Shown here: piece by piece, positions 1-64,000 of the stretch
Numbering within the stretch: position 1 is the stretch's first letter
Layout: every line of letters starts with the position of its first letter
DNA from: an uncultured Bacteroidales bacterium
Lineage (GTDB): Bacteria > Bacteroidota > Bacteroidia > Bacteroidales > UBA932
DNA length: 64,000 nt
NCBI GenBank assembly: GCA_944323345.1
Contig: CALUSC010000003.1
Coordinates: forward strand, 89,459 to 153,458
Direction: 5' to 3'
The notes under the pieces: model-generated
The model's database searches: none
What the model was told of the DNA's origin: nothing
Seen by the model: the letters and a program-made list of their open reading frames with translations, nothing else
Program-made: the position numbers and the translations under genes

Positions 1-61
1 GGTCGGCGAAATCTCTTGCTATGATGTCGAAGTCTTCTTTGGTAAATTCAGATACAGGCAT
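1..61 (-). CDS. N-terminal fragment of an unidentified protein (cut by window edge)
   Basis: A leftward reading frame opens with ATG at 61 and stays open to the edge, giving about 20 residues beginning MPVSEFTKEDFDIIARDF. It starts 22 bases after the stop of the BrkB-type gene, on the same strand, so it is probably the next gene of the ligA operon. Too little is visible to name a family. Confidence 0.5.
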   Translation of the reverse strand, partial: MPVSEFTKEDFDIIARDFAD

Positions 62-83
62 ATTAAAGTTTTTTCAAGTGTTA

Positions 84-1007
84 TTATTCTATATTGTAAT
101 TGTCTACATGCTGGTAAGCGTATGACAGTTCCGCACCGAACAGGATTATGAACCATCCGAAATTCATCCAGAACATGAAAAGCGGAATGGCGGCCACCGC
201 TCCGTACACCATATTGAGCCTGGTCACGAAAAGCTGCGTTTCAAGATACAGGTACTGAAGGACGGTAAATGCGAGAGCAGATATGGCTGCGGCGCGCAAT
301 GCATTTGTATATATGACTTTATAATTCGGTATGAATTTATACATGGCTGAAAATGTCAGGGTGGCGACTATATAGAATAGCACCCAGGCCAGAATGGAAG
401 CGATGGAGTCGAAATAAGCTACGCCGAGGCCTATTCCCTTGAGCATGTCCGTATATACTATTGATCCTGAGAAGAACAGCATGATAACGAACGGAGCTAT
501 GAACAGGATTGCGATGTAGAAAGATATCCTTTTGAAAATATTGCGGGATTTCCTTACTCTCCAGACATTGTTGAAAACCCTTTCCACGGATATCATCATC
601 CAGAAGACAAGCCAGACGAACAGCAATGCACTGACAAGCCCCATTCCGCTGGACTGGGCCGTGTCAATGATATTGTTGGCGAATCCGAGCACCATATCGA
701 TGGTTTCCTGGGAATTGCTGAAATATGCATAAAGGAGTTCCCTCAGTTTGTCGGCAAGGCCGAGACCTCCGGTAATGGCGAACACTACTGCCAGAAAAGG
801 TACGGCAGACATGGTGCCGAAGAAGCTCAGGGCCACTGCCTGAAATCCTATTCTTTCAGCTGAAAAAGTCTTTATGGTGATAATAAGGACTTTGAGATAT
901 TTTATGCTTCTGGCTTTGGCACGCGAAAAATCCTCGATATCCAGATGCCAGATATCTTCCGTGATGAAACGTTTGACTCTTTTCAATATTTCCAGAGGGT
1001 TCTTCAT
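84..1007 (-). CDS. YihY/BrkB family integral membrane protein
   Basis: This 307-residue protein has a charged N-terminal segment of about 45 residues followed by roughly six hydrophobic helices (around 50-80, 120-145, 160-185, 200-225, 235-260 and 270-295). The pattern RIGFQAVALSFFGTMSAVPFL and the glycine-rich loop before LADKLRELL are typical of the YihY/BrkB (formerly RNase BN) family. The molecular function of the family is not settled; it is an inner-membrane protein. It starts 12 bases after the thioesterase stop, which places it in the ligA operon. The two upstream genes give no clear clue to its role. Confidence 0.85.
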   Translation of the reverse strand: MKNPLEILKRVKRFITEDIWHLDIEDFSRAKARSIKYLKVLIITIKTFSAERIGFQAVALSFFGTMSAVPFLAVVFAITGGLGLADKLRELLYAYFSNSQETIDMVLGFANNIIDTAQSSGMGLVSALLFVWLVFWMMISVERVFNNVWRVRKSRNIFKRISFYIAILFIAPFVIMLFFSGSIVYTDMLKGIGLGVAYFDSIASILAWVLFYIVATLTFSAMYKFIPNYKVIYTNALRAAAISALAFTVLQYLYLETQLFVTRLNMVYGAVAAIPLFMFWMNFGWFIILFGAELSYAYQHVDNYNIE

Positions 1008-1019
1008 CCGCGCGGCCTG

Positions 1020-1388
1020 CTATTTTCCTTTCAGTTTCGACATGAATCTTTCAGGGTCTATTATGAATCTTTCATGGACTCCTTCACCTATGACTCCGTT
1101 GCGGTCGGTTACCCGTACATGAAATGTTATCTTCCGTCCGTCGATTCCCGTGACCTCCGCCTCGGCTGCGAGTTCTGTTCCCGGCAGGCAGGCCCGCAAA
1201 TGGGATACATCCATTCTGGTACCTACTGTGTCGGTACCGTGATTCCCGGCCAGAGTGAAAGCCGCCTTTTCCATAAGCGCTATCATGGACGGGGTGGAAA
1301 AGACAGGCAGCCCTCCGGAGCCTATCCTGTCCGCGGTTTCCGTTACGGATACCGTATGTCTTGATATAAATTTATCTCCTATATTCAT
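1020..1388 (-). CDS. FlK-like hotdog-fold thioesterase
   Basis: This 122-residue protein matches the small hotdog thioesterases related to fluoroacetyl-CoA thioesterase FlK. Visible signatures are the segment STPSMIALMEKAAF around residues 30-45, which holds the Ser/Glu active-site region, and the strand TVGTRMDVSHLRA around 55-68 with the conserved Thr and His. The likely activity is hydrolysis of an acyl-CoA or acyl thioester in the cytoplasm, but the substrate cannot be read from the sequence. The gene starts 27 bases after the ligA stop and is followed 12 bases later by the BrkB gene. Specific fluoroacetate resistance should not be assumed. Confidence 0.8.
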   Translation of the reverse strand: MNIGDKFISRHTVSVTETADRIGSGGLPVFSTPSMIALMEKAAFTLAGNHGTDTVGTRMDVSHLRACLPGTELAAEAEVTGIDGRKITFHVRVTDRNGVIGEGVHERFIIDPERFMSKLKGK

Positions 1389-1415
1389 ATTGATACTTTT
1401 ATGGCGTTCGTGAAA

Positions 1416-3515
<2,100 letters not shown>

Positions 3516-3523
3516 TCAAACTA

Positions 3524-3531
3524 CAAAATTA
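3524..3531 (-). promoter_or_regulatory. Predicted -7 box of the ligA promoter
   Basis: Read on the minus strand the sequence is TAATTTTG, an exact match to the Bacteroidota TAnnTTTG consensus. It lies 20 bases upstream of the ligA start. No clear TTTG -33 box is visible at the usual spacing. Confidence 0.45.
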
Positions 3532-3565
3532 CGATTTTTTTTCGTGGAAATTGGGCGAAATTAGA

Positions 3566-3573
3566 TATTTTTG
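3566..3573 (+). promoter_or_regulatory. Predicted -7 box of the phosphofructokinase promoter
   Basis: TATTTTTG matches TAnnTTTG exactly. It faces right, back to back with the ligA box, and implies a leader of roughly 75 bases before the phosphofructokinase start at 3655. A TTTC lies 22 bases upstream, a weak -33 candidate. Confidence 0.45.
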
Positions 3574-3654
3574 CATGTCCGGACAGCTGAAAGGCTGCCT
3601 GATCAAGTAAATTTAATGAAAATCAACCATTATAATTTAAAGTATTAAGGAATT

Positions 3655-4890
3655 ATGAAAGATGCAGTGATTATTCTCTGTGGCGGCGGTCCCGCTCCAG
3701 GAATGAATTCAGTTTCCATGAGTGTGGCCAAGACGTTTCTTGCCAGAGGTTTCAGGGTTATCGGCCTTCACGGCGGATATTCGGGGCTTTTCAGCAAGAA
3801 TGCGCGTACTGAAGATTTGGATTTCTTCAAGGCTGACCGTTATTTCAACAGGGGAGGCTCCTACCTCGAAATGAGCCGTTTCAAGCCTACCGACAAGGAT
3901 TTTGAGGAGAACTTCAATCTCGACCTTTTCAAGGAGAACAACATAAAGCTGCTCGTGACTATCGGCGGCGATGATACGGCTTCTACTGCGAACAGGATTT
4001 CCAAGTTCCTGGCTGCCAAGAATTATCCTATTGCGAACATACATTGTCCGAAGACTATCGACAACGACCTTCCTCTTCCGAACAACACTCCGACTTTCGG
4101 GTACAATTCCGCGAAGAACGAGGGCGCCCATCTGGCCAGGACCATTTATGAGGATGCACGCACTTCAGGCAACTGGCTGCTGATTTCAGCCATGGGCCGT
4201 ACCTGCGGAAGCCTCGCTCTCGGTATCGGAGAGGCTACGCATTGCCCTATGACCATCATTCCTGAGATGTTCAACAAGACTGACATCAGCCTCGAAAAGA
4301 TCATCAGGCTGACCATTTCCGCCATCATCAAGAGGAAGATCATGGGTGTGAACTACGGTACTGTAGTAGCTGCAGAGGGGCTTTTCCACGATGAAGGCGT
4401 GGCCAAGGAGGCCGCCGCTGCAGGTGTGCATTTCACTTACGACGAGCACGGACATCCTGAGCTCGGCAAAATCTCCAAGGCCGTCCTGTTCAACGACCTC
4501 CTGGAGAAGGAACTCAAGAAGATCGGCCTGAAGGTGAAGACCCGTCCGGTGGAGATCGGCTACGATGTACGCTGCCAGGATCCGGTGGCATACGATCTTA
4601 CATATTGCACCGAGCTTGCCATGGGAGTTTACCAGCTCTACAGCGAGGGCAAGACAGGATGCATGGTGTACGTGGATGCCTACGGCAATGTCTCACCGCT
4701 CTATCTGTCAGACCTTCAGGACCCTGCTACAGGCAAGATTCCGCCGAGGGTAGTGGACATAAACAGCGGTACTGCGCAGAATTACTACAACTATATCGCC
4801 CATTACGTCACAGAGGCAGACTATGAGGCTGCCAAAGCTTATGTGAGCGATCCTGAGGTTTATGATTTCAAGAAAATCCTGAACTGGTAA
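3655..4890 (+). CDS. 6-phosphofructokinase, probably PPi-dependent
   Basis: This 411-residue enzyme phosphorylates fructose 6-phosphate to the 1,6-bisphosphate at the committed step of glycolysis. The start GGGPAPGMN (residues 10-18), the GGDDTAST loop near 108-115 and PKTIDNDLPLPNNTPTFG near 136-153 define the family. The second Asp of GGDD and the Lys of PKTIDND are the residues that in characterised enzymes separate pyrophosphate-using from ATP-using forms (ATP enzymes have GGDGS), so PPi use is predicted; PPi enzymes work reversibly. Both catalytic aspartates of TIDND are present. The gene stands alone, with a predicted promoter and a strong hairpin terminator. Confidence 0.92.
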   Translation: MKDAVIILCGGGPAPGMNSVSMSVAKTFLARGFRVIGLHGGYSGLFSKNARTEDLDFFKADRYFNRGGSYLEMSRFKPTDKDFEENFNLDLFKENNIKLLVTIGGDDTASTANRISKFLAAKNYPIANIHCPKTIDNDLPLPNNTPTFGYNSAKNEGAHLARTIYEDARTSGNWLLISAMGRTCGSLALGIGEATHCPMTIIPEMFNKTDISLEKIIRLTISAIIKRKIMGVNYGTVVAAEGLFHDEGVAKEAAAAGVHFTYDEHGHPELGKISKAVLFNDLLEKELKKIGLKVKTRPVEIGYDVRCQDPVAYDLTYCTELAMGVYQLYSEGKTGCMVYVDAYGNVSPLYLSDLQDPATGKIPPRVVDINSGTAQNYYNYIAHYVTEADYEAAKAYVSDPEVYDFKKILNW

Positions 4891-4912
4891 GGTATTGTCC
4901 GAAATATATTTG

Positions 4913-4954
4913 CTCCGGTCTTTGCGGGTGTTGGTCCGCGGAGGCCGGAGTTTT
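4913..4954 (+). terminator. Rho-independent terminator after phosphofructokinase
   Basis: CTCCGG at 4913-4918 pairs with CCGGAG at 4945-4950. An inner CTTTGCGG/CCGCGGAG stem, with two G-U pairs, continues the helix. A TTTT run at 4951-4954 follows directly. It lies 22 bases after the stop codon. Confidence 0.8.
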
Positions 4955-5074
4955 CATTGCAGGGATACCTGCATTGTTGATAAAACGTTGGTTAAAAGTA
5001 TCTGTAATATTTGGATATTTGGCGGTAATAGAATAATTTTACACATTCTGATGAAAAAACAGGAGATTTAGGAT

Positions 5075-5812
5075 ATGTGCAGCAAGAGAACCATTATAGC
5101 GACAGTGTTGTCGGTCTTGTTTCTGATTCCGCTTTCAGCGCAGGAGAGGCGCGGATTGCCTATTAACAACGCTCCTACTGCGGCTTTCGACCTGGGCTGG
5201 CTGGCCAAGTATTACGGGACTGACTGGAGCGTCATACTTGCCAAACTGCAGGCGGATGCCATGAACGGCAGGACTCCCGCCGGAAAAAGTGTGAAGAAGT
5301 CTGCCGGACAGACAGGGATATATGACAAGGATGACTATAATCTGTCGTTGCGTACGAATCTTCTGCATTGGGCCATGCTTACCAGGAATATCGGAGTGGA
5401 ATGGCGTATCAGTCCAGGCATGGGCCTGATGATAAACGGCGCATATAATTCCATCTGCCCGAAGCCGGCCTGGCGCTATGCCCTGTGGGAAGTGTCTCCT
5501 GAGTTCCGCTGGTATATGGGAAGCACCAGAAGATGGTATCTCGGTATCATGGGGAAGGCAGGGCAGTTCAACTACAAGTTCAACTGTCCCGGAAAGCAGG
5601 GCGAGATTTTCGGAGGCGGACTTTCCGTGGGATACCAGCTCTTCCTCTCCAATGCCCTTTCCATGGATTTCGGTCTGGGACTCGGCTATCTGCTGGCAGA
5701 TTATGAGGAATATGATGTCATAGACGGAGAGAGTATCCGTACAGGCACTTTCACCAAAAACTACATAGGCCCCATAAACGCAGGCATCTCTCTGGTCTGG
5801 AAGATTTTCTGA
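5075..5812 (+). CDS. Exported DUF3575 family protein
   Basis: This 245-residue protein starts with a cleavable signal peptide (hydrophobic residues 6-22, cleavage likely after LSAQ). The C-terminal two thirds carry the DUF3575 pattern: LRTNLLHWAMLTRNIGVEWR around residue 90-108, then alternating aromatic beta-strands ending in Phe. Such proteins are predicted outer-membrane barrels; in Bacteroidales some are encoded near fimbrial genes, but none are present here. The stop codon is only four bases from the stop of the convergent PPDK_N gene, with no hairpin between them. Confidence 0.8.
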   Translation: MCSKRTIIATVLSVLFLIPLSAQERRGLPINNAPTAAFDLGWLAKYYGTDWSVILAKLQADAMNGRTPAGKSVKKSAGQTGIYDKDDYNLSLRTNLLHWAMLTRNIGVEWRISPGMGLMINGAYNSICPKPAWRYALWEVSPEFRWYMGSTRRWYLGIMGKAGQFNYKFNCPGKQGEIFGGGLSVGYQLFLSNALSMDFGLGLGYLLADYEEYDVIDGESIRTGTFTKNYIGPINAGISLVWKIF

Positions 5813-5816
5813 CGAC

Positions 5817-8800
5817 CTAAAGTGATTTTCCTACGGTACCTGCTATCGCACAGTTCGATTTCCTGTCTATGAAAGCAGCCAATGCTGACGGTGCTGCATA
5901 CAGTTTTACGAACGTACCTTCGCCTATGCAGTCCAGTCTGTCCAGGAATTGTCTGTTCAGTGCATTCTCATTCAGGACAGTATCTATGGTCAGGTAGCCT
6001 ATGCCGAGTGATGTTATGTTCTGGAAGAAATGAGTTCCCTGACTCGGTTCGATACGGAATCCCGGAATGGCACATTCAACTATCAGCCTCGCTTCTGAAA
6101 TATTGCTCCAGAGGACAGGTATTCCGAGCCATGGGTCGGACGATCCCCATCTACCGGGGCCTATCAGCATGTAGGATTTTCCTTCTGATTTCAGTTTCCT
6201 GTTCAGACAGGATATTTCTTCGGCAATGTCCTTTGTCCTGGCGCTGTCGAAAAGGTCTGGATCCACATACATGATATAATCCAGCCCGGATATTTCTCCG
6301 GATCCGAGAGCATTGTCCGAACGGATGAAGATATCCTCCATGTTTTCTTCCGCATGACTGATGGAAATATCCTGATCTTCGGCATAGTCTACTACAGGAC
6401 GTACCTGAAGCAGCTTCATGACGCATTCCTGTGTCGGGCTGTCAGGAATTACATCCATGGCAAATTCCATTTCCACGTCGCACATCATTTCCTCGCGGCA
6501 CATGCCGAGCAGATCAGACAGAATTTGGGCCAACGGGTACCGGCCGTATTTGAGGATATAATCGAAGGTTATAATTCTCGGACCGGCGGCGTTTATTCCA
6601 GGTATCATCCTGTTGTCTGCGGTACTGAAGGTGGACGCCACGAGTTCTGGATGGTCATATTCCTTGAGCGCTTCCGAAACAGGCAATTTGACCAGGTTTA
6701 CCGAATCGTCTTTCGATATCATGAATGCGCCAGGTTTCAGGTCCAGTGCATACATGCTCTTCTGTGTGTCGTTCAGAGCTATTTTCATGTCCGACAGCTG
6801 GAGAATTTTCTTCGGAAATCTGGGAATGAATCTCAGATTGTTCCCTCCGTCCACCACTGTTTTGCCGAGGCCGAAAGCCAGATTCACGACACCGTCCTCT
6901 GGCTTTTCCTTGCCGATAGGGTAGAAATTCACCGATCTGGCTACTCCGGACAGCATCGGGTAGTACAGATCCCCGTGTCTGCTTCCGCAGATGCTCTGGA
7001 TGATTACGGCCATCTTTTCTTCGCTGAGAAGGTTCCCTGTAGTGTGGATATATGTTCTGCTGCCGTTGAAGAACGCTGATGCATAAACGCTCTTGACAGC
7101 TTTGCGCAGCAGCCGCAGCATCTGGTCCTTGTTTTCCGTAAGTGGTATCATGTAGGTGGAATAGACTCCGGCGAACGGCTGATAATTGCTGTCCTCCAGT
7201 TTCGAACTGGATCTTACGGCCAGAGGTGTATCTACGGTCTTCAGGAAAGTCTTCAGCTCTTCCACCAGCTCTTCCGGAAGCCTCGATGATACGAATTCTG
7301 ACAGGATTTCATCGTCGGAGATGTCTGCATCGATGACATACTGCAGATCATTTTCCATGATGAAACGGTCGAAATAGTCCGTGGCGATGACCAGGGTGCG
7401 GGGCGTGGATATCTTGACACCTTCGTACCGGTTCGTGAGACGGTACTTGGCTATGAGGGTGTTCAGGAATGCCAGACCGCGGGCCTTGCCTCCCAGTGAG
7501 CCTTCTCCGGCCCTTGAAAACCAGATATATTTCCCGTAGGTGTTCTTGTCGAAATGGGCTATGATTCCCCGCCCGTTCAGTGCATGATAGTCATGTATCT
7601 GCTGGGATACGTAATTTCTGAGTTCCGCGGTGGAAGAGAAATGGTTCTCATGGACTTTCCTGAACTGGCTTGCCAGAGTGAAAAGCCCTCTGGCAAAAAA
7701 CCATTTCGACAGCATGTTCTTCGACGTGTTGTATATCAGTACATCGTCGGGAATGGTCTGTATGCACTCCTGAAGTTCACTCAGATTCGCAGCTCTGCCG
7801 TATTCCAGTCTGTCCTTGTCCCTGAATACGAAGTCGCCGAATTCGAATTCTTCCCTGATATATTCCGACAGCTGGATTATCAGTGTCTTGGAATATTTTT
7901 TAAGGAAACCGACGCCGAGTTTTTCAGCGACGGCCGCCATGTCTCCCTGGGATGACTGCAGGATAACAGGCATGTAAGGGTCTTCCTCCTTGACCAGCTT
8001 CACAAGGTCGATGCCGGCATCGGGCTTTTCGGTCTCCTGCGGATCATTCTTGTGCAGCACGAAACCGACATCCGATATTATTCCCAGCATGTTGTTCTTG
8101 TATTTTCTGTATATGTTGACAGCATCTTCGTAGTTGGTGGCAAGCAGTATTTTCGGTCTGGAACGTTTCCTCAGTTTACGCTGCTTCTCGTTGAGCGTCT
8201 CCTTCAGAAATTCGGCGCTCTGCTTGAGTACCAGCTTGTAAAGTTCCGGAAGATAAGTGGAATAATATCTTACTGAGTCTTCTACGAGCAGGATGGACTG
8301 GACCCCTATCTTGAGAATGTCGTTGTCCGCGTTCATCTGGTCCTCGAAAAGTTTGACTATCGCCACTATCAGTTCTGCGTTGCCGTTCCAGCTGAAAACA
8401 TAGTCCACGTACGAACGGTCATGTTTTTCCAGCCGTCTGTGGATTTCCCTGGAGAAATGGGTGAGGAGTATGAACGGGATATTCTTCCCTTGCGTATCAC
8501 CGGAATATCTGGTTTTCAGATTTTCGGCAAACTTGAAAATATCCTTGTCCTTGTCATTGTACATGCAGATGACCATGTCGATGCCGCTGTCTCCTCCGGC
8601 CATGACTTTTTCGGCTTCGGAGGAAGATGTCACCCAAATGAACTGCGGGGGATTGCTCAGATTGAGTTCGATGTATTCCTTGTATATCTGTGATTCTATC
8701 TGTCCGTCTTCTTCCAGGATAAAAGCGTCATAGTTGCTGCATATCATCAGGATTTTTCTTACCCTGAAACTCATAAGTGCACGGAAATCTGTCAGTATCA

Positions 8801-8834
8801 GTTCTTTCAGGCTAACAGGCTCAACTGTATTCAT
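5817..8834 (-). CDS. Receiver-like domains fused to a PEP-synthase/PPDK N-terminal domain
   Basis: This 1005-residue protein has two CheY-like segments. The first (about 25-160) lacks the full acidic pocket. The second (about 179-330) has an acidic pair at LLVEDS (185-186), a candidate phospho-acceptor Asp255 in ISDVGF, and Lys312. From about 435 a PPDK_N-type ATP-grasp domain follows, with SLGGKARGLAFL (446-457) and PLAVRSSSKLEDS. A conserved block IGPGRWGSSDPWLG lies near the C-terminus. The phosphohistidine swivel domain and PEP-binding barrel of real PEP synthase are absent, so it should not make PEP. Proteins of this build are annotated only as PEP/pyruvate-binding in Bacteroidota. A regulatory or phosphotransfer role is inference. 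Confidence 0.75.
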   Translation of the reverse strand: MNTVEPVSLKELILTDFRALMSFRVRKILMICSNYDAFILEEDGQIESQIYKEYIELNLSNPPQFIWVTSSSEAEKVMAGGDSGIDMVICMYNDKDKDIFKFAENLKTRYSGDTQGKNIPFILLTHFSREIHRRLEKHDRSYVDYVFSWNGNAELIVAIVKLFEDQMNADNDILKIGVQSILLVEDSVRYYSTYLPELYKLVLKQSAEFLKETLNEKQRKLRKRSRPKILLATNYEDAVNIYRKYKNNMLGIISDVGFVLHKNDPQETEKPDAGIDLVKLVKEEDPYMPVILQSSQGDMAAVAEKLGVGFLKKYSKTLIIQLSEYIREEFEFGDFVFRDKDRLEYGRAANLSELQECIQTIPDDVLIYNTSKNMLSKWFFARGLFTLASQFRKVHENHFSSTAELRNYVSQQIHDYHALNGRGIIAHFDKNTYGKYIWFSRAGEGSLGGKARGLAFLNTLIAKYRLTNRYEGVKISTPRTLVIATDYFDRFIMENDLQYVIDADISDDEILSEFVSSRLPEELVEELKTFLKTVDTPLAVRSSSKLEDSNYQPFAGVYSTYMIPLTENKDQMLRLLRKAVKSVYASAFFNGSRTYIHTTGNLLSEEKMAVIIQSICGSRHGDLYYPMLSGVARSVNFYPIGKEKPEDGVVNLAFGLGKTVVDGGNNLRFIPRFPKKILQLSDMKIALNDTQKSMYALDLKPGAFMISKDDSVNLVKLPVSEALKEYDHPELVASTFSTADNRMIPGINAAGPRIITFDYILKYGRYPLAQILSDLLGMCREEMMCDVEMEFAMDVIPDSPTQECVMKLLQVRPVVDYAEDQDISISHAEENMEDIFIRSDNALGSGEISGLDYIMYVDPDLFDSARTKDIAEEISCLNRKLKSEGKSYMLIGPGRWGSSDPWLGIPVLWSNISEARLIVECAIPGFRIEPSQGTHFFQNITSLGIGYLTIDTVLNENALNRQFLDRLDCIGEGTFVKLYAAPSALAAFIDRKSNCAIAGTVGKSL

Positions 8835-8901
8835 ATTGCGGATATGTTTTCGAACCTGAAATTTACGAAATTTCAGCCAACAATCCTCTTTTTATCCGGA
8901 A

Positions 8902-10002
8902 TTATTCTGATTTTTTATAGCTCGATATCGCGAGACCTACCATTATGGTACCGAGTGCCGCAAGCCCGGCAATATCGTACCAGAGATCCGCAGGAGTACT
9001 TCCTTTCAGGAATACGGCACGCATGGCATCAGCATAATATCTCATGGGATTCAGATATGTTATGCATTCCGCCCAGTCGGGCATGGATGCTATTGGAGTG
9101 AAAATACCGCTCATGAGCATGAATATCACTGCGAAGAACCATATTACGAACATGGCCTGCTGTGCATTGCCGCTGTAATTCGATATGAGGAGCCCGAGTC
9201 CTGCCATTACGATGATATCCAGGACAGTAAATAAATAAAGCCATAATATGTTTCCCCTGCACACATATCCGAACACGGCCCATGCGATGACAAGGCATGC
9301 GGTAAGGATGAAAAATGCGATGGCCCAGTACGGAATCATCTTGCAGACTATGAAAGCCGTCTTGCTTACAGGAGTCACATTGATCTGCTCTATGGTTCCG
9401 GCTTCCTTTTCAGAGACGATGTTCAAGGCCGGGAGAAAAGCAGTTATCATGGTTATGGCGATGACTATCAGTGCCGGTATCATGAACAGCTTGTAATCCA
9501 TGCCGGGATTGAAATAATATTTTTCCGATATTTCAGCGTACTGTACTGCCTGTATTCCCGATGCCTGATTCTTCTCGGCGAGATACATCCTGACACATTG
9601 GAGTATATATTGCGAGCCGAGGCTTCCTTTGGTGCCGTTGACCGTATTTACTTTGATACCTGCAGGAAATCCGTTACCCGAAACCGTTTCCCTGTCGAAA
9701 TCAGGCATTACGGTAATTATGGCATCGGCCTTGTTCTCATCCATCAGCTTCATGGCCTCGTCGGCGCTGTGTCCGTGCGATACGAGTCTGAAGTATCCGG
9801 ACGAGGTGCACTTTTCTATAAGACGGGATGATTCTTCACTCATGCAGTTGTCCACTACCGCGAGATTTATATTCCTTATGTCCATGCTGACCGCGAACGG
9901 GAAGACGAGCATCATGAGTACCGGAAACGCCAGTGCCATCTTCGGAAGTCCCGGATCCCTGAAGAACTGTTTGAATTCCTTTTCGAGCAGATATTTCCAC
10001 AT
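8902..10002 (-). CDS. ABC-2 type transporter permease (YbhR-like)
   Basis: This 366-residue permease has one N-terminal membrane helix (about 22-40), a large extracytoplasmic domain (about 45-170) and a cluster of five to six helices (about 175-360). This is the YhhJ/YbhR/YbhS layout of multidrug ABC-2 exporters. It is the last gene of the exporter operon and starts 15 bases after the stop of the second permease gene. The two permeases are homologous and probably form a heterodimer with the two ATPases. The substrate is unknown; a drug, bile-acid or lipid-like compound would fit the family. Confidence 0.88.
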   Translation of the reverse strand: MWKYLLEKEFKQFFRDPGLPKMALAFPVLMMLVFPFAVSMDIRNINLAVVDNCMSEESSRLIEKCTSSGYFRLVSHGHSADEAMKLMDENKADAIITVMPDFDRETVSGNGFPAGIKVNTVNGTKGSLGSQYILQCVRMYLAEKNQASGIQAVQYAEISEKYYFNPGMDYKLFMIPALIVIAITMITAFLPALNIVSEKEAGTIEQINVTPVSKTAFIVCKMIPYWAIAFFILTACLVIAWAVFGYVCRGNILWLYLFTVLDIIVMAGLGLLISNYSGNAQQAMFVIWFFAVIFMLMSGIFTPIASMPDWAECITYLNPMRYYADAMRAVFLKGSTPADLWYDIAGLAALGTIMVGLAISSYKKSE

Positions 10003-10017
10003 GTCCGTATCCTCCTT

Positions 10018-11127
10018 TTACTGTAATCTGGTCCTGAAACTTTTTATGCTGAATGCAAGAAGTGCTGCAGCCATTCCGGCGAGTATTCCCAGTTCTTTCA
10101 ATATTGCCGTGAAACCGTCTCCCTGAATCATGATTTTCTTGACCAGAATGATGAACCATTTTGCAGGGATTATGTCGGAGAACCATTGAAGGGCCAAAGG
10201 CATGCTTTCGCACGGGAAAATTATACCGGAAAAAATCATTGTCGGCATGGTCAGGCCCATGCCGCATATAAGCATTGCGGTTCTCTGGCTCGATGAAATG
10301 ACAGATACGAGAAGTCCTATGGCGAGCGAGGCGATGACGAAAAGCGTCGCTGCCAGAGACAGCAGCGCGAGGCTTCCGTTGACGGGGACTTCCATGACGT
10401 AATGCGAAAGCAGCAGAATCGTCGCAAAGTTGAAGGCTGAAAGCAGGAGGTACGGGATAAGCTTGCTCATAATGACCCATAATGGTCTGACAGGGGAGAC
10501 GAGCAGTAGTTCCAGGGTTCCCGTTTCCTTTTCCCTGACTATTGAAACGGCTGTCATCATCGAACATATCAGCATCAGTATCAGTCCCATGACTCCAGGA
10601 ACGAAATTGTAGGAGGATTTCATGGCCGGATTATACATCAGCTGTACGACAGGTGTCATGGATGACTGCTTTTCCCCGGAGACGGATATGTCGATGTCAG
10701 CCGCCGTATCCTGCAGTACTCCTGAAATATAGCTGGTGATCATCCGTGCCGTATTCGGATCGGAGCCGTCTCCTATTATCCTGACACTGGCCCTGCCGTC
10801 AGGAATCCTGCTCCCGAAATTCCTGCTGAAACATACTGCGGCATCTGCCCCGTTTTTGCGGAACAGATCAGTGATTTCTCCGGGACTTGAAAGTATTGCC
10901 GTGATTTCCAGATATTTGTTCTCGTCCATCCTTTCCGTCGCACGTCTGATCTGCGGATCGGACATGTCGCCGCATACGGCCACCCTTGCATTATTGACTT
11001 CGGTGCTGACCGCAAATCCGAAAAGGATGATCTGTACGACCGGCATTATCATTACGATAAGTATCGTCCTCTTGTCCCTGAATATATGCAGGAACTCTTT
11101 TTTTACTGATGCGCGGAATTCTTTCAT
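10018..11127 (-). CDS. ABC-2 type transporter permease (YbhS-like)
   Basis: This 369-residue protein has the same layout as its downstream partner: an N-terminal helix beginning TILIVMIMPVVQIILFGFAVS, an extracytoplasmic domain of roughly 130 residues, and a C-terminal bundle of about five helices with the conserved EKETGTLELLLVSPV coupling segment near residue 195-210. It starts two bases after the stop of the ATPase gene at 11130. It is predicted to pair with the other permease in the inner membrane. Confidence 0.88.
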   Translation of the reverse strand: MKEFRASVKKEFLHIFRDKRTILIVMIMPVVQIILFGFAVSTEVNNARVAVCGDMSDPQIRRATERMDENKYLEITAILSSPGEITDLFRKNGADAAVCFSRNFGSRIPDGRASVRIIGDGSDPNTARMITSYISGVLQDTAADIDISVSGEKQSSMTPVVQLMYNPAMKSSYNFVPGVMGLILMLICSMMTAVSIVREKETGTLELLLVSPVRPLWVIMSKLIPYLLLSAFNFATILLLSHYVMEVPVNGSLALLSLAATLFVIASLAIGLLVSVISSSQRTAMLICGMGLTMPTMIFSGIIFPCESMPLALQWFSDIIPAKWFIILVKKIMIQGDGFTAILKELGILAGMAAALLAFSIKSFRTRLQ

Positions 11128-11129
11128 GA

Positions 11130-11873
11130 TTATTCCTCCCTGACTGCTTTTCCGGCCACAATCCTGAAAACTTCATCCATGCTGCGGGCGGCAAACCGCT
11201 CTTTCAGCCCGGCAGGGGAGTCCATGGCATCGATTCTCCCGTCGACCATAATGGATACTCGGTCGCAATATTCCGCTTCATCCATATAGTGTGTGGTCAC
11301 AAAGACTGTCGTCCCGTTTCCGGCAGTGTCGTAAATCAATTCCCAGAATCTGCGTCTCGTTTCAGGATCCACGCCTCCCGTAGGTTCATCAAGAAATATT
11401 ATCCGCGGGGAGTGTACGAGGGCTATGGAGAATGAAAGTTTCTGTTTCCAGCCGAGAGGAAGTTCGGCAGCGAAACGGCCGCCGGCATCCTTCATTTCCA
11501 GCATGTCCAGCATTCTTTCGGTCTTTTCCTTGATTTCCCTGTCCTTAAGACCGTATATCCCTCCGAAAAGCCGGATGTTTTCCCTGACAGTGAGGTCAGG
11601 GTAAAGGGAGAATTTCTGGCTCATGTATCCTATGTTCCGTTTGATTTTTTCCTGTTCCCGGCAGATATCGAATCCGGCGACTGTCCCGCTTCCGGAGGTC
11701 GGTCTGCTCAGTCCGCAGAGTATTCTCATGGCTGTAGTCTTTCCTGCACCGTTGGCTCCGAGGAAGCCGAATATCTCTCCCTTGCGGACATCGAATGTAA
11801 TATTGTCCACAGCAGTGAAATCCCCGAATTTCTTTACGAGATTCCTGATCCTTATCGCATATTCCGTATTCAT
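11130..11873 (-). CDS. ABC transporter ATP-binding protein (second half of a split YbhF)
   Basis: ATG at 11873 overlaps the upstream stop as ATGA and gives 247 residues, better than an in-frame ATG eight codons earlier. Walker A is GANGAGKTT near residues 39-47 and Walker B is RIIFLDEPT. The signature motif is the unusual LPLGWKQKL, the form found in the C-terminal half of E. coli YbhF, rather than LSGGQ. The downstream genes are its two permeases. In E. coli the two ATPase modules are fused in one polypeptide; here they are two overlapping genes. Confidence 0.92.
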   Translation of the reverse strand: MNTEYAIRIRNLVKKFGDFTAVDNITFDVRKGEIFGFLGANGAGKTTAMRILCGLSRPTSGSGTVAGFDICREQEKIKRNIGYMSQKFSLYPDLTVRENIRLFGGIYGLKDREIKEKTERMLDMLEMKDAGGRFAAELPLGWKQKLSFSIALVHSPRIIFLDEPTGGVDPETRRRFWELIYDTAGNGTTVFVTTHYMDEAEYCDRVSIMVDGRIDAMDSPAGLKERFAARSMDEVFRIVAGKAVREE

Positions 11874-12778
11874 TTCCCAGCCAGTTGCATGAAACAATCC
11901 TCAATTCCCGGTGTGATTTCCCTTATTCTGCAGTCTTCGGAACCGTTTTCACGTATCTTTGCGAGAATCGCGGGAAGTCCTGTCTTTTCGGGATCGTATG
12001 CCAGATGCAGGGCGTTGCCGAAAGAGAAGCAACTGATTACTCCTTCAGTATTTCTGAGTATTTTCAGCAGGGGATACATATTGCCCCCTGCGACTGAAAG
12101 CAGCCTGTAAGGATAAGCGGAAATGATCTGTTCAGGGGTCCCGGTACCGATTATCCTGCCTTCCCTGATCATTGCCAGCCTGTCGCACAGGGATGCTTCA
12201 TCCATGTACGGCGTCGAGACGAATACCGTTACTCCGGATTTCCTGATCCGGTCAAGCATTTTCCAGAATTCGCTACGGCTCACGGCGTCCACTCCTGTAG
12301 TCGGTTCGTCCAGGAAAAGGACTGACGGCTTGTGCACCAGTGCACAGCACAATGCCAGCTTCTGTTTCATTCCTCCGGAAAGTTTCCCGGCGCGCCGCTT
12401 TTCGAAAGGCTCTATCTGCGAGTATATTTCCTTTATCGAATCATAGTTCTTTCCGACTGTCGACCCGAACAGCGTGGCAAAATATTCGAGGTTCTCCCTG
12501 ACGCTAAGGTCCTGATACAGGGAAAAACGCCCGGGCATGTACCCGATGATTTTCCGTATGCGGGAATAATCCCTGACGATATCCATGCCGCATATTGTTC
12601 CGGAACCGGTGTCGGCCAGCATCAGCGTAGTCATGATGCGGAACAGGGTCGTCTTTCCTGCACCGTCTGGTCCTATCAGTCCGAATATCTCTCCCTGATT
12701 TACTTCCAGAGAGATATCACGCAGTGCCGGGACCTGTCCGTAATTCTTGGATATTCCGCTGATTTCTATAGTCTTCAT
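11870..12778 (-). CDS. ABC transporter ATP-binding protein (first half of a split YbhF)
   Basis: This 302-residue ATPase has Walker A GPDGAGKTT near residues 36-44, a canonical LSGGMKQKL signature, Walker B SVLFLDEPT and the switch segment STPYMDEA, which carries Thr/Pro where most members have His in TH. A C-terminal extension of about 80 residues follows the nucleotide-binding fold. Together with the next gene it makes the heterodimeric motor of the exporter. It starts six bases after the HlyD gene stop. Confidence 0.92.
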   Translation of the reverse strand: MKTIEISGISKNYGQVPALRDISLEVNQGEIFGLIGPDGAGKTTLFRIMTTLMLADTGSGTICGMDIVRDYSRIRKIIGYMPGRFSLYQDLSVRENLEYFATLFGSTVGKNYDSIKEIYSQIEPFEKRRAGKLSGGMKQKLALCCALVHKPSVLFLDEPTTGVDAVSRSEFWKMLDRIRKSGVTVFVSTPYMDEASLCDRLAMIREGRIIGTGTPEQIISAYPYRLLSVAGGNMYPLLKILRNTEGVISCFSFGNALHLAYDPEKTGLPAILAKIRENGSEDCRIREITPGIEDCFMQLAGK

Positions 12779-12784
12779 ACCACG

Positions 12785-13690
12785 TCAGTCTGCAATGACA
12801 TAGGCGTACATGCCCAGTCTGAGATCTTTTCCGTTATCGATGGCCACCTTGACCGCATAGACGAGATCGGCCCTTTCGTCCCTGGTCTGGATATTCTTTG
12901 GAGTGAATTCCGCTTCGGAAGATATCCATGTGACAGTCCCGGCATATTCTTCCGGAACCGGAGTCCCGTCATCCGGTATGACTCTGACCTTGTCTCCGAC
13001 ATGCAGCCCGGCAAGCTGTGCCGAAGAAAAATATGCCTTTACATAGAGATGCTCCATGTCCGCTACGGTAAACAGGGGTTTCCCGGATGTTACCATTTCT
13101 CCTTCTTCGGCGTATTTTGTCAGGACAGTACCGCTGACAGGCGAACATATCCGGCATTTCAGGAGTTTGTCTTCCGTCTGCGCTATCTGGACATCGATAG
13201 TATTTATTTCACAGGCAATGCTTTCATTGTTCTGCCTGTAATTCTGTTCGGCAGCGGATATCTGGCTTTCCAGTATCTCGATTTCGGAATTCAGATCATC
13301 CACCTGCTTCCTGGTCCCGGCATCCTTCACTAAAAGGTCGGCGGCACGGCGCAGTTCTGTCCGGAGATTTTCGAGTTTCGCGTATTGGGCCCTAGTCTGG
13401 CAGTCTATATCCACTGTCTTGACTTTCGCACTTTCTTTTCTGCGGATGAGTTCATCACGCTGCAGGCTGATCTGGACAGTGTCGATGTACCCTCTGCATT
13501 CTCCCTTGGAAATTTTGTCTCCTTCGCTGAGTGCGAAACTCATTATCCGTCCGTTGCTTTCTGCGGATACTGTGACCTCGGTGGCATCTATCTGGCCGCA
13601 TGCATCGAAATCAGGCGTCCTGAGGCCGCAGGACGTAATGCATGATACTGCAGCGGCTGCAACGATTATTCTGTAAAACTCTGTTTTCAT
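12785..13690 (-). CDS. HlyD-family membrane fusion lipoprotein (YbhG-like)
   Basis: The best start is ATG at 13690 (301 residues): it begins MKTEFYRIIVAAAAVSCITSCG, a lipoprotein signal with a lipobox ending in Cys20 or so. An in-frame ATG 26 codons upstream would overlap the tolC stop and bury this signal. After it come a biotinyl-lipoyl half (VTVSAESNGRIMSF), a long coiled-coil hairpin, a second lipoyl half (CRICSPVSGTVLTKY) and a beta-barrel domain. The protein should sit in the periplasm and bridge the ABC exporter to the TolC channel encoded just upstream. Confidence 0.9.
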   Translation of the reverse strand: MKTEFYRIIVAAAAVSCITSCGLRTPDFDACGQIDATEVTVSAESNGRIMSFALSEGDKISKGECRGYIDTVQISLQRDELIRRKESAKVKTVDIDCQTRAQYAKLENLRTELRRAADLLVKDAGTRKQVDDLNSEIEILESQISAAEQNYRQNNESIACEINTIDVQIAQTEDKLLKCRICSPVSGTVLTKYAEEGEMVTSGKPLFTVADMEHLYVKAYFSSAQLAGLHVGDKVRVIPDDGTPVPEEYAGTVTWISSEAEFTPKNIQTRDERADLVYAVKVAIDNGKDLRLGMYAYVIAD

Positions 13691-13718
13691 ATTTATCCGT
13701 ATTTCTGGTTCTGTCGCA

Positions 13719-15014
13719 TTAACGGTCCTGTTGTCCGGCTGCATAGCCGAGACAATTCTTGAGATCATATACCGCCATCAGCAATTGTATCCTGTGTATG
13801 GACTCAGTTACCCTGGCTTTGTATTCGTCATCTATCCTGGACATGAGATCCGTCATCGAAATGGTGCCGTTGCGGTACTGCTCTTCTCCGGCCTCTCTTA
13901 TCGATTCCTGTAGGGCTATGATTTCCCTGTCCCTTTCCAGCAGCCCGCGGGCCTTGTCGATGGCGATGCGCAGCTGCATGGCATTGAGACCGGTGTTGAA
14001 GAGAAATGTCTCACGGTCTGATTCAATCGTTCTTTTCCGGGCGTCGAGCTTGCGTTTTTCATCTTTCCTGGTGTAAAGCGCGCCGATGTCCCACGACATC
14101 TTTATCCCGGCAGTATAATATGGCTGGAAGCTGTTTTCGAGAATATTCAGTCCCGGCCTTCCGATTCCGCCTTGGATGGAGAGATTGAATTTCGGGGATA
14201 TTTTTGAGTCCAGCTGCCGTGTCTGAGCTTCGTTCTGCAGAAGCTGAGCATCGTACATGGCTATTTCCGGTCTGCAGATTTCTCCGGAAAGCGCCATCCC
14301 TGCGTTTTCATCCGGTATAGTCAGTTCCTGCCCTTCAAGCGATGTCCCTGTCAGCTTTTCAAGCATTTCCATATATGCTTTCCTGTCGGCAGCCAGTTCT
14401 TCTTTCTGCTGCTCGCAATTCAGCATGCTGACTTTGATCATGTCGAGATCGGACTTGTAGGCTATACCGTTGTCGATGCAAGCCTGGGTGTGTCTTGCGT
14501 TCCTCTCCAGACTTTCCTCAAGGATGGTGTTCTGCTGCAGCTGGCCGTCGATCAGAAGTATGTCGAGGTATATGCTCTCGACTTTCTCATTTATGGAATA
14601 CAGGGAGACTTCGACCTGTTTCTTCTGTACTTCGGCTCCGGCGGAATATACTTTTTTCTGACTTCCGGAAGTGCCTCCGTCCCAGATGGTCTGGCTGATT
14701 TCCCCGACCAGCGAATACTGGTCATGAGGCAGGTCAAAACTGAACCCTGGGATGTCGAAAGGCATTTCCACTACATCCGACTGATATGCGGCCTTTCCTG
14801 AAATACTCAGACGTGGCAGCCATGACTTCGAAACGCTTGCGATATCGTAGCGTGCCGCTTCTTCTATCAGATTCAGCTGTCTTATCTGCGGATAGTTGTT
14901 TCTGGCCATCTCCATGCATTCCTCTATGGTTATCTGTGCATGGGCCGGTATGGCGAGAACGGCTGCCGCGGCAAATGCGGCAATTTTTTCCAGTCTGTTC
15001 CTGATATTTTTCAT
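13719..15014 (-). CDS. TolC-family outer-membrane efflux protein
   Basis: This 431-residue protein has a signal peptide (IAAFAAAAVLAIPAHAQ, cleavage near residue 26) followed by two repeats of long amphipathic helices and short beta-strands, as in TolC/OprM-type channels. The repeat openings ITIEECMEMARNNYPQI and the later SIQGGIGRPGLN are typical. It overlaps the TetR gene by ATGA at 15011-15014 and is followed 28 bases later by the HlyD gene. It provides the outer-membrane exit duct of this exporter. Confidence 0.92.
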   Translation of the reverse strand: MKNIRNRLEKIAAFAAAAVLAIPAHAQITIEECMEMARNNYPQIRQLNLIEEAARYDIASVSKSWLPRLSISGKAAYQSDVVEMPFDIPGFSFDLPHDQYSLVGEISQTIWDGGTSGSQKKVYSAGAEVQKKQVEVSLYSINEKVESIYLDILLIDGQLQQNTILEESLERNARHTQACIDNGIAYKSDLDMIKVSMLNCEQQKEELAADRKAYMEMLEKLTGTSLEGQELTIPDENAGMALSGEICRPEIAMYDAQLLQNEAQTRQLDSKISPKFNLSIQGGIGRPGLNILENSFQPYYTAGIKMSWDIGALYTRKDEKRKLDARKRTIESDRETFLFNTGLNAMQLRIAIDKARGLLERDREIIALQESIREAGEEQYRNGTISMTDLMSRIDDEYKARVTESIHRIQLLMAVYDLKNCLGYAAGQQDR

Positions 15015-15649
15015 ATTTCCCGGTATAATCTTGATTTGATCAGTGTTATGATTTCCTTTTTCCTTTCTTCAAGTATCCCTGTCATCCTTTTCCCTCCTAT
15101 TTCGGGAAAAACATTGGCTGCGGCCGGAAGCATTATGAACGCCGACAGGTTGAGCATGATTATGTCCAGAAGCAGCTGTTCGGGGTCCGTCTTGCGGATT
15201 CTCCCTGCAGCTATTTCATCGTTTATTATGGAATAATGGAATCCTGTTATCCGCAGCAGTGTTTTTCTGATGCGTGGCTTGTGGTTTTCCAGCAGTTCCG
15301 GATTGAATCTCATCGTGTCCAGAATGAATGCCGGAAGCTCGGGATGTTTCATCAGGAAATCGAAATGGGTCGATATCCCGGATTCGAGAGTTTCCCAGAA
15401 CGGGGCCCCTTTTTTCATCACCGGATGGAAAGATGCAAGCAGTTCATCCAGATTCTTGTCGAGGACCCTGGCGAATATCTGTTCCTTGGACCTGTAATAA
15501 TAGTGCAGCATGGCATGAGTCACGCCGGCCTGCTCCGCAATGGCTGTCGTAGTCGTCCGGTTATAGCCGTTTTTCAGGAATAGTCGCTCCGCTGCATCCA
15601 TTATTCTGACTTCGGTACAGTTCTTTTCTGTTATGTCTTTTTCTTTCAT
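15011..15649 (-). CDS. TetR/AcrR-family regulator of the exporter operon
   Basis: This 212-residue protein has an N-terminal TetR helix-turn-helix: AAERLFLKNGYNRTTTTAIAEQAGVTHAMLHYYYRSKEQIF at about 20-60. The remaining helices form the ligand-binding and dimer domain. It is the first gene of the seven-gene operon and overlaps tolC by four bases. A 16-base palindrome lies between its predicted -7 box and its start codon, so autorepression released by an exported ligand is the likely logic. The ligand is unknown. Confidence 0.92.
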   Translation of the reverse strand: MKEKDITEKNCTEVRIMDAAERLFLKNGYNRTTTTAIAEQAGVTHAMLHYYYRSKEQIFARVLDKNLDELLASFHPVMKKGAPFWETLESGISTHFDFLMKHPELPAFILDTMRFNPELLENHKPRIRKTLLRITGFHYSIINDEIAAGRIRKTDPEQLLLDIIMLNLSAFIMLPAAANVFPEIGGKRMTGILEERKKEIITLIKSRLYREI

Positions 15650-15667
15650 CTTGTTTCACACTCTTGT

Positions 15668-15683
15668 TTAACAGCTCTGTTAA
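15668..15683. promoter_or_regulatory. Candidate TetR operator
   Basis: TTAACAG and CTGTTAA form a perfect inverted repeat around a CT spacer. It lies 8 bases downstream of the predicted -7 box of the tetR promoter, where a bound repressor would block transcription. Size and position suit a TetR dimer. Confidence 0.6.
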
Positions 15684-15691
15684 TACAACTG

Positions 15692-15699
15692 CAAATATA
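15692..15699 (-). promoter_or_regulatory. Predicted -7 box of the exporter operon promoter
   Basis: Minus-strand TATATTTG matches TAnnTTTG. It sits 43 bases before the TetR start codon and directly upstream of the palindrome at 15668-15683. No clear -33 box is seen. Confidence 0.55.
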
Positions 15700-15739
15700 A
15701 GAAAGTCCGGAATACGTTGTCATCAAAAACGTGAAAAAG

Positions 15740-16489
15740 TCATAAGGATCTTCTGCGGAATTCAGCTACGGTAATGGCTGCGGCGACGGCGGCATTGAGA
15801 GATTCAGGCCCACGGTGTCCTGCGGGATATGGAGGAATGGCTATGCGCTGCGAGACGGAACCTGCTATTTTGTCGGAAATTCCGTCGGCTTCATTGCCGA
15901 TTACGATCATTACAGGGGAATCGGATCCCGTTTCCAGGTGAGTCCCGTAAATATTCTTTCCATCCATGAAAGTCCCGTAGACGCACCCTCCGTTTCCTGT
16001 AATGTATCTGACTGCATCTTCCAGGTCGGTATAATGGAACCTGACCCTGAATACGGCCCCCATGGTGGCCTGGACTACTTTCGGATTGAAAATATCCACG
16101 CTGTCCCTGGCCGCGAGAACCCCGTCCAGACCGAACCAGTCCGCCAGCCTGATGATAGTCCCCAGATTCCCCGGATCTCTGATGGAGTCGAGCCCGAGAT
16201 ACAGGCCTGTCTTTCCGATGACATATTGCAGGTTTTCACCTGCAATGACAGAGTCTGCCGGTTTCCTGACCAATGCGAGTACCGGCGACGGCGACGAAAG
16301 CTGCGATATTCTTTCCATGACGGCTTCCCCGATTTCGTCTTTCCTGTAGATCTCTGCGACTTCGAAACCGGATGCAAGAGCCTCGGACACGGATTTTTCA
16401 CCCTCCACGACGAACAGGCCGAGTTCGTCCCGGAACTTTTTCTGTGCCAGCGACCGTATCCTTTTTATTTCATTTGCGGAAAGATGCAT
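15740..16489 (-). CDS. TrmH/SpoU-family RNA 2'-O-methyltransferase
   Basis: This 249-residue protein has the N-terminal substrate-binding domain (residues 1-90, FVVEGEKSVSEAL) and the SpoU knotted methyltransferase fold. The three family motifs are visible: RDPGNLGTIIRLADWFG near 105-120, VIGNEADGIS near 193-202 and ESLNAAVAAAI near 225-235. It should methylate a ribose 2'-OH of rRNA or tRNA using SAM. The exact target is not readable. It begins one base after the arginine decarboxylase stop, so the two are co-transcribed. A second paralogue, RlmB-like, lies at 50118-50861. Confidence 0.9.
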   Translation of the reverse strand: MHLSANEIKRIRSLAQKKFRDELGLFVVEGEKSVSEALASGFEVAEIYRKDEIGEAVMERISQLSSPSPVLALVRKPADSVIAGENLQYVIGKTGLYLGLDSIRDPGNLGTIIRLADWFGLDGVLAARDSVDIFNPKVVQATMGAVFRVRFHYTDLEDAVRYITGNGGCVYGTFMDGKNIYGTHLETGSDSPVMIVIGNEADGISDKIAGSVSQRIAIPPYPAGHRGPESLNAAVAAAITVAEFRRRSL

Positions 16490-16490
16490 T

Positions 16491-17885
16491 TCAATATCCG
16501 AGAATTTTCAGCATGGACTTGTATGTCTGTTCCTTTGTAAACAGCTTGGTGAAGTATTCTCCGTTTTCGTCGCGGTCGATGATAATATATTTCGGCGCAG
16601 GCTGCAGGCAGTGCTGGAGACCCCCGAAACCGGAAATCGACTCCTGATATGCCCCCGTATGGAAGAATCCGATGTAAAGCGGGTCTTTCCTGTCTTCCAT
16701 GATAGGGAGGAAGATCGCATTTGCGTGGGAATCCGCATTGTAGTAGTCCTGGCTGTCACAGGTGAGACCGCCCAGGAAAACCCTCTGGTATTTCTCGTTC
16801 CACTTGTTGATGGGCAGCAGGATAAACCTCTGCTTTATTCCCCACGTGTCCGGCAGTGTGGTCATGAATGAACTGTCTATCATATACCATCTTTCCCTGT
16901 CATTCTGCTGCTTCATGTCGAGAATCTGGAAAATGGTGGCTCCCGACTCTCCGACAGTGAAACTTCCGAATTCAGTGAAGATGTTAGGCTCCGGAACACC
17001 TCTGGCGTTACACATGGTTTTGATTTGCAGGAGTATTTCTTCCGCCATATACTCGTAGTCGAAATCCATGGCCAGTGAATTCTTGATAGGGAAGCCGCCG
17101 CCGATGTTAAGCGAATCGAGTTCCGGGCAGATCATCTTGAGGTCACAGTAGACATTCACGCACTTGGCCAGTTCGTTCCAGTAGTATGCCGTATCCCTTA
17201 TGCCGGTATTGATGAAGAAGTGCAGCATCTTGAGGTGGAACTTGCTGCTCTTGCTTATGATATTCTCGTAGAACGGCAGGATGTCGCTGTATCTTATGCC
17301 CAGTCTCGAAGTGTAGAATTCGAAATTCGGCTCCTCTTCCGAAGCAATCCTGATTCCGATGTTTATCGGTCCGTTTACCAGCGAATCCAGATCCTGGAGT
17401 TCGTGCATGTTGTCCAGTACCGGAATGATGTTTTTCCAGCCTGAATTGGCGAAATTGGCTATGTTTTCGATGTACGCAGGCTTTTTGAACCCGTTGCACA
17501 CTATATAAAGATCCCTGTCTACGGCGCCTTCGGCTTCAAGGGCTTCAATGAGATTCAGATCGAAAGCCGAAGATGTCTCTATATGGATGTCGTTCTTCAG
17601 CGCTTCCCTGAGAATGAACTCGAAATGTGAACTTTTGGTACAGTAGCAGTAATGATAGTCTCCCTTATAATCGGCCTTGGCCATGGCGACATTGAACATT
17701 CTCTTGGCCCGCTGTATCTGAGATGATATCTTGGGCAGATAAGTTATTTTCAACGGGGTGCCGTACTGGTTTATGATATCCATCATGTTGATGCCGTGGA
17801 AATACAGTTCGCCGTCTTCTACCTTGAATTCATCCTGCGGGAATTCGAATGTCTGGTCAATCAGGTCGATGTACTTGTTCTTCAT
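16491..17885 (-). CDS. speA: PLP-dependent arginine decarboxylase (short SpeA-like form)
   Basis: This 464-residue protein has the alanine-racemase-like barrel and C-terminal beta domain of fold-III decarboxylases. The PLP lysine is likely in YHYCYCTKSSHFEF (near 77-90), and the phosphate loop is LNIGGGFP. The active-site C-terminal Cys/Asp region includes GGLTCDSQDYY. It matches the short arginine decarboxylases of Bacteroidota, which start polyamine synthesis by making agmatine, rather than the 630-residue enterobacterial SpeA. A related diamino-acid decarboxylase cannot be excluded. A TATATTTG box at 17958-17965 precedes it, with TTTA 20 bases further up. Confidence 0.8.
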   Translation of the reverse strand: MKNKYIDLIDQTFEFPQDEFKVEDGELYFHGINMMDIINQYGTPLKITYLPKISSQIQRAKRMFNVAMAKADYKGDYHYCYCTKSSHFEFILREALKNDIHIETSSAFDLNLIEALEAEGAVDRDLYIVCNGFKKPAYIENIANFANSGWKNIIPVLDNMHELQDLDSLVNGPINIGIRIASEEEPNFEFYTSRLGIRYSDILPFYENIISKSSKFHLKMLHFFINTGIRDTAYYWNELAKCVNVYCDLKMICPELDSLNIGGGFPIKNSLAMDFDYEYMAEEILLQIKTMCNARGVPEPNIFTEFGSFTVGESGATIFQILDMKQQNDRERWYMIDSSFMTTLPDTWGIKQRFILLPINKWNEKYQRVFLGGLTCDSQDYYNADSHANAIFLPIMEDRKDPLYIGFFHTGAYQESISGFGGLQHCLQPAPKYIIIDRDENGEYFTKLFTKEQTYKSMLKILGY

Positions 17886-17957
17886 TTCGCTAATGCAATT
17901 AAGTTACTTTATCAGAATATTCCCAATCCGACTCGGTCGGATCAATTTTTCCGGCTG

Positions 17958-17989
17958 CAAATATATTATTTATATCTGTCATTCCTAAA
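17958..17989 (-). promoter_or_regulatory. Predicted promoter of the arginine decarboxylase operon
   Basis: On the minus strand TTTA (17986-17989) is followed after 20 bases by TATATTTG (17958-17965). The -7 box is exact and the -33 box differs by one base from TTTG. It is back to back with the tamL promoter. Confidence 0.6.
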
Positions 17990-18005
17990 TATTAATTATT
18001 AAAAT

Positions 18006-18036
18006 TTTGAGAATATCCCGGATTAAGATAAATTTG
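18006..18036 (+). promoter_or_regulatory. Predicted promoter of tamL
   Basis: TTTG at 18006-18009 and TAAATTTG at 18029-18036 are separated by 19 bases, a full match to the Bacteroidota -33/-7 consensus. The box ends only six bases before the ATG at 18043, so the transcript would have almost no leader; an upstream start codon is therefore unlikely. Confidence 0.65.
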
Positions 18037-18042
18037 CGTGAT

Positions 18043-20232
18043 ATGAAAATCCGGAATATCATCACTACAGGACTTGCAGCAGTCCTGATATGTTCCTGCA
18101 GCACTACAAGAGTACTTCAGGACGGTGAGTTCCGGCTTGCCAGGAACAAAATCAGCATAACGAACGATAAGTCGTTCAATACAAATCAGATAGAACCATA
18201 TCTCAAGCAGAAGCCGAATTCATATTTCATATTCGGCTGGAATCCTTTCCTGAATGTCTACAACTGGGCGGACGGAAAGGGAAAGGGCTGGGACAAGTTT
18301 GTCAAGAAAATCGGTGTGGCTCCGGTGGTGTACGATCCTGAGATGGTGGAAAGCTCGGTGGAAAACATAACCCGCCATCTGGAATATCTCGGTTATTTCG
18401 ACTCCGCGGTGGATACGAGGATCGAAGTCCGCAAGCGACGCGTATATGTGGATTATGACGTTACCCTGGGCAAGCAGTATCCGATAAAGGAGATAAGCAT
18501 ATCCGTACCGGAGGGGGACTTTGCCGAAGCATTCTACAGCGATACATCATCTTTGGCCGTACGGAAAGGCGTCCCGCTTTCAGAGAGCCTTCTGGAGTCC
18601 GAAAGCGAGAGGATTTCCTCTTATATGAGAAACAAAGGTTTCTATACATTCAACAAGAATTATTTCTTTTTCGAAGCCGATACTTTGTCCTTTCCAGATT
18701 CTGCCGTCCTGGAAATGAAAGTGAACACGTACACGAGAAATGAAACCGAGGATGATGCCAGGCCCCTGTGCAGGTTCAATATCGGCAGGGTCGCCATTTC
18801 GTACCCGTCGGATCTTATGATAAGGGAAAGGGTTCTTATGGATCTGAATACGATCAAGCCCGGCGACCTGTACAGCGAGAGCCTCGTAAATGCGGCATAT
18901 AACAGGCTTTCCTCACTCAGGGTATTCAGCAGCGTAAACGTGGAAATGACCCAGAGGGATACGAATCTGGTGGATTGCAATATAAACCTTTCGCAGTCGA
19001 GGCTCCAGGGAATCAAGCTCAATGTCGAGGCTTCCATCAATTCCACGGGGCTTTTCGGCGTATCTCCCCAGCTTTCATATTATCACAAGAATATTTTCAG
19101 GGGAGGCGAGTGGCTGAATCTGAGTTTCATGGGAAATTTCCAGTTCAAGTTCAACGATGACATCCGTTCGAACGAGTTCGGTGTATCCGCAGGTCTGAGT
19201 TTCCCGAAATTCTTTCCGCTGCCGTACAAGCTGTTTCCCGGTACTGTTCCGAGGACCGATATCAATTTTTCATACAATTATCAGAGCCGGCCGGAGTACA
19301 CGAGAAATATAATATCCACCTCCTACGGCTATAACGGCAGTGCCGGAGGCCGTATTTTCTATCAGTTTTATCCATTGCAGCTGAATGTCGTGCGGCTTTT
19401 CAACCTGGATCAGGCCTTTTTCAACACCCTTGCCAGGGACCCTTTCATGAGAAATGCCTACCAGGACCACTTCGACCTGGGGTCCGGCGCCATGTTTTAT
19501 TATACTACCAATTCGGATGTCGTGCCGAAGACACCTTTCTTTTATATAAGGTGCCAGGTGGATGTGGCAGGTAATGTCCTCAGTGCCTTCAAGCCCCTGA
19601 TGAAGAAGGATGACAACGGGGCGGGAATAATATGGAATACACCTTTTTCACAGTATGTCAGGGCAGAGTTTTCCGTAGGGAAGACGTGGATGTTCGGAAG
19701 GAAGGACGGCCAGGCTCTGGCTGCCAGGTTTCTGGTCGGGGCCGGTTATGCATACGGCAATTCGACAGCCCTCCCGTTTGAAAAACATTTTTACTCCGGA
19801 GGAGCAAACAGCCTGCGCGGATGGCAGGCGAGGGCTGTCGGTCCTGGTCTGGCGCCGCTGGACCGGACCTTCATCATCGCCAACCAGACAGGCGACATGA
19901 AACTGGAGGCGAATCTGGAATACCGTTTCAAGATGTTCTGGAAAGTCGACGGAGCCGTATTCGTGGATGCCGGCAATGTCTGGACCTTGCGTGACACCGG
20001 AGGTGAAAACAGCGATGCTTCCAAACTCATGATGAAGACGTTCGCCCAGAGTATCGCGGCGAACTGGGGCGTAGGTGTCCGTCTGGACCTGAACTTTCTG
20101 CTTCTGCGCGTGGATATGGGCATGCGGCTGCATGATCCGGCCAGAACTGCGGGAGAAAGATGGCTCAGGCCGGGACAGTGGCTGCAGCGTGACGGATTTG
20201 CCGTACATTTCGGTGTCGGTTATCCGTTCTGA
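18043..20232 (+). CDS. tamL: TamL-type BamA/TamA-family outer-membrane lipoprotein
   Basis: Start chosen at ATG 18043 because it opens MKIRNIITTGLAAVLICSCS, a lipoprotein signal ending at a lipobox Cys near residue 17; the in-frame ATG 12 codons earlier lies inside the predicted promoter. About 729 residues. POTRA-like repeats occupy the first half (for example FNIGRVAISYP). The second half is a 16-strand Omp85 barrel, with the lid-lock motif GGANSLRGW near 586-594 and a terminal Phe. Bacteroidota replace TamA with this lipidated form, which works with TamB in outer-membrane assembly. No tamB is seen in the window. Confidence 0.88.
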   Translation: MKIRNIITTGLAAVLICSCSTTRVLQDGEFRLARNKISITNDKSFNTNQIEPYLKQKPNSYFIFGWNPFLNVYNWADGKGKGWDKFVKKIGVAPVVYDPEMVESSVENITRHLEYLGYFDSAVDTRIEVRKRRVYVDYDVTLGKQYPIKEISISVPEGDFAEAFYSDTSSLAVRKGVPLSESLLESESERISSYMRNKGFYTFNKNYFFFEADTLSFPDSAVLEMKVNTYTRNETEDDARPLCRFNIGRVAISYPSDLMIRERVLMDLNTIKPGDLYSESLVNAAYNRLSSLRVFSSVNVEMTQRDTNLVDCNINLSQSRLQGIKLNVEASINSTGLFGVSPQLSYYHKNIFRGGEWLNLSFMGNFQFKFNDDIRSNEFGVSAGLSFPKFFPLPYKLFPGTVPRTDINFSYNYQSRPEYTRNIISTSYGYNGSAGGRIFYQFYPLQLNVVRLFNLDQAFFNTLARDPFMRNAYQDHFDLGSGAMFYYTTNSDVVPKTPFFYIRCQVDVAGNVLSAFKPLMKKDDNGAGIIWNTPFSQYVRAEFSVGKTWMFGRKDGQALAARFLVGAGYAYGNSTALPFEKHFYSGGANSLRGWQARAVGPGLAPLDRTFIIANQTGDMKLEANLEYRFKMFWKVDGAVFVDAGNVWTLRDTGGENSDASKLMMKTFAQSIAANWGVGVRLDLNFLLLRVDMGMRLHDPARTAGERWLRPGQWLQRDGFAVHFGVGYPF

Positions 20233-20319
20233 CAACAAAAATCGGGGATATACTGGTTTTACTGTAAATATTGCTATCTTAGTAAAATATTTCGGGAATA
20301 TTTTTATTATTTATAAACT

Positions 20320-20733
20320 ATGGCACTGATAAATTGCAAAGAGTGCGGCAAGGAGATATCTGACACCGCTTCGGTATGCCCTCATTGCGGAGCACCTGTC
20401 GTAAAAGAGGTCTATTGTTCGAAATGCGGAACGAAAGTCCCTGAAAATGTGCAGTATTGTCCAGCCTGCGGAGCCGCCATGAATACTACTGCCGCCCCAA
20501 AGAAAGACAGGATTGTAGCGGGTCTTCTCGGTATATTCCTCGGAACTTTGGGCATACATTATTTTTATTTGGGAAAGACGACTGCGGGTGTGATATCCCT
20601 GATTCTGGGGCTGTGCTCATGCGGCATCTGGGGTATCGTCATGTTCATCCAGGGCGTATTGATTCTCACCCTGACAGATGAAGCCTTCATGGCCAAATAT
20701 GTCGATACGGAGAAGACTTTCCCTCTATTCTGA
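20320..20733 (+). CDS. Double zinc-ribbon TM2-domain membrane protein
   Basis: This 137-residue protein opens with two zinc ribbons: CKECGKEISDTASVCPHCG (residues 6-24) and CSKCGTKVPENVQYCPACG (33-51). A TM2 domain follows (VAGLLGIFLGTLGIHYFYLGKTTAGVISLILG), giving two or three membrane helices with the usual short G-hairpin. The function of such proteins is unknown. The next two genes are also small zinc-ribbon or membrane proteins on the same strand, and a 49-base gap makes co-transcription likely. Confidence 0.85.
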   Translation: MALINCKECGKEISDTASVCPHCGAPVVKEVYCSKCGTKVPENVQYCPACGAAMNTTAAPKKDRIVAGLLGIFLGTLGIHYFYLGKTTAGVISLILGLCSCGIWGIVMFIQGVLILTLTDEAFMAKYVDTEKTFPLF

Positions 20734-20782
20734 TACTTTGGTACCGTACCTGGTGAAGTTTATATATAGACAAAATTGAAAT

Positions 20783-21169
20783 ATGTATTGCAAGAACTGC
20801 GGCACAGAACTGCCGGAAGGAACACGATTCTGCACACATTGCGGAACTGACCAGAATACGACAAGACCTGTATGCTCTGTCCCGGATCGTCCGAACACGA
20901 ACTTGATTCTGGCTATTCTGGTGACGCTTTGCTGCTGCGTCCCGTTCGGGATAGTGGGGATAGTCTATGCTTCAAGGGTGGATTCTGCGTGGAATACCGG
21001 ACATTATGAAGATGCCAGGAAATTCTCCAAGCTCGCCAGAAACTGGTCATTGTGGGGAATTGCCCTCACGATCCTTATTTATGTCTTATATATCATTCTT
21101 TTGGTGGCCGGAGTATCCTGGGCCATGTGGTGGGACAGCTGCGATACCTTCTTTGCCGGCCTGATCTGA
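20783..21169 (+). CDS. Zinc-ribbon CD225/dispanin-like membrane protein
   Basis: This 128-residue protein has one N-terminal zinc ribbon (CKNCGTELPEGTRFCTHCG, residues 3-21). A linker leads to the CD225-type unit: PNTNLILAILVTLCCCVPFGIVGIVYASRVDSAWNTGHYEDARKFSKLARNW, then a second helix. The CCCVPFGIVGIVYAS motif is diagnostic of the dispanin/IFITM superfamily, whose bacterial function is unknown. Its TGA stop shares one base with the ATG of the next gene (TGATG), which implies coupled translation. Confidence 0.85.
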   Translation: MYCKNCGTELPEGTRFCTHCGTDQNTTRPVCSVPDRPNTNLILAILVTLCCCVPFGIVGIVYASRVDSAWNTGHYEDARKFSKLARNWSLWGIALTILIYVLYIILLVAGVSWAMWWDSCDTFFAGLI

Positions 21170-21600
21170 TGTCCGTACGGCCTGGAAGAAAGTTCGGATA
21201 TATTGCCGCAGCCATTATCCTGGCCGCGGCAATAGCCGTTTATTCCATATTCGATCCTGAAAGTTCTGTTTTCTGGCCCAAATGCCCGTTTTATATGCTG
21301 ACAGGGCTTGAATGCCCCGGCTGCGGTTCCCAAAGGGCGATTCACAGTCTTCTGAACGGGGATTTGCTCTCCGCAATGCATTACAATCTGCTTTTAGTAC
21401 TGGCTATACCGTATCTTCTGCTGTACGTTCTGCTCAAAACGGCAGTCAAGATACATGAAAAGGTTCCGGGGCTGTTTCCGGGATTGATGAAGCTATGCGG
21501 AAAGCTGGAAATGGCGCTGTATCACGGCCCGGCCTTGCCGGTTGTCCTCGCCGTCATCCTCCTGTTCTGGATTTTCCGCAATTTCACACCCTGCTTCTGA
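21169..21600 (+). CDS. DUF2752 membrane protein
   Basis: Start chosen at ATG 21169, overlapping the previous stop by one base; a longer in-frame start at 21052 would run through the CD225 gene and is rejected. The 143-residue product has a helix at about 10-26, the DUF2752 signature CPFYMLTGLECPGCGSQRA (38-56), a long helix near 70-88 and a C-terminal helix. Its function is unknown. It ends the three-gene zinc-ribbon cluster. Confidence 0.82.
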   Translation: MSVRPGRKFGYIAAAIILAAAIAVYSIFDPESSVFWPKCPFYMLTGLECPGCGSQRAIHSLLNGDLLSAMHYNLLLVLAIPYLLLYVLLKTAVKIHEKVPGLFPGLMKLCGKLEMALYHGPALPVVLAVILLFWIFRNFTPCF

Positions 21601-21932
21601 AAACAGAAGGTCTCCGCGCATTTCCTAGCTGTCCCCAAGGTTCGCCCTTCGGCCTGCGGCATTGATAGACTTGCTGTATGCGAGCACCATTTTTTGTGTG
21701 CGAGCAACAACAAGTCTGTCTATTTAACGTCAGTTCGACGAACTATTATACTCAGGACCAGAGACTTCGTCGAACTGACGTTACGATTTCTTCGAAATCT
21801 CTTTCCTTTTACGTGCCACCCCTCCTAAATCCTCCCCTTCGTATGGGAGGACTTACCTACGGATTCGTTTCCCGAATCCTATAAAAGAGGTAGTTCTCTG
21901 AAATTCACTGCGTTCTTTTCATCGAACTCACG
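21601..21932. repeat. Hairpin-rich non-coding spacer, possible dispersed palindromic element
   Basis: No gene is seen here. There are at least four hairpins: AGACTTG/CAAGTCT at 21667-21717; a perfect 17-base inverted repeat at 21726-21742 and 21766-21782; TCCTCCC/GGGAGGA near 21830-21851; and GGATTCG/CGAATCC near 21861-21878. A near copy of one repeat arm (CGAACTCACGTTA) recurs at about 21922-21934, overlapping the end of rarA. Dense, compact hairpins of this sort suggest a mobile palindromic element or its remnants; that is inference. Confidence 0.5.
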
Positions 21933-23240
21933 TTATTTATACTTCGGCCACAGCCGGTCGAGCCTCTCTTTCATTTCAATTTCCCTCCTGTTGTCCGCCG
22001 GTTCGTAGAATTTCGTACCTGAGAGCTTTTCCGGAAGGAACTCCAGATCTGTCCAGTGTCCGGGATAATCATGGGCATATTTATAGCCGTCGCTGTAGCC
22101 GAGCTCTTCCATGAGTTTTGTCGGAGCGTTGCGCAAATATAGCGGTACAGGTGCGTCCTGAGTGTCTCTGGCCACTGCCAACGCCTTGTCGATAGCCAGG
22201 TAGGCGGAATTGCTTTTCGGGGACGATGCCAGATATATTGCCGTTTCCGACAGCGGAATACGGGCTTCAGGCATCCCGATATTGTGTACTGTATTGAAAC
22301 AGGCGTTGGCCAGCAGCATGGCGTTCGGATTCGCCAGTCCTATGTCCTCTGATGCCAGAATACACATTCTTCTGGCAATGAAGAGCGGATCCTCGCCTCC
22401 GTTCAGCATTCTCGCCAGCCAATATACGGCGGCATTCGGGTCTGAGCCGCGGACGCTCTTGATAAAAGCCGAGATGATGTCGTAGTGCATTTCTCCGCCC
22501 TTGTCATATACGGATATGTTTTCATTGAGACGGGAAACCACGTTTTCATTGTCTATTACCACTGTCCGGTCACCGGGGAAGGATGAAGACAGCAGGTCTA
22601 TGATGTTCAGGAGTTTTCTGGCGTCTCCTCCGCTGTATCTGAACAGGGCTTCCGTTTCCCTGATTTCGAATTTGCGGGTTTTCAGCACAACGTCTTCACT
22701 TATGGCGCGATGAAGCAGGATATCCAGATCAGAGGCCTCGAGAGGCTTCAGAATGAAGACCTGGCACCTGGACAGCAGAGGCGTGATGACTTCGAATGAC
22801 GGATTTTCCGTAGTGGCGCCCACGAGGGTCACGATGCCTTCTTCCACGGCCCCGAGCAGGGCGTCCTGCTGCGACTTGTTGAATCTGTGTATTTCATCTA
22901 TGAAGAGGACAGGGGAGTGTGCGGCATTGAAAATGGAGCCTGACCTGGCCTTGTCTATGACTTCCCGGACTTCCTTTACGCCCGCGCTTACCGCAGACAG
23001 CGTGTAGAATTCCCTGTTCAGGGTTTTGGCTATGATTCTGGCCAGAGTGGTTTTTCCGACTCCCGGAGGCCCCCAGAGTATGAAGGACTTGAGTTCGTCG
23101 TTCATGACCATCTGGTAAATGACGGAACCCTCCCCGACGAGGTGCTTCTGCCCGACATACTCGTCCAGAGTCCGGGGCCTCATCCGTTCAGGCAGGGGAG
23201 GAAGCATCCTGCTTTTTCCGATATTATCGTCGAAAATCAT
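21933..23240 (-). CDS. rarA: Replication-associated recombination protein RarA (MgsA)
   Basis: This 435-residue AAA+ ATPase acts at stalled forks and is related to clamp-loader subunits. Walker A is GPPGVGKTT near residues 56-64 and Walker B is FIDEIHRF near 117-124. Sensor 1 is GATTENPSF. The C-terminal tetramerisation region includes ISAFIKSVRGSDPNAAVYWLARML and the conserved YKYAHDYPGHW. The length is normal. Its promoter region is shared with divergent pyk; a minus-strand TATTTTTG lies at 23263-23270, 22 bases before the ATG. Confidence 0.95.
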   Translation of the reverse strand: MIFDDNIGKSRMLPPLPERMRPRTLDEYVGQKHLVGEGSVIYQMVMNDELKSFILWGPPGVGKTTLARIIAKTLNREFYTLSAVSAGVKEVREVIDKARSGSIFNAAHSPVLFIDEIHRFNKSQQDALLGAVEEGIVTLVGATTENPSFEVITPLLSRCQVFILKPLEASDLDILLHRAISEDVVLKTRKFEIRETEALFRYSGGDARKLLNIIDLLSSSFPGDRTVVIDNENVVSRLNENISVYDKGGEMHYDIISAFIKSVRGSDPNAAVYWLARMLNGGEDPLFIARRMCILASEDIGLANPNAMLLANACFNTVHNIGMPEARIPLSETAIYLASSPKSNSAYLAIDKALAVARDTQDAPVPLYLRNAPTKLMEELGYSDGYKYAHDYPGHWTDLEFLPEKLSGTKFYEPADNRREIEMKERLDRLWPKYK

Positions 23241-23262
23241 TTGCAGCCGGTTTTGAATTTGG

Positions 23263-23270
23263 CAAAAATA
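23263..23270 (-). promoter_or_regulatory. Predicted -7 box of rarA
   Basis: Minus-strand TATTTTTG fits TAnnTTTG and lies 22 bases before the rarA start. A weaker rightward TAAATTCG at 23284-23291 could serve pyk. Confidence 0.4.
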
Positions 23271-23331
23271 GCAAATTATTTCTTAAATTCGCATCCGGTA
23301 TTGAGAACAGCTTTTTAGTATTTTTTATTGT

Positions 23332-24735
23332 ATGTTTGAAAAGAAGACGAAGATCATCTGTACTATTTCCGATGAAAGATGCGATGTGAATTTTCTGACG
23401 AAACTCTATGAAAGCGGAATGAACATAGTCAGAATCAATTCCGCACATGCCACGGTGGAAGGAGCGCAGAAGATTGTGGACAATGTACGCGAGGTTTCCG
23501 ACAAAATCGGAATACTGGTAGACACGAAAGGTCCCGAAGTGAGGCTGACGGCCATGGCGGAGGCTGACGGTGTGGAAGCGAAGCAGGGAGACTGGATAGA
23601 GATACATAACGGACCGGACAAGTTGTCCAGTTATCCTGTCCTTTATACGAATTACGCCAACTTCGTATCCGATGTTCCGGTCGGATCCCATGTTCTGATA
23701 GATGACGGGGCTGTGGACCTCTTCATAACCGGAAAGGATGATGACAAGCTTCTCTGCGAAGTCCAGAATGACGGAATCATCAAAGGGAAGAAAAGCGTAA
23801 ATGTCCCCAATGTGCACATAGCGCTGCCGGCACTGACCGAAAAGGACAAGAGATTCGTAAAATGGGCCGTCGATGCGGACATCGATTTCATAGCGCATTC
23901 TTTCGTCAGGGGAAAGGAAGACCTTATAGAAGTCCAGTCTATTCTGGATTCATACGGCAGCCATATCAAAATCATTTCAAAGATAGAAAACCAGCAGGGG
24001 ATAGACAATCTCGATGATATCCTGTCCCATACCTATGCCGTCATGGTAGCGCGCGGAGACTTGGGCGTGGAGATTCCGGCCGAGAGGATTCCGTTGATAC
24101 AGAAGCAGATCATTCATAGATGCCGTGCCCGTAAAAAGCCGGTCATCATCGCCACGCAGATGCTGCATACCATGATAGAGAACCCGAGGCCTACCAGGGC
24201 CGAGGTCACGGATGTGGCGAATGCGATATTCCAGAGTACGGATGCGATAATGCTGAGCGGCGAGACAGCAAGCGGGAAATATCCCGTAGAGGCCGTCTCG
24301 ACCATGACCAGAATAGCCAAGGAAGCCGAGAAATCCATCGACATATCGCTCGACCTTAATCTGGAAAAGGTTTCCAAGCCGATTGCCGCAGTGCTGGCAA
24401 AAGAACTCGTGGCCGCCACCCAGGACCTTCCGGTCAAAGCCATTATTTTCGATACATGGACAGGCCGTACCGGCCGATATCTCTCCGAGTTCAGGCCGAA
24501 GGTGCCGATATATGCCATGTGCTACAACGATTTCACTATGAGGGAGCTGGCTCTCGCCTACGATATTTACTGCTATAAGTTCTCCATACAGAAGAGCAAG
24601 GAGGATTTCGTGAAGAATGCCATAAGACTTCTGGAGGACAACGGCAGGATAGCTCAGGGAGACCTGGTCGCTTTCATCGGAGGCAGCTTCAACGATGAAC
24701 TCGGCGCCACGTATCTGGAATTCAAATATGTCTGA
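23332..24735 (+). CDS. pyk: Pyruvate kinase
   Basis: This 467-residue enzyme converts PEP and ADP to pyruvate and ATP. It opens KTKIICTISDER and has NSAHAT in the position of the usual NFSH/N.SHG segment. Also visible are DTKGPEVR, the catalytic KIENQQGIDNLDDI (Lys near 223), the metal site MVARGDLGVEIP, and TQMLHTMIENPRPTRAEVTDVANAI. The MLSGETASGKYP loop follows. The C-terminal domain is short, as in other Bacteroidota. The GNAT gene overlaps its 3' end by eight bases. Confidence 0.96.
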   Translation: MFEKKTKIICTISDERCDVNFLTKLYESGMNIVRINSAHATVEGAQKIVDNVREVSDKIGILVDTKGPEVRLTAMAEADGVEAKQGDWIEIHNGPDKLSSYPVLYTNYANFVSDVPVGSHVLIDDGAVDLFITGKDDDKLLCEVQNDGIIKGKKSVNVPNVHIALPALTEKDKRFVKWAVDADIDFIAHSFVRGKEDLIEVQSILDSYGSHIKIISKIENQQGIDNLDDILSHTYAVMVARGDLGVEIPAERIPLIQKQIIHRCRARKKPVIIATQMLHTMIENPRPTRAEVTDVANAIFQSTDAIMLSGETASGKYPVEAVSTMTRIAKEAEKSIDISLDLNLEKVSKPIAAVLAKELVAATQDLPVKAIIFDTWTGRTGRYLSEFRPKVPIYAMCYNDFTMRELALAYDIYCYKFSIQKSKEDFVKNAIRLLEDNGRIAQGDLVAFIGGSFNDELGATYLEFKYV

Positions 24736-25342
24736 TTCAAATCCGCAGCTTATGGAAAAGATATTTGTCAGAGATGCCGTCAGGGAAGATGCAAACGAAA
24801 TAGCAGGACTGATAGTTTACGCATGGCCGGTGCAGGAATTTCTCGATATGCGTCCTGGCATGACTGTCGACGGTTTCATACAGTTCATCCAGTCTTTCGT
24901 GGAGGCTGAAGGAACGCTGTACAGTTATGAAAATACGAAAGTCGCAGTCTTGTCGGATGATAATGGCAAAGAACGGATAGTCGGCGCGATGAACGCTTAT
25001 GACGGTTCTTTGTACAGTACACTCAAACAGCCGATTCTGGACAGGATGGCTGCAGAATTCGGCTCGGATGACGATTTCCGCGCGACGGTTGAGACAGAGG
25101 CCGGGGAATTTTACCTTGATTCCGTGGCCGTGGACCCGCAGATGCGGTCGAAGGGAATAGGTTCCATGCTGTTCGAAGCCATGTTGGCCAGGGCATCGGA
25201 AGCCGGATTTCCTGTTGCAGGGCTTATCGTCGATGAAGACAAGCCGAAGGCCGAGGCCCTTTACAAGCGTCTCGGTTTCGAAACTGTCGGATTCCGGGAT
25301 TTTCTCGGTCACAGAATGAAACACATGCAGAAAAAACTTTAG
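24728..25342 (+). CDS. GNAT-family N-acetyltransferase
   Basis: ATG at 24728 gives 204 residues and overlaps the pyk stop by eight bases; ATG 24752 (MEKIFVRDA) is an alternative. An in-frame ATG at 24695 lies deeper in pyk and is unlikely. The GNAT fold starts FVRDAVREDANEIAGLI, with the acetyl-CoA loop VDPQMRSKGIGSMLFEAM near 138-155 and the terminal EALYKRLGFETVG. The substrate is unknown. Overlap with pyk and the one-base gap to the next gene suggest one transcript. Confidence 0.85.
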   Translation: MSDSNPQLMEKIFVRDAVREDANEIAGLIVYAWPVQEFLDMRPGMTVDGFIQFIQSFVEAEGTLYSYENTKVAVLSDDNGKERIVGAMNAYDGSLYSTLKQPILDRMAAEFGSDDDFRATVETEAGEFYLDSVAVDPQMRSKGIGSMLFEAMLARASEAGFPVAGLIVDEDKPKAEALYKRLGFETVGFRDFLGHRMKHMQKKL

Positions 25343-25343
25343 G

Positions 25344-25883
25344 ATGAGACCGGCAGTCAGATTAGTCCTGACGGCTGTTGCCGTTTTGCCGTTCATGCAT
25401 TGCGTGGCGGCTGCCCAGGACAGGTCTGCCGGTCTGAATCTGGCATATAACGAGTTTTCGGCCTTTATCGGACTGCCTTTGGAAGAAAATGAGAATCTCC
25501 GTCTGTCGCTGAATCTTGACATGGCCGGAGTCATTTCCGGAGAATACCTTTTCCCCGGCATTTCGGCGGATGCAGTCTACCTTTTCAGTTTCGGGACCTG
25601 TCTTCATGCTGCCGGAGAATCATCCGCGTTTTTCGCAGGACCTGGAATATCTGCGGGATATGTAAGGAACCTTCCAGGCAGTCTGGGGATAATGGCCGCA
25701 CTGACAGGCTGTTTCGGCTTTGAGTACACATTTGCGGTCCCAGTATCATTATCCGTGTCGCTCGAACCGAGCATCGGAATCCACATAAGCGAGGACGAGT
25801 TCGGTTACGTCACCATGGATTTTTACAAGACCGGATTTTTTTATTCCCTGCTGCCTCACATCGGCATAAAATACAGATTTTGA
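25344..25883 (+). CDS. Exported protein, predicted small outer-membrane barrel
   Basis: I do not recognise a named family. This 179-residue protein has a signal peptide (residues 1-24, ending VAAAQ) and then alternating strands rich in Gly and aromatics, ending in YRF. That pattern fits an eight-strand outer-membrane barrel. It starts one base after the acetyltransferase stop and is followed 10 bases later by another protein of the same kind. Confidence 0.6.
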   Translation: MRPAVRLVLTAVAVLPFMHCVAAAQDRSAGLNLAYNEFSAFIGLPLEENENLRLSLNLDMAGVISGEYLFPGISADAVYLFSFGTCLHAAGESSAFFAGPGISAGYVRNLPGSLGIMAALTGCFGFEYTFAVPVSLSVSLEPSIGIHISEDEFGYVTMDFYKTGFFYSLLPHIGIKYRF

Positions 25884-25893
25884 TCCGAAAGAA

Positions 25894-26532
25894 ATGAACA
25901 GGAAGATATGCATCGTCATATTGCTGTCGCTGACCGGCATTTTAACTGCAGAAAACAGTGTATGTTCCGCTGCAGACAGGCCATATACGCGCTTCACATT
26001 CGGTGTCGAGTCTTCCTACGTACTGACATTCCTCAATTTCTCGCATTTCAATTTCATTTCCTCAGACGGAGACAGGTGGAATGAAAAGGCCTTGTCGGCC
26101 AATGTGTTCAGCAACGGTCAGATTTATCTGAATGCTGGAGTGAACATATCCCCGAAAATCAATCTGTCGATATATGCAGGATATTCGGGAGTCTACAGGA
26201 ATGAACGTATGCTCCCTCTGTCTCTCAGGGCTACATGGTTTTCCGGCAATGACCCGATGAAAAACCGCTGGCTGGCATTCTGCAGCTGCGGGATTGCCTT
26301 CAATGATTTCAGGAATCCGTCGAGACTCTCTGCGGAGGGAAAGGCCGGCGCCGGATACAGGATCAGTCTGAACCGGGCGGTCAAACTCGATTTCCTACTA
26401 TCTCTCCAGGAGGTATATACACATCCCAGAGCCTATGAATCGGATGCCGGGAATTATGTCCCTGCCGAGCGTCTGAGGCGCAACGATGCCTATCTGACGG
26501 CATTGTCCTTCGGACTGGCTCTCGTGTTCTGA
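25894..26532 (+). CDS. Exported protein, predicted outer-membrane barrel
   Basis: This 212-residue protein has a signal peptide (residues 1-27, ending VCSAA) and a beta-rich body ending in LVF, typical of small outer-membrane barrels. Segments such as QIYLNAGVNISPKINLSIYAGYSG look like adjacent transmembrane strands. No named family is recognised. It is the last gene of the pyk run. Confidence 0.6.
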   Translation: MNRKICIVILLSLTGILTAENSVCSAADRPYTRFTFGVESSYVLTFLNFSHFNFISSDGDRWNEKALSANVFSNGQIYLNAGVNISPKINLSIYAGYSGVYRNERMLPLSLRATWFSGNDPMKNRWLAFCSCGIAFNDFRNPSRLSAEGKAGAGYRISLNRAVKLDFLLSLQEVYTHPRAYESDAGNYVPAERLRRNDAYLTALSFGLALVF

Positions 26533-26543
26533 CTGAAAAATTA

Positions 26544-26551
26544 TATATTTG
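26544..26551 (+). promoter_or_regulatory. Predicted -7 box of the flavodiiron gene
   Basis: TATATTTG, an exact TAnnTTTG match, ends 27 bases before the ATG at 26579. No convincing -33 box is present, since the upstream sequence codes for the preceding protein. Confidence 0.5.
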
Positions 26552-26578
26552 CATGAATGAACGATAACAATATAAATT

Positions 26579-27775
26579 ATGGGAAAGATTACTGAAAAGA
26601 TAAGGTATGTAGGGGTAAACGACCTCAATAAAGTCATTTTCGAAGGAATGTGGCCGCTTCCGTTCGGCGTCACTTATAATTCATATCTGGTGGTCGATGA
26701 AAAAGTGGCCCTTATCGATACTGCGGAAGCGGGATTCGCTTCAGAATATATGGACAATATCCGTAAGGAACTCGGCGGAAAACAGATAGACTATCTGGTC
26801 GTCAATCACATGGAGCCCGATCATTCATCATTGATAAAGATGGTGCGTGATGCATATCCTGCAGTCAGGATTGTCTGCAACGCCAAGACTGTACCTATGA
26901 TAAAGGGGTATCACGGCATCAGTGAAAATCTTCACGTCGTAAAGGAAGGGGAAAGCATAAGTCTTGGAAACAGCACCCTGACATTTTACATGGCACCTAT
27001 GGTGCATTGGCCTGAGACTATGGTAACATACTTCAATGAAGAAAAGACCCTGTTTTCGGGAGATGCTTTCGGTACTTTCGGCGCAGTGGACGGCGGCATT
27101 ACGGATTCGGATGCCGGGCTGACGGGCTGTACGGACGGATGCCGTGACACATTCGATGCTTTCAAGGATGAAATGAGAAGGTATTATTCCAACATTGTAG
27201 GGAAATTCGGGCTTACCGTCCAGGCCGCATTGAAAAAACTGTCGGGACTCGAAATAGCCCGCATTTGCAGTACGCACGGACCGGTATGGGAAAAGAATGT
27301 CGGTGAAGTGGTCTCGTATTATGACCGGCTGAGCAAATATGAAGCGGAAGACGGCGTATGCATCGTATATGCTTCGATGTACGGGAATACCGCCCAGGCT
27401 GCAAAGGCCCTTTCAGCCGAACTGCAGAAAAGGGGAGTGCCGCATGTACTCCATAATCTTTGCACAGAGAACGTCTCGTACGCATACAGGGATGCCTTCA
27501 AATACAATACGCTTGTCGTCGGAGCACCTACTTACAATAACGACATCTTTCCGCCTGTCTACAATTTCATGTACGGAATTTCGGCGCGTCTTATGAAAAA
27601 CCGCCGTTTTGCAGCCTTCGGATCATTTACATGGGCAGGGGCCAGTGTCAGACTGATGAATGAAATGGCTTCCAAGCTCGGTTTCGAACTGCTGACTGAG
27701 GGTATATCATTCCCGCAGGCATATTCTCCTGAAAAATGCGACATGGCGGCTCTTGCTGATTTGATAGCAGAATAA
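26579..27775 (+). CDS. FprA-type flavodiiron protein
   Basis: This 398-residue protein reduces O2 to water, NO to N2O, or both, and protects anaerobes. The N-terminal metallo-beta-lactamase domain carries the diiron ligands: HMEPDHSS (His/Glu/Asp/His near 81-88), then His144 region APMVHWPETM, FSGDAFG and a later THGPVW. A C-terminal flavodoxin domain from about 257 (VYASMYGNTAQAAKAL) binds FMN. No rubredoxin or other fused electron donor is present. It has its own promoter and ends in a bidirectional terminator, facing the hdr/cysteate synthase operon. Confidence 0.93.
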   Translation: MGKITEKIRYVGVNDLNKVIFEGMWPLPFGVTYNSYLVVDEKVALIDTAEAGFASEYMDNIRKELGGKQIDYLVVNHMEPDHSSLIKMVRDAYPAVRIVCNAKTVPMIKGYHGISENLHVVKEGESISLGNSTLTFYMAPMVHWPETMVTYFNEEKTLFSGDAFGTFGAVDGGITDSDAGLTGCTDGCRDTFDAFKDEMRRYYSNIVGKFGLTVQAALKKLSGLEIARICSTHGPVWEKNVGEVVSYYDRLSKYEAEDGVCIVYASMYGNTAQAAKALSAELQKRGVPHVLHNLCTENVSYAYRDAFKYNTLVVGAPTYNNDIFPPVYNFMYGISARLMKNRRFAAFGSFTWAGASVRLMNEMASKLGFELLTEGISFPQAYSPEKCDMAALADLIAE

Positions 27776-27811
27776 AAAATTGCGGCGGATTTCAAATCCG
27801 CCGCAATTTTT
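27775..27811. terminator. Bidirectional terminator between the flavodiiron gene and mscS
   Basis: Two perfectly complementary 18-base arms (27775-27792 and 27794-27811) flank a single C. Each has a GC-rich core and an A/T run, so the hairpin ends in a U tract on either strand. It serves both the rightward flavodiiron gene and the leftward seven-gene operon ending with mscS. Confidence 0.92.
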
Positions 27812-27818
27812 CATTTAA

Positions 27819-28742
27819 TTAATCGCCAGTATTCAAGTGGACGTCGAGCTGAGGATAAGGGAACTGTATGCCGTTTTCCGGAATCCGGATATAGATTTTC
27901 TCATTGACCTCATACATGACATCCCAATAGTCTTCCTTTTTTACCCAGGCTCTGACTACGAACTGTACGCTACTGTCTCTCAGTGAGTTGAGAGCTATCG
28001 TCGGATTCGCAGGAGATTCCGGGGCATAGACTATCCTTTTCTCGTCGTCTACAATGGCTTTGAGTATGGTCTTTACTTTGTCTGACGGAGCCCCGTATTC
28101 CACGTCTACAAGCCACTCCAGCCTGCGGTAGACATTCTGCGAATAATTGTTGATGGTTCCGTTGGACAATGCCCCGTTCGGTATGATGATGTTCCTGTTG
28201 TCTGTGGTGGTTATTTTCGTGCTGACTATGGTGACATCGGTGACAATACCGCTATAGCCCTGTGCTTCGATGAAATCACCTGCCTTGAACGGCTTGAAGA
28301 CCAGCAGCATTATGCCTCCTGCAAAATTCTGCACAGTACCGCTGAGTGCCATACCTATAGCCATACCTCCTGCAGCAAGCAGAGCCGCGAGGGAAGTAGT
28401 ATTGACTCCGAGGGCGCTGATAGTGAAGATTACCAGGAACACCGTCAGGGAAATGCTTACAAGGCTTTCCACGAAAGACGCTATGGAGTGCTCTGTGTTC
28501 CTTCTGACGAAGATGTTGTGTACTATCTTTTTGATTTTCCTGATGATCCACGCTCCTATTATATAGATGGCAAGCGCAGCGAGGACTTTAAGCCCGAAAG
28601 CTATAGTCTTGTCTATAAATTCACTGAGCAACTGGTCTGCAGGTGTTGTGGTTATCTTTTCCACGAATTCCGCAGTCGCTTTTTCCAGATTCAGGGTATC
28701 AGGTATTTCCTTGACGGCCGCCTGAAGAAAATTCATTAACAT
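27819..28742 (-). CDS. MscS-family small-conductance mechanosensitive channel
   Basis: This 307-residue protein has an amphipathic N-terminus, membrane helices at about 46-68 and 88-112, and the pore helix TSLAALLAAGGMAIGMALSGTVQNFAGGIMLLV around 112-145. The beta domain (FKAGDFIEAQGYSGIVTDVTIVSTKI) and the mixed alpha/beta vestibule follow. The family opens under membrane tension to release osmolytes. It begins 12 bases after the cysteate synthase stop and is the last gene before the shared terminator. Release of an organic anion made by the operon is possible but speculative. Confidence 0.93.
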   Translation of the reverse strand: MLMNFLQAAVKEIPDTLNLEKATAEFVEKITTTPADQLLSEFIDKTIAFGLKVLAALAIYIIGAWIIRKIKKIVHNIFVRRNTEHSIASFVESLVSISLTVFLVIFTISALGVNTTSLAALLAAGGMAIGMALSGTVQNFAGGIMLLVFKPFKAGDFIEAQGYSGIVTDVTIVSTKITTTDNRNIIIPNGALSNGTINNYSQNVYRRLEWLVDVEYGAPSDKVKTILKAIVDDEKRIVYAPESPANPTIALNSLRDSSVQFVVRAWVKKEDYWDVMYEVNEKIYIRIPENGIQFPYPQLDVHLNTGD

Positions 28743-28754
28743 GGCATCTCGGAT

Positions 28755-30062
28755 TTAAAACAGTTTTTCTACTTTCGATATGATTTCATCTGCAGAAAGT
28801 GCAGGATCCAGAACCAGGTCAGGTTCGGCATAAACCACGTCCTTGTGCGATTTGGCCAGTTTCTCTCCGCCACCGGTAATATTGAGCATGATGAGCTCGT
28901 CTTTCCTTACGGCTCCGTCTTTTACGGCCTTGTCGAGGCTTGCCACAGCTACTGCGGCTGCGGAATATATGTCCACGCCTTCGAGAGAGAGGAACTTTTC
29001 TTTCCAGTAGTCAAGTTCATCATTGGAAATCATGTAGATGTCTCCAGTCGCATCTTTAAGCGCATCGTACACGCCGCCGGCGAGCGAATACGGAGGTTTC
29101 CTGTTCGAAAGGACCTTGGCCTTGATTATGGAGGCCTGTTCGCGCGCTTCTTCAGGAGTCAGCGGCACAAGCTCTCTCGAATCCGCTTTCCAGGAATCAT
29201 ACATGATGGTGAAGGGGGCATTCTGAGAAGGATACAGTCTCATTTTATGAGTGCCGAAACGCCCGTCGGCTATGAGCCTGAGGTTGTTTTCCCAAACGGC
29301 TATAGTCCCTGTACCGCTTCCGATGGCCTGGAAATAAGCGTCAGGAATCCTGCCGGTCTTTTCGACTGCCGACAGAATCGTGGTTCCCATTCCGTCCCTT
29401 CTTGCTATGTTCTTGGCTCCGCCTTCTGCGAGAAAACGGGAGGATGTACATACCTTGTCGCCGAGTGCGATGGCGTCGAAATAGTCCGCCCCTTTCGGTG
29501 CAGCAATGATTTTCACGCAGTCGTTCAGCGGTTTGTCGAACCACAACGCATTGATATTGTCTTCAGGGATACTCAGAAGCAGACGGATACCGTTGTCGGA
29601 GCATACCTTTGCGAATGCCCTTGCCGTGTTCCCGGCAGAAGCTACGACCAGAATCCTGTCCTCGTTTTCCGGCAGACGCGCGCATACGGAATAAGCCTCG
29701 GTTTCCTTGAACGAGCATGTCTGCATGAATGCTCCTATCTCAGGATAGTACCCGGAAAACGTGATGAAAAGGTTCTCCAGCCCCAGAAATTCTGCCAGAG
29801 CCTTGCTGCGGTACGTTACCGGAGGACAGGAGTTGGCCAGAGTCCTTTTTACGGGAAGCCAGTTTGCATATCTGTAGAAACCGTCCAGGTCATCCCTGAC
29901 TTCGAATTCTTTCTTTTCATATATTGCCCTGACCAGGGAAGGTGTCTTCCCCTGCGGGTCAGCCAATGTCCAGCCGGCGTCATCGAAAATCCTGCCGTCA
30001 GCACAATTCATCAGCCTGTAGTTGGTAGGTTTGAAGGTCATAATATCGTTTTGTTTACACAT
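28755..30062 (-). CDS. Probable cysteate synthase (threonine-synthase-like PLP enzyme)
   Basis: This 435-residue fold-II PLP enzyme could be labelled threonine synthase, but it lacks the TGSFKDRG motif. The PLP lysine is in QTCSFKETEAY (Lys119); the segments SGYYPEIGAFMQTCSFKE, VVASAGNTARAFAKV, EGGAKNIARRDGMGT and AIGSGTGTIAVWE fit, from memory of the family, the cysteate synthases of Methanosarcina and many Bacteroidales. Those make L-cysteate from O-phosphoserine and sulfite. In methanogens cysteate leads to coenzyme M; in Bacteroidota it could feed sulfonolipids. It starts 16 bases after the HdrE/D-like gene and 12 bases before mscS. ATG 30041 is an alternative start. Confidence 0.75.
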   Translation of the reverse strand: MCKQNDIMTFKPTNYRLMNCADGRIFDDAGWTLADPQGKTPSLVRAIYEKKEFEVRDDLDGFYRYANWLPVKRTLANSCPPVTYRSKALAEFLGLENLFITFSGYYPEIGAFMQTCSFKETEAYSVCARLPENEDRILVVASAGNTARAFAKVCSDNGIRLLLSIPEDNINALWFDKPLNDCVKIIAAPKGADYFDAIALGDKVCTSSRFLAEGGAKNIARRDGMGTTILSAVEKTGRIPDAYFQAIGSGTGTIAVWENNLRLIADGRFGTHKMRLYPSQNAPFTIMYDSWKADSRELVPLTPEEAREQASIIKAKVLSNRKPPYSLAGGVYDALKDATGDIYMISNDELDYWKEKFLSLEGVDIYSAAAVAVASLDKAVKDGAVRKDELIMLNITGGGEKLAKSHKDVVYAEPDLVLDPALSADEIISKVEKLF

Positions 30063-30078
30063 TCATGATAAATAATAC

Positions 30079-31941
30079 TCAGTTTCTGCCGGGCCCGGAG
30101 CACTTGTCGAGAACCTGGGCAATGTCCGTTACAGGTCTGTCTGCATACCTGCTGAAAGTAGTCATGCAGAGAGGGCAGGCCGTCACGATTTCATCCGGAG
30201 AGTCTGCCGTAAGGTTGGCCAGTGCATTTTCCGTCATTGCCTTTCTCTTGTCGAAACTGAGTGTCAGGCTTCCCAGACTTCCTCCGCAGCAGATGCTTTC
30301 TTTCCTGTTCTTCGCCGCTTCGACGAGTTCTCCGGCCGAAGATATGACGTTCCTCGGTTCATCATAGACTCCGCATCCTCTGCCGAGTTCGCAAGGGTCA
30401 TGGAAAACGTATCTGGTGCCGCCCTTGCGTACATCCAGTCTGCCGGTCCGTATAAGTTCGTCGAAATATTCCGTATGGTGGATTACCCTTATTCCCGGAA
30501 GGGCATAATGTTCCCTGAATATCTTGTAGCATATCGGACATGACAGCAGCAGGGTATCAGCGCCGGAACCCATGATGATTTCCGTGTTCTTTTCAATCAA
30601 CTGCCTGGCCTGGTCGAATCTGCCTGCCATCAGCATCGGTCTGCCGCAGCAAATTCCTCCGTCCCTGTCCATTATTTCGTAGTCCGTACCGGCCTTGGAA
30701 AGGATGGATTCCGTTGCTTTCCTGATAACGGGCGTCAATGCAGTCATACATCCTGCAAAATATAGAACACGTTCTTTATCAGGATTTGAAACAGAAGTGT
30801 TATTATTGTTAACAAATTTGTTACAGCGCAAAATCTCCTCCGATGCCGAAATATTCGAATAGTCCGAACCGAAATTATACTTGCGGACAGAGCGTTGCGC
30901 TATGCGCAGTTTGTCGCCTTCGACCCCGACAGGACAGATTGCGGTGCACTTCCCGCAAAGCAGGCACTTGTCGCTGATTTCCTCGATACGGGCTTCATTG
31001 TTACGGCGTATCTGGCGGTTCAGATATACTGTCGTATCCTTGATATTGCCTTTGAGAACCCCCATAGGGCAGGCATCGATGCAGAGGCCGCAGCTCGGAC
31101 ATGAGTAGACCTGGGCCTTGGCGAAACCCTTTCTGGCATTGACTATCTTTATCCCGGCATTGCGGAATGGAATGAGCAGGATTTCGGTAGGGATGTGCAT
31201 GTATCTCGTGAACGGAAGCACGACGAAAAATATGCCGAGGGCACATGAATACGCCCACCACGCCGGAAGCATGTTGGCATGGTTGCTCAGGAATTCCGTG
31301 AACACATAGTTCAGGGATTTGGTAAGGAATGATCCTCCGCTGATATCTGCCGTGAACGACTCGGCCAGCAGACGGAGCGGAAATATTGACCATAGCGAAT
31401 ATTGTCCGATAAGGTCCAGAAAGCTGGGATTCGTAGTCCTCCGCATTCCGAACAGTCGGGAGCGTACGCGTTTGATGATTGCCAGAGCAATGCCGCTAAG
31501 TACCACAAGCAGGAAGAAGTCCATCAGGAAGAAAATGAGGGCTCCCTTCATGGTACTTTCGGTTTCCGCCACGAAATACCTGAAAAAGATAGGGTAGTAC
31601 AGAGCCTTGGCCCCCAGATCGGATGTATAGAGAAAGACTTCGATATGTCCCACGACGATCAGCATGAACCATCCGAAAGCTATGCTGGAATGCATGTATC
31701 CGAGCAACTTGTTCCTTTTCCAGATGTCTACATGGATCAGACACTTCAGGAATATGTCCTTAATGTTCTTCAGGAGAGTCTTCGGCGTTATGAGCGATAT
31801 GAAAAACTTTTTCCTGTCTTCGGCAGGCAGCTGCATTATAATCCGGACGAGGCCCACGAGGCAGTACCCCAACACGAAAAGCATGCCGCATACGAACGGC
31901 AGTACGAAGTCGTTATATCCGGTCAGAAATCTTTCTCTCAT
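30079..31941 (-). CDS. Membrane-anchored HdrE/HdrD-like iron-sulfur fusion protein
   Basis: ATG at 31941 overlaps the previous stop as ATGA and gives 620 residues; longer in-frame starts would lie inside the preceding ferredoxin gene. Five or six N-terminal helices (about 12-35, 82-105, 135-160, 230-250) resemble the NarI/HdrE heme b anchor, with histidines in GYMHSSIAFGW and VGHIEVF. Two [4Fe-4S] motifs follow (CPSCGLCIDACP and CLLCGKCTAICP). Then come two full CCG domains: AGCM...GGICCGRP...SCPICY and DPC...SICCGGS...ACPLC, the signature of HdrD/DsrK catalytic subunits. It should link the quinone pool to thiol or disulfide chemistry. Confidence 0.85.
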   Translation of the reverse strand: MRERFLTGYNDFVLPFVCGMLFVLGYCLVGLVRIIMQLPAEDRKKFFISLITPKTLLKNIKDIFLKCLIHVDIWKRNKLLGYMHSSIAFGWFMLIVVGHIEVFLYTSDLGAKALYYPIFFRYFVAETESTMKGALIFFLMDFFLLVVLSGIALAIIKRVRSRLFGMRRTTNPSFLDLIGQYSLWSIFPLRLLAESFTADISGGSFLTKSLNYVFTEFLSNHANMLPAWWAYSCALGIFFVVLPFTRYMHIPTEILLIPFRNAGIKIVNARKGFAKAQVYSCPSCGLCIDACPMGVLKGNIKDTTVYLNRQIRRNNEARIEEISDKCLLCGKCTAICPVGVEGDKLRIAQRSVRKYNFGSDYSNISASEEILRCNKFVNNNNTSVSNPDKERVLYFAGCMTALTPVIRKATESILSKAGTDYEIMDRDGGICCGRPMLMAGRFDQARQLIEKNTEIIMGSGADTLLLSCPICYKIFREHYALPGIRVIHHTEYFDELIRTGRLDVRKGGTRYVFHDPCELGRGCGVYDEPRNVISSAGELVEAAKNRKESICCGGSLGSLTLSFDKRKAMTENALANLTADSPDEIVTACPLCMTTFSRYADRPVTDIAQVLDKCSGPGRN

Positions 31942-32273
31942 TTCATGTCCTCCCCGTAAATCCTGCAGATCGACAGGATAAGATGCCTGGTATTTATGCC
32001 CCGCGGACATACCATGGAGCATTTTCCGCACAGCATGCAGTTTTTCATCATGGCAATGACTTCCTTTTCCTTGCCCCTCTGGAGTCCGAGAATGACTTTC
32101 CTGACACTCATGCCTGAAAATCTGTTGGCCGGACAGGTGGACGTACATGACCCGCAGGCCATGCATTTATACACGTCCGGTTCCGCCCGGTGCAGTTCCG
32201 CGAACTTTTCCGTATCTACCTTGTCCAGGTTGATGGCGGAACTTGGTGATAATTTGAACCCGAAATCCATCAC
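31938..32273 (-). CDS. HdrC-like two-cluster ferredoxin
   Basis: This 111-residue protein has two classical [4Fe-4S] motifs: Cys37, 40, 43 and 47 (CMACGSCTSTCP) and Cys79, 82, 85 and 89 (CMLCGKCSMVCP), separated by helical sequence as in HdrC. It overlaps the HdrA-like gene upstream and the HdrE/D-like gene downstream by ATGA each, so the three are made in fixed ratio. It probably carries electrons between the flavoprotein and the membrane subunit. Confidence 0.85.
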   Translation of the reverse strand: MMDFGFKLSPSSAINLDKVDTEKFAELHRAEPDVYKCMACGSCTSTCPANRFSGMSVRKVILGLQRGKEKEVIAMMKNCMLCGKCSMVCPRGINTRHLILSICRIYGEDMK

Positions 32274-33286
32274 TTCTTCATTATGTACAGATGAATTTTC
32301 AGAGCTGCGGCACGTGCTTCCGCCAGAGTTTCAGGCACTGTTTTCGGTCCCGTACAGGCCCCGGCATAGAAGATACCTTCCTTAGGGGAGTCTATAATGT
32401 CCGCCACGTTGTCCGCGGACTTCAGGAAACCGTCGGAATCGAGCGGAAGTTTGATCATGTTTGCCACCTTTGTGCTGTCCTGGCTGCAGACCATTCCTGC
32501 CATCAGTACCAGGAGATCGAGAGTCACCTTGACCGGTTTCCCGGACAATGTGTCTTCGGCCTTGACTATCACTCTTCCGTCAATGTTCTCGCTGACTTCC
32601 GAAACCCTGCCTCTGATGAAACGGATACCGTAGTCTCTCTGCGCCGAAATGTAGAAATCTTCGTATTTTTTCCCGAACATCCTCAGATCCATGTAAAAAC
32701 AGTAGACCATGGCTTCAGGAAATTTCTGTTTCATCTCGATAGCCTGCTTAACCGCAGTAATGCAGCACACTTTCGAGCATTGCGAATTCCTGGCTTTCTC
32801 GTCTCTGGAACCGACGCAGTGGACGAATCCTATGGCATTCATGGCACTGTCATTCACCCTCCTGTCATCGCCGGTATTGAACCAGTGTTCCAGATCTTTG
32901 TTCGTTATGACCTGGTCGTAGACCCCGTATCCGTATTCTTCTTTTTTGGATGCGTCGAAGACTGAAAAGCCGGTAGTCACGAGCATGATTCTGGTAATTA
33001 TGGATATACCGTTGGACAGCATGATGTTGTAACTGTCCTGAAGTTTGTTTACAAACGATATTTCCGTATTCAGGAATATATTTGCATCAGCGGCTTTAGA
33101 TATCAGGGCGCTTACTATATCCCCGGCGGGAGTCATGTCCGGGAAAAGGCAGTTCCAGTCGGCCACATGGCCTCCGAGGTGATCGCTTTTTTCTATGATT
33201 ATCGGCTTGTATCCGAGATCGAGCAGCTGGCACGCAGCTTCAAGTCCGGCTATACCGCCGCCTATTATTACTATGTTTTCTTTCAT
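32270..33286 (-). CDS. HdrA-like FAD-binding subunit
   Basis: ATG at 33286 opens the dinucleotide-binding motif directly (MKENIVIIGGGIAGLEAA); an in-frame ATG 18 codons upstream is not needed. The 338-residue product is a compact HdrA: FAD-binding GGGIAG (9-14), the HdrA hallmark GFVHCVGSRDEK with Cys157, 170, 174 and 175 for a [4Fe-4S] cluster, and a C-terminal GIFYAGACTGPKTVPETLAEA. It lacks the extra ferredoxin domains and C-terminal extension of methanogen HdrA, and is closer in size to QmoA. Whether it bifurcates electrons cannot be told. Confidence 0.85.
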   Translation of the reverse strand: MKENIVIIGGGIAGLEAACQLLDLGYKPIIIEKSDHLGGHVADWNCLFPDMTPAGDIVSALISKAADANIFLNTEISFVNKLQDSYNIMLSNGISIITRIMLVTTGFSVFDASKKEEYGYGVYDQVITNKDLEHWFNTGDDRRVNDSAMNAIGFVHCVGSRDEKARNSQCSKVCCITAVKQAIEMKQKFPEAMVYCFYMDLRMFGKKYEDFYISAQRDYGIRFIRGRVSEVSENIDGRVIVKAEDTLSGKPVKVTLDLLVLMAGMVCSQDSTKVANMIKLPLDSDGFLKSADNVADIIDSPKEGIFYAGACTGPKTVPETLAEARAAALKIHLYIMKK

Positions 33287-33330
33287 TCCAGATTCGGTTT
33301 CAGTAACGTTAAAAGTGTCGGCCCGGCATT

Positions 33331-34401
33331 TCAGCAGCACCTCAGGACTCCAGGCAATTCCGGCCGCATCAGGTCTTTCTCGTTCAGACCCTTGTATTTC
33401 TCTTTAGGATCATATTCGATTCCGATTTTGTCCAAAAGCGGCTCAACGGCTACCTGGTGCAGCTGAAGTCCGATATCCCACGGATTATAGCCCAGTACCA
33501 GCGATGCGAGCTCCTCGTATGTGAGGACCGGAATGCCGTATCCGTTTTCCCCGTATGTCTTTCCTTCGGTCTCGGCTATTACATACTGCCACCTGTCCAT
33601 GAAATAAGGACAGCCGGGACAGTTCGTCAGGATGAAGTCAGGGTGGTACGGTTCCATGGATTCGAACTTCTTGTATGTATTGGAAAGCGAATATCCTCTG
33701 TTTGCCTTGACATGGTACTGGCGGAATCCGTATCCGCAGCAGTGGCGTCTCTCAGGGTAATCTATCACGTTTCCTCCCCATGATTCGATCATGCCGCACA
33801 GGACATAAGGGTATTCAGCGCCTCCGACGCCTCTGGCCGGGAACATCTTGGCGTAATGGCATCCGATATGTTCCACCACTTTGAGGGGTTCTCCAGTGAA
33901 CCTGTTTACGAGGCGGAATTTCGCCCTGGCGGCTATCTCATTCCGGTATTTGTAAATGAGGTCGCTGGCATGCGCCACGTATTTCGGTTTGTTGAACTCC
34001 CGTTTGCAGGCTTTCCACAGCATTTCCCTGATTCTGGTTTCCAGTTCAGGAAATTCCTTCCAGGTTTCCAGTATTTCTATGTAGTTTCCGAAAGATGTGA
34101 TGCATGATGCCACATAGTTTTCATAACCGGCCTCTGTCATGAGCGCGAACTGTCTGGCCACTATGGTCATAACGGTTTCCTGCGGGATAGTGTCGCAGTG
34201 ATATGCGATTCCTCCGCATGTCGTATGGTGCTCGGTCTCGAAAATGTCCTTTTTCAGAAGTCCGCGGCATATTTCCAGAAACATCTTCTCCGCTCCCGGA
34301 AAGAAATTCTGCCGGATACAGCTTCTTACATAAAACCAGTGGTTGTCAGGAATTTCTTTCTGATAATCCGCCCATATTTTCTGTTTCCCCTGATATATCA
34401 T
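33331..34401 (-). CDS. HdrB-like CCG-domain protein with one degenerate motif
   Basis: This 356-residue protein resembles HdrB, the catalytic subunit that holds non-cubane [4Fe-4S] clusters. The second CCG motif is intact: Cys181, the HCCGYGF pair Cys221-222, and NCPGC with Cys261 and 264. The first is altered: Cys28, then TTCGG (Cys62, with Thr in place of the first Cys of CCG), Cys69 and Cys100. So one catalytic cluster is likely kept and the other may be lost or changed. A last Cys-Cys ends the protein. It starts 16 bases after the HdrC-like gene and stops 44 bases before the HdrA-like gene. Confidence 0.78.
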   Translation of the reverse strand: MIYQGKQKIWADYQKEIPDNHWFYVRSCIRQNFFPGAEKMFLEICRGLLKKDIFETEHHTTCGGIAYHCDTIPQETVMTIVARQFALMTEAGYENYVASCITSFGNYIEILETWKEFPELETRIREMLWKACKREFNKPKYVAHASDLIYKYRNEIAARAKFRLVNRFTGEPLKVVEHIGCHYAKMFPARGVGGAEYPYVLCGMIESWGGNVIDYPERRHCCGYGFRQYHVKANRGYSLSNTYKKFESMEPYHPDFILTNCPGCPYFMDRWQYVIAETEGKTYGENGYGIPVLTYEELASLVLGYNPWDIGLQLHQVAVEPLLDKIGIEYDPKEKYKGLNEKDLMRPELPGVLRCC

Positions 34402-34417
34402 CTATATTGTCTTCAAA

Positions 34418-35116
34418 TTAATCTTCATTATTCAGATGGCCTTCGGAAGTGTGCTCGAAAGTCTCCCTGAAGTACTCTTCCATATCCATCCCCATTTCTT
34501 CGGCCTTGGCTTCCGAGAATCTGTTTACGGTCTCTATCCGCTCGGTACCTCCGGTGACATCGAAAATGCTTTTCAGCTCATCGAGAGATTCCTGCGGGAT
34601 TTTTCTCAGGATACCCGGACCGTTTCCCTTGAAATTGGCGCCGAGGCGCGCCATGGAGTCATCAATGTGTTCCAGATGCCATTTCCATACAGGACCTGAT
34701 TCCTTGTGATCCTCCCATTTGAATGTGTCCGGATAAACGCAGTATCCGTAATTCAGGATATTTCCCGTAAGAAGTCTGGTAAGAGGGTAGAGCTGACGTC
34801 CCTTTTCCGAGCAGGTAAAATAGCCGAGTCTGGCGGAAAGGCTTCTCAGAGCCATAATTACGAGTCCGGGACCGTTCTTTCTCGGACAGCGGGTGACGCA
34901 GGACATGCATTCCCCGCAGTACCAGATGAAATCGCTCTTGAGCAGTTTTTCTATTTCTTCCTCATCCCGGCTCTGGACTATGTCCATGACTTTTCTGGGA
35001 TCGTATTTATAGAATTCGGCTGCAGGGCAGATAGCGGTGCAAGTCCCGCAGTTTATGCATGTTTTGAGACCTTCCTTCGCCCTGTAGTCTTTCAGCAGTT
35101 CGTCGTATAATTTCAT
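34418..35116 (-). CDS. HdrC-like two-cluster iron-sulfur protein
   Basis: ATG at 35116 gives 232 residues and places the first cluster normally; a longer in-frame frame to 35152 runs into the promoter. Two [4Fe-4S] motifs lie at Cys20, 23, 26, 30 (CINCGTCTAICP) and Cys67, 70, 73, 77 (CGECMSCVTRCP). The remaining 150 residues are longer than in HdrC and are predicted helical and acidic. It is the first gene of the operon, paired with the HdrB-like gene, as hdrC-hdrB in methanogens. A TATATTTG box at 35150-35157 precedes it. Confidence 0.83.
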   Translation of the reverse strand: MKLYDELLKDYRAKEGLKTCINCGTCTAICPAAEFYKYDPRKVMDIVQSRDEEEIEKLLKSDFIWYCGECMSCVTRCPRKNGPGLVIMALRSLSARLGYFTCSEKGRQLYPLTRLLTGNILNYGYCVYPDTFKWEDHKESGPVWKWHLEHIDDSMARLGANFKGNGPGILRKIPQESLDELKSIFDVTGGTERIETVNRFSEAKAEEMGMDMEEYFRETFEHTSEGHLNNED

Positions 35117-35149
35117 AATAAAAAATAATCGTGGCAAACACCGAAACTG

Positions 35150-35157
35150 CAAATATA
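35150..35157 (-). promoter_or_regulatory. Predicted -7 box of the hdr/cysteate synthase operon
   Basis: Minus-strand TATATTTG fits TAnnTTTG, 33 bases before the HdrC-like start codon at 35116 and just beyond the rlmD stop. A -33 TTTG is not evident. No other clear promoter box is seen between here and the terminator at 27775-27811. Confidence 0.55.
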
Positions 35158-35167
35158 GAAAATATTT

Positions 35168-36583
35168 TTATAACACCGTTTTCAGTTCCAGTGCGACCAC
35201 ATTTTCGACGTGGTGGGTATGAGGGAACATGTCGACCGGACGGACGGCGGTGATTCTGTATTTGCTGCAGAGGACGCTCAGATCTCTGGCCTGCGAAGCC
35301 GGATTGCAGCTTACGTAGACTATTCTTTTCGGGGAAGCGTTCAGGATCACTTCCGCGACATCGGGATGAATGCCGGCACGCGGAGGGTCGAGAATGACTA
35401 CATCAGGTTTGCCGTGACCCGCTATGAAATTGTCCGTCAGGACATCTTTCATGTCTCCTGCGATGAATTCGCAGTTTTCTATCCCGTTGTTCAGGGCATT
35501 GGCCCTGGCATCTTCTATTGCCTCCGGCACATATTCTATACCGATTACCTTTGCCGCCTTTCCGGATATGAACTGTGCAATGGTTCCGGTGCCGGTGTAA
35601 AGGTCGTAGACTGTTTCGCTGCCGCTGAGAGCTGCAAATTCGCGTGCCGTACAGTAAAGTCTGTATGCCTGCAGCGAATTGGTCTGGTAGAAGGATTTCG
35701 GGCCGATCCTGAATCTGAGTCCTTCCATCTCTTCATATATGGCGTCGTCACCTTTATATAATATGCATTCCTGGTCGGCTATGGAATCGTTCGCCTTTCC
35801 GTTTATGACGTACCACAGCGATTTTATGGCCGGGAATTCGGCCGCAACGGCATCCAGAAGCGATGTCCTGGCTTCTTCGTCTTCATGGTAGAAACACATG
35901 ATCAGCATGATATCGCCGTGAGTATTGTTTCTGATGACCATGTTCCGCAGGAAACCTCTGTGGTTTCTGATGTCGAAGAATTCCAGACCATGTTCTACAG
36001 CATACCGACGTATGAAAAGACGTATCCTGTTCGACGGTTCTTCCTGAAGCCAGCAGTGTCTGATATCCAGGACCTTGTCGAAGAACCTGCCTACGTGGAA
36101 GCCTAATCCTGCCCTGGCTTCGGGCGCTATTTCATCCGGGTTTTCCCCGGTTTCAAGCCATCTGCGGCTGGAAAATGTAAATTCCAGCTTGTTTCTGTAG
36201 CATGTAGTCTTTTCTGAAGGAATTATCGGCTGGATTTCAGGTACTTCCAGGTGACCTATGCGCACGAGCTGGTCGTAAACCTGCTGCTGCTTGGCCTGCA
36301 GCTGCATATCGTAGGGGAGTGGCTGCCATTTGCAGCCTCCGCATATTCCGAAATGTTCACAGAAAGGTTCAAGCCGGTGGACCGAAGGCCTCACTATTTT
36401 CAATATGTAGCCTTCCATGTAATTCTTTTTCTTCTTCGTCACTTTGACGTCCACGATGTCGCCGGGAACTGCGAACTGTACGAACAGAACGGCCCCGTCT
36501 ACTCTCGCAATAGCTTTACCTTCGGCCGCAACAGATTCTATTTCAATGTTTTCCAGAATGATGTCCTGTTTTTTCCTTCCCAT
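35168..36583 (-). CDS. rlmD: 23S rRNA (uracil-C5)-methyltransferase, RlmD/RumA type
   Basis: ATG 36583 (MGRKKQDIILENIEIES) is preferred; the frame can be extended only to a TTG three codons earlier. The 471-residue enzyme has an N-terminal TRAM domain (residues 5-62), the [4Fe-4S] cysteines in CEHFGICGGCKW, a central domain, and the SAM fold with DLYTGTGTIAQ and DPPRAG. The catalytic cysteine is in VYVSCNPAS. It methylates a uridine of 23S rRNA. Related enzymes modify tRNA U54, so the target is not certain. A TATTTTTG box lies at 36601-36608. Confidence 0.9.
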   Translation of the reverse strand: MGRKKQDIILENIEIESVAAEGKAIARVDGAVLFVQFAVPGDIVDVKVTKKKKNYMEGYILKIVRPSVHRLEPFCEHFGICGGCKWQPLPYDMQLQAKQQQVYDQLVRIGHLEVPEIQPIIPSEKTTCYRNKLEFTFSSRRWLETGENPDEIAPEARAGLGFHVGRFFDKVLDIRHCWLQEEPSNRIRLFIRRYAVEHGLEFFDIRNHRGFLRNMVIRNNTHGDIMLIMCFYHEDEEARTSLLDAVAAEFPAIKSLWYVINGKANDSIADQECILYKGDDAIYEEMEGLRFRIGPKSFYQTNSLQAYRLYCTAREFAALSGSETVYDLYTGTGTIAQFISGKAAKVIGIEYVPEAIEDARANALNNGIENCEFIAGDMKDVLTDNFIAGHGKPDVVILDPPRAGIHPDVAEVILNASPKRIVYVSCNPASQARDLSVLCSKYRITAVRPVDMFPHTHHVENVVALELKTVL

Positions 36584-36600
36584 AAAATTCAAATTTGCTG

Positions 36601-36608
36601 CAAAAATA
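36601..36608 (-). promoter_or_regulatory. Predicted -7 box of rlmD
   Basis: Minus-strand TATTTTTG fits the consensus and lies 17 bases before the ATG at 36583, back to back with the promoter of the large lipoprotein gene. Confidence 0.45.
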
Positions 36609-36652
36609 TGTTAAATTCCGGATAAAACAGACAATATATGGGTTATTATTCC

Positions 36653-36660
36653 TATTTTTG
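36653..36660 (+). promoter_or_regulatory. Predicted -7 box of the lipoprotein/DUF5723 operon
   Basis: TATTTTTG faces right, 84 bases before the ATG at 36745. The intervening leader contains a small hairpin, TGCATC/GATGCA with a TTGC loop, near 36697-36712. Confidence 0.45.
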
Positions 36661-36744
36661 CCGGATATAGTGAATGTGTTGAAGTGGCGTGCGGCTGCAT
36701 CTTGCGATGCAATTGGCTTGAAAAAATTTTAACGCAATTTTAAT

Positions 36745-39700
36745 ATGAAGCAATGTTTATTGAAGACAGCATCCGTAACGGCGATTGCTGCCTTTCTCTT
36801 TGCCATGACACAGTCGTGTGTGAAAGAAGAGTTCGATCTGGAAAGGATCGACACGACCGTATCTTTCGGCGGAGAGGCTCTGGTGTTTCCTCTCGGCAGT
36901 ACCGAGCAGCTGATACTCAAGACTCTCTTGCCGGAAGAAGATTTCGAGTTCATCACCTCCATGGATGGCGTGTACGGTTTCAGGATGTCTGAGGAAATGG
37001 ATTTTTCCGAAGATATTCCGGACATTTCTGCAGACATGGATATCGATGCAGTGGAGATTTCCGAAGATCTTGAGGTGAATTTCGATGACATATCCGATGC
37101 ATCCGATATGAAAATCGAACAGCAGACATTCGAATCCAACATCGACTTCAACGGCGTGGATGTGCCGGAAATCGATATTCCTGAAAATACTTACGACAAT
37201 TTGGTTTCCACCGGGATATGGGAATATACACCTGACCCTGAAGAGCTGTCCCTCGATTTCGAAGACCAGTCTCTGGATTTCTCCGGCGTATACGGCAGTG
37301 ATGATCTGGAGTCGCTTCTCGACAAAGCCGGGACTTCCGGAATTATTTACGTGTCGTCGCTTCCTGCCAAGAATCTCCCGGAAAAGAATTTCAGTGTGGA
37401 TGTCAAAGTCGTGCTTCCTGACGGTATCTCCGATGTCAGGGACATAAGGCTGGATGAAAACGCCAGAATAAAAATAGACATGGAGGTAGTGAATCCTTTC
37501 ATGGAAAGAGGAAGCGTGATTCCGGATATCTCTCTGGATCTGAGCGAGCTCCTGAGCATCGAAGGCAATACTTCCATACTGAATCTCGGAAACGGTTTCG
37601 AACTGAACAACTATAACGGCTACAAAGCATCAGAGTCGTACCGCATAGAATCTCTCGCAGTAGATGAGAATGACTGGAGCGATACGGAAGAAGGTTACAC
37701 TTTGTCAAAGCATTCTGAAGTTTCCGCATACGGAAGCGTTTCCTTTGAAAACATAAGGACCTCGGTAGAGACAGTGGAAGAGTCTTCCCGCAACGGAGGT
37801 CTCGGACTTCTCATCAATATTTCATTCGATAACGTAGTCATAGACGACATGACCCTGACTGTAAGTGAAGTCGGGAACGGAAACAGCGGGGTGGAATCGG
37901 ATTTCGATCTGGAAATCGACCCTATCAAGCTTCCGGAACAGGTAAAAGGTGTGGAGGAAGTCCGTTTCATGCCTGGCTCCGGAATCGACCTGGAAATATC
38001 GGGCGAAAAACTTTCGGAAATGACGGGTATAAATGCCGAACTTGAAAATGTGGTGATTACCTTCCCTGAGAGCATAGTATCCGACGATCTCGGTTATGGC
38101 AATACTCTGGAGATACCTGTAGTGGATCTCAAGAGTACGACTACGCGCCACATTGAGGTTTCAGCCATCATCCCAGGCGAGCCTGACAGCAACATGGAGA
38201 TTACTGTCGACGGAAAAGTTACCGTCACTGCCGACATGTCCCTCGGAGGAACTGTTTCCCTGTCATCTCTTCCAGCCAGTGAGCAGGACGATCCGAAAGT
38301 GAATTTCAGAGTGACGACAAATCTGCAGATTGCGGACTATACTCTCGTCATGGACAGGATAGATCATTCCATCGAGAATCAGAAGAAAGAGTTCGAGATA
38401 GACATGCCGGAAGGTGTAGGGGAAGTAGGTACCCTTACCATTACTCCTGAGGGCAATCCTCAGCTGACGGTCGATGTCATAATGCCGGAGCTCCAGGATA
38501 TGACCATGGAGGCCAAGACTCTGAAACTCTCTTTCCCTGAAATGATAAAATTCAGGGATGTGCCTCAGGAATACGGATATCAGGAGTCCGACAATTCCAT
38601 CAATTTCGAGAATGAAGAAATCCCTGAACATATTGTCCTCGACATAGAGACGCTGGTCCTGACTCCTAGGAAAAATGCCGAAACAGGAAAATACTTCGCT
38701 TCAGGTGTCCTGACATACAGCGGAGAAGCTTCGCTTCTTCCGTCAATGGACGGTACCGTCATCAGTACCGATGTGGAAAAACTCATCGATGAAGGCATAC
38801 AGGTCCAGGCCAATATTCCTGAAATCAATGTAGCCGAAGTGGCGTTTACGAAATTCGAGACAACTGTCGAGCAGAGCAGGACTCTGGACCTGTTCGATTT
38901 CGCGGATCTTCCGGAGCAGCTTGTAAGGCTGGATGAAGTACTGCTTGACCAGGCTGTTCTGAACATGACCCTGAATGCAGGCGACCTGCCGGACATGGGT
39001 GAAACCGCATCGGCTCCTATGATAGACCTGAATGTCTATCTTCCGGTAGAGGTGATGGTGGACGATACTGGTCTGGAGAATGTCGAATTCAAAGAATATG
39101 ACGAGACTTTCAATCTTCTGCGGATCAGCGGTGCAATGGACAGCGAGAATCAGTTCAGTATGGAGCCTGTGACTATAAAAGGTTTCGACATGAGCAACGT
39201 CGACCTGTCGCAGGGAGGCAAGTTCTCGAAAGAAATCAAGGTGGAAGGAAAGGTATATGTCGATAATCCTGAAATTTCGCCGGAAGAACTGAACGGGGAA
39301 TCCGTAACAGTAAATCTTGTCTGCAGTATCAAGAGCCCTGCACTGGAAGATGATCCGGGACAGGCTGGCGACAAGATCAGAATTTCCAGAATAGTCGGAG
39401 TCGTCGACTATAAACTCGGAGAAGACGGCTCTACCGATATGAATCAGACGATTTCTCTGGATGATCTCCCTGACTTCGTAAAAGACGAGAATTTCACTCT
39501 GGATTTCGAGAATCCGTATATACAGGTAGATGTAACCAGCAATGTCGGCATCCCTGTTCACGGTACGATCGACATTACGCCATATTATGACGGAGCAGCA
39601 GGAACATCTGAACATATAACTCTGGATATCCCTGCAGCTGAAGATGCATCCCAGGTGGAAACGACTACATATTGGCTGGCTTCCAGCAATGAAGGAATGC

Positions 39701-40410
39701 CTTCGGGATATACGTGGGTGGACGCAGACATCAGGGGAATGCTGAAAAGGATTCCAGAGAAGATAGATCTGAAGATAGATGCAGGAACCTCGGCAGATGA
39801 GGTCAGCGTAATAGATCCATCTGCGGATTATCAGCTGAAACTCTCATACGATGTAGTCGTTCCTTTCGTGTTCGGAGAGGATCTCAATATAGAGATGGAA
39901 TACACGATTCCTGGAGACGGATTCAGCAGTGACAGTGATAGTGACAGCGACAGCGATGGAAGCCAGACAGGAGAAGAGCTGTCCCTGCCTCCGGTACTCG
40001 GCGAATTGCTCGGCATGAACGCTCTCGGTCTGGGAGGACATGTAGAGTCTTCATTGCCGCTCAAACTGGAACTCATTATGGAACTGCTCGATTCCAAAGG
40101 CGATATAATAGAGACGGAAGAACCGGTAACCACGGTTATTGCCGCAGGCAGTGAAGAAAAACCTGTCCAGTCTCCGATAGATCTGAAACTCAAGCTTGCA
40201 GAAGGGGAGGACGCTACGGATCTTTCCAAGATAAGGATGAGATTCGCCGTGAAGTCAGGCAATATGTCAGGCGAGCCTGTCACTGAAAAGTCATATATTC
40301 AGGCTGTGCTCAAGGTCAAGGTGCCTGGAGGCATAACTGTCGACCTGAGTTCTCTCGGTGAGAGCGAAAATTCAGGCGATCCCGATTATACTGGAACTGA
40401 AAACTGGTAA
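36745..40410 (+). CDS. Very large acidic surface or periplasmic lipoprotein
   Basis: This 1221-residue protein opens with a lipoprotein signal, FLFAMTQSC, lipidated at Cys25. The mature start CVKEEFDLERIDTTVSFGGEALVFPLGSTEQL resembles a Bacteroidota lipoprotein type with a D-IDTT-V-----L-VPLG opening. The body is a long run of beta-rich segments strongly enriched in Asp/Glu, with recurring patterns of the sort SLDDLPDFVKDENFTLDFENPYIQVDVT, suggesting tandem beta-sandwich units. A Ser-Asp run sits near residues 1062-1071. The function is unknown. It is followed two bases later by the DUF5723 barrel protein, so the two probably work together at the outer membrane. Confidence 0.75.
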   Translation: MKQCLLKTASVTAIAAFLFAMTQSCVKEEFDLERIDTTVSFGGEALVFPLGSTEQLILKTLLPEEDFEFITSMDGVYGFRMSEEMDFSEDIPDISADMDIDAVEISEDLEVNFDDISDASDMKIEQQTFESNIDFNGVDVPEIDIPENTYDNLVSTGIWEYTPDPEELSLDFEDQSLDFSGVYGSDDLESLLDKAGTSGIIYVSSLPAKNLPEKNFSVDVKVVLPDGISDVRDIRLDENARIKIDMEVVNPFMERGSVIPDISLDLSELLSIEGNTSILNLGNGFELNNYNGYKASESYRIESLAVDENDWSDTEEGYTLSKHSEVSAYGSVSFENIRTSVETVEESSRNGGLGLLINISFDNVVIDDMTLTVSEVGNGNSGVESDFDLEIDPIKLPEQVKGVEEVRFMPGSGIDLEISGEKLSEMTGINAELENVVITFPESIVSDDLGYGNTLEIPVVDLKSTTTRHIEVSAIIPGEPDSNMEITVDGKVTVTADMSLGGTVSLSSLPASEQDDPKVNFRVTTNLQIADYTLVMDRIDHSIENQKKEFEIDMPEGVGEVGTLTITPEGNPQLTVDVIMPELQDMTMEAKTLKLSFPEMIKFRDVPQEYGYQESDNSINFENEEIPEHIVLDIETLVLTPRKNAETGKYFASGVLTYSGEASLLPSMDGTVISTDVEKLIDEGIQVQANIPEINVAEVAFTKFETTVEQSRTLDLFDFADLPEQLVRLDEVLLDQAVLNMTLNAGDLPDMGETASAPMIDLNVYLPVEVMVDDTGLENVEFKEYDETFNLLRISGAMDSENQFSMEPVTIKGFDMSNVDLSQGGKFSKEIKVEGKVYVDNPEISPEELNGESVTVNLVCSIKSPALEDDPGQAGDKIRISRIVGVVDYKLGEDGSTDMNQTISLDDLPDFVKDENFTLDFENPYIQVDVTSNVGIPVHGTIDITPYYDGAAGTSEHITLDIPAAEDASQVETTTYWLASSNEGMPSGYTWVDADIRGMLKRIPEKIDLKIDAGTSADEVSVIDPSADYQLKLSYDVVVPFVFGEDLNIEMEYTIPGDGFSSDSDSDSDSDGSQTGEELSLPPVLGELLGMNALGLGGHVESSLPLKLELIMELLDSKGDIIETEEPVTTVIAAGSEEKPVQSPIDLKLKLAEGEDATDLSKIRMRFAVKSGNMSGEPVTEKSYIQAVLKVKVPGGITVDLSSLGESENSGDPDYTGTENW
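39928..39957 (+). repeat. Ser-Asp hexanucleotide microrepeat
   Basis: Five consecutive AGY-GAY codon pairs encode (Ser-Asp)5 inside the large lipoprotein, just before an acidic Gly/Ser linker. Such a tract can expand or contract by slippage without breaking frame. The third-base variation shows that it is not a freshly expanded array. Confidence 0.8.
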
Positions 40411-40412
40411 TT

Positions 40413-41864
40413 ATGAAAAGAATATATCTATTGATCGTTATATGCCTGTTCCCGCTGATAGCAAGCGGGCAGGCTTTGAAAGGAAGCTATTTTTCAGAGT
40501 ATTCTCTGCTGAGAAACAAACTGAATCCGGCTTTTGCACCGCGTTCGTCTTATCTCGGATTTGCCGGTCTGGACAATATCGGCTTGGGGCTGACCGGAAA
40601 TGTCGGCATGTCGAATTTCCTCTTTCCTTCAGGAGACGGGACTCTGAAGACTTTCCTGCATCCTGACGTTTCCTCATCTGCTTTTCTGGACAATATGCCG
40701 GCAAATCCGCATCTGGATGTCGATATGGACACGGATTTGTTCAACCTGGGATTCTTTACAGGGAAAAACAGTTTCTGGACAGTAGGACTCGGTCTGAAAG
40801 CAGATGCGGAGATGAATCTGCCGAAAGAATTGTTTTCGTTCCTGAAGAACGGAGCTGCTACTGATCCTCAGGAATATCACATCAAGGATCTTAGCATCAT
40901 CCAGAACGCTTATGTGGAAGCTTCCTTGGGATATTCTCATAATTTCTCCGATCTGGTGAAGGGGCTCAGCGTAGGTGCGAGGGTCAAATTCCTGGCTGCC
41001 ATAGACAGGGCGGATGTCCGGATAAATAACCTCGATCTCACCATGGGTTCGGAGCAGTGGAATGTCAAGGCCGATGCCACGGCATCTCTGATGGCAAAAG
41101 GTGTGGATTTATATATAAATGATGACAAGACATTCGGTTATGATATGAACATGGCGCAGCTCGGTCTTGCCGGTATGGGTGCCGCTTTCGATCTCGGAGC
41201 TGAATACCGCCTCTATATAAACCGCTTTTTCGACAGCATCAGATTTTCAGCCGCGGTCACTGATCTGGGATTCCTCAATTTCTCGGCTCCTGCAGTACAG
41301 CAGTTTACCACTTCAGGAGAAGTGAATTACACCGGTCTTGAAGGAATATCCCTCGGCAGTGACATGAATTTCGAAGAGACTTTCAATGAAATTACCGACC
41401 AGTTCATGGAATTCCTCGACCTGGAGGAAGTGGAGAGCGGAAAAATCACTTCACGCATAAGGCCTCAGCTTTTTGTCGGAGTCGAAGCGCCTTTCCTTTG
41501 GAACAGAATGAGTCTCGGTCTTCTGTACAGTGCCAAGTTCGGCTATACCAGTACGCGCAACGAGCTTACGCTTGCGCTCAATATGCGCCCTGGCAAATGG
41601 TTCAACCTGGGAGTGAACTATTCCATGCTGAACGCCGCAAAATCCATAGGCTGGATTCTCGAACTCATCCCTCGCGGAGGTATCAGTTTCTTCCTGGGAA
41701 GCGACTATACGTTCCTGGAGGTTAACCCTATGTTCATTCCGGTGAACGAATTGAATTTCAACATGCGATTCGGATTCAACATCACGATGGGCAACAAATA
41801 CGACGAGAAAGCCATAGCTAGACAGACCAGAAGGGAACTCAGACGTGCCGCCATGTATGACTGA
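40413..41864 (+). CDS. DUF5723 outer-membrane protein
   Basis: This 483-residue protein has a signal peptide ending LIASGQA (cleavage near residue 19) and a barrel-like body. The opening LKGSYFSEYSLLRNKLNPAFAPRSSYLGFAGLDNIGLGLTGN is the DUF5723 signature, seen in PorV/FadL-like Bacteroidota outer-membrane proteins. The function is unknown. It starts two bases after the lipoprotein stop and is followed by a strong terminator, giving a two-gene unit. Confidence 0.85.
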   Translation: MKRIYLLIVICLFPLIASGQALKGSYFSEYSLLRNKLNPAFAPRSSYLGFAGLDNIGLGLTGNVGMSNFLFPSGDGTLKTFLHPDVSSSAFLDNMPANPHLDVDMDTDLFNLGFFTGKNSFWTVGLGLKADAEMNLPKELFSFLKNGAATDPQEYHIKDLSIIQNAYVEASLGYSHNFSDLVKGLSVGARVKFLAAIDRADVRINNLDLTMGSEQWNVKADATASLMAKGVDLYINDDKTFGYDMNMAQLGLAGMGAAFDLGAEYRLYINRFFDSIRFSAAVTDLGFLNFSAPAVQQFTTSGEVNYTGLEGISLGSDMNFEETFNEITDQFMEFLDLEEVESGKITSRIRPQLFVGVEAPFLWNRMSLGLLYSAKFGYTSTRNELTLALNMRPGKWFNLGVNYSMLNAAKSIGWILELIPRGGISFFLGSDYTFLEVNPMFIPVNELNFNMRFGFNITMGNKYDEKAIARQTRRELRRAAMYD

Positions 41865-41885
41865 TGGCTCCGTGTCTGAAATGAA

Positions 41886-41922
41886 GAAGGGCGGCTACCG
41901 GATTACCGGTCAGCCGCCCTTC
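41886..41922. terminator. Bidirectional terminator after the DUF5723 gene
   Basis: GAAGGGCGGCT at 41886-41896 pairs with AGCCGCCCTTC at 41912-41922, and an inner ACCGG/CCGGT extends the stem around an ATTA loop. The two flanking genes converge on it, and no long U tract is present on either side. Confidence 0.85.
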
Positions 41923-41947
41923 TTGCAAATAGCAAAACTTCAGGTCT

Positions 41948-42394
41948 TTACTTTATGAAGTTGGCAACTTTGTCGATACTGTGCTCGAAGTATGGAGAGC
42001 ACGGTTCGTATCTGTATGGAATATATTCATAAAGCCTGCAATACGCCTTGCCTGACTTATGGCTGTAGAATACGTCGACCCTGAGTCCGTTGCCCTTGTT
42101 TTCATCGGACAGATCGGCTGCTTCAGGTGATTTTGAAAGCATGTTTATGAACGAATCCCTTTTGCTCTGCGGGAAAAACTTCTCTTTTTTCCTGTAGGTT
42201 TCGTTAGTTCCGGCGAGTTTATAGCTGGTTTTGAGTACCAGAAGAAGTATAAGTCCCGCAAAAATCATGAAGAACCCTACGATATTTACGGATGTCGATG
42301 TAGGCATTGCTATAAGGACAGCACCTGCCACAATTAATATCAATGAAACAATAATATCCTGAGCAGAGCGTGCCCTGTTAAATTCCTTTTCCAT
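41948..42394 (-). CDS. Small membrane protein with two predicted helices
   Basis: I do not recognise a family. This 148-residue protein has two hydrophobic helices (about 13-31 and 35-53) joined by a tight turn, then a soluble C-terminal domain of about 95 residues ending YRYEPCSPYFEHSIDKVANFIK. Charge distribution suggests both termini are cytoplasmic. It is preceded by a short AT-rich gap and ends against the terminator at 41886-41922. Confidence 0.6.
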   Translation of the reverse strand: MEKEFNRARSAQDIIVSLILIVAGAVLIAMPTSTSVNIVGFFMIFAGLILLLVLKTSYKLAGTNETYRKKEKFFPQSKRDSFINMLSKSPEAADLSDENKGNGLRVDVFYSHKSGKAYCRLYEYIPYRYEPCSPYFEHSIDKVANFIK

Positions 42395-42466
42395 AATTAT
42401 TTAATTATTAATGATTTAAAGTAAAATTAGTAATAGCTGTGACATAATCTTGAAGGGGAGTGCCGG

Positions 42467-42880
42467 CTATACTATGAGGACGCGGAGAAGATGTATCCGT
42501 TCAGAGTTGGATGACATGCCGCGGTCCAGAATCATCATATTATGGGTAAGAAAATAATATCTATTTAATAATGAGTGATTTATGCTATTTTCCAATGACC
42601 ATTTGAAGCCGGATCCCGACTGTCTTTTGGATGTAGCCTGACTGTATCCTGCGGGACCGTTATAAGAATTCCTGTAAAGATAGACCTGTCTGTCCGGAGT
42701 CTGGATTTTTTCGGAAGTGCCTTTAATCGCATTATAGGCAATAAATCCGGGACCATCGTAAATATTTTCAATATGTTCCTGTTCCTGGCAGCATGAAGTT
42801 TCCGCAGGAGTAGTCGTCCGGGCGGAATGGAAAGCTGTCAGGATAAGTCCCAGGAATATGATATATAACAGGTTTTTCAT
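42467..42880 (-). CDS. Small exported protein of unknown function
   Basis: ATG at 42880 gives 137 residues and a signal peptide (MKNLLYIIFLGLILTAFHSA); the frame extends upstream but without a better start. The mature part is short and basic-polar, with a Cys-Cys pair just after the signal and a hydrophobic C-terminus (LLRVLIV). No family is recognised. A minus-strand TATCTTTG box at 42891-42898 sits 10 bases before the ATG, supporting expression from this start. Confidence 0.5.
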   Translation of the reverse strand: MKNLLYIIFLGLILTAFHSARTTTPAETSCCQEQEHIENIYDGPGFIAYNAIKGTSEKIQTPDRQVYLYRNSYNGPAGYSQATSKRQSGSGFKWSLENSINHSLLNRYYFLTHNMMILDRGMSSNSERIHLLRVLIV

Positions 42881-42890
42881 AATTTCCGCG

Positions 42891-42898
42891 CAAAGATA
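42891..42898 (-). promoter_or_regulatory. Predicted -7 box of the small exported protein gene
   Basis: Minus-strand TATCTTTG fits TAnnTTTG and lies ten bases upstream of the ATG at 42880, implying a very short leader. Confidence 0.4.
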
Positions 42899-43096
42899 GG
42901 AATAATAATCCATATATTTTATCTGTCTGCCGGAGTAAGGCCGCATGGCGTCTGAAACGTTGTTGTCCGCGCATGAAAAAGAAAAGGCAATTTTGTCCTA
43001 CAATTTATATTATGTTAAGTAGTGTATATAAAAAAACTACCATGCCGCCTGACGATCAAGTCAATGACAAGGTAGTAAAACAGCAATCCGGAATTT

Positions 43097-44281
43097 TTAC
43101 CTGCCCCACTGCAGCTTCCATCCCGGAAGTTCGAGTTTCTCGGCAAGAAGTTCCTTTGAAAGTACAGGGTTGGAATAAATTTTAAGGAATATGTCGCGAA
43201 GATCGGCTCTGTTCAGTTCTTTTTCCACCGTATCGAGCTGATGCTCCATATAGCCGACGAACGACTCGACATCTTCCGGCGCATATTTGTCGCTGTATTT
43301 GAATCCCTGATTAAGCAAATCGTACGCAATATAGTTCGTTTTCCAGAGTTTGTATCCTTCGATGACGCGCAGGTCGACAGCGTGCCTGATCCATTGGTAA
43401 CGGTCATTCTTGTCGCATCTGGAAGCATTTTCGATTTCTTCCGATGTCAGAGGAAGACCGATATTCAGGTGAATATTGCCTTTCTGCTGCTTGATGCCGG
43501 TAAGAATGCTGTTGAGATCTTCTCCGGGAGCCTTGACATATTTCTGTGTCCTGGAAATAAGGAGTTCCCGTGCCTTGAGAATGTCGCACGGTTCGTATTC
43601 GTATGATATGCTCAGCGGAATGATATTCAATTCTTCGAAATTCTGTCTGAAATCAGCGGAGCCGCTCATGTCCAGCATTTTCAGCAGGCCCTGCTCCGTA
43701 ATATCCTCCCCGTCTTTGGTACGTCCCTGCCTCTGGGCCAGCCAGATGGAGCTTTTCTGTTCCGTAATGTTCAGTCTGATATACCTGGACAGAAGCTGGG
43801 ACGAAAGATACAGTTCCCTGGCGGATATGCCCCGTACGACCTTTATCATCCTGTTGGACCTGATGAGATATTCTATGAACTTGTTGGTAATCAAGTTATC
43901 TCCGACAGCTATTTCAGTCATCGGAATCCCGTTCCGGTACAGGACCAGCTGGGTAATGGCTGGATCAAGAATGATATCCCTGTGGTTCGACAGAGCCAGG
44001 AATTTCTTTTCCCTGTCGATATTCGCTATGCCGTCGTATGAAAAATTGTGGGCTGTATGCTCTATCACCCATTCGACGACTTTCGACATCACCATTATCT
44101 GGAAATCATCTATGCTTCGGACCTGTTTCAGGATATTCTGCAGGTAATCAGGAGATTCCTGTGGAAAGAAATACTGTGAGACCTCTTTCAGAACCGGATT
44201 TTCAGCCACTATGTTCAGAGCTTTTACTGCTTCTTCGTCAGTGTACGGGCTGATACTCTCGAATTCAGACAAATCAATCAT
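43097..44281 (-). CDS. PlsC-like 1-acyl-sn-glycerol-3-phosphate acyltransferase
   Basis: This 394-residue protein has a central acyltransferase domain with the motif FLALSNHRDIILDPA (NHxxxxD near 97-102), followed by GNDLIT-like AVGDNLITNKFIEYL and a SSIWLAQRQGRTKDGED block corresponding to the EGTRS-type motif. The N- and C-terminal regions (about 70 and 120 residues) extend beyond the usual PlsC size, which is common in Bacteroidota. The likely role is acylating a lysophospholipid or aminolipid in the inner membrane. A 13-base hairpin lies just upstream. Confidence 0.8.
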   Translation of the reverse strand: MIDLSEFESISPYTDEEAVKALNIVAENPVLKEVSQYFFPQESPDYLQNILKQVRSIDDFQIMVMSKVVEWVIEHTAHNFSYDGIANIDREKKFLALSNHRDIILDPAITQLVLYRNGIPMTEIAVGDNLITNKFIEYLIRSNRMIKVVRGISARELYLSSQLLSRYIRLNITEQKSSIWLAQRQGRTKDGEDITEQGLLKMLDMSGSADFRQNFEELNIIPLSISYEYEPCDILKARELLISRTQKYVKAPGEDLNSILTGIKQQKGNIHLNIGLPLTSEEIENASRCDKNDRYQWIRHAVDLRVIEGYKLWKTNYIAYDLLNQGFKYSDKYAPEDVESFVGYMEHQLDTVEKELNRADLRDIFLKIYSNPVLSKELLAEKLELPGWKLQWGR

Positions 44282-44291
44282 AACTTAAAAT

Positions 44292-44339
44292 TTGTCCGAC
44301 GGAAATATTATACTTCCGACCGGGGATTCCGTCGGACAA
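44292..44339. terminator. Hairpin between queA and the acyltransferase gene
   Basis: TTGTCCGACGGAA at 44292-44304 and TTCCGTCGGACAA at 44327-44339 are perfectly complementary arms with a 22-base loop. Both neighbours read leftward, so it may end the queA transcript or fold in the leader of the acyltransferase mRNA. No U tract follows, so the role is uncertain. Confidence 0.5.
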
Positions 44340-44432
44340 TATCCCCGATCGCTTCTTTTCTGCCCCCTTTCTGGGAGATTCAATACAAAGTTAGTATTTA
44401 AAATGATATTTCAGTGTCCATGACGGTATCTT

Positions 44433-45650
44433 TTATCGGCACCGCTTTCGGAACAGAATCGAACTGTCTCCGTAACTGAGGAATCTGAAACCGTGCGAAA
44501 GAGCGAAATCATATATTTTCCGCCAGTCGCCTTGTACGAATGCCGATATCAGGAGCAGCAGCGTGCTTTGCGGCTGATGGAAATTCGTCACCAGCACATC
44601 GGTTATCCGGAACCTGAATCCGGGAACTATTATGATCCGCGTCCCCACCTTCAGTTCTTCAAGTCCTGCGGAATCCATGTATGACACGATCGCTTCGAGA
44701 GCTTCTTCGGTCGTATATCCGTACTCTCTTTCATACGGTGCCCATTGGGAGACATCTGCAGGTTCACCGTTTTCGATACAGCTTACACCTATATAATATA
44801 ATGATTCGAGTGTCCGTACAGAAGTGGTGCCTACGGCCACCACGGTTTTTCCGGAAGAAATCAGGCTGCGTATCAGCGATTTCCTAACAGCAAACGGTTC
44901 CCGGTGCATACGATGGCCTGATATGGTGTCCGACTTCACGGGAAGGAATGTCCCGGCTCCTACATGCAGGCATACGGTTTCCATGTCGACGCCTTTTGCC
45001 TTTATCTTTTCAAGCTCGTTTTCCGTGAAATGCAGACCTGCGGTAGGAGCTGCGACCGAGCCTCTGTATCTGGCATACAATGTCTGGTACCGTTCTGAAT
45101 CTATGGCTTCCGAATCCCTGTTGAGATAAGGCGGGATAGGTATGGTTCCGCATATTTCCAGAACGCGGGAAAACGGCAGCCCGCCATTCCACCTGAACTC
45201 CACGACAGACGTTTCGTTATCTCGCTCCACGAGTGATGCCTTCAGTCCGAGGGCCGACACATCCGGATCGGAATCAGGGTTATACAATGTAAGAATATCC
45301 GATTTCCACCGTTTTACATTTCCGACAATGCACCGCCATCTGCAAGTGGCCGTTTCCGAGAAAATCAGGTTATATTCGGACGGAAGGACAGGTTCCAGGC
45401 AGAAAACCTCTATATGGGCCCCGGTCTCACGCTGGAAGTGAAGTCTGGCCGGCACTACCTTCGTATCGTTGAATACCATGATGGAATCCGAAGGAATGAA
45501 ATCCGGAATATCCCGGAATACATGCTCCGATACTTCACCGTCGCAATATTCCAGCAACTTGGACATATCCCTCTGTTCCAGCGGATATTTTGCTATCCTT
45601 TCATCCGGCAGGTCATAATCGAAATCCGATATCTTTATTTCCGGTATCAT
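44433..45650 (-). CDS. queA: S-adenosylmethionine:tRNA ribosyltransferase-isomerase QueA
   Basis: QueA transfers the ribosyl group of SAM to preQ1 in tRNA to make epoxyqueuosine. This 405-residue protein is close to the family in length but has an insert in its middle. Conserved blocks include SDFDYDLPDERIAKYPLEQRD (residues 6-26), FNDTKVVPARL, GSVAAPTAGLHFTEN (ligand site) and TNFHQPQSTLLLLISAF near the C-terminus. It stands alone between the AT-rich spacer at 45651-46133 and the hairpin at 44292-44339. Confidence 0.95.
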   Translation of the reverse strand: MIPEIKISDFDYDLPDERIAKYPLEQRDMSKLLEYCDGEVSEHVFRDIPDFIPSDSIMVFNDTKVVPARLHFQRETGAHIEVFCLEPVLPSEYNLIFSETATCRWRCIVGNVKRWKSDILTLYNPDSDPDVSALGLKASLVERDNETSVVEFRWNGGLPFSRVLEICGTIPIPPYLNRDSEAIDSERYQTLYARYRGSVAAPTAGLHFTENELEKIKAKGVDMETVCLHVGAGTFLPVKSDTISGHRMHREPFAVRKSLIRSLISSGKTVVAVGTTSVRTLESLYYIGVSCIENGEPADVSQWAPYEREYGYTTEEALEAIVSYMDSAGLEELKVGTRIIIVPGFRFRITDVLVTNFHQPQSTLLLLISAFVQGDWRKIYDFALSHGFRFLSYGDSSILFRKRCR

Positions 45651-46133
45651 CTTCTTGAAAATTTAATCGGCCACGAAAATACATAATTCCTGCGAAAAAT
45701 AGAAATGTGCGGCACTTGAGCTGAAGTTTACAAAAGTAATTCACAAATCAAATCATATAGATTACAATAGTAAATAATTACACAAAATCGAGAGTACGAA
45801 AATATAATATTCTATTCAAATCGGTAATGTTTACAACAATATATAACTGATAAATTTCATTAAATATAATTATTTATAAATCAGCTATTTATTTTGTATT
45901 ATCTAAATTACAGATTTAGATAAATTCCCCATAAGTGTATCTTCTGGACGCAAAATCATCTACCAATACCGTTATAATCGATATAGTTATTTGTAAATTA
46001 GGATATTGCAATAGTTATCTAAAGAATGACTTCAATTATATACACCACTCCCCTTTCCTTGTTTACAAATGTTACAATACAATGATTTACATTTGTTATT
46101 AAAATTCTTATTACATTTGTAAATAATTTGTAT
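45651..46133. other. AT-rich intergenic region between queA and the HTH regulator gene
   Basis: This 483-base spacer holds no gene. It is markedly AT-rich and carries a perfect 9-base inverted repeat, TATCTAAAT/ATTTAGATA, at 45900-45922 with a TACAG loop. ATAGTTAT is repeated directly near 45980 and 46011. The last 70 bases contain three copies of a TTTACAAATGT/ACATTTGTAAA motif, described separately. It is likely a regulatory region for the divergent genes. Confidence 0.6.
46062..46123. promoter_or_regulatory. Repeated operator-like sites before the HTH gene
   Basis: TTTACAAATGT (46062-46072), TTTACATTTGTTA (46086-46098) and ACATTTGTAAA (46113-46123) share the same core, the last being the exact reverse complement of the first. 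Spacing is about 25 bases (2.5 turns). They cover the region just before the start codon of an HTH protein, suiting autoregulation. Confidence 0.5.
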
Positions 46134-46580
46134 ATGAAAATGAACGACAGGTTAGAGCAGTTTCTGGCTGCCGAAAACATCACTCAGGCAGCTTTCGCCG
46201 ACAAAATCAATGTCGCCAGGGCGAGTGTTTCACATATCCTGTCCGGGAGGAACAAGCCGGGATATGAATTTTTCGCCAGTCTGATCAAGAATTACCCATC
46301 TCTGAATATCGAATGGCTGATCAGCGGGAAAGGCAAGATGTACAAATTCGAAGAATACACTCTTTTCGATTCTGCTCCGAAAGATGAACCGGTCTCCCCT
46401 GCGCCGGCACCGCCTGAACAGGATAATCCTTCGCCGCAGGCCGGTAACAATCCCGGACAGCAGGTCTCCGTGGAGACACTTCCTGCCGGAGCCGCTTTGC
46501 AGAATTCTCCGGCAATGCGCCATGCATCGCGGATTATCGTCTTCTACGATGACGGGACATTCGAAGAATTCGGCAAATAA
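46134..46580 (+). CDS. Cro/CI-type helix-turn-helix transcriptional regulator
   Basis: ATG 46134 or 46140 can serve as start; the frame upstream offers only a TTG. About 148 residues. The N-terminal HTH_3 domain (LEQFLAAENITQAAFADKINVARASVSHILSGRNKPGYEFFASLIKNYPSLNIEWLISG, residues 6-64) is clear. The rest is a Pro/Ala/Gln-rich, probably disordered linker and a short C-terminal segment RIIVFYDDGTFEEFGK. Such single-domain regulators are common in Bacteroidales, often with unknown targets. The repeated sites just upstream suggest that it represses itself. Confidence 0.85.
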   Translation: MKMNDRLEQFLAAENITQAAFADKINVARASVSHILSGRNKPGYEFFASLIKNYPSLNIEWLISGKGKMYKFEEYTLFDSAPKDEPVSPAPAPPEQDNPSPQAGNNPGQQVSVETLPAGAALQNSPAMRHASRIIVFYDDGTFEEFGK

Positions 46581-46605
46581 GACGAGGATTTTCGCCGCCG
46601 GATAT

Positions 46606-46613
46606 TATCTTTG
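46606..46613 (+). promoter_or_regulatory. Predicted -7 box of pyrD-cinA
   Basis: TATCTTTG fits TAnnTTTG and lies 23 bases before the pyrD start, directly after the HTH gene stop. It allows pyrD-cinA to be transcribed apart from the regulator. Confidence 0.5.
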
Positions 46614-46636
46614 CACGGAAAACCGGAGGAAAACAG

Positions 46637-47692
46637 ATGTACAAGCATTTTCTACGTCCCATATTGTTCAGTTTCAATCCTGAAACTGCACATAACCTGA
46701 CATTTTGCGCCTTGCGCATTTTACGCTATATCCCGTTCGCGCGGACTTTTGTCAGATTCCGCTACAGGAAAGACGCGCCGGAACTCGAGAAGGAGGTATT
46801 CGGCATAAAATTCAGAAATCCTGTCGGACTGGCGGGAGGACTGGACAAGAACGGTGAATTCTACAACGACCTCGCCAATTTCGGCTTCGGCTTTGTCGAA
46901 ATTGGCTCCCTGACGCCGGAACCGCAGCCGGGGAACCCGAAACCGAGACTGTTCAGGCTAATAAAGGACCGCGCGATAATAAACAGAATGGGTATCAACA
47001 ATAAAGGCGTCAAACATGCGGTAGAACAGTTGAAGCGCTACCGGCCCGATGTCGTCATCGCGGGAAATATTTCAAAGAATACGAGCAGCATAAACGAAGA
47101 TGCAGCCAAGGACTACGAATCAGCTTTCGCCCTCCTGTATGATTTCGTCGACATCTTCGTGGTGAACCTTTCATGTCCCAATGTCAGCGGACTGTCTGAT
47201 CTGCAGGACGTGTCCTTTCTGTCGGACATAATGGACAAACTCATAAATCTCCGGATGTATTTCGATGAATACCGCCCGATCCTGCTGAAAGTATCCCCCG
47301 ACATTTCCCATCAGCAGCTGGATGAAATCATCGACTATGCGCTGATGTCAGGAGTGGACGGAATCGTAGCCGGAAATACCACGCGGACGCGTGACGGACT
47401 GACTGTCCCTCAGGAAAAAATCGATGAAATAGGGAACGGAGGCATGTCAGGGGCTCCCCTTTTCGGGAAAAGCCTTTCCCTGGTAAGATATATTCATGAG
47501 AAGTCCAAAGGGAAACTTCCGATAATAGGCGTCGGGGGCATCATGTCCGGTGAGCAGGCCATGCAGATGCTTGATGCCGGAGCTTCGCTGGTCGAAATAT
47601 ACAGCGGCTTCATTTACGAAGGGCCTTCGCTTGTGAAAAATATAAACAAGTATATTCTCGACACCGTACGTTCAGAAAAAAGGAATGCTTGA
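46637..47692 (+). CDS. pyrD: Quinone-type dihydroorotate dehydrogenase (class 2)
   Basis: This 351-residue enzyme oxidises dihydroorotate to orotate in pyrimidine synthesis, passing electrons to quinone. The N-terminal helices MYKHFLRPILFSFNPETAHNLTFCALRIL match class 2 enzymes, as do FRNPVGLAGGLDKNGE and FGFVEIGSLTPEPQPGNPKPR. The catalytic-base motif reads NLSCPNVSGL: Cys180 stands where class 2 enzymes such as E. coli PyrD have Ser175. Cys is the usual base in class 1 enzymes. FMN-binding GVGGIMSGEQA and EIYSGFIYEGP are intact. cinA begins three bases after its stop. Confidence 0.94.
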   Translation: MYKHFLRPILFSFNPETAHNLTFCALRILRYIPFARTFVRFRYRKDAPELEKEVFGIKFRNPVGLAGGLDKNGEFYNDLANFGFGFVEIGSLTPEPQPGNPKPRLFRLIKDRAIINRMGINNKGVKHAVEQLKRYRPDVVIAGNISKNTSSINEDAAKDYESAFALLYDFVDIFVVNLSCPNVSGLSDLQDVSFLSDIMDKLINLRMYFDEYRPILLKVSPDISHQQLDEIIDYALMSGVDGIVAGNTTRTRDGLTVPQEKIDEIGNGGMSGAPLFGKSLSLVRYIHEKSKGKLPIIGVGGIMSGEQAMQMLDAGASLVEIYSGFIYEGPSLVKNINKYILDTVRSEKRNA

Positions 47693-47694
47693 AT

Positions 47695-48966
47695 ATGATT
47701 ACAGCCAGTATATGCACGATAGGCGATGAAATCCTCATAGGACAGATTACGGACACGAATTCGTCAGTCATTGCCGGAGAACTCGGCAAGTCAGGGATAA
47801 GGGTGGTTGAAATGGTTTCCGTAGGTGACGATGGCCGGGAGATTTTCCGGACTGCCGAGAATCTTCTCGCTAAAAGCGAAATCGTTATACTTACCGGAGG
47901 TCTCGGACCTACGAAAGATGATGTGACAAAGGGCGTGATATATGAACTCTCGGGAAGTACGGGCTATGTCGATGATCCCCGGCAGCTGGAAATCATCCAC
48001 GGGATCCTGGCTTCCAGAGGCCTTGACAGTCTGGCTTCGAACCGCAGGCAGGCATCTGTCCCCGACAGGTGCGATGTCATCCCCAACAGACTTGGCACTG
48101 CCCCGGTGATGGCAGTAAGATTCGATGAGGGCAGGTATGGCCACAAGGCTGTACTGTATTCCCTTCCGGGTGTGCCTTTCGAGGCTGCAGGGGCAATGCC
48201 GGACGTCATGTCGGATATCAGAAAATCGTTCAGTCTCTCGGAGATTCATCACAAGACCATAATGACATACGGGATAGCAGAGTCAGCATTGGCGGAAAGG
48301 ATATCTTCGTGGGAGGATTCGTTGCCGGAAAATTTCCATCTGGCATATCTCCCGGATCCTCTGAAAGGAGTGGCTTTGAGGCTTTCCGTGTATGAAAGTG
48401 CCTCCGGAGTCTCTCCGGTCTTTTCACGTGAGACCGATAGCCTGAAAAAGATTCTGGGGAACGTCATATATTCGGAAGACGGAAAGACTCTTCAGGAGGT
48501 CATAGGACAGATACTTGTGGAGCACGGCAAGACTGTCAGCACCGCCGAATCGTGTACGGGTGGAAAGATAGCATCCATGCTCACGTCTGTGGCCGGATCT
48601 TCCGGATATTATTCCGGTTCGGTAGTATCATACTCCAACAGTGTAAAGGAAAACGTGCTCGGCGTCCCGCATGATATCATCTCGGAATACGGTGCCGTCA
48701 GTCCTGAATGTGTCGCCGCGATGGCTGAAGGCGTACGCAGAATTACAGGTACCGACTATGCGGTAGCCACGTCGGGAATCGCGGGACCGGGAGGCGGATC
48801 TGATGGAAAACCTGTCGGTCTGGTATGGGTGGGAATCGCGTCTCGCAGGAGAACAGAGACTGTGAAATTCAATTTCCATAACGACAGGATACGTAATATA
48901 GAGCGTTTCGCTGCATCAGCATTGAATGCATTGAGGTTATTTATTCTTGATGATATAAATGATTAA
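47695..48966 (+). CDS. cinA: CinA-family protein (NMN deamidase / ADP-ribose pyrophosphatase type)
   Basis: ATG 47695 is chosen; a TTG two codons earlier overlaps pyrD. The 423-residue protein joins an N-terminal MoCF-biosynthesis/COG1058 domain (SICTIGDEILIGQITDTNS, LTGGLGPTKDDVTK) to the C-terminal CinA domain (STAESCTGGKIASMLTSVAGSSGYYSGSVVSYSN, about residues 280-415, with SGIAGPGGGSDGKPVGLVW). The C-terminal part deamidates nicotinamide mononucleotide in NAD recycling. It is the second gene of a pyrD-cinA unit and ends at a long perfect hairpin. Confidence 0.93.
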   Translation: MITASICTIGDEILIGQITDTNSSVIAGELGKSGIRVVEMVSVGDDGREIFRTAENLLAKSEIVILTGGLGPTKDDVTKGVIYELSGSTGYVDDPRQLEIIHGILASRGLDSLASNRRQASVPDRCDVIPNRLGTAPVMAVRFDEGRYGHKAVLYSLPGVPFEAAGAMPDVMSDIRKSFSLSEIHHKTIMTYGIAESALAERISSWEDSLPENFHLAYLPDPLKGVALRLSVYESASGVSPVFSRETDSLKKILGNVIYSEDGKTLQEVIGQILVEHGKTVSTAESCTGGKIASMLTSVAGSSGYYSGSVVSYSNSVKENVLGVPHDIISEYGAVSPECVAAMAEGVRRITGTDYAVATSGIAGPGGGSDGKPVGLVWVGIASRRRTETVKFNFHNDRIRNIERFAASALNALRLFILDDIND

Positions 48967-48972
48967 AAATTA

Positions 48973-49021
48973 ATTGATATAACAAAAATGTTTTAAATGC
49001 TAACATTTTTGTTATATCAAT
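48973..49021. terminator. Long perfect inverted repeat between cinA and the dipeptidase gene
   Basis: Two 20-base arms (48973-48992 and 49002-49021) are exact reverse complements with a nine-base loop. The arms are AT-rich, unlike the GC-rich terminators elsewhere here. The convergent position suits a bidirectional terminator. Confidence 0.7.
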
Positions 49022-49049
49022 ATTCACATCATTTACACCTGTGAACAGG

Positions 49050-50111
49050 TCATAAAAGGCGAAGAAAATTGCCTCCGGCGATCTTTTCAATGTCGTTATC
49101 GCTGTATCCCCTCCTGTCCAGTTCTTCGAGAATCTTATGGAAGCAGGATACATTCTCCATTCCTGAAGGAGTGACGGCAATGCCGTCGAAATCGGAACCG
49201 AGTCCTACATGTTCCACGCCAGCCAGAGAGACGACATGATCAATGTGGTCGGCGATTCTTTTGTATGACGGTCTGTCGAGTGCCGCCAGCTCATCTTCGA
49301 CAGCATACCATGCGGCTCTTTTTGCCGGATCGGCCGGGTCGTTTATGAAATCCACCTCCACGGCTTCTCCCCTGGCTTCTATTCCTGATGCTTCAAGCCT
49401 GGATGCAAAAGTATCATCGAGAAAGACAGGATAGAAGTTGATCTGGATGATGCCTCCTTTTGCGGCAAGTGCACGGATCATTTCATCGGTCATGTTCCGT
49501 CTGTGATGAGCCAGCGCCCGGCAGCAGGAATGCGTAGCGACGACAGGCTTCTCCGAACATTCGAGCACATCGTAGAAAGATTCGTCGGATATGTGCGAAA
49601 CGTCTATCAGCATTCCGAGTCTGTTCATTTCAGCCACCACTTCCCTGCCGAAAGGACTCAAGCCTCCCCATCGCGCAGCAGCCGGGGCGCAGGAATCGCA
49701 TATCTCGTTGTGGCCCGAATGGGTCAGGGTCATATACCGTATTCCCAGTCTGTAAAAGAGTCTCAGCAGGGGGATGGATTTCTGTATCGCCGAGCCGTTT
49801 TCCAGCCCCAGAAAGACGGAAAGAAGGCCTTTCGACTTGGCTTCATATGCCTCTGAAGCATTTGTGACCAGTACTGCCTTGTCCCTGTTCCTTGCAAGGG
49901 TATCGCAGACTCCTGCCAGAAGTTCCATGGCGTATGATGTCGCCTTTTCCGGACCGAACGCCGAGGGTACGTACAGTGCGAAAAAAGCCCCGTCCACTCC
50001 CCCGTCTTTCATTTTGGGAAAATCGACCTGCCCGTGAGCGTTTCTGACGCCTATGTCACGCAGCCTGTATATCTGCGACGGAGTGTCGCAATGTGAATCA
50101 AGCACGAACAT
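49050..50111 (-). CDS. Membrane dipeptidase (renal dipeptidase family, M19)
   Basis: This 353-residue metallopeptidase hydrolyses dipeptides, including those with D-amino acids. Metal-binding HCDTP is at residues 7-11 (FVLDSHCDTPSQIY). Glu in LGLENGSAI, His in VATHSCCRALAHHRRN and DVSHI follow, as does HVGLGSDFDGI with its catalytic Asp. There is no signal peptide, so it is cytoplasmic. It starts six bases after the rlmB stop and ends the valS-to-dipeptidase gene run. Confidence 0.92.
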   Translation of the reverse strand: MFVLDSHCDTPSQIYRLRDIGVRNAHGQVDFPKMKDGGVDGAFFALYVPSAFGPEKATSYAMELLAGVCDTLARNRDKAVLVTNASEAYEAKSKGLLSVFLGLENGSAIQKSIPLLRLFYRLGIRYMTLTHSGHNEICDSCAPAAARWGGLSPFGREVVAEMNRLGMLIDVSHISDESFYDVLECSEKPVVATHSCCRALAHHRRNMTDEMIRALAAKGGIIQINFYPVFLDDTFASRLEASGIEARGEAVEVDFINDPADPAKRAAWYAVEDELAALDRPSYKRIADHIDHVVSLAGVEHVGLGSDFDGIAVTPSGMENVSCFHKILEELDRRGYSDNDIEKIAGGNFLRLL

Positions 50112-50117
50112 CTGTCG

Positions 50118-50861
50118 CTATCCGAGTTTCTGCCGTACAGCTTCGTACATTACTACGGAGGCGGCAGCGGAAACGTTAAGCGATGCTATTTCTCCCGACA
50201 TCGGGATAGCCACCTTTTCGTCCGAGAGGTCCAGCATTCCCTGCGATATCCCCTTTCCTTCGGAACCCATGATGAATGCGCACGGGCCTGTCATATCAGC
50301 TTCGTATATCAGTCTGGAAACCTTTTCAGTCACGGATATGATCTTGAAGCCGCTCTGCTTCAAATAATAGACGGCAAGTCTGAGATTAGGGACCCTGGCC
50401 ACGGAAAGTCTCATCAGAGCACCTGCCGATGCTTTTATGGCTTCGGCGTTTATGGCCGCCCCTCCTTTTGCGGGAAGTATTATACCCTGGCCTCCTGCAC
50501 ATTCCAGTGTTCTGGCTATGGCACCCAGATTCCGGACATCGCTGACTCCGTCCAGAATTATTATCATCGGATTCCGGCTTGTGGACAATGCCGTGTCTAT
50601 CAGTTCCTCATACGGGACATAATCGATTTTGGAAATGTAGGCGATTACACCCTGATGCGCCCCCCGGACCGCTCTGTTAAGCCTTTCTGCCGGTACGAAC
50701 TGGAACTGGATCCCGTTTTTCCTGAGCAGATCCAGGAGTTCCCTGAACTGCGGGCCATCCATTCCCTGCTTGAGCAGGACCTTGTCGAATTTCTTTCCGG
50801 CCCTGACAGCTTCCATTACCGGATGCATGCCGAAAAGGTATTGCAGCTGCTGTTCTTCCAT
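50118..50861 (-). CDS. rlmB: 23S rRNA (guanosine-2'-O)-methyltransferase RlmB
   Basis: This 247-residue SpoU-family enzyme has the N-terminal substrate-binding domain (YLFGMHPVMEAVRAGKKFDKVLLKQG) and the knotted catalytic domain. Motif 1 is DGVSDVRNLGAIARTLECAG, motif 2 IMGSEGKGIS and motif 3 SLNVSAAASVVMYEAVRQ, the RlmB form. It methylates a guanosine ribose of 23S rRNA. It sits between the ABC-F gene (42 bases) and the dipeptidase (six bases), all leftward. The other SpoU protein in the window (15740-16489) is more distant. Confidence 0.92.
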   Translation of the reverse strand: MEEQQLQYLFGMHPVMEAVRAGKKFDKVLLKQGMDGPQFRELLDLLRKNGIQFQFVPAERLNRAVRGAHQGVIAYISKIDYVPYEELIDTALSTSRNPMIIILDGVSDVRNLGAIARTLECAGGQGIILPAKGGAAINAEAIKASAGALMRLSVARVPNLRLAVYYLKQSGFKIISVTEKVSRLIYEADMTGPCAFIMGSEGKGISQGMLDLSDEKVAIPMSGEIASLNVSAAASVVMYEAVRQKLG

Positions 50862-50903
50862 AAATTATATGCGATTTTTATATCATTACCACTAAACACG
50901 GAA

Positions 50904-52859
50904 CTATGATTCCAGACTTTCGACCAGCTTCTCCCATTCGGCAGTCCTGGCATCGCTGTCACGTTTCAGCTCAAGATATTGCCTGGTCAGTTCCATGATA
51001 TCGTCTGAAGGTCCCGGCGCTGCCAGCACTGCCTCGATATCCTTCATCTTCGTTTCCGTTTCTTCTATCCCCTTTTCCAGAAAAGCTATCCTGTTCCTGA
51101 CGCGGCGTTCTTCCTTCGACATGAACTTTTTCTGCTGATATTCCTGCTGCGAGGCTGTAGGAGCCTTTCCTACCGGTTCGGCAGACTGCTGTTCTGCAGT
51201 TTTTGTCTTGCGTTCCAGTTCGCTAAGGCTTTCCAGTCTGAGTTTTCTGAGGAAATCCTCTACCCCTCCCAGATGTTCGGAAACCTTTCCGTCACGGAAC
51301 TCATAGAGCTTGTCCACCAGCCCGTCCAGAAAATCCCTGTCATGCGAAACGATGATCAGAGATCCGTCATAGGCTTTCAGAGCCTGTTTCAGGATATCTT
51401 TCGAACGGATATCCATGTGGTTGGTAGGTTCGTCAAGAGCCAGCAGATTGTATGGCTTGAGTATCAGCTTGGCCATTGCGAGGCGTGCGCGTTCGCCGCC
51501 GCTGAGCACAGCTACTTTTTTGTCGATATCTTCGCCTTTGAACAGGAAAGCCGCCAGTATGTCCCTCAGTTTCGTCCTTATGTCGCCTACGGCAATGCGG
51601 TCGAGAGTCTCGAATACAGTATCATTCTTGTCCAGGATATCTTCCTGATTCTGGGCATAATAGCCTATATTGACATTATATCCGACCTTCGCGTCTCCGG
51701 CCAGCGGGGAGAGTTCTCCCGTAACGGCCCTCATCAGCGTGGTCTTTCCCTCTCCGTTTCTTCCGACCAGCGCGACCTTCTCTCCCCTGCGGACTTCAAT
51801 ATCCGCTCCGGAGAAAACGATCTTGTTCCCGTGTCCATTTCTGTCAGGATAGCCCAATGACAGATTCTCTGCCTTGAACACTACATCTCCGGAACGCGGT
51901 GCAGGCGGGAATTTTACGGACAGCGCCGAATTGTCCTCATCGTCTATCTCTATACGTTCCAGCTTGTCCAGCTGTTTGATTCTGGACTGCACCTGATTCG
52001 ACTTGGTCGGCTTGTAACGGAACCTTTCGATAAAGTCTTCGGTCTTCTCGATCATCCTCTGTTGGTTCTCGTAGGCGGCTTTCTGCTGGGCTATTCTTTC
52101 TTTCCTGAGTTCCAGATACTTGCTGTAAGGCACTTTATAGTCATGGATATGACCGAGCATGATCTCCACTGTACGGTTTGTTATATTGTCCAGGAATTTT
52201 CTGTCATGCGAAATCAGGACCAGCGAACCTCTGTATGACTTGAGATAATTTTCGAGCCACTCGATGGATTCGATGTCCAGATGGTTTGTCGGCTCGTCCA
52301 ACAGGAGGACATCTGGTTTGGAAAGCAGGATTTTTGCCAGTTCTATACGCATGTTCCATCCCTGACTGAATGTCTCTGTAGGTCTGGACAGCTCTTCGCG
52401 TTTGAAACCGAGGCCGAGAAGCGTCTTTTCCGCAGCCACTTCCGGTGATTCAGACTTGGAATAGGCCAGGCGGTCGTTGACATCGTTCATCTTCTCGATG
52501 AGTTTCTGATATTCAGGCGAATCGTAGTCTTCACGTGCAGAAAGCTGCTCCATAATGGAATCAAGCTCATCTTCCATCTCGAAAAGATCTGAAAAAGCCG
52601 TCATGGTTTCGTCCAGGACGCTTTTCCCTCTGTGATGCTCCATAATCTGGGGCAGATAGCCGATTCGCAGTCCTGACGGTATCTCTATTTTCCCGGAAGA
52701 TGGTTTCTGCAGGCCGCAGATCAGTTTCAGAATGGTGGATTTGCCTGCACCGTTCTTCCCTACCAGCCCTATCTTGTCATTTTCGCTGATATGGAAACTT
52801 ATATTGTCGAGCAGGGTAAATCCGCCGTATGAGACAGTCAGAGAATTTATCGATATCAT
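50904..52859 (-). CDS. ABC-F family ribosome-associated ATPase
   Basis: ATG 52859 overlaps the thioesterase stop by ATGA and opens MISINSLTVSYGGFTLLDNIS; a longer in-frame frame lies inside the thioesterase gene and is rejected. The 651-residue protein has two ABC domains and no membrane helices. Walker A motifs are GKNGAGKS and GRNGEGKT; signatures are FSQGWNMRIEL and LSGGERARLAM. The ABC-F linker lies between the domains and a charged coiled coil (about 540-650) ends the protein, as in Uup/YheS types. Such proteins act on the ribosome; DNA-repair or translation roles are possible. Confidence 0.92.
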   Translation of the reverse strand: MISINSLTVSYGGFTLLDNISFHISENDKIGLVGKNGAGKSTILKLICGLQKPSSGKIEIPSGLRIGYLPQIMEHHRGKSVLDETMTAFSDLFEMEDELDSIMEQLSAREDYDSPEYQKLIEKMNDVNDRLAYSKSESPEVAAEKTLLGLGFKREELSRPTETFSQGWNMRIELAKILLSKPDVLLLDEPTNHLDIESIEWLENYLKSYRGSLVLISHDRKFLDNITNRTVEIMLGHIHDYKVPYSKYLELRKERIAQQKAAYENQQRMIEKTEDFIERFRYKPTKSNQVQSRIKQLDKLERIEIDDEDNSALSVKFPPAPRSGDVVFKAENLSLGYPDRNGHGNKIVFSGADIEVRRGEKVALVGRNGEGKTTLMRAVTGELSPLAGDAKVGYNVNIGYYAQNQEDILDKNDTVFETLDRIAVGDIRTKLRDILAAFLFKGEDIDKKVAVLSGGERARLAMAKLILKPYNLLALDEPTNHMDIRSKDILKQALKAYDGSLIIVSHDRDFLDGLVDKLYEFRDGKVSEHLGGVEDFLRKLRLESLSELERKTKTAEQQSAEPVGKAPTASQQEYQQKKFMSKEERRVRNRIAFLEKGIEETETKMKDIEAVLAAPGPSDDIMELTRQYLELKRDSDARTAEWEKLVESLES

Positions 52860-53257
52860 AAGGTTCCGGCTATGAGGGCGGCAAGTTTCCCGGGACACCT
52901 TACCGGATGTCTTGTCACAGAGTCGATAAAGCCGAGAATCACTTTCCCGGTGCAGAGAAGGGTCCCGTCCTGGTTGTATATTTCGTTGTTGACTTCCAGT
53001 TTGGCCATCGGCACCTTGTCTATTCTCGACACTATTCTTATAATGTCGCCCATTTTTGCAGAATTCTTGTATTTCGCTTCTACCGATACTACAGGCAGCA
53101 TGACACCTTCCGCCTCGATCACTTCTATCGGCAGGCCATGCTTCGCCATCATATCCGAACGTCCGCATTCGAAATATCTGATATAATTCGAATGGTGGAC
53201 TATTCCCATCTGGTCTGTCTCGTAATACCTTACTGCCAGTTCCAATTCCGATTGCAT
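52856..53257 (-). CDS. YbgC/4HBT-family acyl-CoA thioesterase
   Basis: This 133-residue hotdog protein begins LAVRYYETDQMGIVHHSNYIRYFECGRSDMM, the 4-hydroxybenzoyl-CoA thioesterase motif with the catalytic Asp in TDQMGIVHHSNY (near 16-27). The protein hydrolyses acyl-CoA or acyl-ACP in the cytoplasm. It overlaps the ABC-F start by four bases and begins 43 bases after valS. Confidence 0.9.
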   Translation of the reverse strand: MQSELELAVRYYETDQMGIVHHSNYIRYFECGRSDMMAKHGLPIEVIEAEGVMLPVVSVEAKYKNSAKMGDIIRIVSRIDKVPMAKLEVNNEIYNQDGTLLCTGKVILGFIDSVTRHPVRCPGKLAALIAGTL

Positions 53258-53300
53258 AATAAATGTATTTCTTCCGAAATTATTCCGTTTTCCGTGAAGA

Positions 53301-55952
53301 TCACTCCCCTTTCAATGCTTTGAGTGAAGCTTTGGCTGCTTCGATCTTGGCGAGAGAGTCGGCTTCTTTCTTCCTTTCCATGGCCACAACCTTCTCAGGT
53401 GCGCTGTTCACGAATTTTTCGTTGGAAAGTTTCTTGCGTACGCTTTCCAGGAATTTTTCCTGATATGCGATGGCCGCTTCCAGCTTGGCTATCTCTTCTT
53501 CAGCGTTCACCATACCTGTCAGAGGCACGAACATTTCGTGGGTCTTGACCATGAACGTCACTCCTGAAGCTGTCTCCCCGAATGAATCAACAGTCTCCAC
53601 CGACACATTCCCCAGTTTCTCGATGACCGGTACAGCCACAGCAGGGAAATCAGCTTTCACTTTGAGTGTGAGAGCTTCTTTCTGAGATATGTTTTTCTGC
53701 TGGCGTATGTTCCTGACTCCGGCCACAGCCTCGCATGCATTTTCAAACGCTGAAATGAGTCCTGCATCGAAACTTCCGGCGACTGGATAACGCTGGAGCA
53801 TAATCGTCTCTCCGTCCTTTCTTTCCGACATCGCCTGCCAGAGTTCTTCCGTGATAAAAGGCATCACTGGATGGATCATCTTGAGCAACGCTTCGAAATA
53901 TCCGCATGTCGCGTCATATGTTCCCTTGTCGATTCCTGCACCGTAGGCAGGCTTTACAACCTCCAGATACCATGCACAGAAGTCATCCCAGAAACATTTG
54001 TAAATGGCCATCAGGGCATCTGATATCCTGAATTTGGAGAAGTGGTCTTCCACCTGTTCCAGTATCTGGCTTAACTTGCTGCCGAACCATTCCACTGCCA
54101 CCGAGGCCGCCTCAGGCTGCTTGGCCTGTGCATCCACTTTCCATCCTGCTATCAGCCTGTATGCATTCCATATCTTGTTGCAGAAGTTCCTGCCCTGTTC
54201 TATCTGTGTTTCGTCGTACAGGATGTCATTTCCTGCGGAACTGCACAGAAGCATGCCCAGTCTGACAGCATCGGCACCGTATTTTGAGATCAGGTCCAGA
54301 GGATCCGGCGAGTTTCCGAGAGTCTTGGACATCTTTCTTCCAAGTTTGTCTCTCACAATACCTGTCAGATAAACGTTCCTGAACGGTATGTCACCCATGA
54401 ACTCGTTGCCGGCCATTATCATCCTGGCTACCCAGAAGAAAAGAATGTCCGGTCCTGTCACAAGGTCACTTGTAGGATAATAATATGCGAGGTCCTTGTT
54501 CGGCTCATGCTCCGGATGCCCTGGTTTTTCAGGGTCGAACACCGATATCGGCCAGAGCCATGACGAGAACCAGGTATCCAGCACATCTTCATCCTGCTTC
54601 AGGTCTGCTGCGATGATGTCCGGATTTATTTTCCTGGCGGCTTCGAGGGCGGCGTCAGGTGTCGGCTCCACTACGAATTGCCCGTCGGGCAGATAATATG
54701 CCGGAATCCTCTGTCCCCACCAGAGCTGACGGGAAATGCACCAGTCGCGGACATTCTCCATCCAGTGCCTGTATGTATTTCTGTATTTGTCAGGTATGAG
54801 TTTTACCTTGCCGCTTTCGACTGATTCGAGTGCGTCTTTGGCCAAAGCGTCCATTTTGAGGAACCACTGCATGGAAAGTCTCGGTTCGATGACGGCGTTG
54901 GTCCTTTCGGAATAGCCGACCGGCGAGGTGTAGTCTTCGACCTTTTCGAGATTGCCCGCCTCGCGGAGCATCCCTTCTATCTTGTGTCGGGCATCGAACC
55001 TGTCCTCTCCTACCAGTATCTGCGCCTTTTCGTTCAGGCGGCCGTGGTCATCGATGATGTCTATGACCGGCAGGCCGTGCCTGAGTCCGATTTCATAGTC
55101 GTTCACGTCATGGGCCGGCGTCACTTTCAGGCATCCTGTACCGAATCCCATCTCCACATAGCTGTCCTCGATTATAGGTATTTCCTTGTTTATAAGAGGA
55201 ATGAGCACTTTCTTGCCTTTCAGCCAGCGGTATCTTTCGTCCTGGGGATTGATACAGATGGCCGCATCTGCCATGATGGTCTCCGGACGGGTCGTCGCGA
55301 TGATGATATATTTGTCAGTGGCGTTCCCGTTTCCGTCGGAAATGAAATATCTCAGGTGGTAGAATTTGCTGACCGTATCCTTGTGGACCACCTCCTCGTC
55401 GCTGACGGCTGTATGTCCTACAGGGTCCCAGTTCACCATCCTGATACCTCTGTATATATATCCCTTTTTGTAGAAATACACGAAAGTGTTGATGACAGCC
55501 TCGCTCAGGTCAGGATCCATGGTGAAACGTGTCCTGTCCCAGTCGCAGGATGCGCCGAGTTTGCGGAGCTGGCTGAGAATGATGCCTCCGTGCTTTTCTT
55601 TCCATTCCCAGGCATATTTCAGGAACTCCTCCCGCGTCAGATCCTCCTTGTTTATTCCCTCTGCCTTCAGCTTGGCCACCACCTTGTTCTCAGTAGCGAT
55701 GGATGCATGGTCCGTTCCCGGAATCCAGCAGGCATTCTTTCCGTCCATCCTCGCTTTCCTGATAAGGACATCATTAAGAGTGTTGTTCAGTACATGCCCC
55801 ATATGAAGGATTCCCGTCACATTGGGCGGCGGTATCACTATGGTATATGGTTCACGTTCATCCGGTTCAGAATGAAAGAACTTATGTTCAAGCCAATAGG
55901 CGTACCATTTGTCTTCTGTCACAGAAGGGTTGTACTTAGCAGAGAGTTCCAT
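53301..55952 (-). CDS. valS: Valyl-tRNA synthetase
   Basis: ATG 55952 is preferred over a TTG two codons earlier. The 883-residue class I synthetase has the HIGH-type [15 protein letters not shown] near 43-57 and KMSKTLGNS near 540. The editing domain lies between ([14 protein letters not shown]). A C-terminal coiled-coil arm ([24 protein letters not shown]) binds tRNA. Length is normal. A TATATTTG box at 56003-56010 precedes it. It begins a leftward run of valS, thioesterase, ABC-F, rlmB and dipeptidase. Confidence 0.97.
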
Positions 55953-56002
55953 ATTCAATGTAATTTCAACGAAAAATATTGCCGGTTTTTACAAAAAACT
56001 GA

Positions 56003-56010
56003 CAAATATA
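56003..56010 (-). promoter_or_regulatory. Predicted -7 box of valS
   Basis: Minus-strand TATATTTG fits TAnnTTTG and sits 50 bases before the ATG at 55952. The gap to the maf stop is AT-rich, with a long T run. Confidence 0.5.
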
Positions 56011-56067
56011 GTGATTTTTTTATTATCGTATCAGAGTTGCCGCTCCTCTATCGTCCGCCGGATGATG

Positions 56068-56652
56068 TCACTTCTCCAGAAATTTCTTCAGATGGAGGTA
56101 GACTTTGAAAACGGGGAATCCCATGACGGTATAGAAAGAGCCCTGGATAGATTCGATTCCCACATAGCCTATCCATTCCTGGACCCCATATGCCCCAGCC
56201 TTGTCGAATGGTTTGTATCTGTCTATATACCAGTCTATTTCTTTGTCGGTCAGTTCTCTGAACCTGACCAATGCCGTATCAGAGAAAGTCTCTTCGCGGA
56301 CTGAGGATCTGAGTGTCACGGCCGTCACCACTTCGTGCTGCCTGCCGGACAATTTTTTCAGCATCCGCACTGCCTCTGCCCTGTCGGAAGGCTTTCCGAG
56401 GACTTCATCGCCGCAAATGACTATGGTATCGGATGTGATAAGTATCTCATTATCTTCCAGCGGCCTGTGGAAGCCATGCGACTTTCCTTCCGACATCATG
56501 GCCGGAATTTCATGAAAGGCTTTGATCTCGTGGAAGTTTTCCTGGAAGGTATTTCCCGTGTCGACTGTAAATTCTATGTCAAGTCCGCCGAGAAGCTCTT
56601 TCCGTCTCGGCGATGCACTTCCCAGAATAATATGCTTGTCTTTAAGATTCAT
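56068..56652 (-). CDS. maf: Maf-like nucleotide pyrophosphatase
   Basis: ATG 56652 (MNLKDKHIILGSASPRRKELL, 194 residues) is preferred; an in-frame ATG seven codons upstream lies in the gap behind kdsC and cannot be excluded. The Maf signature SASPRRKELL is at residues 12-21. Conserved ITSDTIVICGDEVLGKPSDRAEAVRMLKKLSGRQHEVVTAV follows, with catalytic Asp in TSDT. YDKAGAYG-like FDKAGAYGVQEW is near 150. It hydrolyses non-canonical nucleoside triphosphates such as dTTP/UTP-type substrates. It follows kdsC by 33 bases. Confidence 0.92.
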   Translation of the reverse strand: MNLKDKHIILGSASPRRKELLGGLDIEFTVDTGNTFQENFHEIKAFHEIPAMMSEGKSHGFHRPLEDNEILITSDTIVICGDEVLGKPSDRAEAVRMLKKLSGRQHEVVTAVTLRSSVREETFSDTALVRFRELTDKEIDWYIDRYKPFDKAGAYGVQEWIGYVGIESIQGSFYTVMGFPVFKVYLHLKKFLEK

Positions 56653-56685
56653 AATTTCACAACAGGACGTCATCCGACGTCATCT

Positions 56686-57213
56686 TCAGAATTTCTTTTT
56701 ATACAATGCCACGTCCAGACTCCATCTCCCCTGTGACTTCATCACTTTCTCTACTGTGTTTCTCACGCAGCCTCTGCCGCCGGCTTTGGGCGAAATGTAG
56801 TCCGCGGCTTCCAGAACTTCTTCCACTGCATCTGCCGGGGCCACTCCGCAGCCGCATTTGACCATGACCGGAATGTCCGGGAGATCATCGCCGAAATACA
56901 TCACTTCTTCGGGCTTCACTCCATGTCTGGAGCAGAAGTCATCGAAATCTTCGATCTTGTCCCTCGATCCCAGATACACATCTTCAGCCTTCACCCCGCA
57001 GGTAAGGAAGCGTTTTCTGATACTTTCCGACCGTCCCCCGGTGATGATTCCCAGATGATATCCTGCCATGGAGGCCATCCTGAGACCGAATCCGTCCTTT
57101 GAATCGAATGTGCGGAAAAGCTCTCCGTCCAGGTTAGCCAGTATGCCTCCATTCGTCAGAACCCCGTCCACGTCGAATGCGAAAGCCCTGATTTTTCCGA
57201 ATATGTCGTCCAT
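56686..57213 (-). CDS. kdsC: KdsC-type HAD phosphatase (KDO-8-phosphate phosphatase)
   Basis: This 175-residue HAD-III phosphatase carries motif I FDVDGVLTNGG (Asp residues near 14 and 16), motif II GIITGGRSESIRKR, and motif III YFGDDLPDIPVM. It lacks a cap domain. It dephosphorylates KDO-8-phosphate to KDO, needed for lipopolysaccharide inner core. No other KDO genes are nearby. It starts three bases after DUF3467 and is followed by maf. Confidence 0.9.
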   Translation of the reverse strand: MDDIFGKIRAFAFDVDGVLTNGGILANLDGELFRTFDSKDGFGLRMASMAGYHLGIITGGRSESIRKRFLTCGVKAEDVYLGSRDKIEDFDDFCSRHGVKPEEVMYFGDDLPDIPVMVKCGCGVAPADAVEEVLEAADYISPKAGGRGCVRNTVEKVMKSQGRWSLDVALYKKKF

Positions 57214-57216
57214 AAC

Positions 57217-57540
57217 CTATGAAATCCCGTTCTGGCCTCCCCCTATCGGGAATGTGATCTTGTTCTGGTCAGACGCGAATTTTACAGGCCCGAACTGGTT
57301 CTCGTACTTGCTTACATTGTCCTGCAGTGCCAGCATCAGCCTCTTGGCCGTCTCCGGAGTCATTATCACCCTGCTGACCACTTCAGGTTTAGGGTATCCC
57401 GGAAGGTTGGAGACAAAATCGACGATGAATTCTGTCGGAGAATGCGTTATGAGTGCAAGGTTCGAATATACTCCCCTGGCCGTCTCTGGCTTGATTTCTA
57501 TACTGAGCTGAGGCCCTTTCTTGTTGTTCTGATCTTCCAT
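57217..57540 (-). CDS. DUF3467 family small protein
   Basis: This 107-residue protein matches DUF3467: QLSIEIKPETARGVYSNLALITHSPTEFIVDFVSNLPGYPKPEVVSRVIMTPETAKRLMLALQDNVSKYENQFG. The family is small, cytoplasmic and of unknown function; it is widespread in Bacteroidota. It is the first gene of a DUF3467-kdsC-maf run. Just upstream lies the HD-hydrolase remnant. Confidence 0.85.
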   Translation of the reverse strand: MEDQNNKKGPQLSIEIKPETARGVYSNLALITHSPTEFIVDFVSNLPGYPKPEVVSRVIMTPETAKRLMLALQDNVSKYENQFGPVKFASDQNKITFPIGGGQNGIS

Positions 57541-57592
57541 GATTGTCTCTATATTAAAAATCGCGCTAATTTAACAATTATTATCGATAAAA

Positions 57593-57791
57593 TCATTCTG
57601 CATCCGTATCCTTTTCCAGATGGCCTTTTTCGAGCTGCGGTGCGATAAACCTTGCCCTGGCATATTCCCACAGGATTTCAGAACCTGCCGCCATCGGTAA
57701 GGTATGTCCGTCTCCGTATGAATTTTTCCTTGTCTATAAGTCTGCAGAAGTCCACTGTCTGTTCCAGTCTGCGAAAAGTTTTCTCTTCCAT
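57593..57791 (-). pseudogene. Internally deleted remnant of a YfbR-like HD-domain hydrolase
   Basis: ATG 57791 begins 37 residues that look like the N-terminus of a YfbR-type HD hydrolase (LEQTVDFCRLIDKEKFIRRRTYLTDGGRF), stopping at 57678-57680. Real members continue with the metal-binding NDAEHSWH, which is absent. In the next frame the sequence goes on as EILWEYARARFIAPQLEKGHLEKDTDAE and stops at 57593-57595; it resembles the C-terminus of the same family. The middle, about 120 residues with all metal ligands, is missing, and the joint shifts frame. The identification is from memory of the family. Confidence 0.65.
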
Positions 57792-57892
57792 GATTTTCGG
57801 ATTCGTATCCGGCAATGCCGTATTGTTTCCGGCAGACAAATTTAGTTCATGGCAACGTAATATCCCATGATATCGCGAATAAAAATTTAGCT

Positions 57893-57900
57893 TATATTTG
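57893..57900 (+). promoter_or_regulatory. Predicted -7 box of the HD-domain gene at 57922
   Basis: TATATTTG fits TAnnTTTG. It lies 21 bases before the ATG at 57922. No clear -33 box. Confidence 0.5.
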
Positions 57901-57921
57901 CGCCCTGTAAAAAATACGGGT

Positions 57922-58572
57922 ATGAAACATTCCGGAATAAGAGGATCACTGGAAAATTACATATATCGCAATATAGTGCCGCAATATGCGGCATTCGACC
58001 CTGCCCACAGGGAGGACCACGCAGTCGCGGTAATAGACAATTCCTTGAAACTGTATGATGAAGCCCCCGAAGAAGTCAGATCCGGCATTGATCCGGAAAT
58101 TCTTTTTACCGCTGCCGCATGTCATGATCTTGGCAGGATTAACGGAAAGGAAAACCATCACACTGACTCCGGAAAGATAATCAGGGCTGACGAGAACCTC
58201 CGTCAGTGGTTTGACGCAAGCCGGATAGAACTTATCGCCCAGGCGGCGGAGGACCACAGGGCGTCCGGCAAAAGCGAACCGCGCAGCATCTACGGTAAAA
58301 TCGTGGCTGAGGCAGACCGTCTGATAGACTGCGATACGATTATCCGCAGGACATTGCAGTACGGATTGTCAAAATATCCTGAACTGACGCAGAGCGGACA
58401 GATAAGCCGGGCTCTGGAGCATATATATGATAAATATGGTGAGGGCGGATACCTGAAACTGTGGATTCCGTGGAGCGGAAATGCAGCCAGACTTTCGGAA
58501 TTGCGCGCCTTGCTTGTCGATACGGAGAAGGCCCGTTCGGAAGTCGGCAGGATTTACCTCACTCTGATTTGA
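57922..58572 (+). CDS. HD-domain phosphohydrolase-like protein
   Basis: ATG 57922 is chosen because the frame further upstream has only a TTG. The 216-residue protein shows an HD-superfamily pattern: REDHAVAVIDN (His near 38), AACHDLGR with the HD pair near 71-72, and further His/Asp in EDHRASGK and EADRLIDCD. The C-terminal half is helical. Family members hydrolyse nucleotides or phosphate esters, but the substrate is not known. It precedes the MFS gene by seven bases, suggesting co-transcription. Confidence 0.8.
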   Translation: MKHSGIRGSLENYIYRNIVPQYAAFDPAHREDHAVAVIDNSLKLYDEAPEEVRSGIDPEILFTAAACHDLGRINGKENHHTDSGKIIRADENLRQWFDASRIELIAQAAEDHRASGKSEPRSIYGKIVAEADRLIDCDTIIRRTLQYGLSKYPELTQSGQISRALEHIYDKYGEGGYLKLWIPWSGNAARLSELRALLVDTEKARSEVGRIYLTLI

Positions 58573-58579
58573 TTTGTGT

Positions 58580-59749
58580 ATGGGAACTGAAAGAAAAGGT
58601 CTGAAAGCATGGCTGCCGGTACTCGGCCTGACTTGTGCGACATTCATATTCAACACATCGGAATTCGTTCCGATCGGACTACTGTCCGACATTGCCGGAG
58701 ATTTCGGCATCAGCGAATCCCAGACGGGGTTCATGATTACCATATACGCATGGGTCGTAGCTCTGGCATCACTGCCTCTGATGCTGGTTTTCGCGAAGAC
58801 TGAAAACAAGAAACTGATGCTGTGCATTACGGTGGTCTTTCTGGCCAGCCATATTTTTTCCGGATTTTCCCGCGATTTCTACATGCTGATGATTTCGCGT
58901 ATCGGCGTGGCTTGCTCACATGCCATTTTCTGGTCCATGGTCACGCCTTTTGCGGTCAGGATAGCTCCGGAAGGGAAACAGTCGGCGGCACTCGGACTGG
59001 TTATATGCGGTTCTTCCGTAGCCATGATTCTCGGCCTGCCTTTAGGACGTACCATAGGCCTTCTTCTGGGCTGGAGGATGACATTCCTGACTATCGCGGC
59101 ACTGTCGGCGCTGATTCTGGCGGCACTGGCCGTCCTCCTGCCGCGCACGCCGAGCGACAGTTCCATATCTCTGCGAAAGCTGCCTGCCCTGATCAAATCC
59201 CCGGCGCTGCTGAACATATATTTGGTGACGGTCATTACGATAACGGGACACTTTACGGCATACAGCTACATAGAACCTTTTCTGGCGAAGGCCGCCGGTC
59301 TGGGCGAAAACTGGATAACACTCGTTCTTACTGTTTTCGGCATCGTCGGACTGCTGTGCAGTTTCATTTTTTCGCGTAAATATTCGGAAAATTCCGGGAA
59401 TTACATAAAATTCGCAGTTTGCGGCATAAGCGTTTTCCTTCTGCTTCTGGGGCCTGCCGCTTCAAGTCCGGTTTCAGCAGTATTGCTCTGTGTTTTCTGG
59501 GCATTCGCCATAAATTTCTACAATCTCGTATTCCAGTCCGAGATCATCAGGTGTGCTCCGCAGGGGACTGCCGTCGCAATGTCGATTTATTCCGGAATAT
59601 ACAATGTCGGAATCGGTACGGGGGCGCTGGCCGGAGGATATGTCTGTTCCGCATTGTCGGTAAACGACATAGGATATGCCGGAGGCGCGATAGTACTAAT
59701 TGCGGTAATCATTTGTTTCAAATATCTGCTGCCTGCGTTAAAACGATAG
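58580..59749 (+). CDS. MFS drug/sugar efflux transporter (DHA1, SotB/NepI-like)
   Basis: ATG 58580 gives 389 residues; a TTG lies two codons earlier. Twelve hydrophobic helices are visible. The opening LPVLGLTCATFIFNTSEFVPIGLLSDIAGDFGISESQTGFMITIYAWVVALASLPLM is the motif of sugar- and nucleoside-efflux MFS proteins, and SRIGVACSHAIFWSM is present at helix 4. It probably exports a sugar, nucleoside or drug from the cytoplasm by proton antiport. The CobW GTPase gene follows 13 bases later. Confidence 0.88.
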   Translation: MGTERKGLKAWLPVLGLTCATFIFNTSEFVPIGLLSDIAGDFGISESQTGFMITIYAWVVALASLPLMLVFAKTENKKLMLCITVVFLASHIFSGFSRDFYMLMISRIGVACSHAIFWSMVTPFAVRIAPEGKQSAALGLVICGSSVAMILGLPLGRTIGLLLGWRMTFLTIAALSALILAALAVLLPRTPSDSSISLRKLPALIKSPALLNIYLVTVITITGHFTAYSYIEPFLAKAAGLGENWITLVLTVFGIVGLLCSFIFSRKYSENSGNYIKFAVCGISVFLLLLGPAASSPVSAVLLCVFWAFAINFYNLVFQSEIIRCAPQGTAVAMSIYSGIYNVGIGTGALAGGYVCSALSVNDIGYAGGAIVLIAVIICFKYLLPALKR

Positions 59750-59762
59750 ATTCTTACAAGAT

Positions 59763-60932
59763 ATGGAAAAGAAAATAATCCCGGTCCTGCTGCTGACCGG
59801 TTATCTCGGCAGCGGCAAGACGACTCTCGTCAATAAAATCCTTTCCAACAGGAAGGGAATACGCTTTGCCGTAATAGTGAACGATATAGGTGAAGTGAAC
59901 ATCGATGCGGGACTTATTCAGAAAGGTGGTGTGGTCGCACAGAAAGACGACAGTCTGGTGGCCCTCCAGAACGGATGTATCTGCTGCACGCTGAAGGAAG
60001 ATCTCATAGAACAGGTCTTCGGGCTGGTAAGGTCCCGGAAATTCGACTACATTGTCATTGAGGCGAGCGGTATATGCGAGCCTGAACCGATAGCGCAGAC
60101 TATCTGCAGCATACCTTCGTTTGGCGGCGCCTATACTGAATACGGTATCTGCCGGCTCGACTGCATAGTGACGGTGGTGGATGCGCTGAGAATGAAAGAT
60201 GAATTCGGATGCGGGGAAAGTCTGGAACGCGGGAATATAGGTGAAGAAGATATAGAGAGGCTGGTCATACAGCAGATAGAGTTCTGCAATATGATTCTGC
60301 TGAACAAGGCGTCGGAGGTCTCCCCCGAAGAATTGTCCAGGATAAAAGCCATCATACGCACGCTTCAGCCAGGCGCGGAAATCATTGAGTGCGACTACGC
60401 GGACATCGTTCTGGACAGGATACTGAATACCGGGAAGTTCGATTTCGACAAGACATCGCTTGCCGCAGGATGGATACGCGGTATCGAAAGCAGGCCTTCC
60501 GCAGAAGCCGAAGCGGAAGCCCACGGACACCATCATCACCATCATCACGATGAAGGCGAGGCAGAAGAATATGGAATAGGCACTTTCGTATATTATCGCC
60601 GCCAGGCATTCGATATAAACAAATTCGACTGGTTCGTCGCGAAAAAATGGCCTGCATCGGTCATCCGTACGAAAGGCATCTGCTATTTCAGCGATGAAAA
60701 AGACATGTCATACCTTTTCGAACAGTCCGGTTCGCAGAAACAGCTCAGACAGGCCGGAAAGTGGTATGCTTCCGCTCCTGCTGAAGACCTGGCGCAGCTT
60801 ATGAAATCCGATCCCGGATTCATGCGCGACTGGGACGAGGAATACGGAGACAGGATGCAGAAGATAGTCTTTATCGGCAAGGATATGGACCGTGACCGTA
60901 TCACTCGTGATCTCGACGAATGTCTGGTATGA
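59763..60932 (+). CDS. CobW/ZNG1-type metallochaperone GTPase
   Basis: This 389-residue G3E GTPase has the P-loop GYLGSGKTT (13-21), switch VNDIGEVNIDA, the metal-binding CxCC in GCICCTLKEDL (near 77-80), and the guanine motif NKAS. A His-rich loop (HGHHHHHHHDEGE, near 259-271) and the CobW_C domain follow (GTFVYYRRQAFDINKF). The CxCC plus His-rich loop points to zinc handling, but cobalt or other metals are possible. No zinc-uptake repressor site was seen. It follows the MFS gene and faces the AraC gene. Confidence 0.9.
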   Translation: MEKKIIPVLLLTGYLGSGKTTLVNKILSNRKGIRFAVIVNDIGEVNIDAGLIQKGGVVAQKDDSLVALQNGCICCTLKEDLIEQVFGLVRSRKFDYIVIEASGICEPEPIAQTICSIPSFGGAYTEYGICRLDCIVTVVDALRMKDEFGCGESLERGNIGEEDIERLVIQQIEFCNMILLNKASEVSPEELSRIKAIIRTLQPGAEIIECDYADIVLDRILNTGKFDFDKTSLAAGWIRGIESRPSAEAEAEAHGHHHHHHHDEGEAEEYGIGTFVYYRRQAFDINKFDWFVAKKWPASVIRTKGICYFSDEKDMSYLFEQSGSQKQLRQAGKWYASAPAEDLAQLMKSDPGFMRDWDEEYGDRMQKIVFIGKDMDRDRITRDLDECLV

Positions 60933-60959
60933 GGCTGACTCACTCTTTTCGATCGCGGC

Positions 60960-61856
60960 TCAACTCTTTATACGGTATTCCTTCGGTGTACACCCTACCT
61001 CTTTCTTGAAAAAGCGGAGGAAATGCTGCGGATACTGGAAACCCAGTTTATCCGCAATTTGTTTGATGCTTGCATTTGGCTCGAACAATGCCGTTTTCGC
61101 CAATTCAATGATTTTAAGGTGTATATGTTCCCTTGCCGTCTTGCCTGTTTCGGATTTGACCAGATCTCCGAAATAGTTCGGAGAGAGGCATATCTTGTCA
61201 GCGAAATACTTTACTGTAGGCAGGCCATGCAGCTCTGCCATGCCTGAATCCCAATATTCGTTCAGCAGCTGTTCGAAACGCACAAGCACATCATTGTTCA
61301 GTTCTTCACGGGTAATGAACTGGCGCTCGTAAAACCGCATGCAATAGTTGATCAGCACCTCGATGTTTGAGATAATCAGAGGCTTGGAGAACTTGTCTAT
61401 CGGATGCTCCAGTTCGTGCGCTATCATGTTCATGTACTCCTGCACTGTAACCCGTTCATCCTCGGACAAATGCAGGGCCTCGTTGGAAGCATAGGAAAAA
61501 AATGTGTATTGCTTTATCTTCTGGGCCAATGGCGTGCGATGCAGGAAGTCCGGATGGAAGAGCAGCGCATCGGCTTCCGGTGCAGGACCGTCCTCTATTC
61601 GGTGGATGCCTACAGTCTGTCCAGGCGCAAAACTGACTACGGTTTCATCATCGTAGTCGTATTTCGTTTTCCCGTAATCGATAGTGCATCCGACTGTCTT
61701 TTTCAGGAAAAGTGCATAAAAGCCGAATATCATCCTGTGCGCCTCTGGCTGCTTTTCCAAACCGTTGAAATGCACGACACTGACTAACGGATGCTGTGTC
61801 TTGAACCCGAAAAAACGATTATATTGATCTATCGTATCAGCCTTTATTATTTCCAT
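60960..61856 (-). CDS. AraC-family transcriptional regulator
   Basis: This 298-residue protein has an N-terminal cupin-like sensing domain (about 20-150) and a C-terminal AraC double HTH (about 195-295): PTVKYFADKICLSPNYFGDLVKSETGKTAREHIHLKIIELAKTALFEPNASIKQIADKLGFQYPQHFLRFFKKEVGCTPKEYR. It is divergent from the secreted hydrolase gene, which is probably its target. A TATATTTG box at 61882-61889 precedes it. Confidence 0.92.
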   Translation of the reverse strand: MEIIKADTIDQYNRFFGFKTQHPLVSVVHFNGLEKQPEAHRMIFGFYALFLKKTVGCTIDYGKTKYDYDDETVVSFAPGQTVGIHRIEDGPAPEADALLFHPDFLHRTPLAQKIKQYTFFSYASNEALHLSEDERVTVQEYMNMIAHELEHPIDKFSKPLIISNIEVLINYCMRFYERQFITREELNNDVLVRFEQLLNEYWDSGMAELHGLPTVKYFADKICLSPNYFGDLVKSETGKTAREHIHLKIIELAKTALFEPNASIKQIADKLGFQYPQHFLRFFKKEVGCTPKEYRIKS

Positions 61857-61881
61857 ATTCCTGACCGTTGATTCTGATTCA

Positions 61882-61889
61882 CAAATATA
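61882..61889 (-). promoter_or_regulatory. Predicted -7 box of the AraC gene
   Basis: Minus-strand TATATTTG fits TAnnTTTG and lies 25 bases before the ATG at 61856. Confidence 0.5.
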
Positions 61890-61953
61890 AGCTTTCCCCG
61901 GATACCATTGAAATCAAAACAGATAAAATGAGTGCTCAGGGTATCTTTTTCCG

Positions 61954-61972
61954 TTGTCCGGATACCGGACAA
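61954..61972. promoter_or_regulatory. Inverted repeat between the AraC and hydrolase genes
   Basis: TTGTCCGG and CCGGACAA flank an ATA spacer, a perfect 8-base inverted repeat. It lies 15 bases upstream of a rightward TACTTTTG box (61988-61995), a good place for an activator. It could be the AraC-type regulator's site, though such proteins usually prefer direct repeats. Confidence 0.4.
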
Positions 61973-61987
61973 TATAATTGCAAAACT

Positions 61988-61995
61988 TACTTTTG
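61988..61995 (+). promoter_or_regulatory. Predicted -7 box of the secreted hydrolase gene
   Basis: TACTTTTG fits TAnnTTTG, 52 bases before the ATG at 62048, just downstream of the inverted repeat at 61954-61972. Confidence 0.45.
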
Positions 61996-62047
61996 TAACA
62001 GATTAACCCGGGAATTAATCCGGCTGATGACTAAAATAATTACAGTT

Positions 62048-63109
62048 ATGACACGTACATTTTTAATTGCCTCCGTTTTCCTCTGCCTCTTCGGACTGAC
62101 GGAAAGCACGGCGCAAACGACTGAAAAAGACAGCAATATGGAAGAATTGACATTGACACAGAAATGGGACAAGACATTCCCTCAGAGCGGCAAAGTGAAC
62201 CACAGCAAAGTAACATTCCACAACCGCTACGGCATCACGCTGGCCGCCGACCTGTATATTCCCAAGAATGCGGAAGGCAGACTCCCGGCGATCGCAGTAT
62301 GCGGCCCGTTCGGAGCGGTGAAAGAACAGGCGTCTGGACTGTATGCGCAGACTCTGGCTGAGCGTGGCTTCCTGACTATAGCTTTCGACCCTTCATTTAC
62401 AGGTGAAAGCGGCGGCCAGCCCCGCTATGTGGCTTCGCCGGACATCAATACGGAAGATTTCTGCGCGGCTGTGGATTATCTCTCGACGCGGGAGGATGTG
62501 GACCCGGGACGTATAGGCATTCTCGGTATCTGCGGCTGGGGCGGAATGGCAGTCAATGCGGCAGCTTCCGACACCAGGATAAAAGCCACCGTAGCATCTA
62601 CGATGTATGACATGAGCCGTGTCACTGCCAACGGCTATTTCGATGCGGCAGACAATGCCGATGCACGCAATGAAATACGCAGACAGCTCAGCGCCCAGCG
62701 TACTGAAGACTACCGGAACGGCACATACGCCCTTGCCGGAGGGGTTGTCGATCCTCTGCCCGATGATGCCCCGCAGTTTGTCAAGGACTATCATGCATAC
62801 TACAAGACATCAAGAGGCTATCACGAACGCTCGCTAAACTCGAACAGCGGATGGAACAGGACATCTTCCCTGTCTTTCCTCAATATGCCGATTCTGACGT
62901 ATGCCGGAGAAATACGGAGCGCAGTGCTGCTTGTCCACGGCGAAAACGCCCATTCACGATATTTCAGCGAAGATACATTCAAAAAACTCCAAGGCGACAA
63001 CAAGGAGCTGCTTATCGTGCCTGGTGCCAGCCATACAGACTTGTATGACAATATGGACAAGATTCCGTTCGACAGAATCGAGGAGTTTTTCCGTGAGTAT
63101 CTGAAGTGA
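62048..63109 (+). CDS. Secreted alpha/beta hydrolase (dienelactone-hydrolase-like)
   Basis: ATG 62048 (353 residues) opens a signal peptide ending STAQ; ATG 62027 is an alternative. Longer in-frame starts overlap the promoter. The alpha/beta fold has oxyanion-type CGPFGAVKEQ, the nucleophile elbow GICGWGG with Cys162 instead of Ser, as in dienelactone hydrolase, and a late SHTDLYD with the catalytic His. Asp is likely in VHGENAHSRYF-adjacent sequence. The mature protein is periplasmic or secreted; the substrate is unknown. It is divergent from the AraC gene. Confidence 0.82.
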   Translation: MTRTFLIASVFLCLFGLTESTAQTTEKDSNMEELTLTQKWDKTFPQSGKVNHSKVTFHNRYGITLAADLYIPKNAEGRLPAIAVCGPFGAVKEQASGLYAQTLAERGFLTIAFDPSFTGESGGQPRYVASPDINTEDFCAAVDYLSTREDVDPGRIGILGICGWGGMAVNAAASDTRIKATVASTMYDMSRVTANGYFDAADNADARNEIRRQLSAQRTEDYRNGTYALAGGVVDPLPDDAPQFVKDYHAYYKTSRGYHERSLNSNSGWNRTSSLSFLNMPILTYAGEIRSAVLLVHGENAHSRYFSEDTFKKLQGDNKELLIVPGASHTDLYDNMDKIPFDRIEEFFREYLK

Positions 63110-63132
63110 TGTAAATCACGCTTCACACAAAA

Positions 63133-63179
63133 AGATGTATTCACTTCTCTTATATAAATTTAGAAAAGTGAATACATCT
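63133..63179. terminator. Hairpin terminator after the secreted hydrolase
   Basis: AGATGTATTCACTT (63133-63146) and AAGTGAATACATCT (63166-63179) are perfect 14-base arms with a 19-base loop. The hairpin starts 23 bases after the stop codon. Confidence 0.7.
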
Positions 63180-63448
63180 GATTCTTCATTTCAGTTTATC
63201 TTATTTAGCAGAAAAGAAAATATCACAACATAATGGATAAAATAAAAAATAACTTTACAAACAAATCCATATACAAAAAGTCCCCATAACCGTCAAAGTT
63301 ACAGGGACTTTATATATTCTATCTGCAAAATCAGATAAAAGGTCGAATTTCAAGGCTTGCGAAGTCCCGAAAACCGCAGTTTACTGCTGTAAATGAGGAT
63401 TTGAGGGACAAGCGTAACGCAGAAATTACCCTTTTTGCTGATTTTGGA
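63180..63448. other. Non-coding stretch with structured sequence
   Basis: No gene is seen. AAAGTCCC (63277-63284) pairs with GGGACTTT (63304-63311), with an inner TAAC/GTTA. Further on AATTTC near 63346 and GAAATT near 63422 bound a segment with further short inverted matches (GTCCC/GGGAC). The flanks are AT-rich. Confidence 0.4.
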
Positions 63449-63630
63449 TTACTTGTTCAGAGCCTGAGCCACATCCACCGCACAAGCCACAGTACATCCC
63501 ACCATAGGGTTGTTGCCTATTCCCAGGAAGCCCATCATCTCCACGTGGGCTGGAACTGAGGATGAACCTGCAAACTGCGCGTCGCTGTGCATACGGCCCA
63601 TGGTGTCGGTCAGGGCGTGGGTAATTGATA
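63449..63630 (-). pseudogene. 3' remnant of an unidentified gene
   Basis: A leftward frame of about 60 codons ending with TAA at 63449-63451 reads ITHALTDTMGRMHSDAQFAGSSSVPAHVEMMGFLGIGNNPMVGC and then TVACAVDVAQALNK. It looks like a conserved protein C-terminus, with balanced composition, but it has no start codon in keeping and its 5' side is AT-rich DNA with an in-frame stop near 63675. I do not recognise the family. It may be a gene truncated by recombination, or an assembly join. Confidence 0.5.
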
Positions 63631-63947
63631 CTGGATAAAAGTTTAACTTATAAATAATTGATTTTCAGTCTAATATAAACATTAGAAAGAATTTCCGTCA
63701 ATAAAATTGGTTGATTCCTTAATTTGGTTTGATATAAGCCACAAACTCATTGTCTTAATCTCTCATTCTCCCACCTACGCTATATTTTCCCGATTTTTCT
63801 GTTTATATATCCCTCACGAAATTACAGCGCCGATAACAGAATGATATATAATGAAATAGAAAATCCCCTTGTTTGGAGGGGATATTTTATTGGATTATAA
63901 TGCCAATGTCCCTCCACCATTGCAGCAGAGGGACGGTTTGACTTTAT
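63631..63947. other. AT-rich spacer with two hairpins
   Basis: No gene is seen. ATCCCCT (63863-63869) pairs with AGGGGAT (63877-63883) and is followed by ATTTTAT, a rightward terminator-like hairpin. GTCCCTC (63908-63914) pairs with GAGGGAC (63928-63934), close to the stop of the edge gene. Confidence 0.4.
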
Positions 63948-64000
63948 TTATTCGACATATTCGATATAATAAATCGGTTCTCCGTCAACTTTTATTGTCA
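63948..64000 (-). CDS. C-terminal end of an unidentified protein (cut by window edge)
   Basis: A leftward frame enters from the right edge and stops with TAA at 63948-63950. The 16 visible residues are TIKVDGEPIYYIEYVE, which look protein-like. The hairpin at 63908-63934 would end its transcript. Only the tail is visible, so no family can be given. Confidence 0.4.
   Translation of the reverse strand, partial: TIKVDGEPIYYIEYVE

Follow-up and report, generated by a model that had tools for sequence, protein, structure and literature searches.

A heterodisulfide reductase-like gene set next to cysteate synthase in a family of Bacteroidales, with a probable role in sulfonolipid synthesis

Introduction

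Enzymes with CCG domains are classically disulfide reductases. Among the described systems closest to the locus studied here is the sHdr system of Hyphomicrobium denitrificans (hdrC1B1A-hyp-hdrC2B2 and LbpA), in which a compact HdrA with one [4Fe-4S] site is a characteristic feature. The membrane oxidoreductases of the EtfD/HdrDE/DsrMK type form another such group, EtfD being a menaquinone-reducing enzyme, and the methanogen HdrABC complexes (5odc, 9sfi, 8rvu) a third. A passage of PMC6067878 gives the sHdr gene set as C1-B1-A-hyp-C2-B2, and sHdr complexes make sulfite according to a passage of PMC12423496.

Sulfite is also the substrate of cysteate synthase; as outlined in a portion of PMC12713407, O-phosphoserine loses its phosphate and sulfite is then added, and in Methanosarcina the product feeds coenzyme M. 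In Bacteroidota, cysteate synthase belongs to the sulfonolipid pathway, where cysteate is the unit that brings in the sulfur, together with cysteate fatty acyltransferase (CFAT, that is SulA/CapB) and 3-ketocapnine reductase. According to the abstract of PMC11211663, sulfonolipids from Bacteroidota that live with humans are believed to influence health. Our literature search, in which most matches were judged without full text, found no paper containing both 'sulfonolipid' and 'heterodisulfide reductase' and none on the sulfite source in anaerobes devoid of PAPS/APS reductase; neither PMC9304779 nor PMC11211663 contains the word 'sulfite' in its main text.

Results

The window is a stretch of 64,000 nucleotides from an uncultured Bacteroidales bacterium (contig CALUSC010000003.1). 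Looking at positions 27819 to 35116, we found seven genes on the minus strand, all of them open, in the leftward layout with gaps of 44 bases or fewer that the initial annotation had described. The first gene, hdrC1 (34418-35116), encodes an HdrC-like protein of 232 aa with two [4Fe-4S] motifs. It is followed by hdrB (33331-34401; HdrB-like, 356 aa, one intact CCG domain), by hdrA (32270-33286), which starts with ATG and encodes a compact HdrA-like flavoprotein of 338 aa with one [4Fe-4S] motif, and by hdrC2 (31938-32273), which encodes a second HdrC-like dicluster ferredoxin of 111 aa. The fifth gene, hdrED (30079-31941), specifies a 620 aa fusion of a membrane HdrE-like domain, a dicluster and two CCG domains; cysS (28755-30062; 435 aa) and an mscS-family channel gene (27819-28742; 307 aa) come last. 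Both HdrC2 and the channel were assigned from profile and Pfam matches. From hdrC1 to mscS the spacings are 16 bp, 44 bp, two overlaps, 16 bp and 12 bp; where three ATGA or near overlaps had been counted, we found two, an exact ATGA overlap between HdrC2 and HdrED and a start/stop overlap between HdrA and HdrC2.

The strong terminator placed behind the genes is indeed a terminator-like hairpin of 17 pairs (27775-27811), common to this locus and to a convergent flavodiiron gene. In front, the TAnnTTTG box TATATTTG (35150-35157, minus strand) is present and is a possible Bacteroidota -7 box. As such motifs are not clearly commoner than chance in the window (35 observed vs 28.8 expected, sd 5.4) and no TTTG occurs 18-22 bases before it, we did not retain this box as a promoter. 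The hdrC1 ATG lies 51 bp downstream of the end of rlmD (35168-36592), a gene on the same strand, which makes read-through from rlmD possible.

The initial annotation had read the PLP enzyme as cysteate synthase-like, and the profile search bears this out. CysS scores 444.7 bits against the TIGR03844 equivalog (cut-off 324.9), the family to which Methanosarcina cysteate synthase also belongs, and one control genome, presumably that of M. acetivorans, likewise exceeds this cut-off. Against the solved cysteate synthase 9k3c it reaches 565.5 bits, compared with 42.6 for the best threonine synthase, and it falls far below the cut-offs of the threonine synthase models. By these sequence comparisons the enzyme is a cysteate synthase, and threonine synthase is ruled out.

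We then looked at related genomes, 99 from the family of the window's genome and 149 from its order. CysS and HdrB occur together in 35 of the 99 family genomes and lie at most 10 kb apart in 31 of these 35. HdrED is followed by CysS; the two are on the same strand in all 29 loci measured and 92 bp or less apart in 28, an operon-like arrangement. The proposed link between Hdr and cysteate synthase thus stands within the family. Outside it, CysS was beside Hdr in none of 35 genomes, some of them with short contigs; 15 of these 35 have HdrB elsewhere. Viewed by eye, the CysS neighbours in genomes outside the family showed nothing recurrent and nothing sulfur-related. Of 36 further order genomes whose CysS passes the cut-off, G008, a member of the window's own genus, is alone in having Hdr close to CysS, which rules out an order-wide link, and in tests that ignore phylogeny HdrB and CysS gave p = 0.07 over the whole order and p = 0.68 within CFAT-bearing genomes.

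The tie to cysteate metabolism that had been proposed for the redox module is supported by the identity of CysS and by the family linkage, and it reaches CFAT too. All 41 HdrB-bearing family genomes have CFAT, and none of the 44 family genomes without CFAT has HdrB. CFAT accompanies CysS in 46/46 family genomes and in 35/37 genomes of the order sample. Taken together, these data argue that HdrC1-B-A-C2-ED is a membrane-anchored, quinone-linked Hdr-like complex of five subunits that serves sulfonolipid synthesis, a reading that is well supported by sequence comparison and to which we give a probability of about 0.85.

The complex could instead have a general role in anaerobic electron transfer or detoxification, having come to lie beside CysS by chance and stayed there through descent. 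This would also be compatible with tests that ignore phylogeny, and 27 of the 93 rows of the HdrB tree have neither CysS, CFAT, an alternative PLP enzyme nor a glyoxalase-like VOC gene within about 9.5 kb. We regard it as improbable, since, in the order sample, CFAT is present in 49 of the 50 genomes that have HdrB (59 of the 99 others) although 41 of the 149 genomes have no CFAT, and since linkage is seen in two HdrB clades with differing gene orders and differing PLP enzymes, the rows from the VOC scan having been drawn for linkage. The kinship to Ca. Cryptobacteroides is read from the HdrB tree only.

HdrC1 scores 77 bits against the NF041779 HdrC model (cut-off 350), HdrB 124 and 113 bits against two HdrB models, both under their cut-offs, and HdrA 257 bits against the HdrA2 model (cut-off 1100). 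The set is therefore not a canonical HdrABC, in which HdrA is long and carries additional ferredoxin domains: no Hdr model reaches its cut-off and HdrA has 338 aa, whereas the solved methanogen chains have 643-671 aa. It shares with methanogen HdrABC a homologous HdrA core, the CCG domain of HdrB and the HdrC diclusters. In HdrB, unlike in the methanogen complexes, only one CCG domain is intact (C181, C221, C222, C261 and C264) and Pfam finds CCG once; the N-terminal one is reduced to C28, C62 and C100. All eight residues are invariant in 62 sequences, as are the eight cluster cysteines and C126 of HdrC1 (60 sequences), the [4Fe-4S] cysteines C157, C170, C174 and C175 of HdrA (59 sequences) and the eight cysteines of HdrC2 (49 sequences).

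In HdrED, Pfam finds the CCG domain twice, and H70, H84 and H249 are invariant in the alignment. The AlphaFold2 model (pLDDT 89.9) has Mycobacterium EtfD (9ojn, E 2.1e-19) as its best fold match in the PDB, which makes quinone coupling of the complex plausible. HdrED shares with the EtfD/HdrDE/DsrMK-type enzymes the transmembrane domain with invariant histidines, the dicluster and the two CCG domains; in contrast to EtfD, no Etf genes are among the seven, and the donor here is presumably HdrC2.

The C1-B-A-C2-B2-like set and its order resemble sHdr in part, and the compact HdrA is shared with it; HdrA aligns end to end (196 bits) with 6tjr, presumably the H. denitrificans HdrA-like subunit. 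The locus differs in having no hyp gene, in the fusion of its last CCG subunit to a membrane HdrE-like domain, giving the order C1-B-A-C2-(E fused to B2-like), and in having a biosynthetic enzyme as neighbour. No LbpA is present among the seven genes, and the window's genome (88% complete) gave a single GCV_H match, which adjoins gcvT-, lipoate-ligase- and lipoamide-dehydrogenase-like genes and was read by eye as part of a glycine-cleavage operon. Since no LbpA was found, we do not file the complex as sHdr. DsrC gave no match in this 88% complete genome either, meaning that no sulfur carrier was found and that DsrC is rejected as the carrier.

The same genome was searched for the other partners. 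Its CFAT, on contig C11, is 73% identical to that of a relative's locus (L075), which scores 542 bits against SulA 7u7h vs 232 against serine palmitoyltransferase. A short-chain reductase (SDR) adjoins this CFAT, away from the Hdr locus, and is probably the 3-ketocapnine reductase, so that both CFAT and a 3-ketocapnine-reductase-like SDR are present. All three kinds of enzyme of the Bacteroidota sulfonolipid pathway are thus found here or in the clusters of relatives; CFAT accompanies CysS here, whereas the Methanosarcina enzyme feeds coenzyme M, and the adjoining Hdr complex sets the locus apart from the described pathway. PAPS/APS reductase (PF01507) gave no match in the 88% complete genome. 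Strong PF01507 matches (>150 bits) occur in 2/41 HdrB-bearing family genomes vs 1/14 of those with CFAT and no HdrB (14 of the 55 CFAT-bearing genomes), and any match over the cut-off in 7/41 vs 5/14; a replacement of Hdr by sulfate assimilation is thus unsupported. These 14 genomes, together with genus g152, where CysS and CFAT are present with no Hdr and no visible substitute adjoining CysS, indicate that Hdr is not indispensable.

Discussion

If the complex serves sulfonolipid synthesis, it would most likely act by making sulfite for CysS, to which we give an even chance. Reduced (sulfane or sulfide) sulfur on a putative thiol carrier would be oxidised at the CCG/noncubane Fe-S sites, and electrons would pass from the HdrA flavin through the HdrC clusters and HdrED to menaquinone. 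Cysteate synthase would immediately consume the sulfite released, which is the product of sHdr and the proposed product here, together with O-phosphoserine to form cysteate, and CFAT and the short-chain reductase would convert cysteate into the sulfonolipid backbone.

The opposite direction is also conceivable, with menaquinol or cytoplasmic electrons splitting a thiosulfonate (S-sulfocysteine, thiosulfate or a Bunte salt) into a thiol and sulfite for CysS. The conserved CCG sites fit either direction, the linkage of Hdr, CysS and CFAT applies equally, and disulfide reduction is the classical activity of CCG enzymes. We nevertheless hold this to be unlikely, as EtfD, the best fold match of HdrED, reduces menaquinone and as menaquinol, in the absence of bifurcation by HdrA, is not a strong enough donor for thiosulfate.

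The relatives suggested a further reading. Several of them carry a single cluster of Hdr, CFAT, SDR and either CysS or an alternative PLP enzyme (one such enzyme is encoded at L128:9912-11141), in four gene orders, and VOC-CFAT-SDR-Hdr-CysS clusters are found in L075 and L078 and also among named MAGs. The tie extends in some relatives to the reductase and the alternative PLP enzyme. HdrC1 is present in 43 of 80 VOC loci, often directly after VOC, and the glyoxalase-like fold of VOC, which says little on function, would suit a complex acting at another redox or thiol step of sulfonolipid synthesis, perhaps with the VOC protein that in many cases precedes hdrC1. This is quite unlikely for the window's organism, where CysS, which uses sulfite, is the immediate partner, and where VOC, with no match in the genome, is not a needed part.

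Coming back to sulfite supply, some relatives without Hdr have other genes next to CysS: one genus has a formate/nitrite-type (FNT) channel there in two of its genomes, and a different genus has DsrC/DsrMK-like/cysteine desulfurase genes. Neither is exclusive, FNT channels being present in 10/99 family genomes (4 with HdrB) and DsrC in 10/99 (5 with HdrB). Tentatively, and at somewhat less than an even chance, we infer an LbpA-independent, menaquinone-coupled Hdr that would oxidise reduced sulfur to sulfite solely for cysteate and sulfonolipids in Bacteroidales without sulfate assimilation, the slot for sulfite supply by CysS being filled, depending on the genus, by Hdr, by an FNT-type channel or by a DsrC/DsrMK-like/cysteine desulfurase module.

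The Hdr-CysS linkage offers a concrete, testable candidate for sulfite supply to cysteate synthase. If this is true, Hdr-type sulfur oxidation would move out of energy metabolism and into the synthesis of lipids, and the pathway would gain hdr, VOC, the alternative PLP enzyme and FNT or SulP carriers as candidate genes.

The role of product exporter that had been suggested for the MscS channel is not supported. Among the loci retrieved, the channel follows CysS in those of seven relatives, all from the window's genus and genus g147, and is a lineage-specific end of the operon rather than a fixed part of it; a SulP-family carrier takes its position after CysS in ten other loci.

Hdr-like subunits and cysteate synthase encoded by the operon

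The seven leftward genes of the initial annotation are present at positions 27819-35116, in the order and with the spacing described, and NCBIfam and Pfam assign them to HdrC, HdrB, HdrA, HdrC, an HdrE/HdrD-type fusion (HdrED), cysteate synthase (CysS) and MscS. Because no canonical Hdr model of NCBIfam reached its curated cut-off for the window's subunits, we call them Hdr-like. Their cofactor residues are intact: over 49 to 62 sequences per subunit, the window's own among them, the eight cysteines of HdrC1 and of HdrC2 and four cysteines of HdrA are invariant, as are both CCG sets and the dicluster cysteines of HdrED; in HdrB the C-terminal CCG is invariant and the N-terminal set is down to three cysteines. 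A terminator-like hairpin was found 3' of the operon, as had been claimed; the promoter-like box ahead of it is present, but as a motif it is no better than chance. The rlmD gene lies on the same strand, 51 bp upstream. A flavodiiron-type protein gene (window positions 26579-27775) is convergent with the operon, and the terminator is common to both.

The PLP enzyme was confirmed as a cysteate synthase and not a threonine synthase: it scores 444.7 bits against TIGR03844 (cut-off 324.9) and 565.5 bits against the solved cysteate synthase 9k3c, compared with only 42.6 bits for the best threonine synthase. In the cysteate synthase reaction, as described in PMC12713407, O-phosphoserine loses its phosphate and sulfite is then added.

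Association of the Hdr-like genes with sulfonolipid synthesis

The link proposed at first is real, and a tie to the cysteate fatty acyltransferase (CFAT) makes it stronger in this respect than first proposed. Among 99 genomes (25 genera) of the window's family, CysS is over cut-off in 46, HdrB is found in 41 and CFAT (called at E at most 1e-100) in 55. CFAT occurs in 41/41 HdrB genomes and HdrB in 0/44 CFAT-less ones (Fisher 3.8e-16; by genus 13/0/3/9, p = 1.1e-4), and in an order sample of 149 genomes, with families numbered to f119, CFAT occurs in 49/50 HdrB genomes versus 59/99 without HdrB (p = 5.7e-8); these statistics ignore kinship and score as HdrB-less six genomes with weak HdrB matches only. 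HdrB is absent from 14 of the 55 CFAT-bearing family genomes. The acyltransferase adjoining Hdr at locus L075 gave 542 bits to 7u7h, which PMC9304779 describes as SulA of Alistipes finegoldii. Its score to 28eh, whose deposited name is cysteate-C-fatty acyltransferase, was 540, and that to serine palmitoyltransferase was 232. The window's own genome carries CFAT and an adjoining short-chain reductase (SDR) on contig C11. There and in genome G008, a 430-aa protein without NCBIfam match (L144:11081-12373) lies 3' of CFAT and SDR and might be considered a candidate for N-acylation.

Linkage between Hdr and CysS

The expected adjacency of hdr and cysteate synthase genes in relatives was borne out within the family, where 35 genomes have both CysS and HdrB and, in 31 of these (8 genera), the distance between the two is within 10 kb. 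Of the remaining four, G176 has HdrA-HdrED-CysS in one place and HdrC1-B in another, the Hdr locus of G159 ends abruptly inside HdrED, and in G212 and G242 CysS and HdrB are apart. At all 29 loci measured HdrED and CysS share a strand; the median gap between them is 24 bp, and in 28 it is at most 92 bp.

The CysS link outside the family is weaker than had been thought, and so is the role of MscS. None of 35 CysS genomes, some on short contigs, has Hdr near CysS, and 15 have HdrB elsewhere; an order-wide Hdr-CysS link was rejected on this sample. HdrB and CysS are not significantly associated in the order sample (17/33/20/79, p = 0.07, kinship being ignored), and there is no tie among CFAT-bearing genomes only (p = 0.68). 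Among the loci retrieved, those with MscS behind CysS belong to the window's genus or to g147, and no others; SulP takes this position in 10.

Clusters containing CFAT and an alternative PLP enzyme

Loci L075 and L078 have the order VOC-CFAT-SDR-HdrC1-B-A-C2-ED-CysS, VOC being a glyoxalase-like protein. In other families the cluster contains CFAT and an alternative PLP enzyme (PALPalt) in differing orders: CFAT-PALPalt-SDR-VOC-HdrC1-C2-ED-B-A (L127), CFAT-PALPalt-HdrC1-B-A-C2-ED (L128), CFAT-PALPalt-Hdr-SDR-VOC (L126) and, as a fourth, Hdr-CFAT-PALPalt-SDR-VOC (L218 and L226). CFAT is close to HdrB in few order-sample genomes (G041, G081, G108, G141) and in 4 family genomes.

PALPalt was called by a TIGR03844 score of 84-134 bits, far under the CysS cut-off; it is found in 31 order genomes and never together with CysS (38 genomes; p = 3e-5). 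CFAT is present in 27 of the 31 and lies within 11 kb of PALPalt in 12 of these 27; examples beside CFAT include L128:9912-11141, L127:14450-15670 and L146:10377-11600, among others. Against solved structures, threonine synthases match PALPalt best (80 bits), and 9k3c gives 47 bits. Given its mutual exclusion with CysS and its proximity to CFAT, PALPalt is probably a second cysteate synthase, and it may be the published CapA type.

VOC is a two-domain protein often encoded ahead of hdrC1 or CFAT (L127:12169-13239, L075:14000-15079; 80 loci), with no match in a PDB sequence search or in the window's genome. Searching named genomes with the VOC protein, we took the 80 best loci; the confirmed relatives numbered at least 552. 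The 80 are all Bacteroidota by title, many from rumen or gut, and include Ca. Cryptobacteroides choladohippi and a Marinilabiliales MAG; CFAT occurs in 43, HdrB in 31 and both in 20, many loci being broken by contig ends. CysS (19) and PALPalt (26) never share a locus. The HdrB tree has one clade linked to CysS, which holds the window's family, and another linked to CFAT/PALPalt/VOC; unlinked rows lie between the two. Since the VOC-derived rows were picked for linkage (9 with only VOC nearby), the tree gives no more than a rough indication of how many origins there were.

Possible sulfite supply and proposed mechanism

PF01507 (PAPS/APS reductase, CysD) had no match in the window's genome (88% complete) or in 6 sampled congeners, and strong matches (over 150 bits) occur in only 2/41 HdrB-bearing family genomes; the usual route to sulfite therefore seems to be missing. 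Hdr-less G223 and G235 have MarR-FNT-CysS-SulP, with a formate/nitrite-family channel (FNT) adjoining CysS, and G157, G194 and G210 of the same genus have MarR-Hdr-CysS-SulP. In Hdr-less G200, DsrC, DsrM/K-like, cysteine desulfurase and KamA-like genes precede CysS, and the two other CysS-bearing genomes of its genus agree, but across contig breaks. These modules are not confined to Hdr-less genomes: FNT is over cut-off in 10/99 family genomes, 4 with HdrB, and DsrC is in 10/99, 5 with HdrB. No substitute for Hdr is visible beside CysS in genus g152, whose member G203 has an FNT channel elsewhere.

In the mechanism that we propose, sulfane or sulfide sulfur on a putative carrier would be oxidised at the HdrB and HdrED CCG sites, and electrons would pass via HdrA and HdrC to HdrED. 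We infer the direction of electron flow, the electron acceptor and the sulfur carrier. The HdrED structure model (pLDDT 89.9) best matches M. smegmatis EtfD (E 2.1e-19), an ETF:menaquinone oxidoreductase, and H70, H84 and H249 in the membrane part of HdrED are invariant. Hyphomicrobium has a related complex, sHdr, which according to PMC12423496 releases sulfite. Neither LbpA, the lipoate-binding protein of sHdr, nor DsrC was found in the window's own genome; by eye, order locus L123 has a TusA-like gene and an extra HdrA-HdrA-HdrC set upstream of the module. This looks like a known kind of complex in a new biosynthetic role. Within the part of the literature searched, no paper joined 'sulfonolipid' and 'heterodisulfide reductase'; there are papers that mention cysteate and heterodisulfide reductase along with Bacteroid-.

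Other sulfur-related genes were seen. A DsrC - DsrM-like - DsrK-like - cysteine desulfurase module occurs in g141, g148 and G238 (L233, L234, L237, L239, L240); inspection by eye showed no DsrAB in the vicinity. L245:8746-14614 (G235) contains, also by eye, DsrC-like, DsrE-like, SQR-like flavoprotein and HdrC/HdrA-like genes. Loci L107, L108 and L109 hold a second hdrC1-hdrB pair without hdrA, which in L107 and L109 adjoins Mrp-type ATPases and a CoA-disulfide-reductase-like protein (360.7 bits, under cut-off) with a C-terminus that by eye is rhodanese-like.
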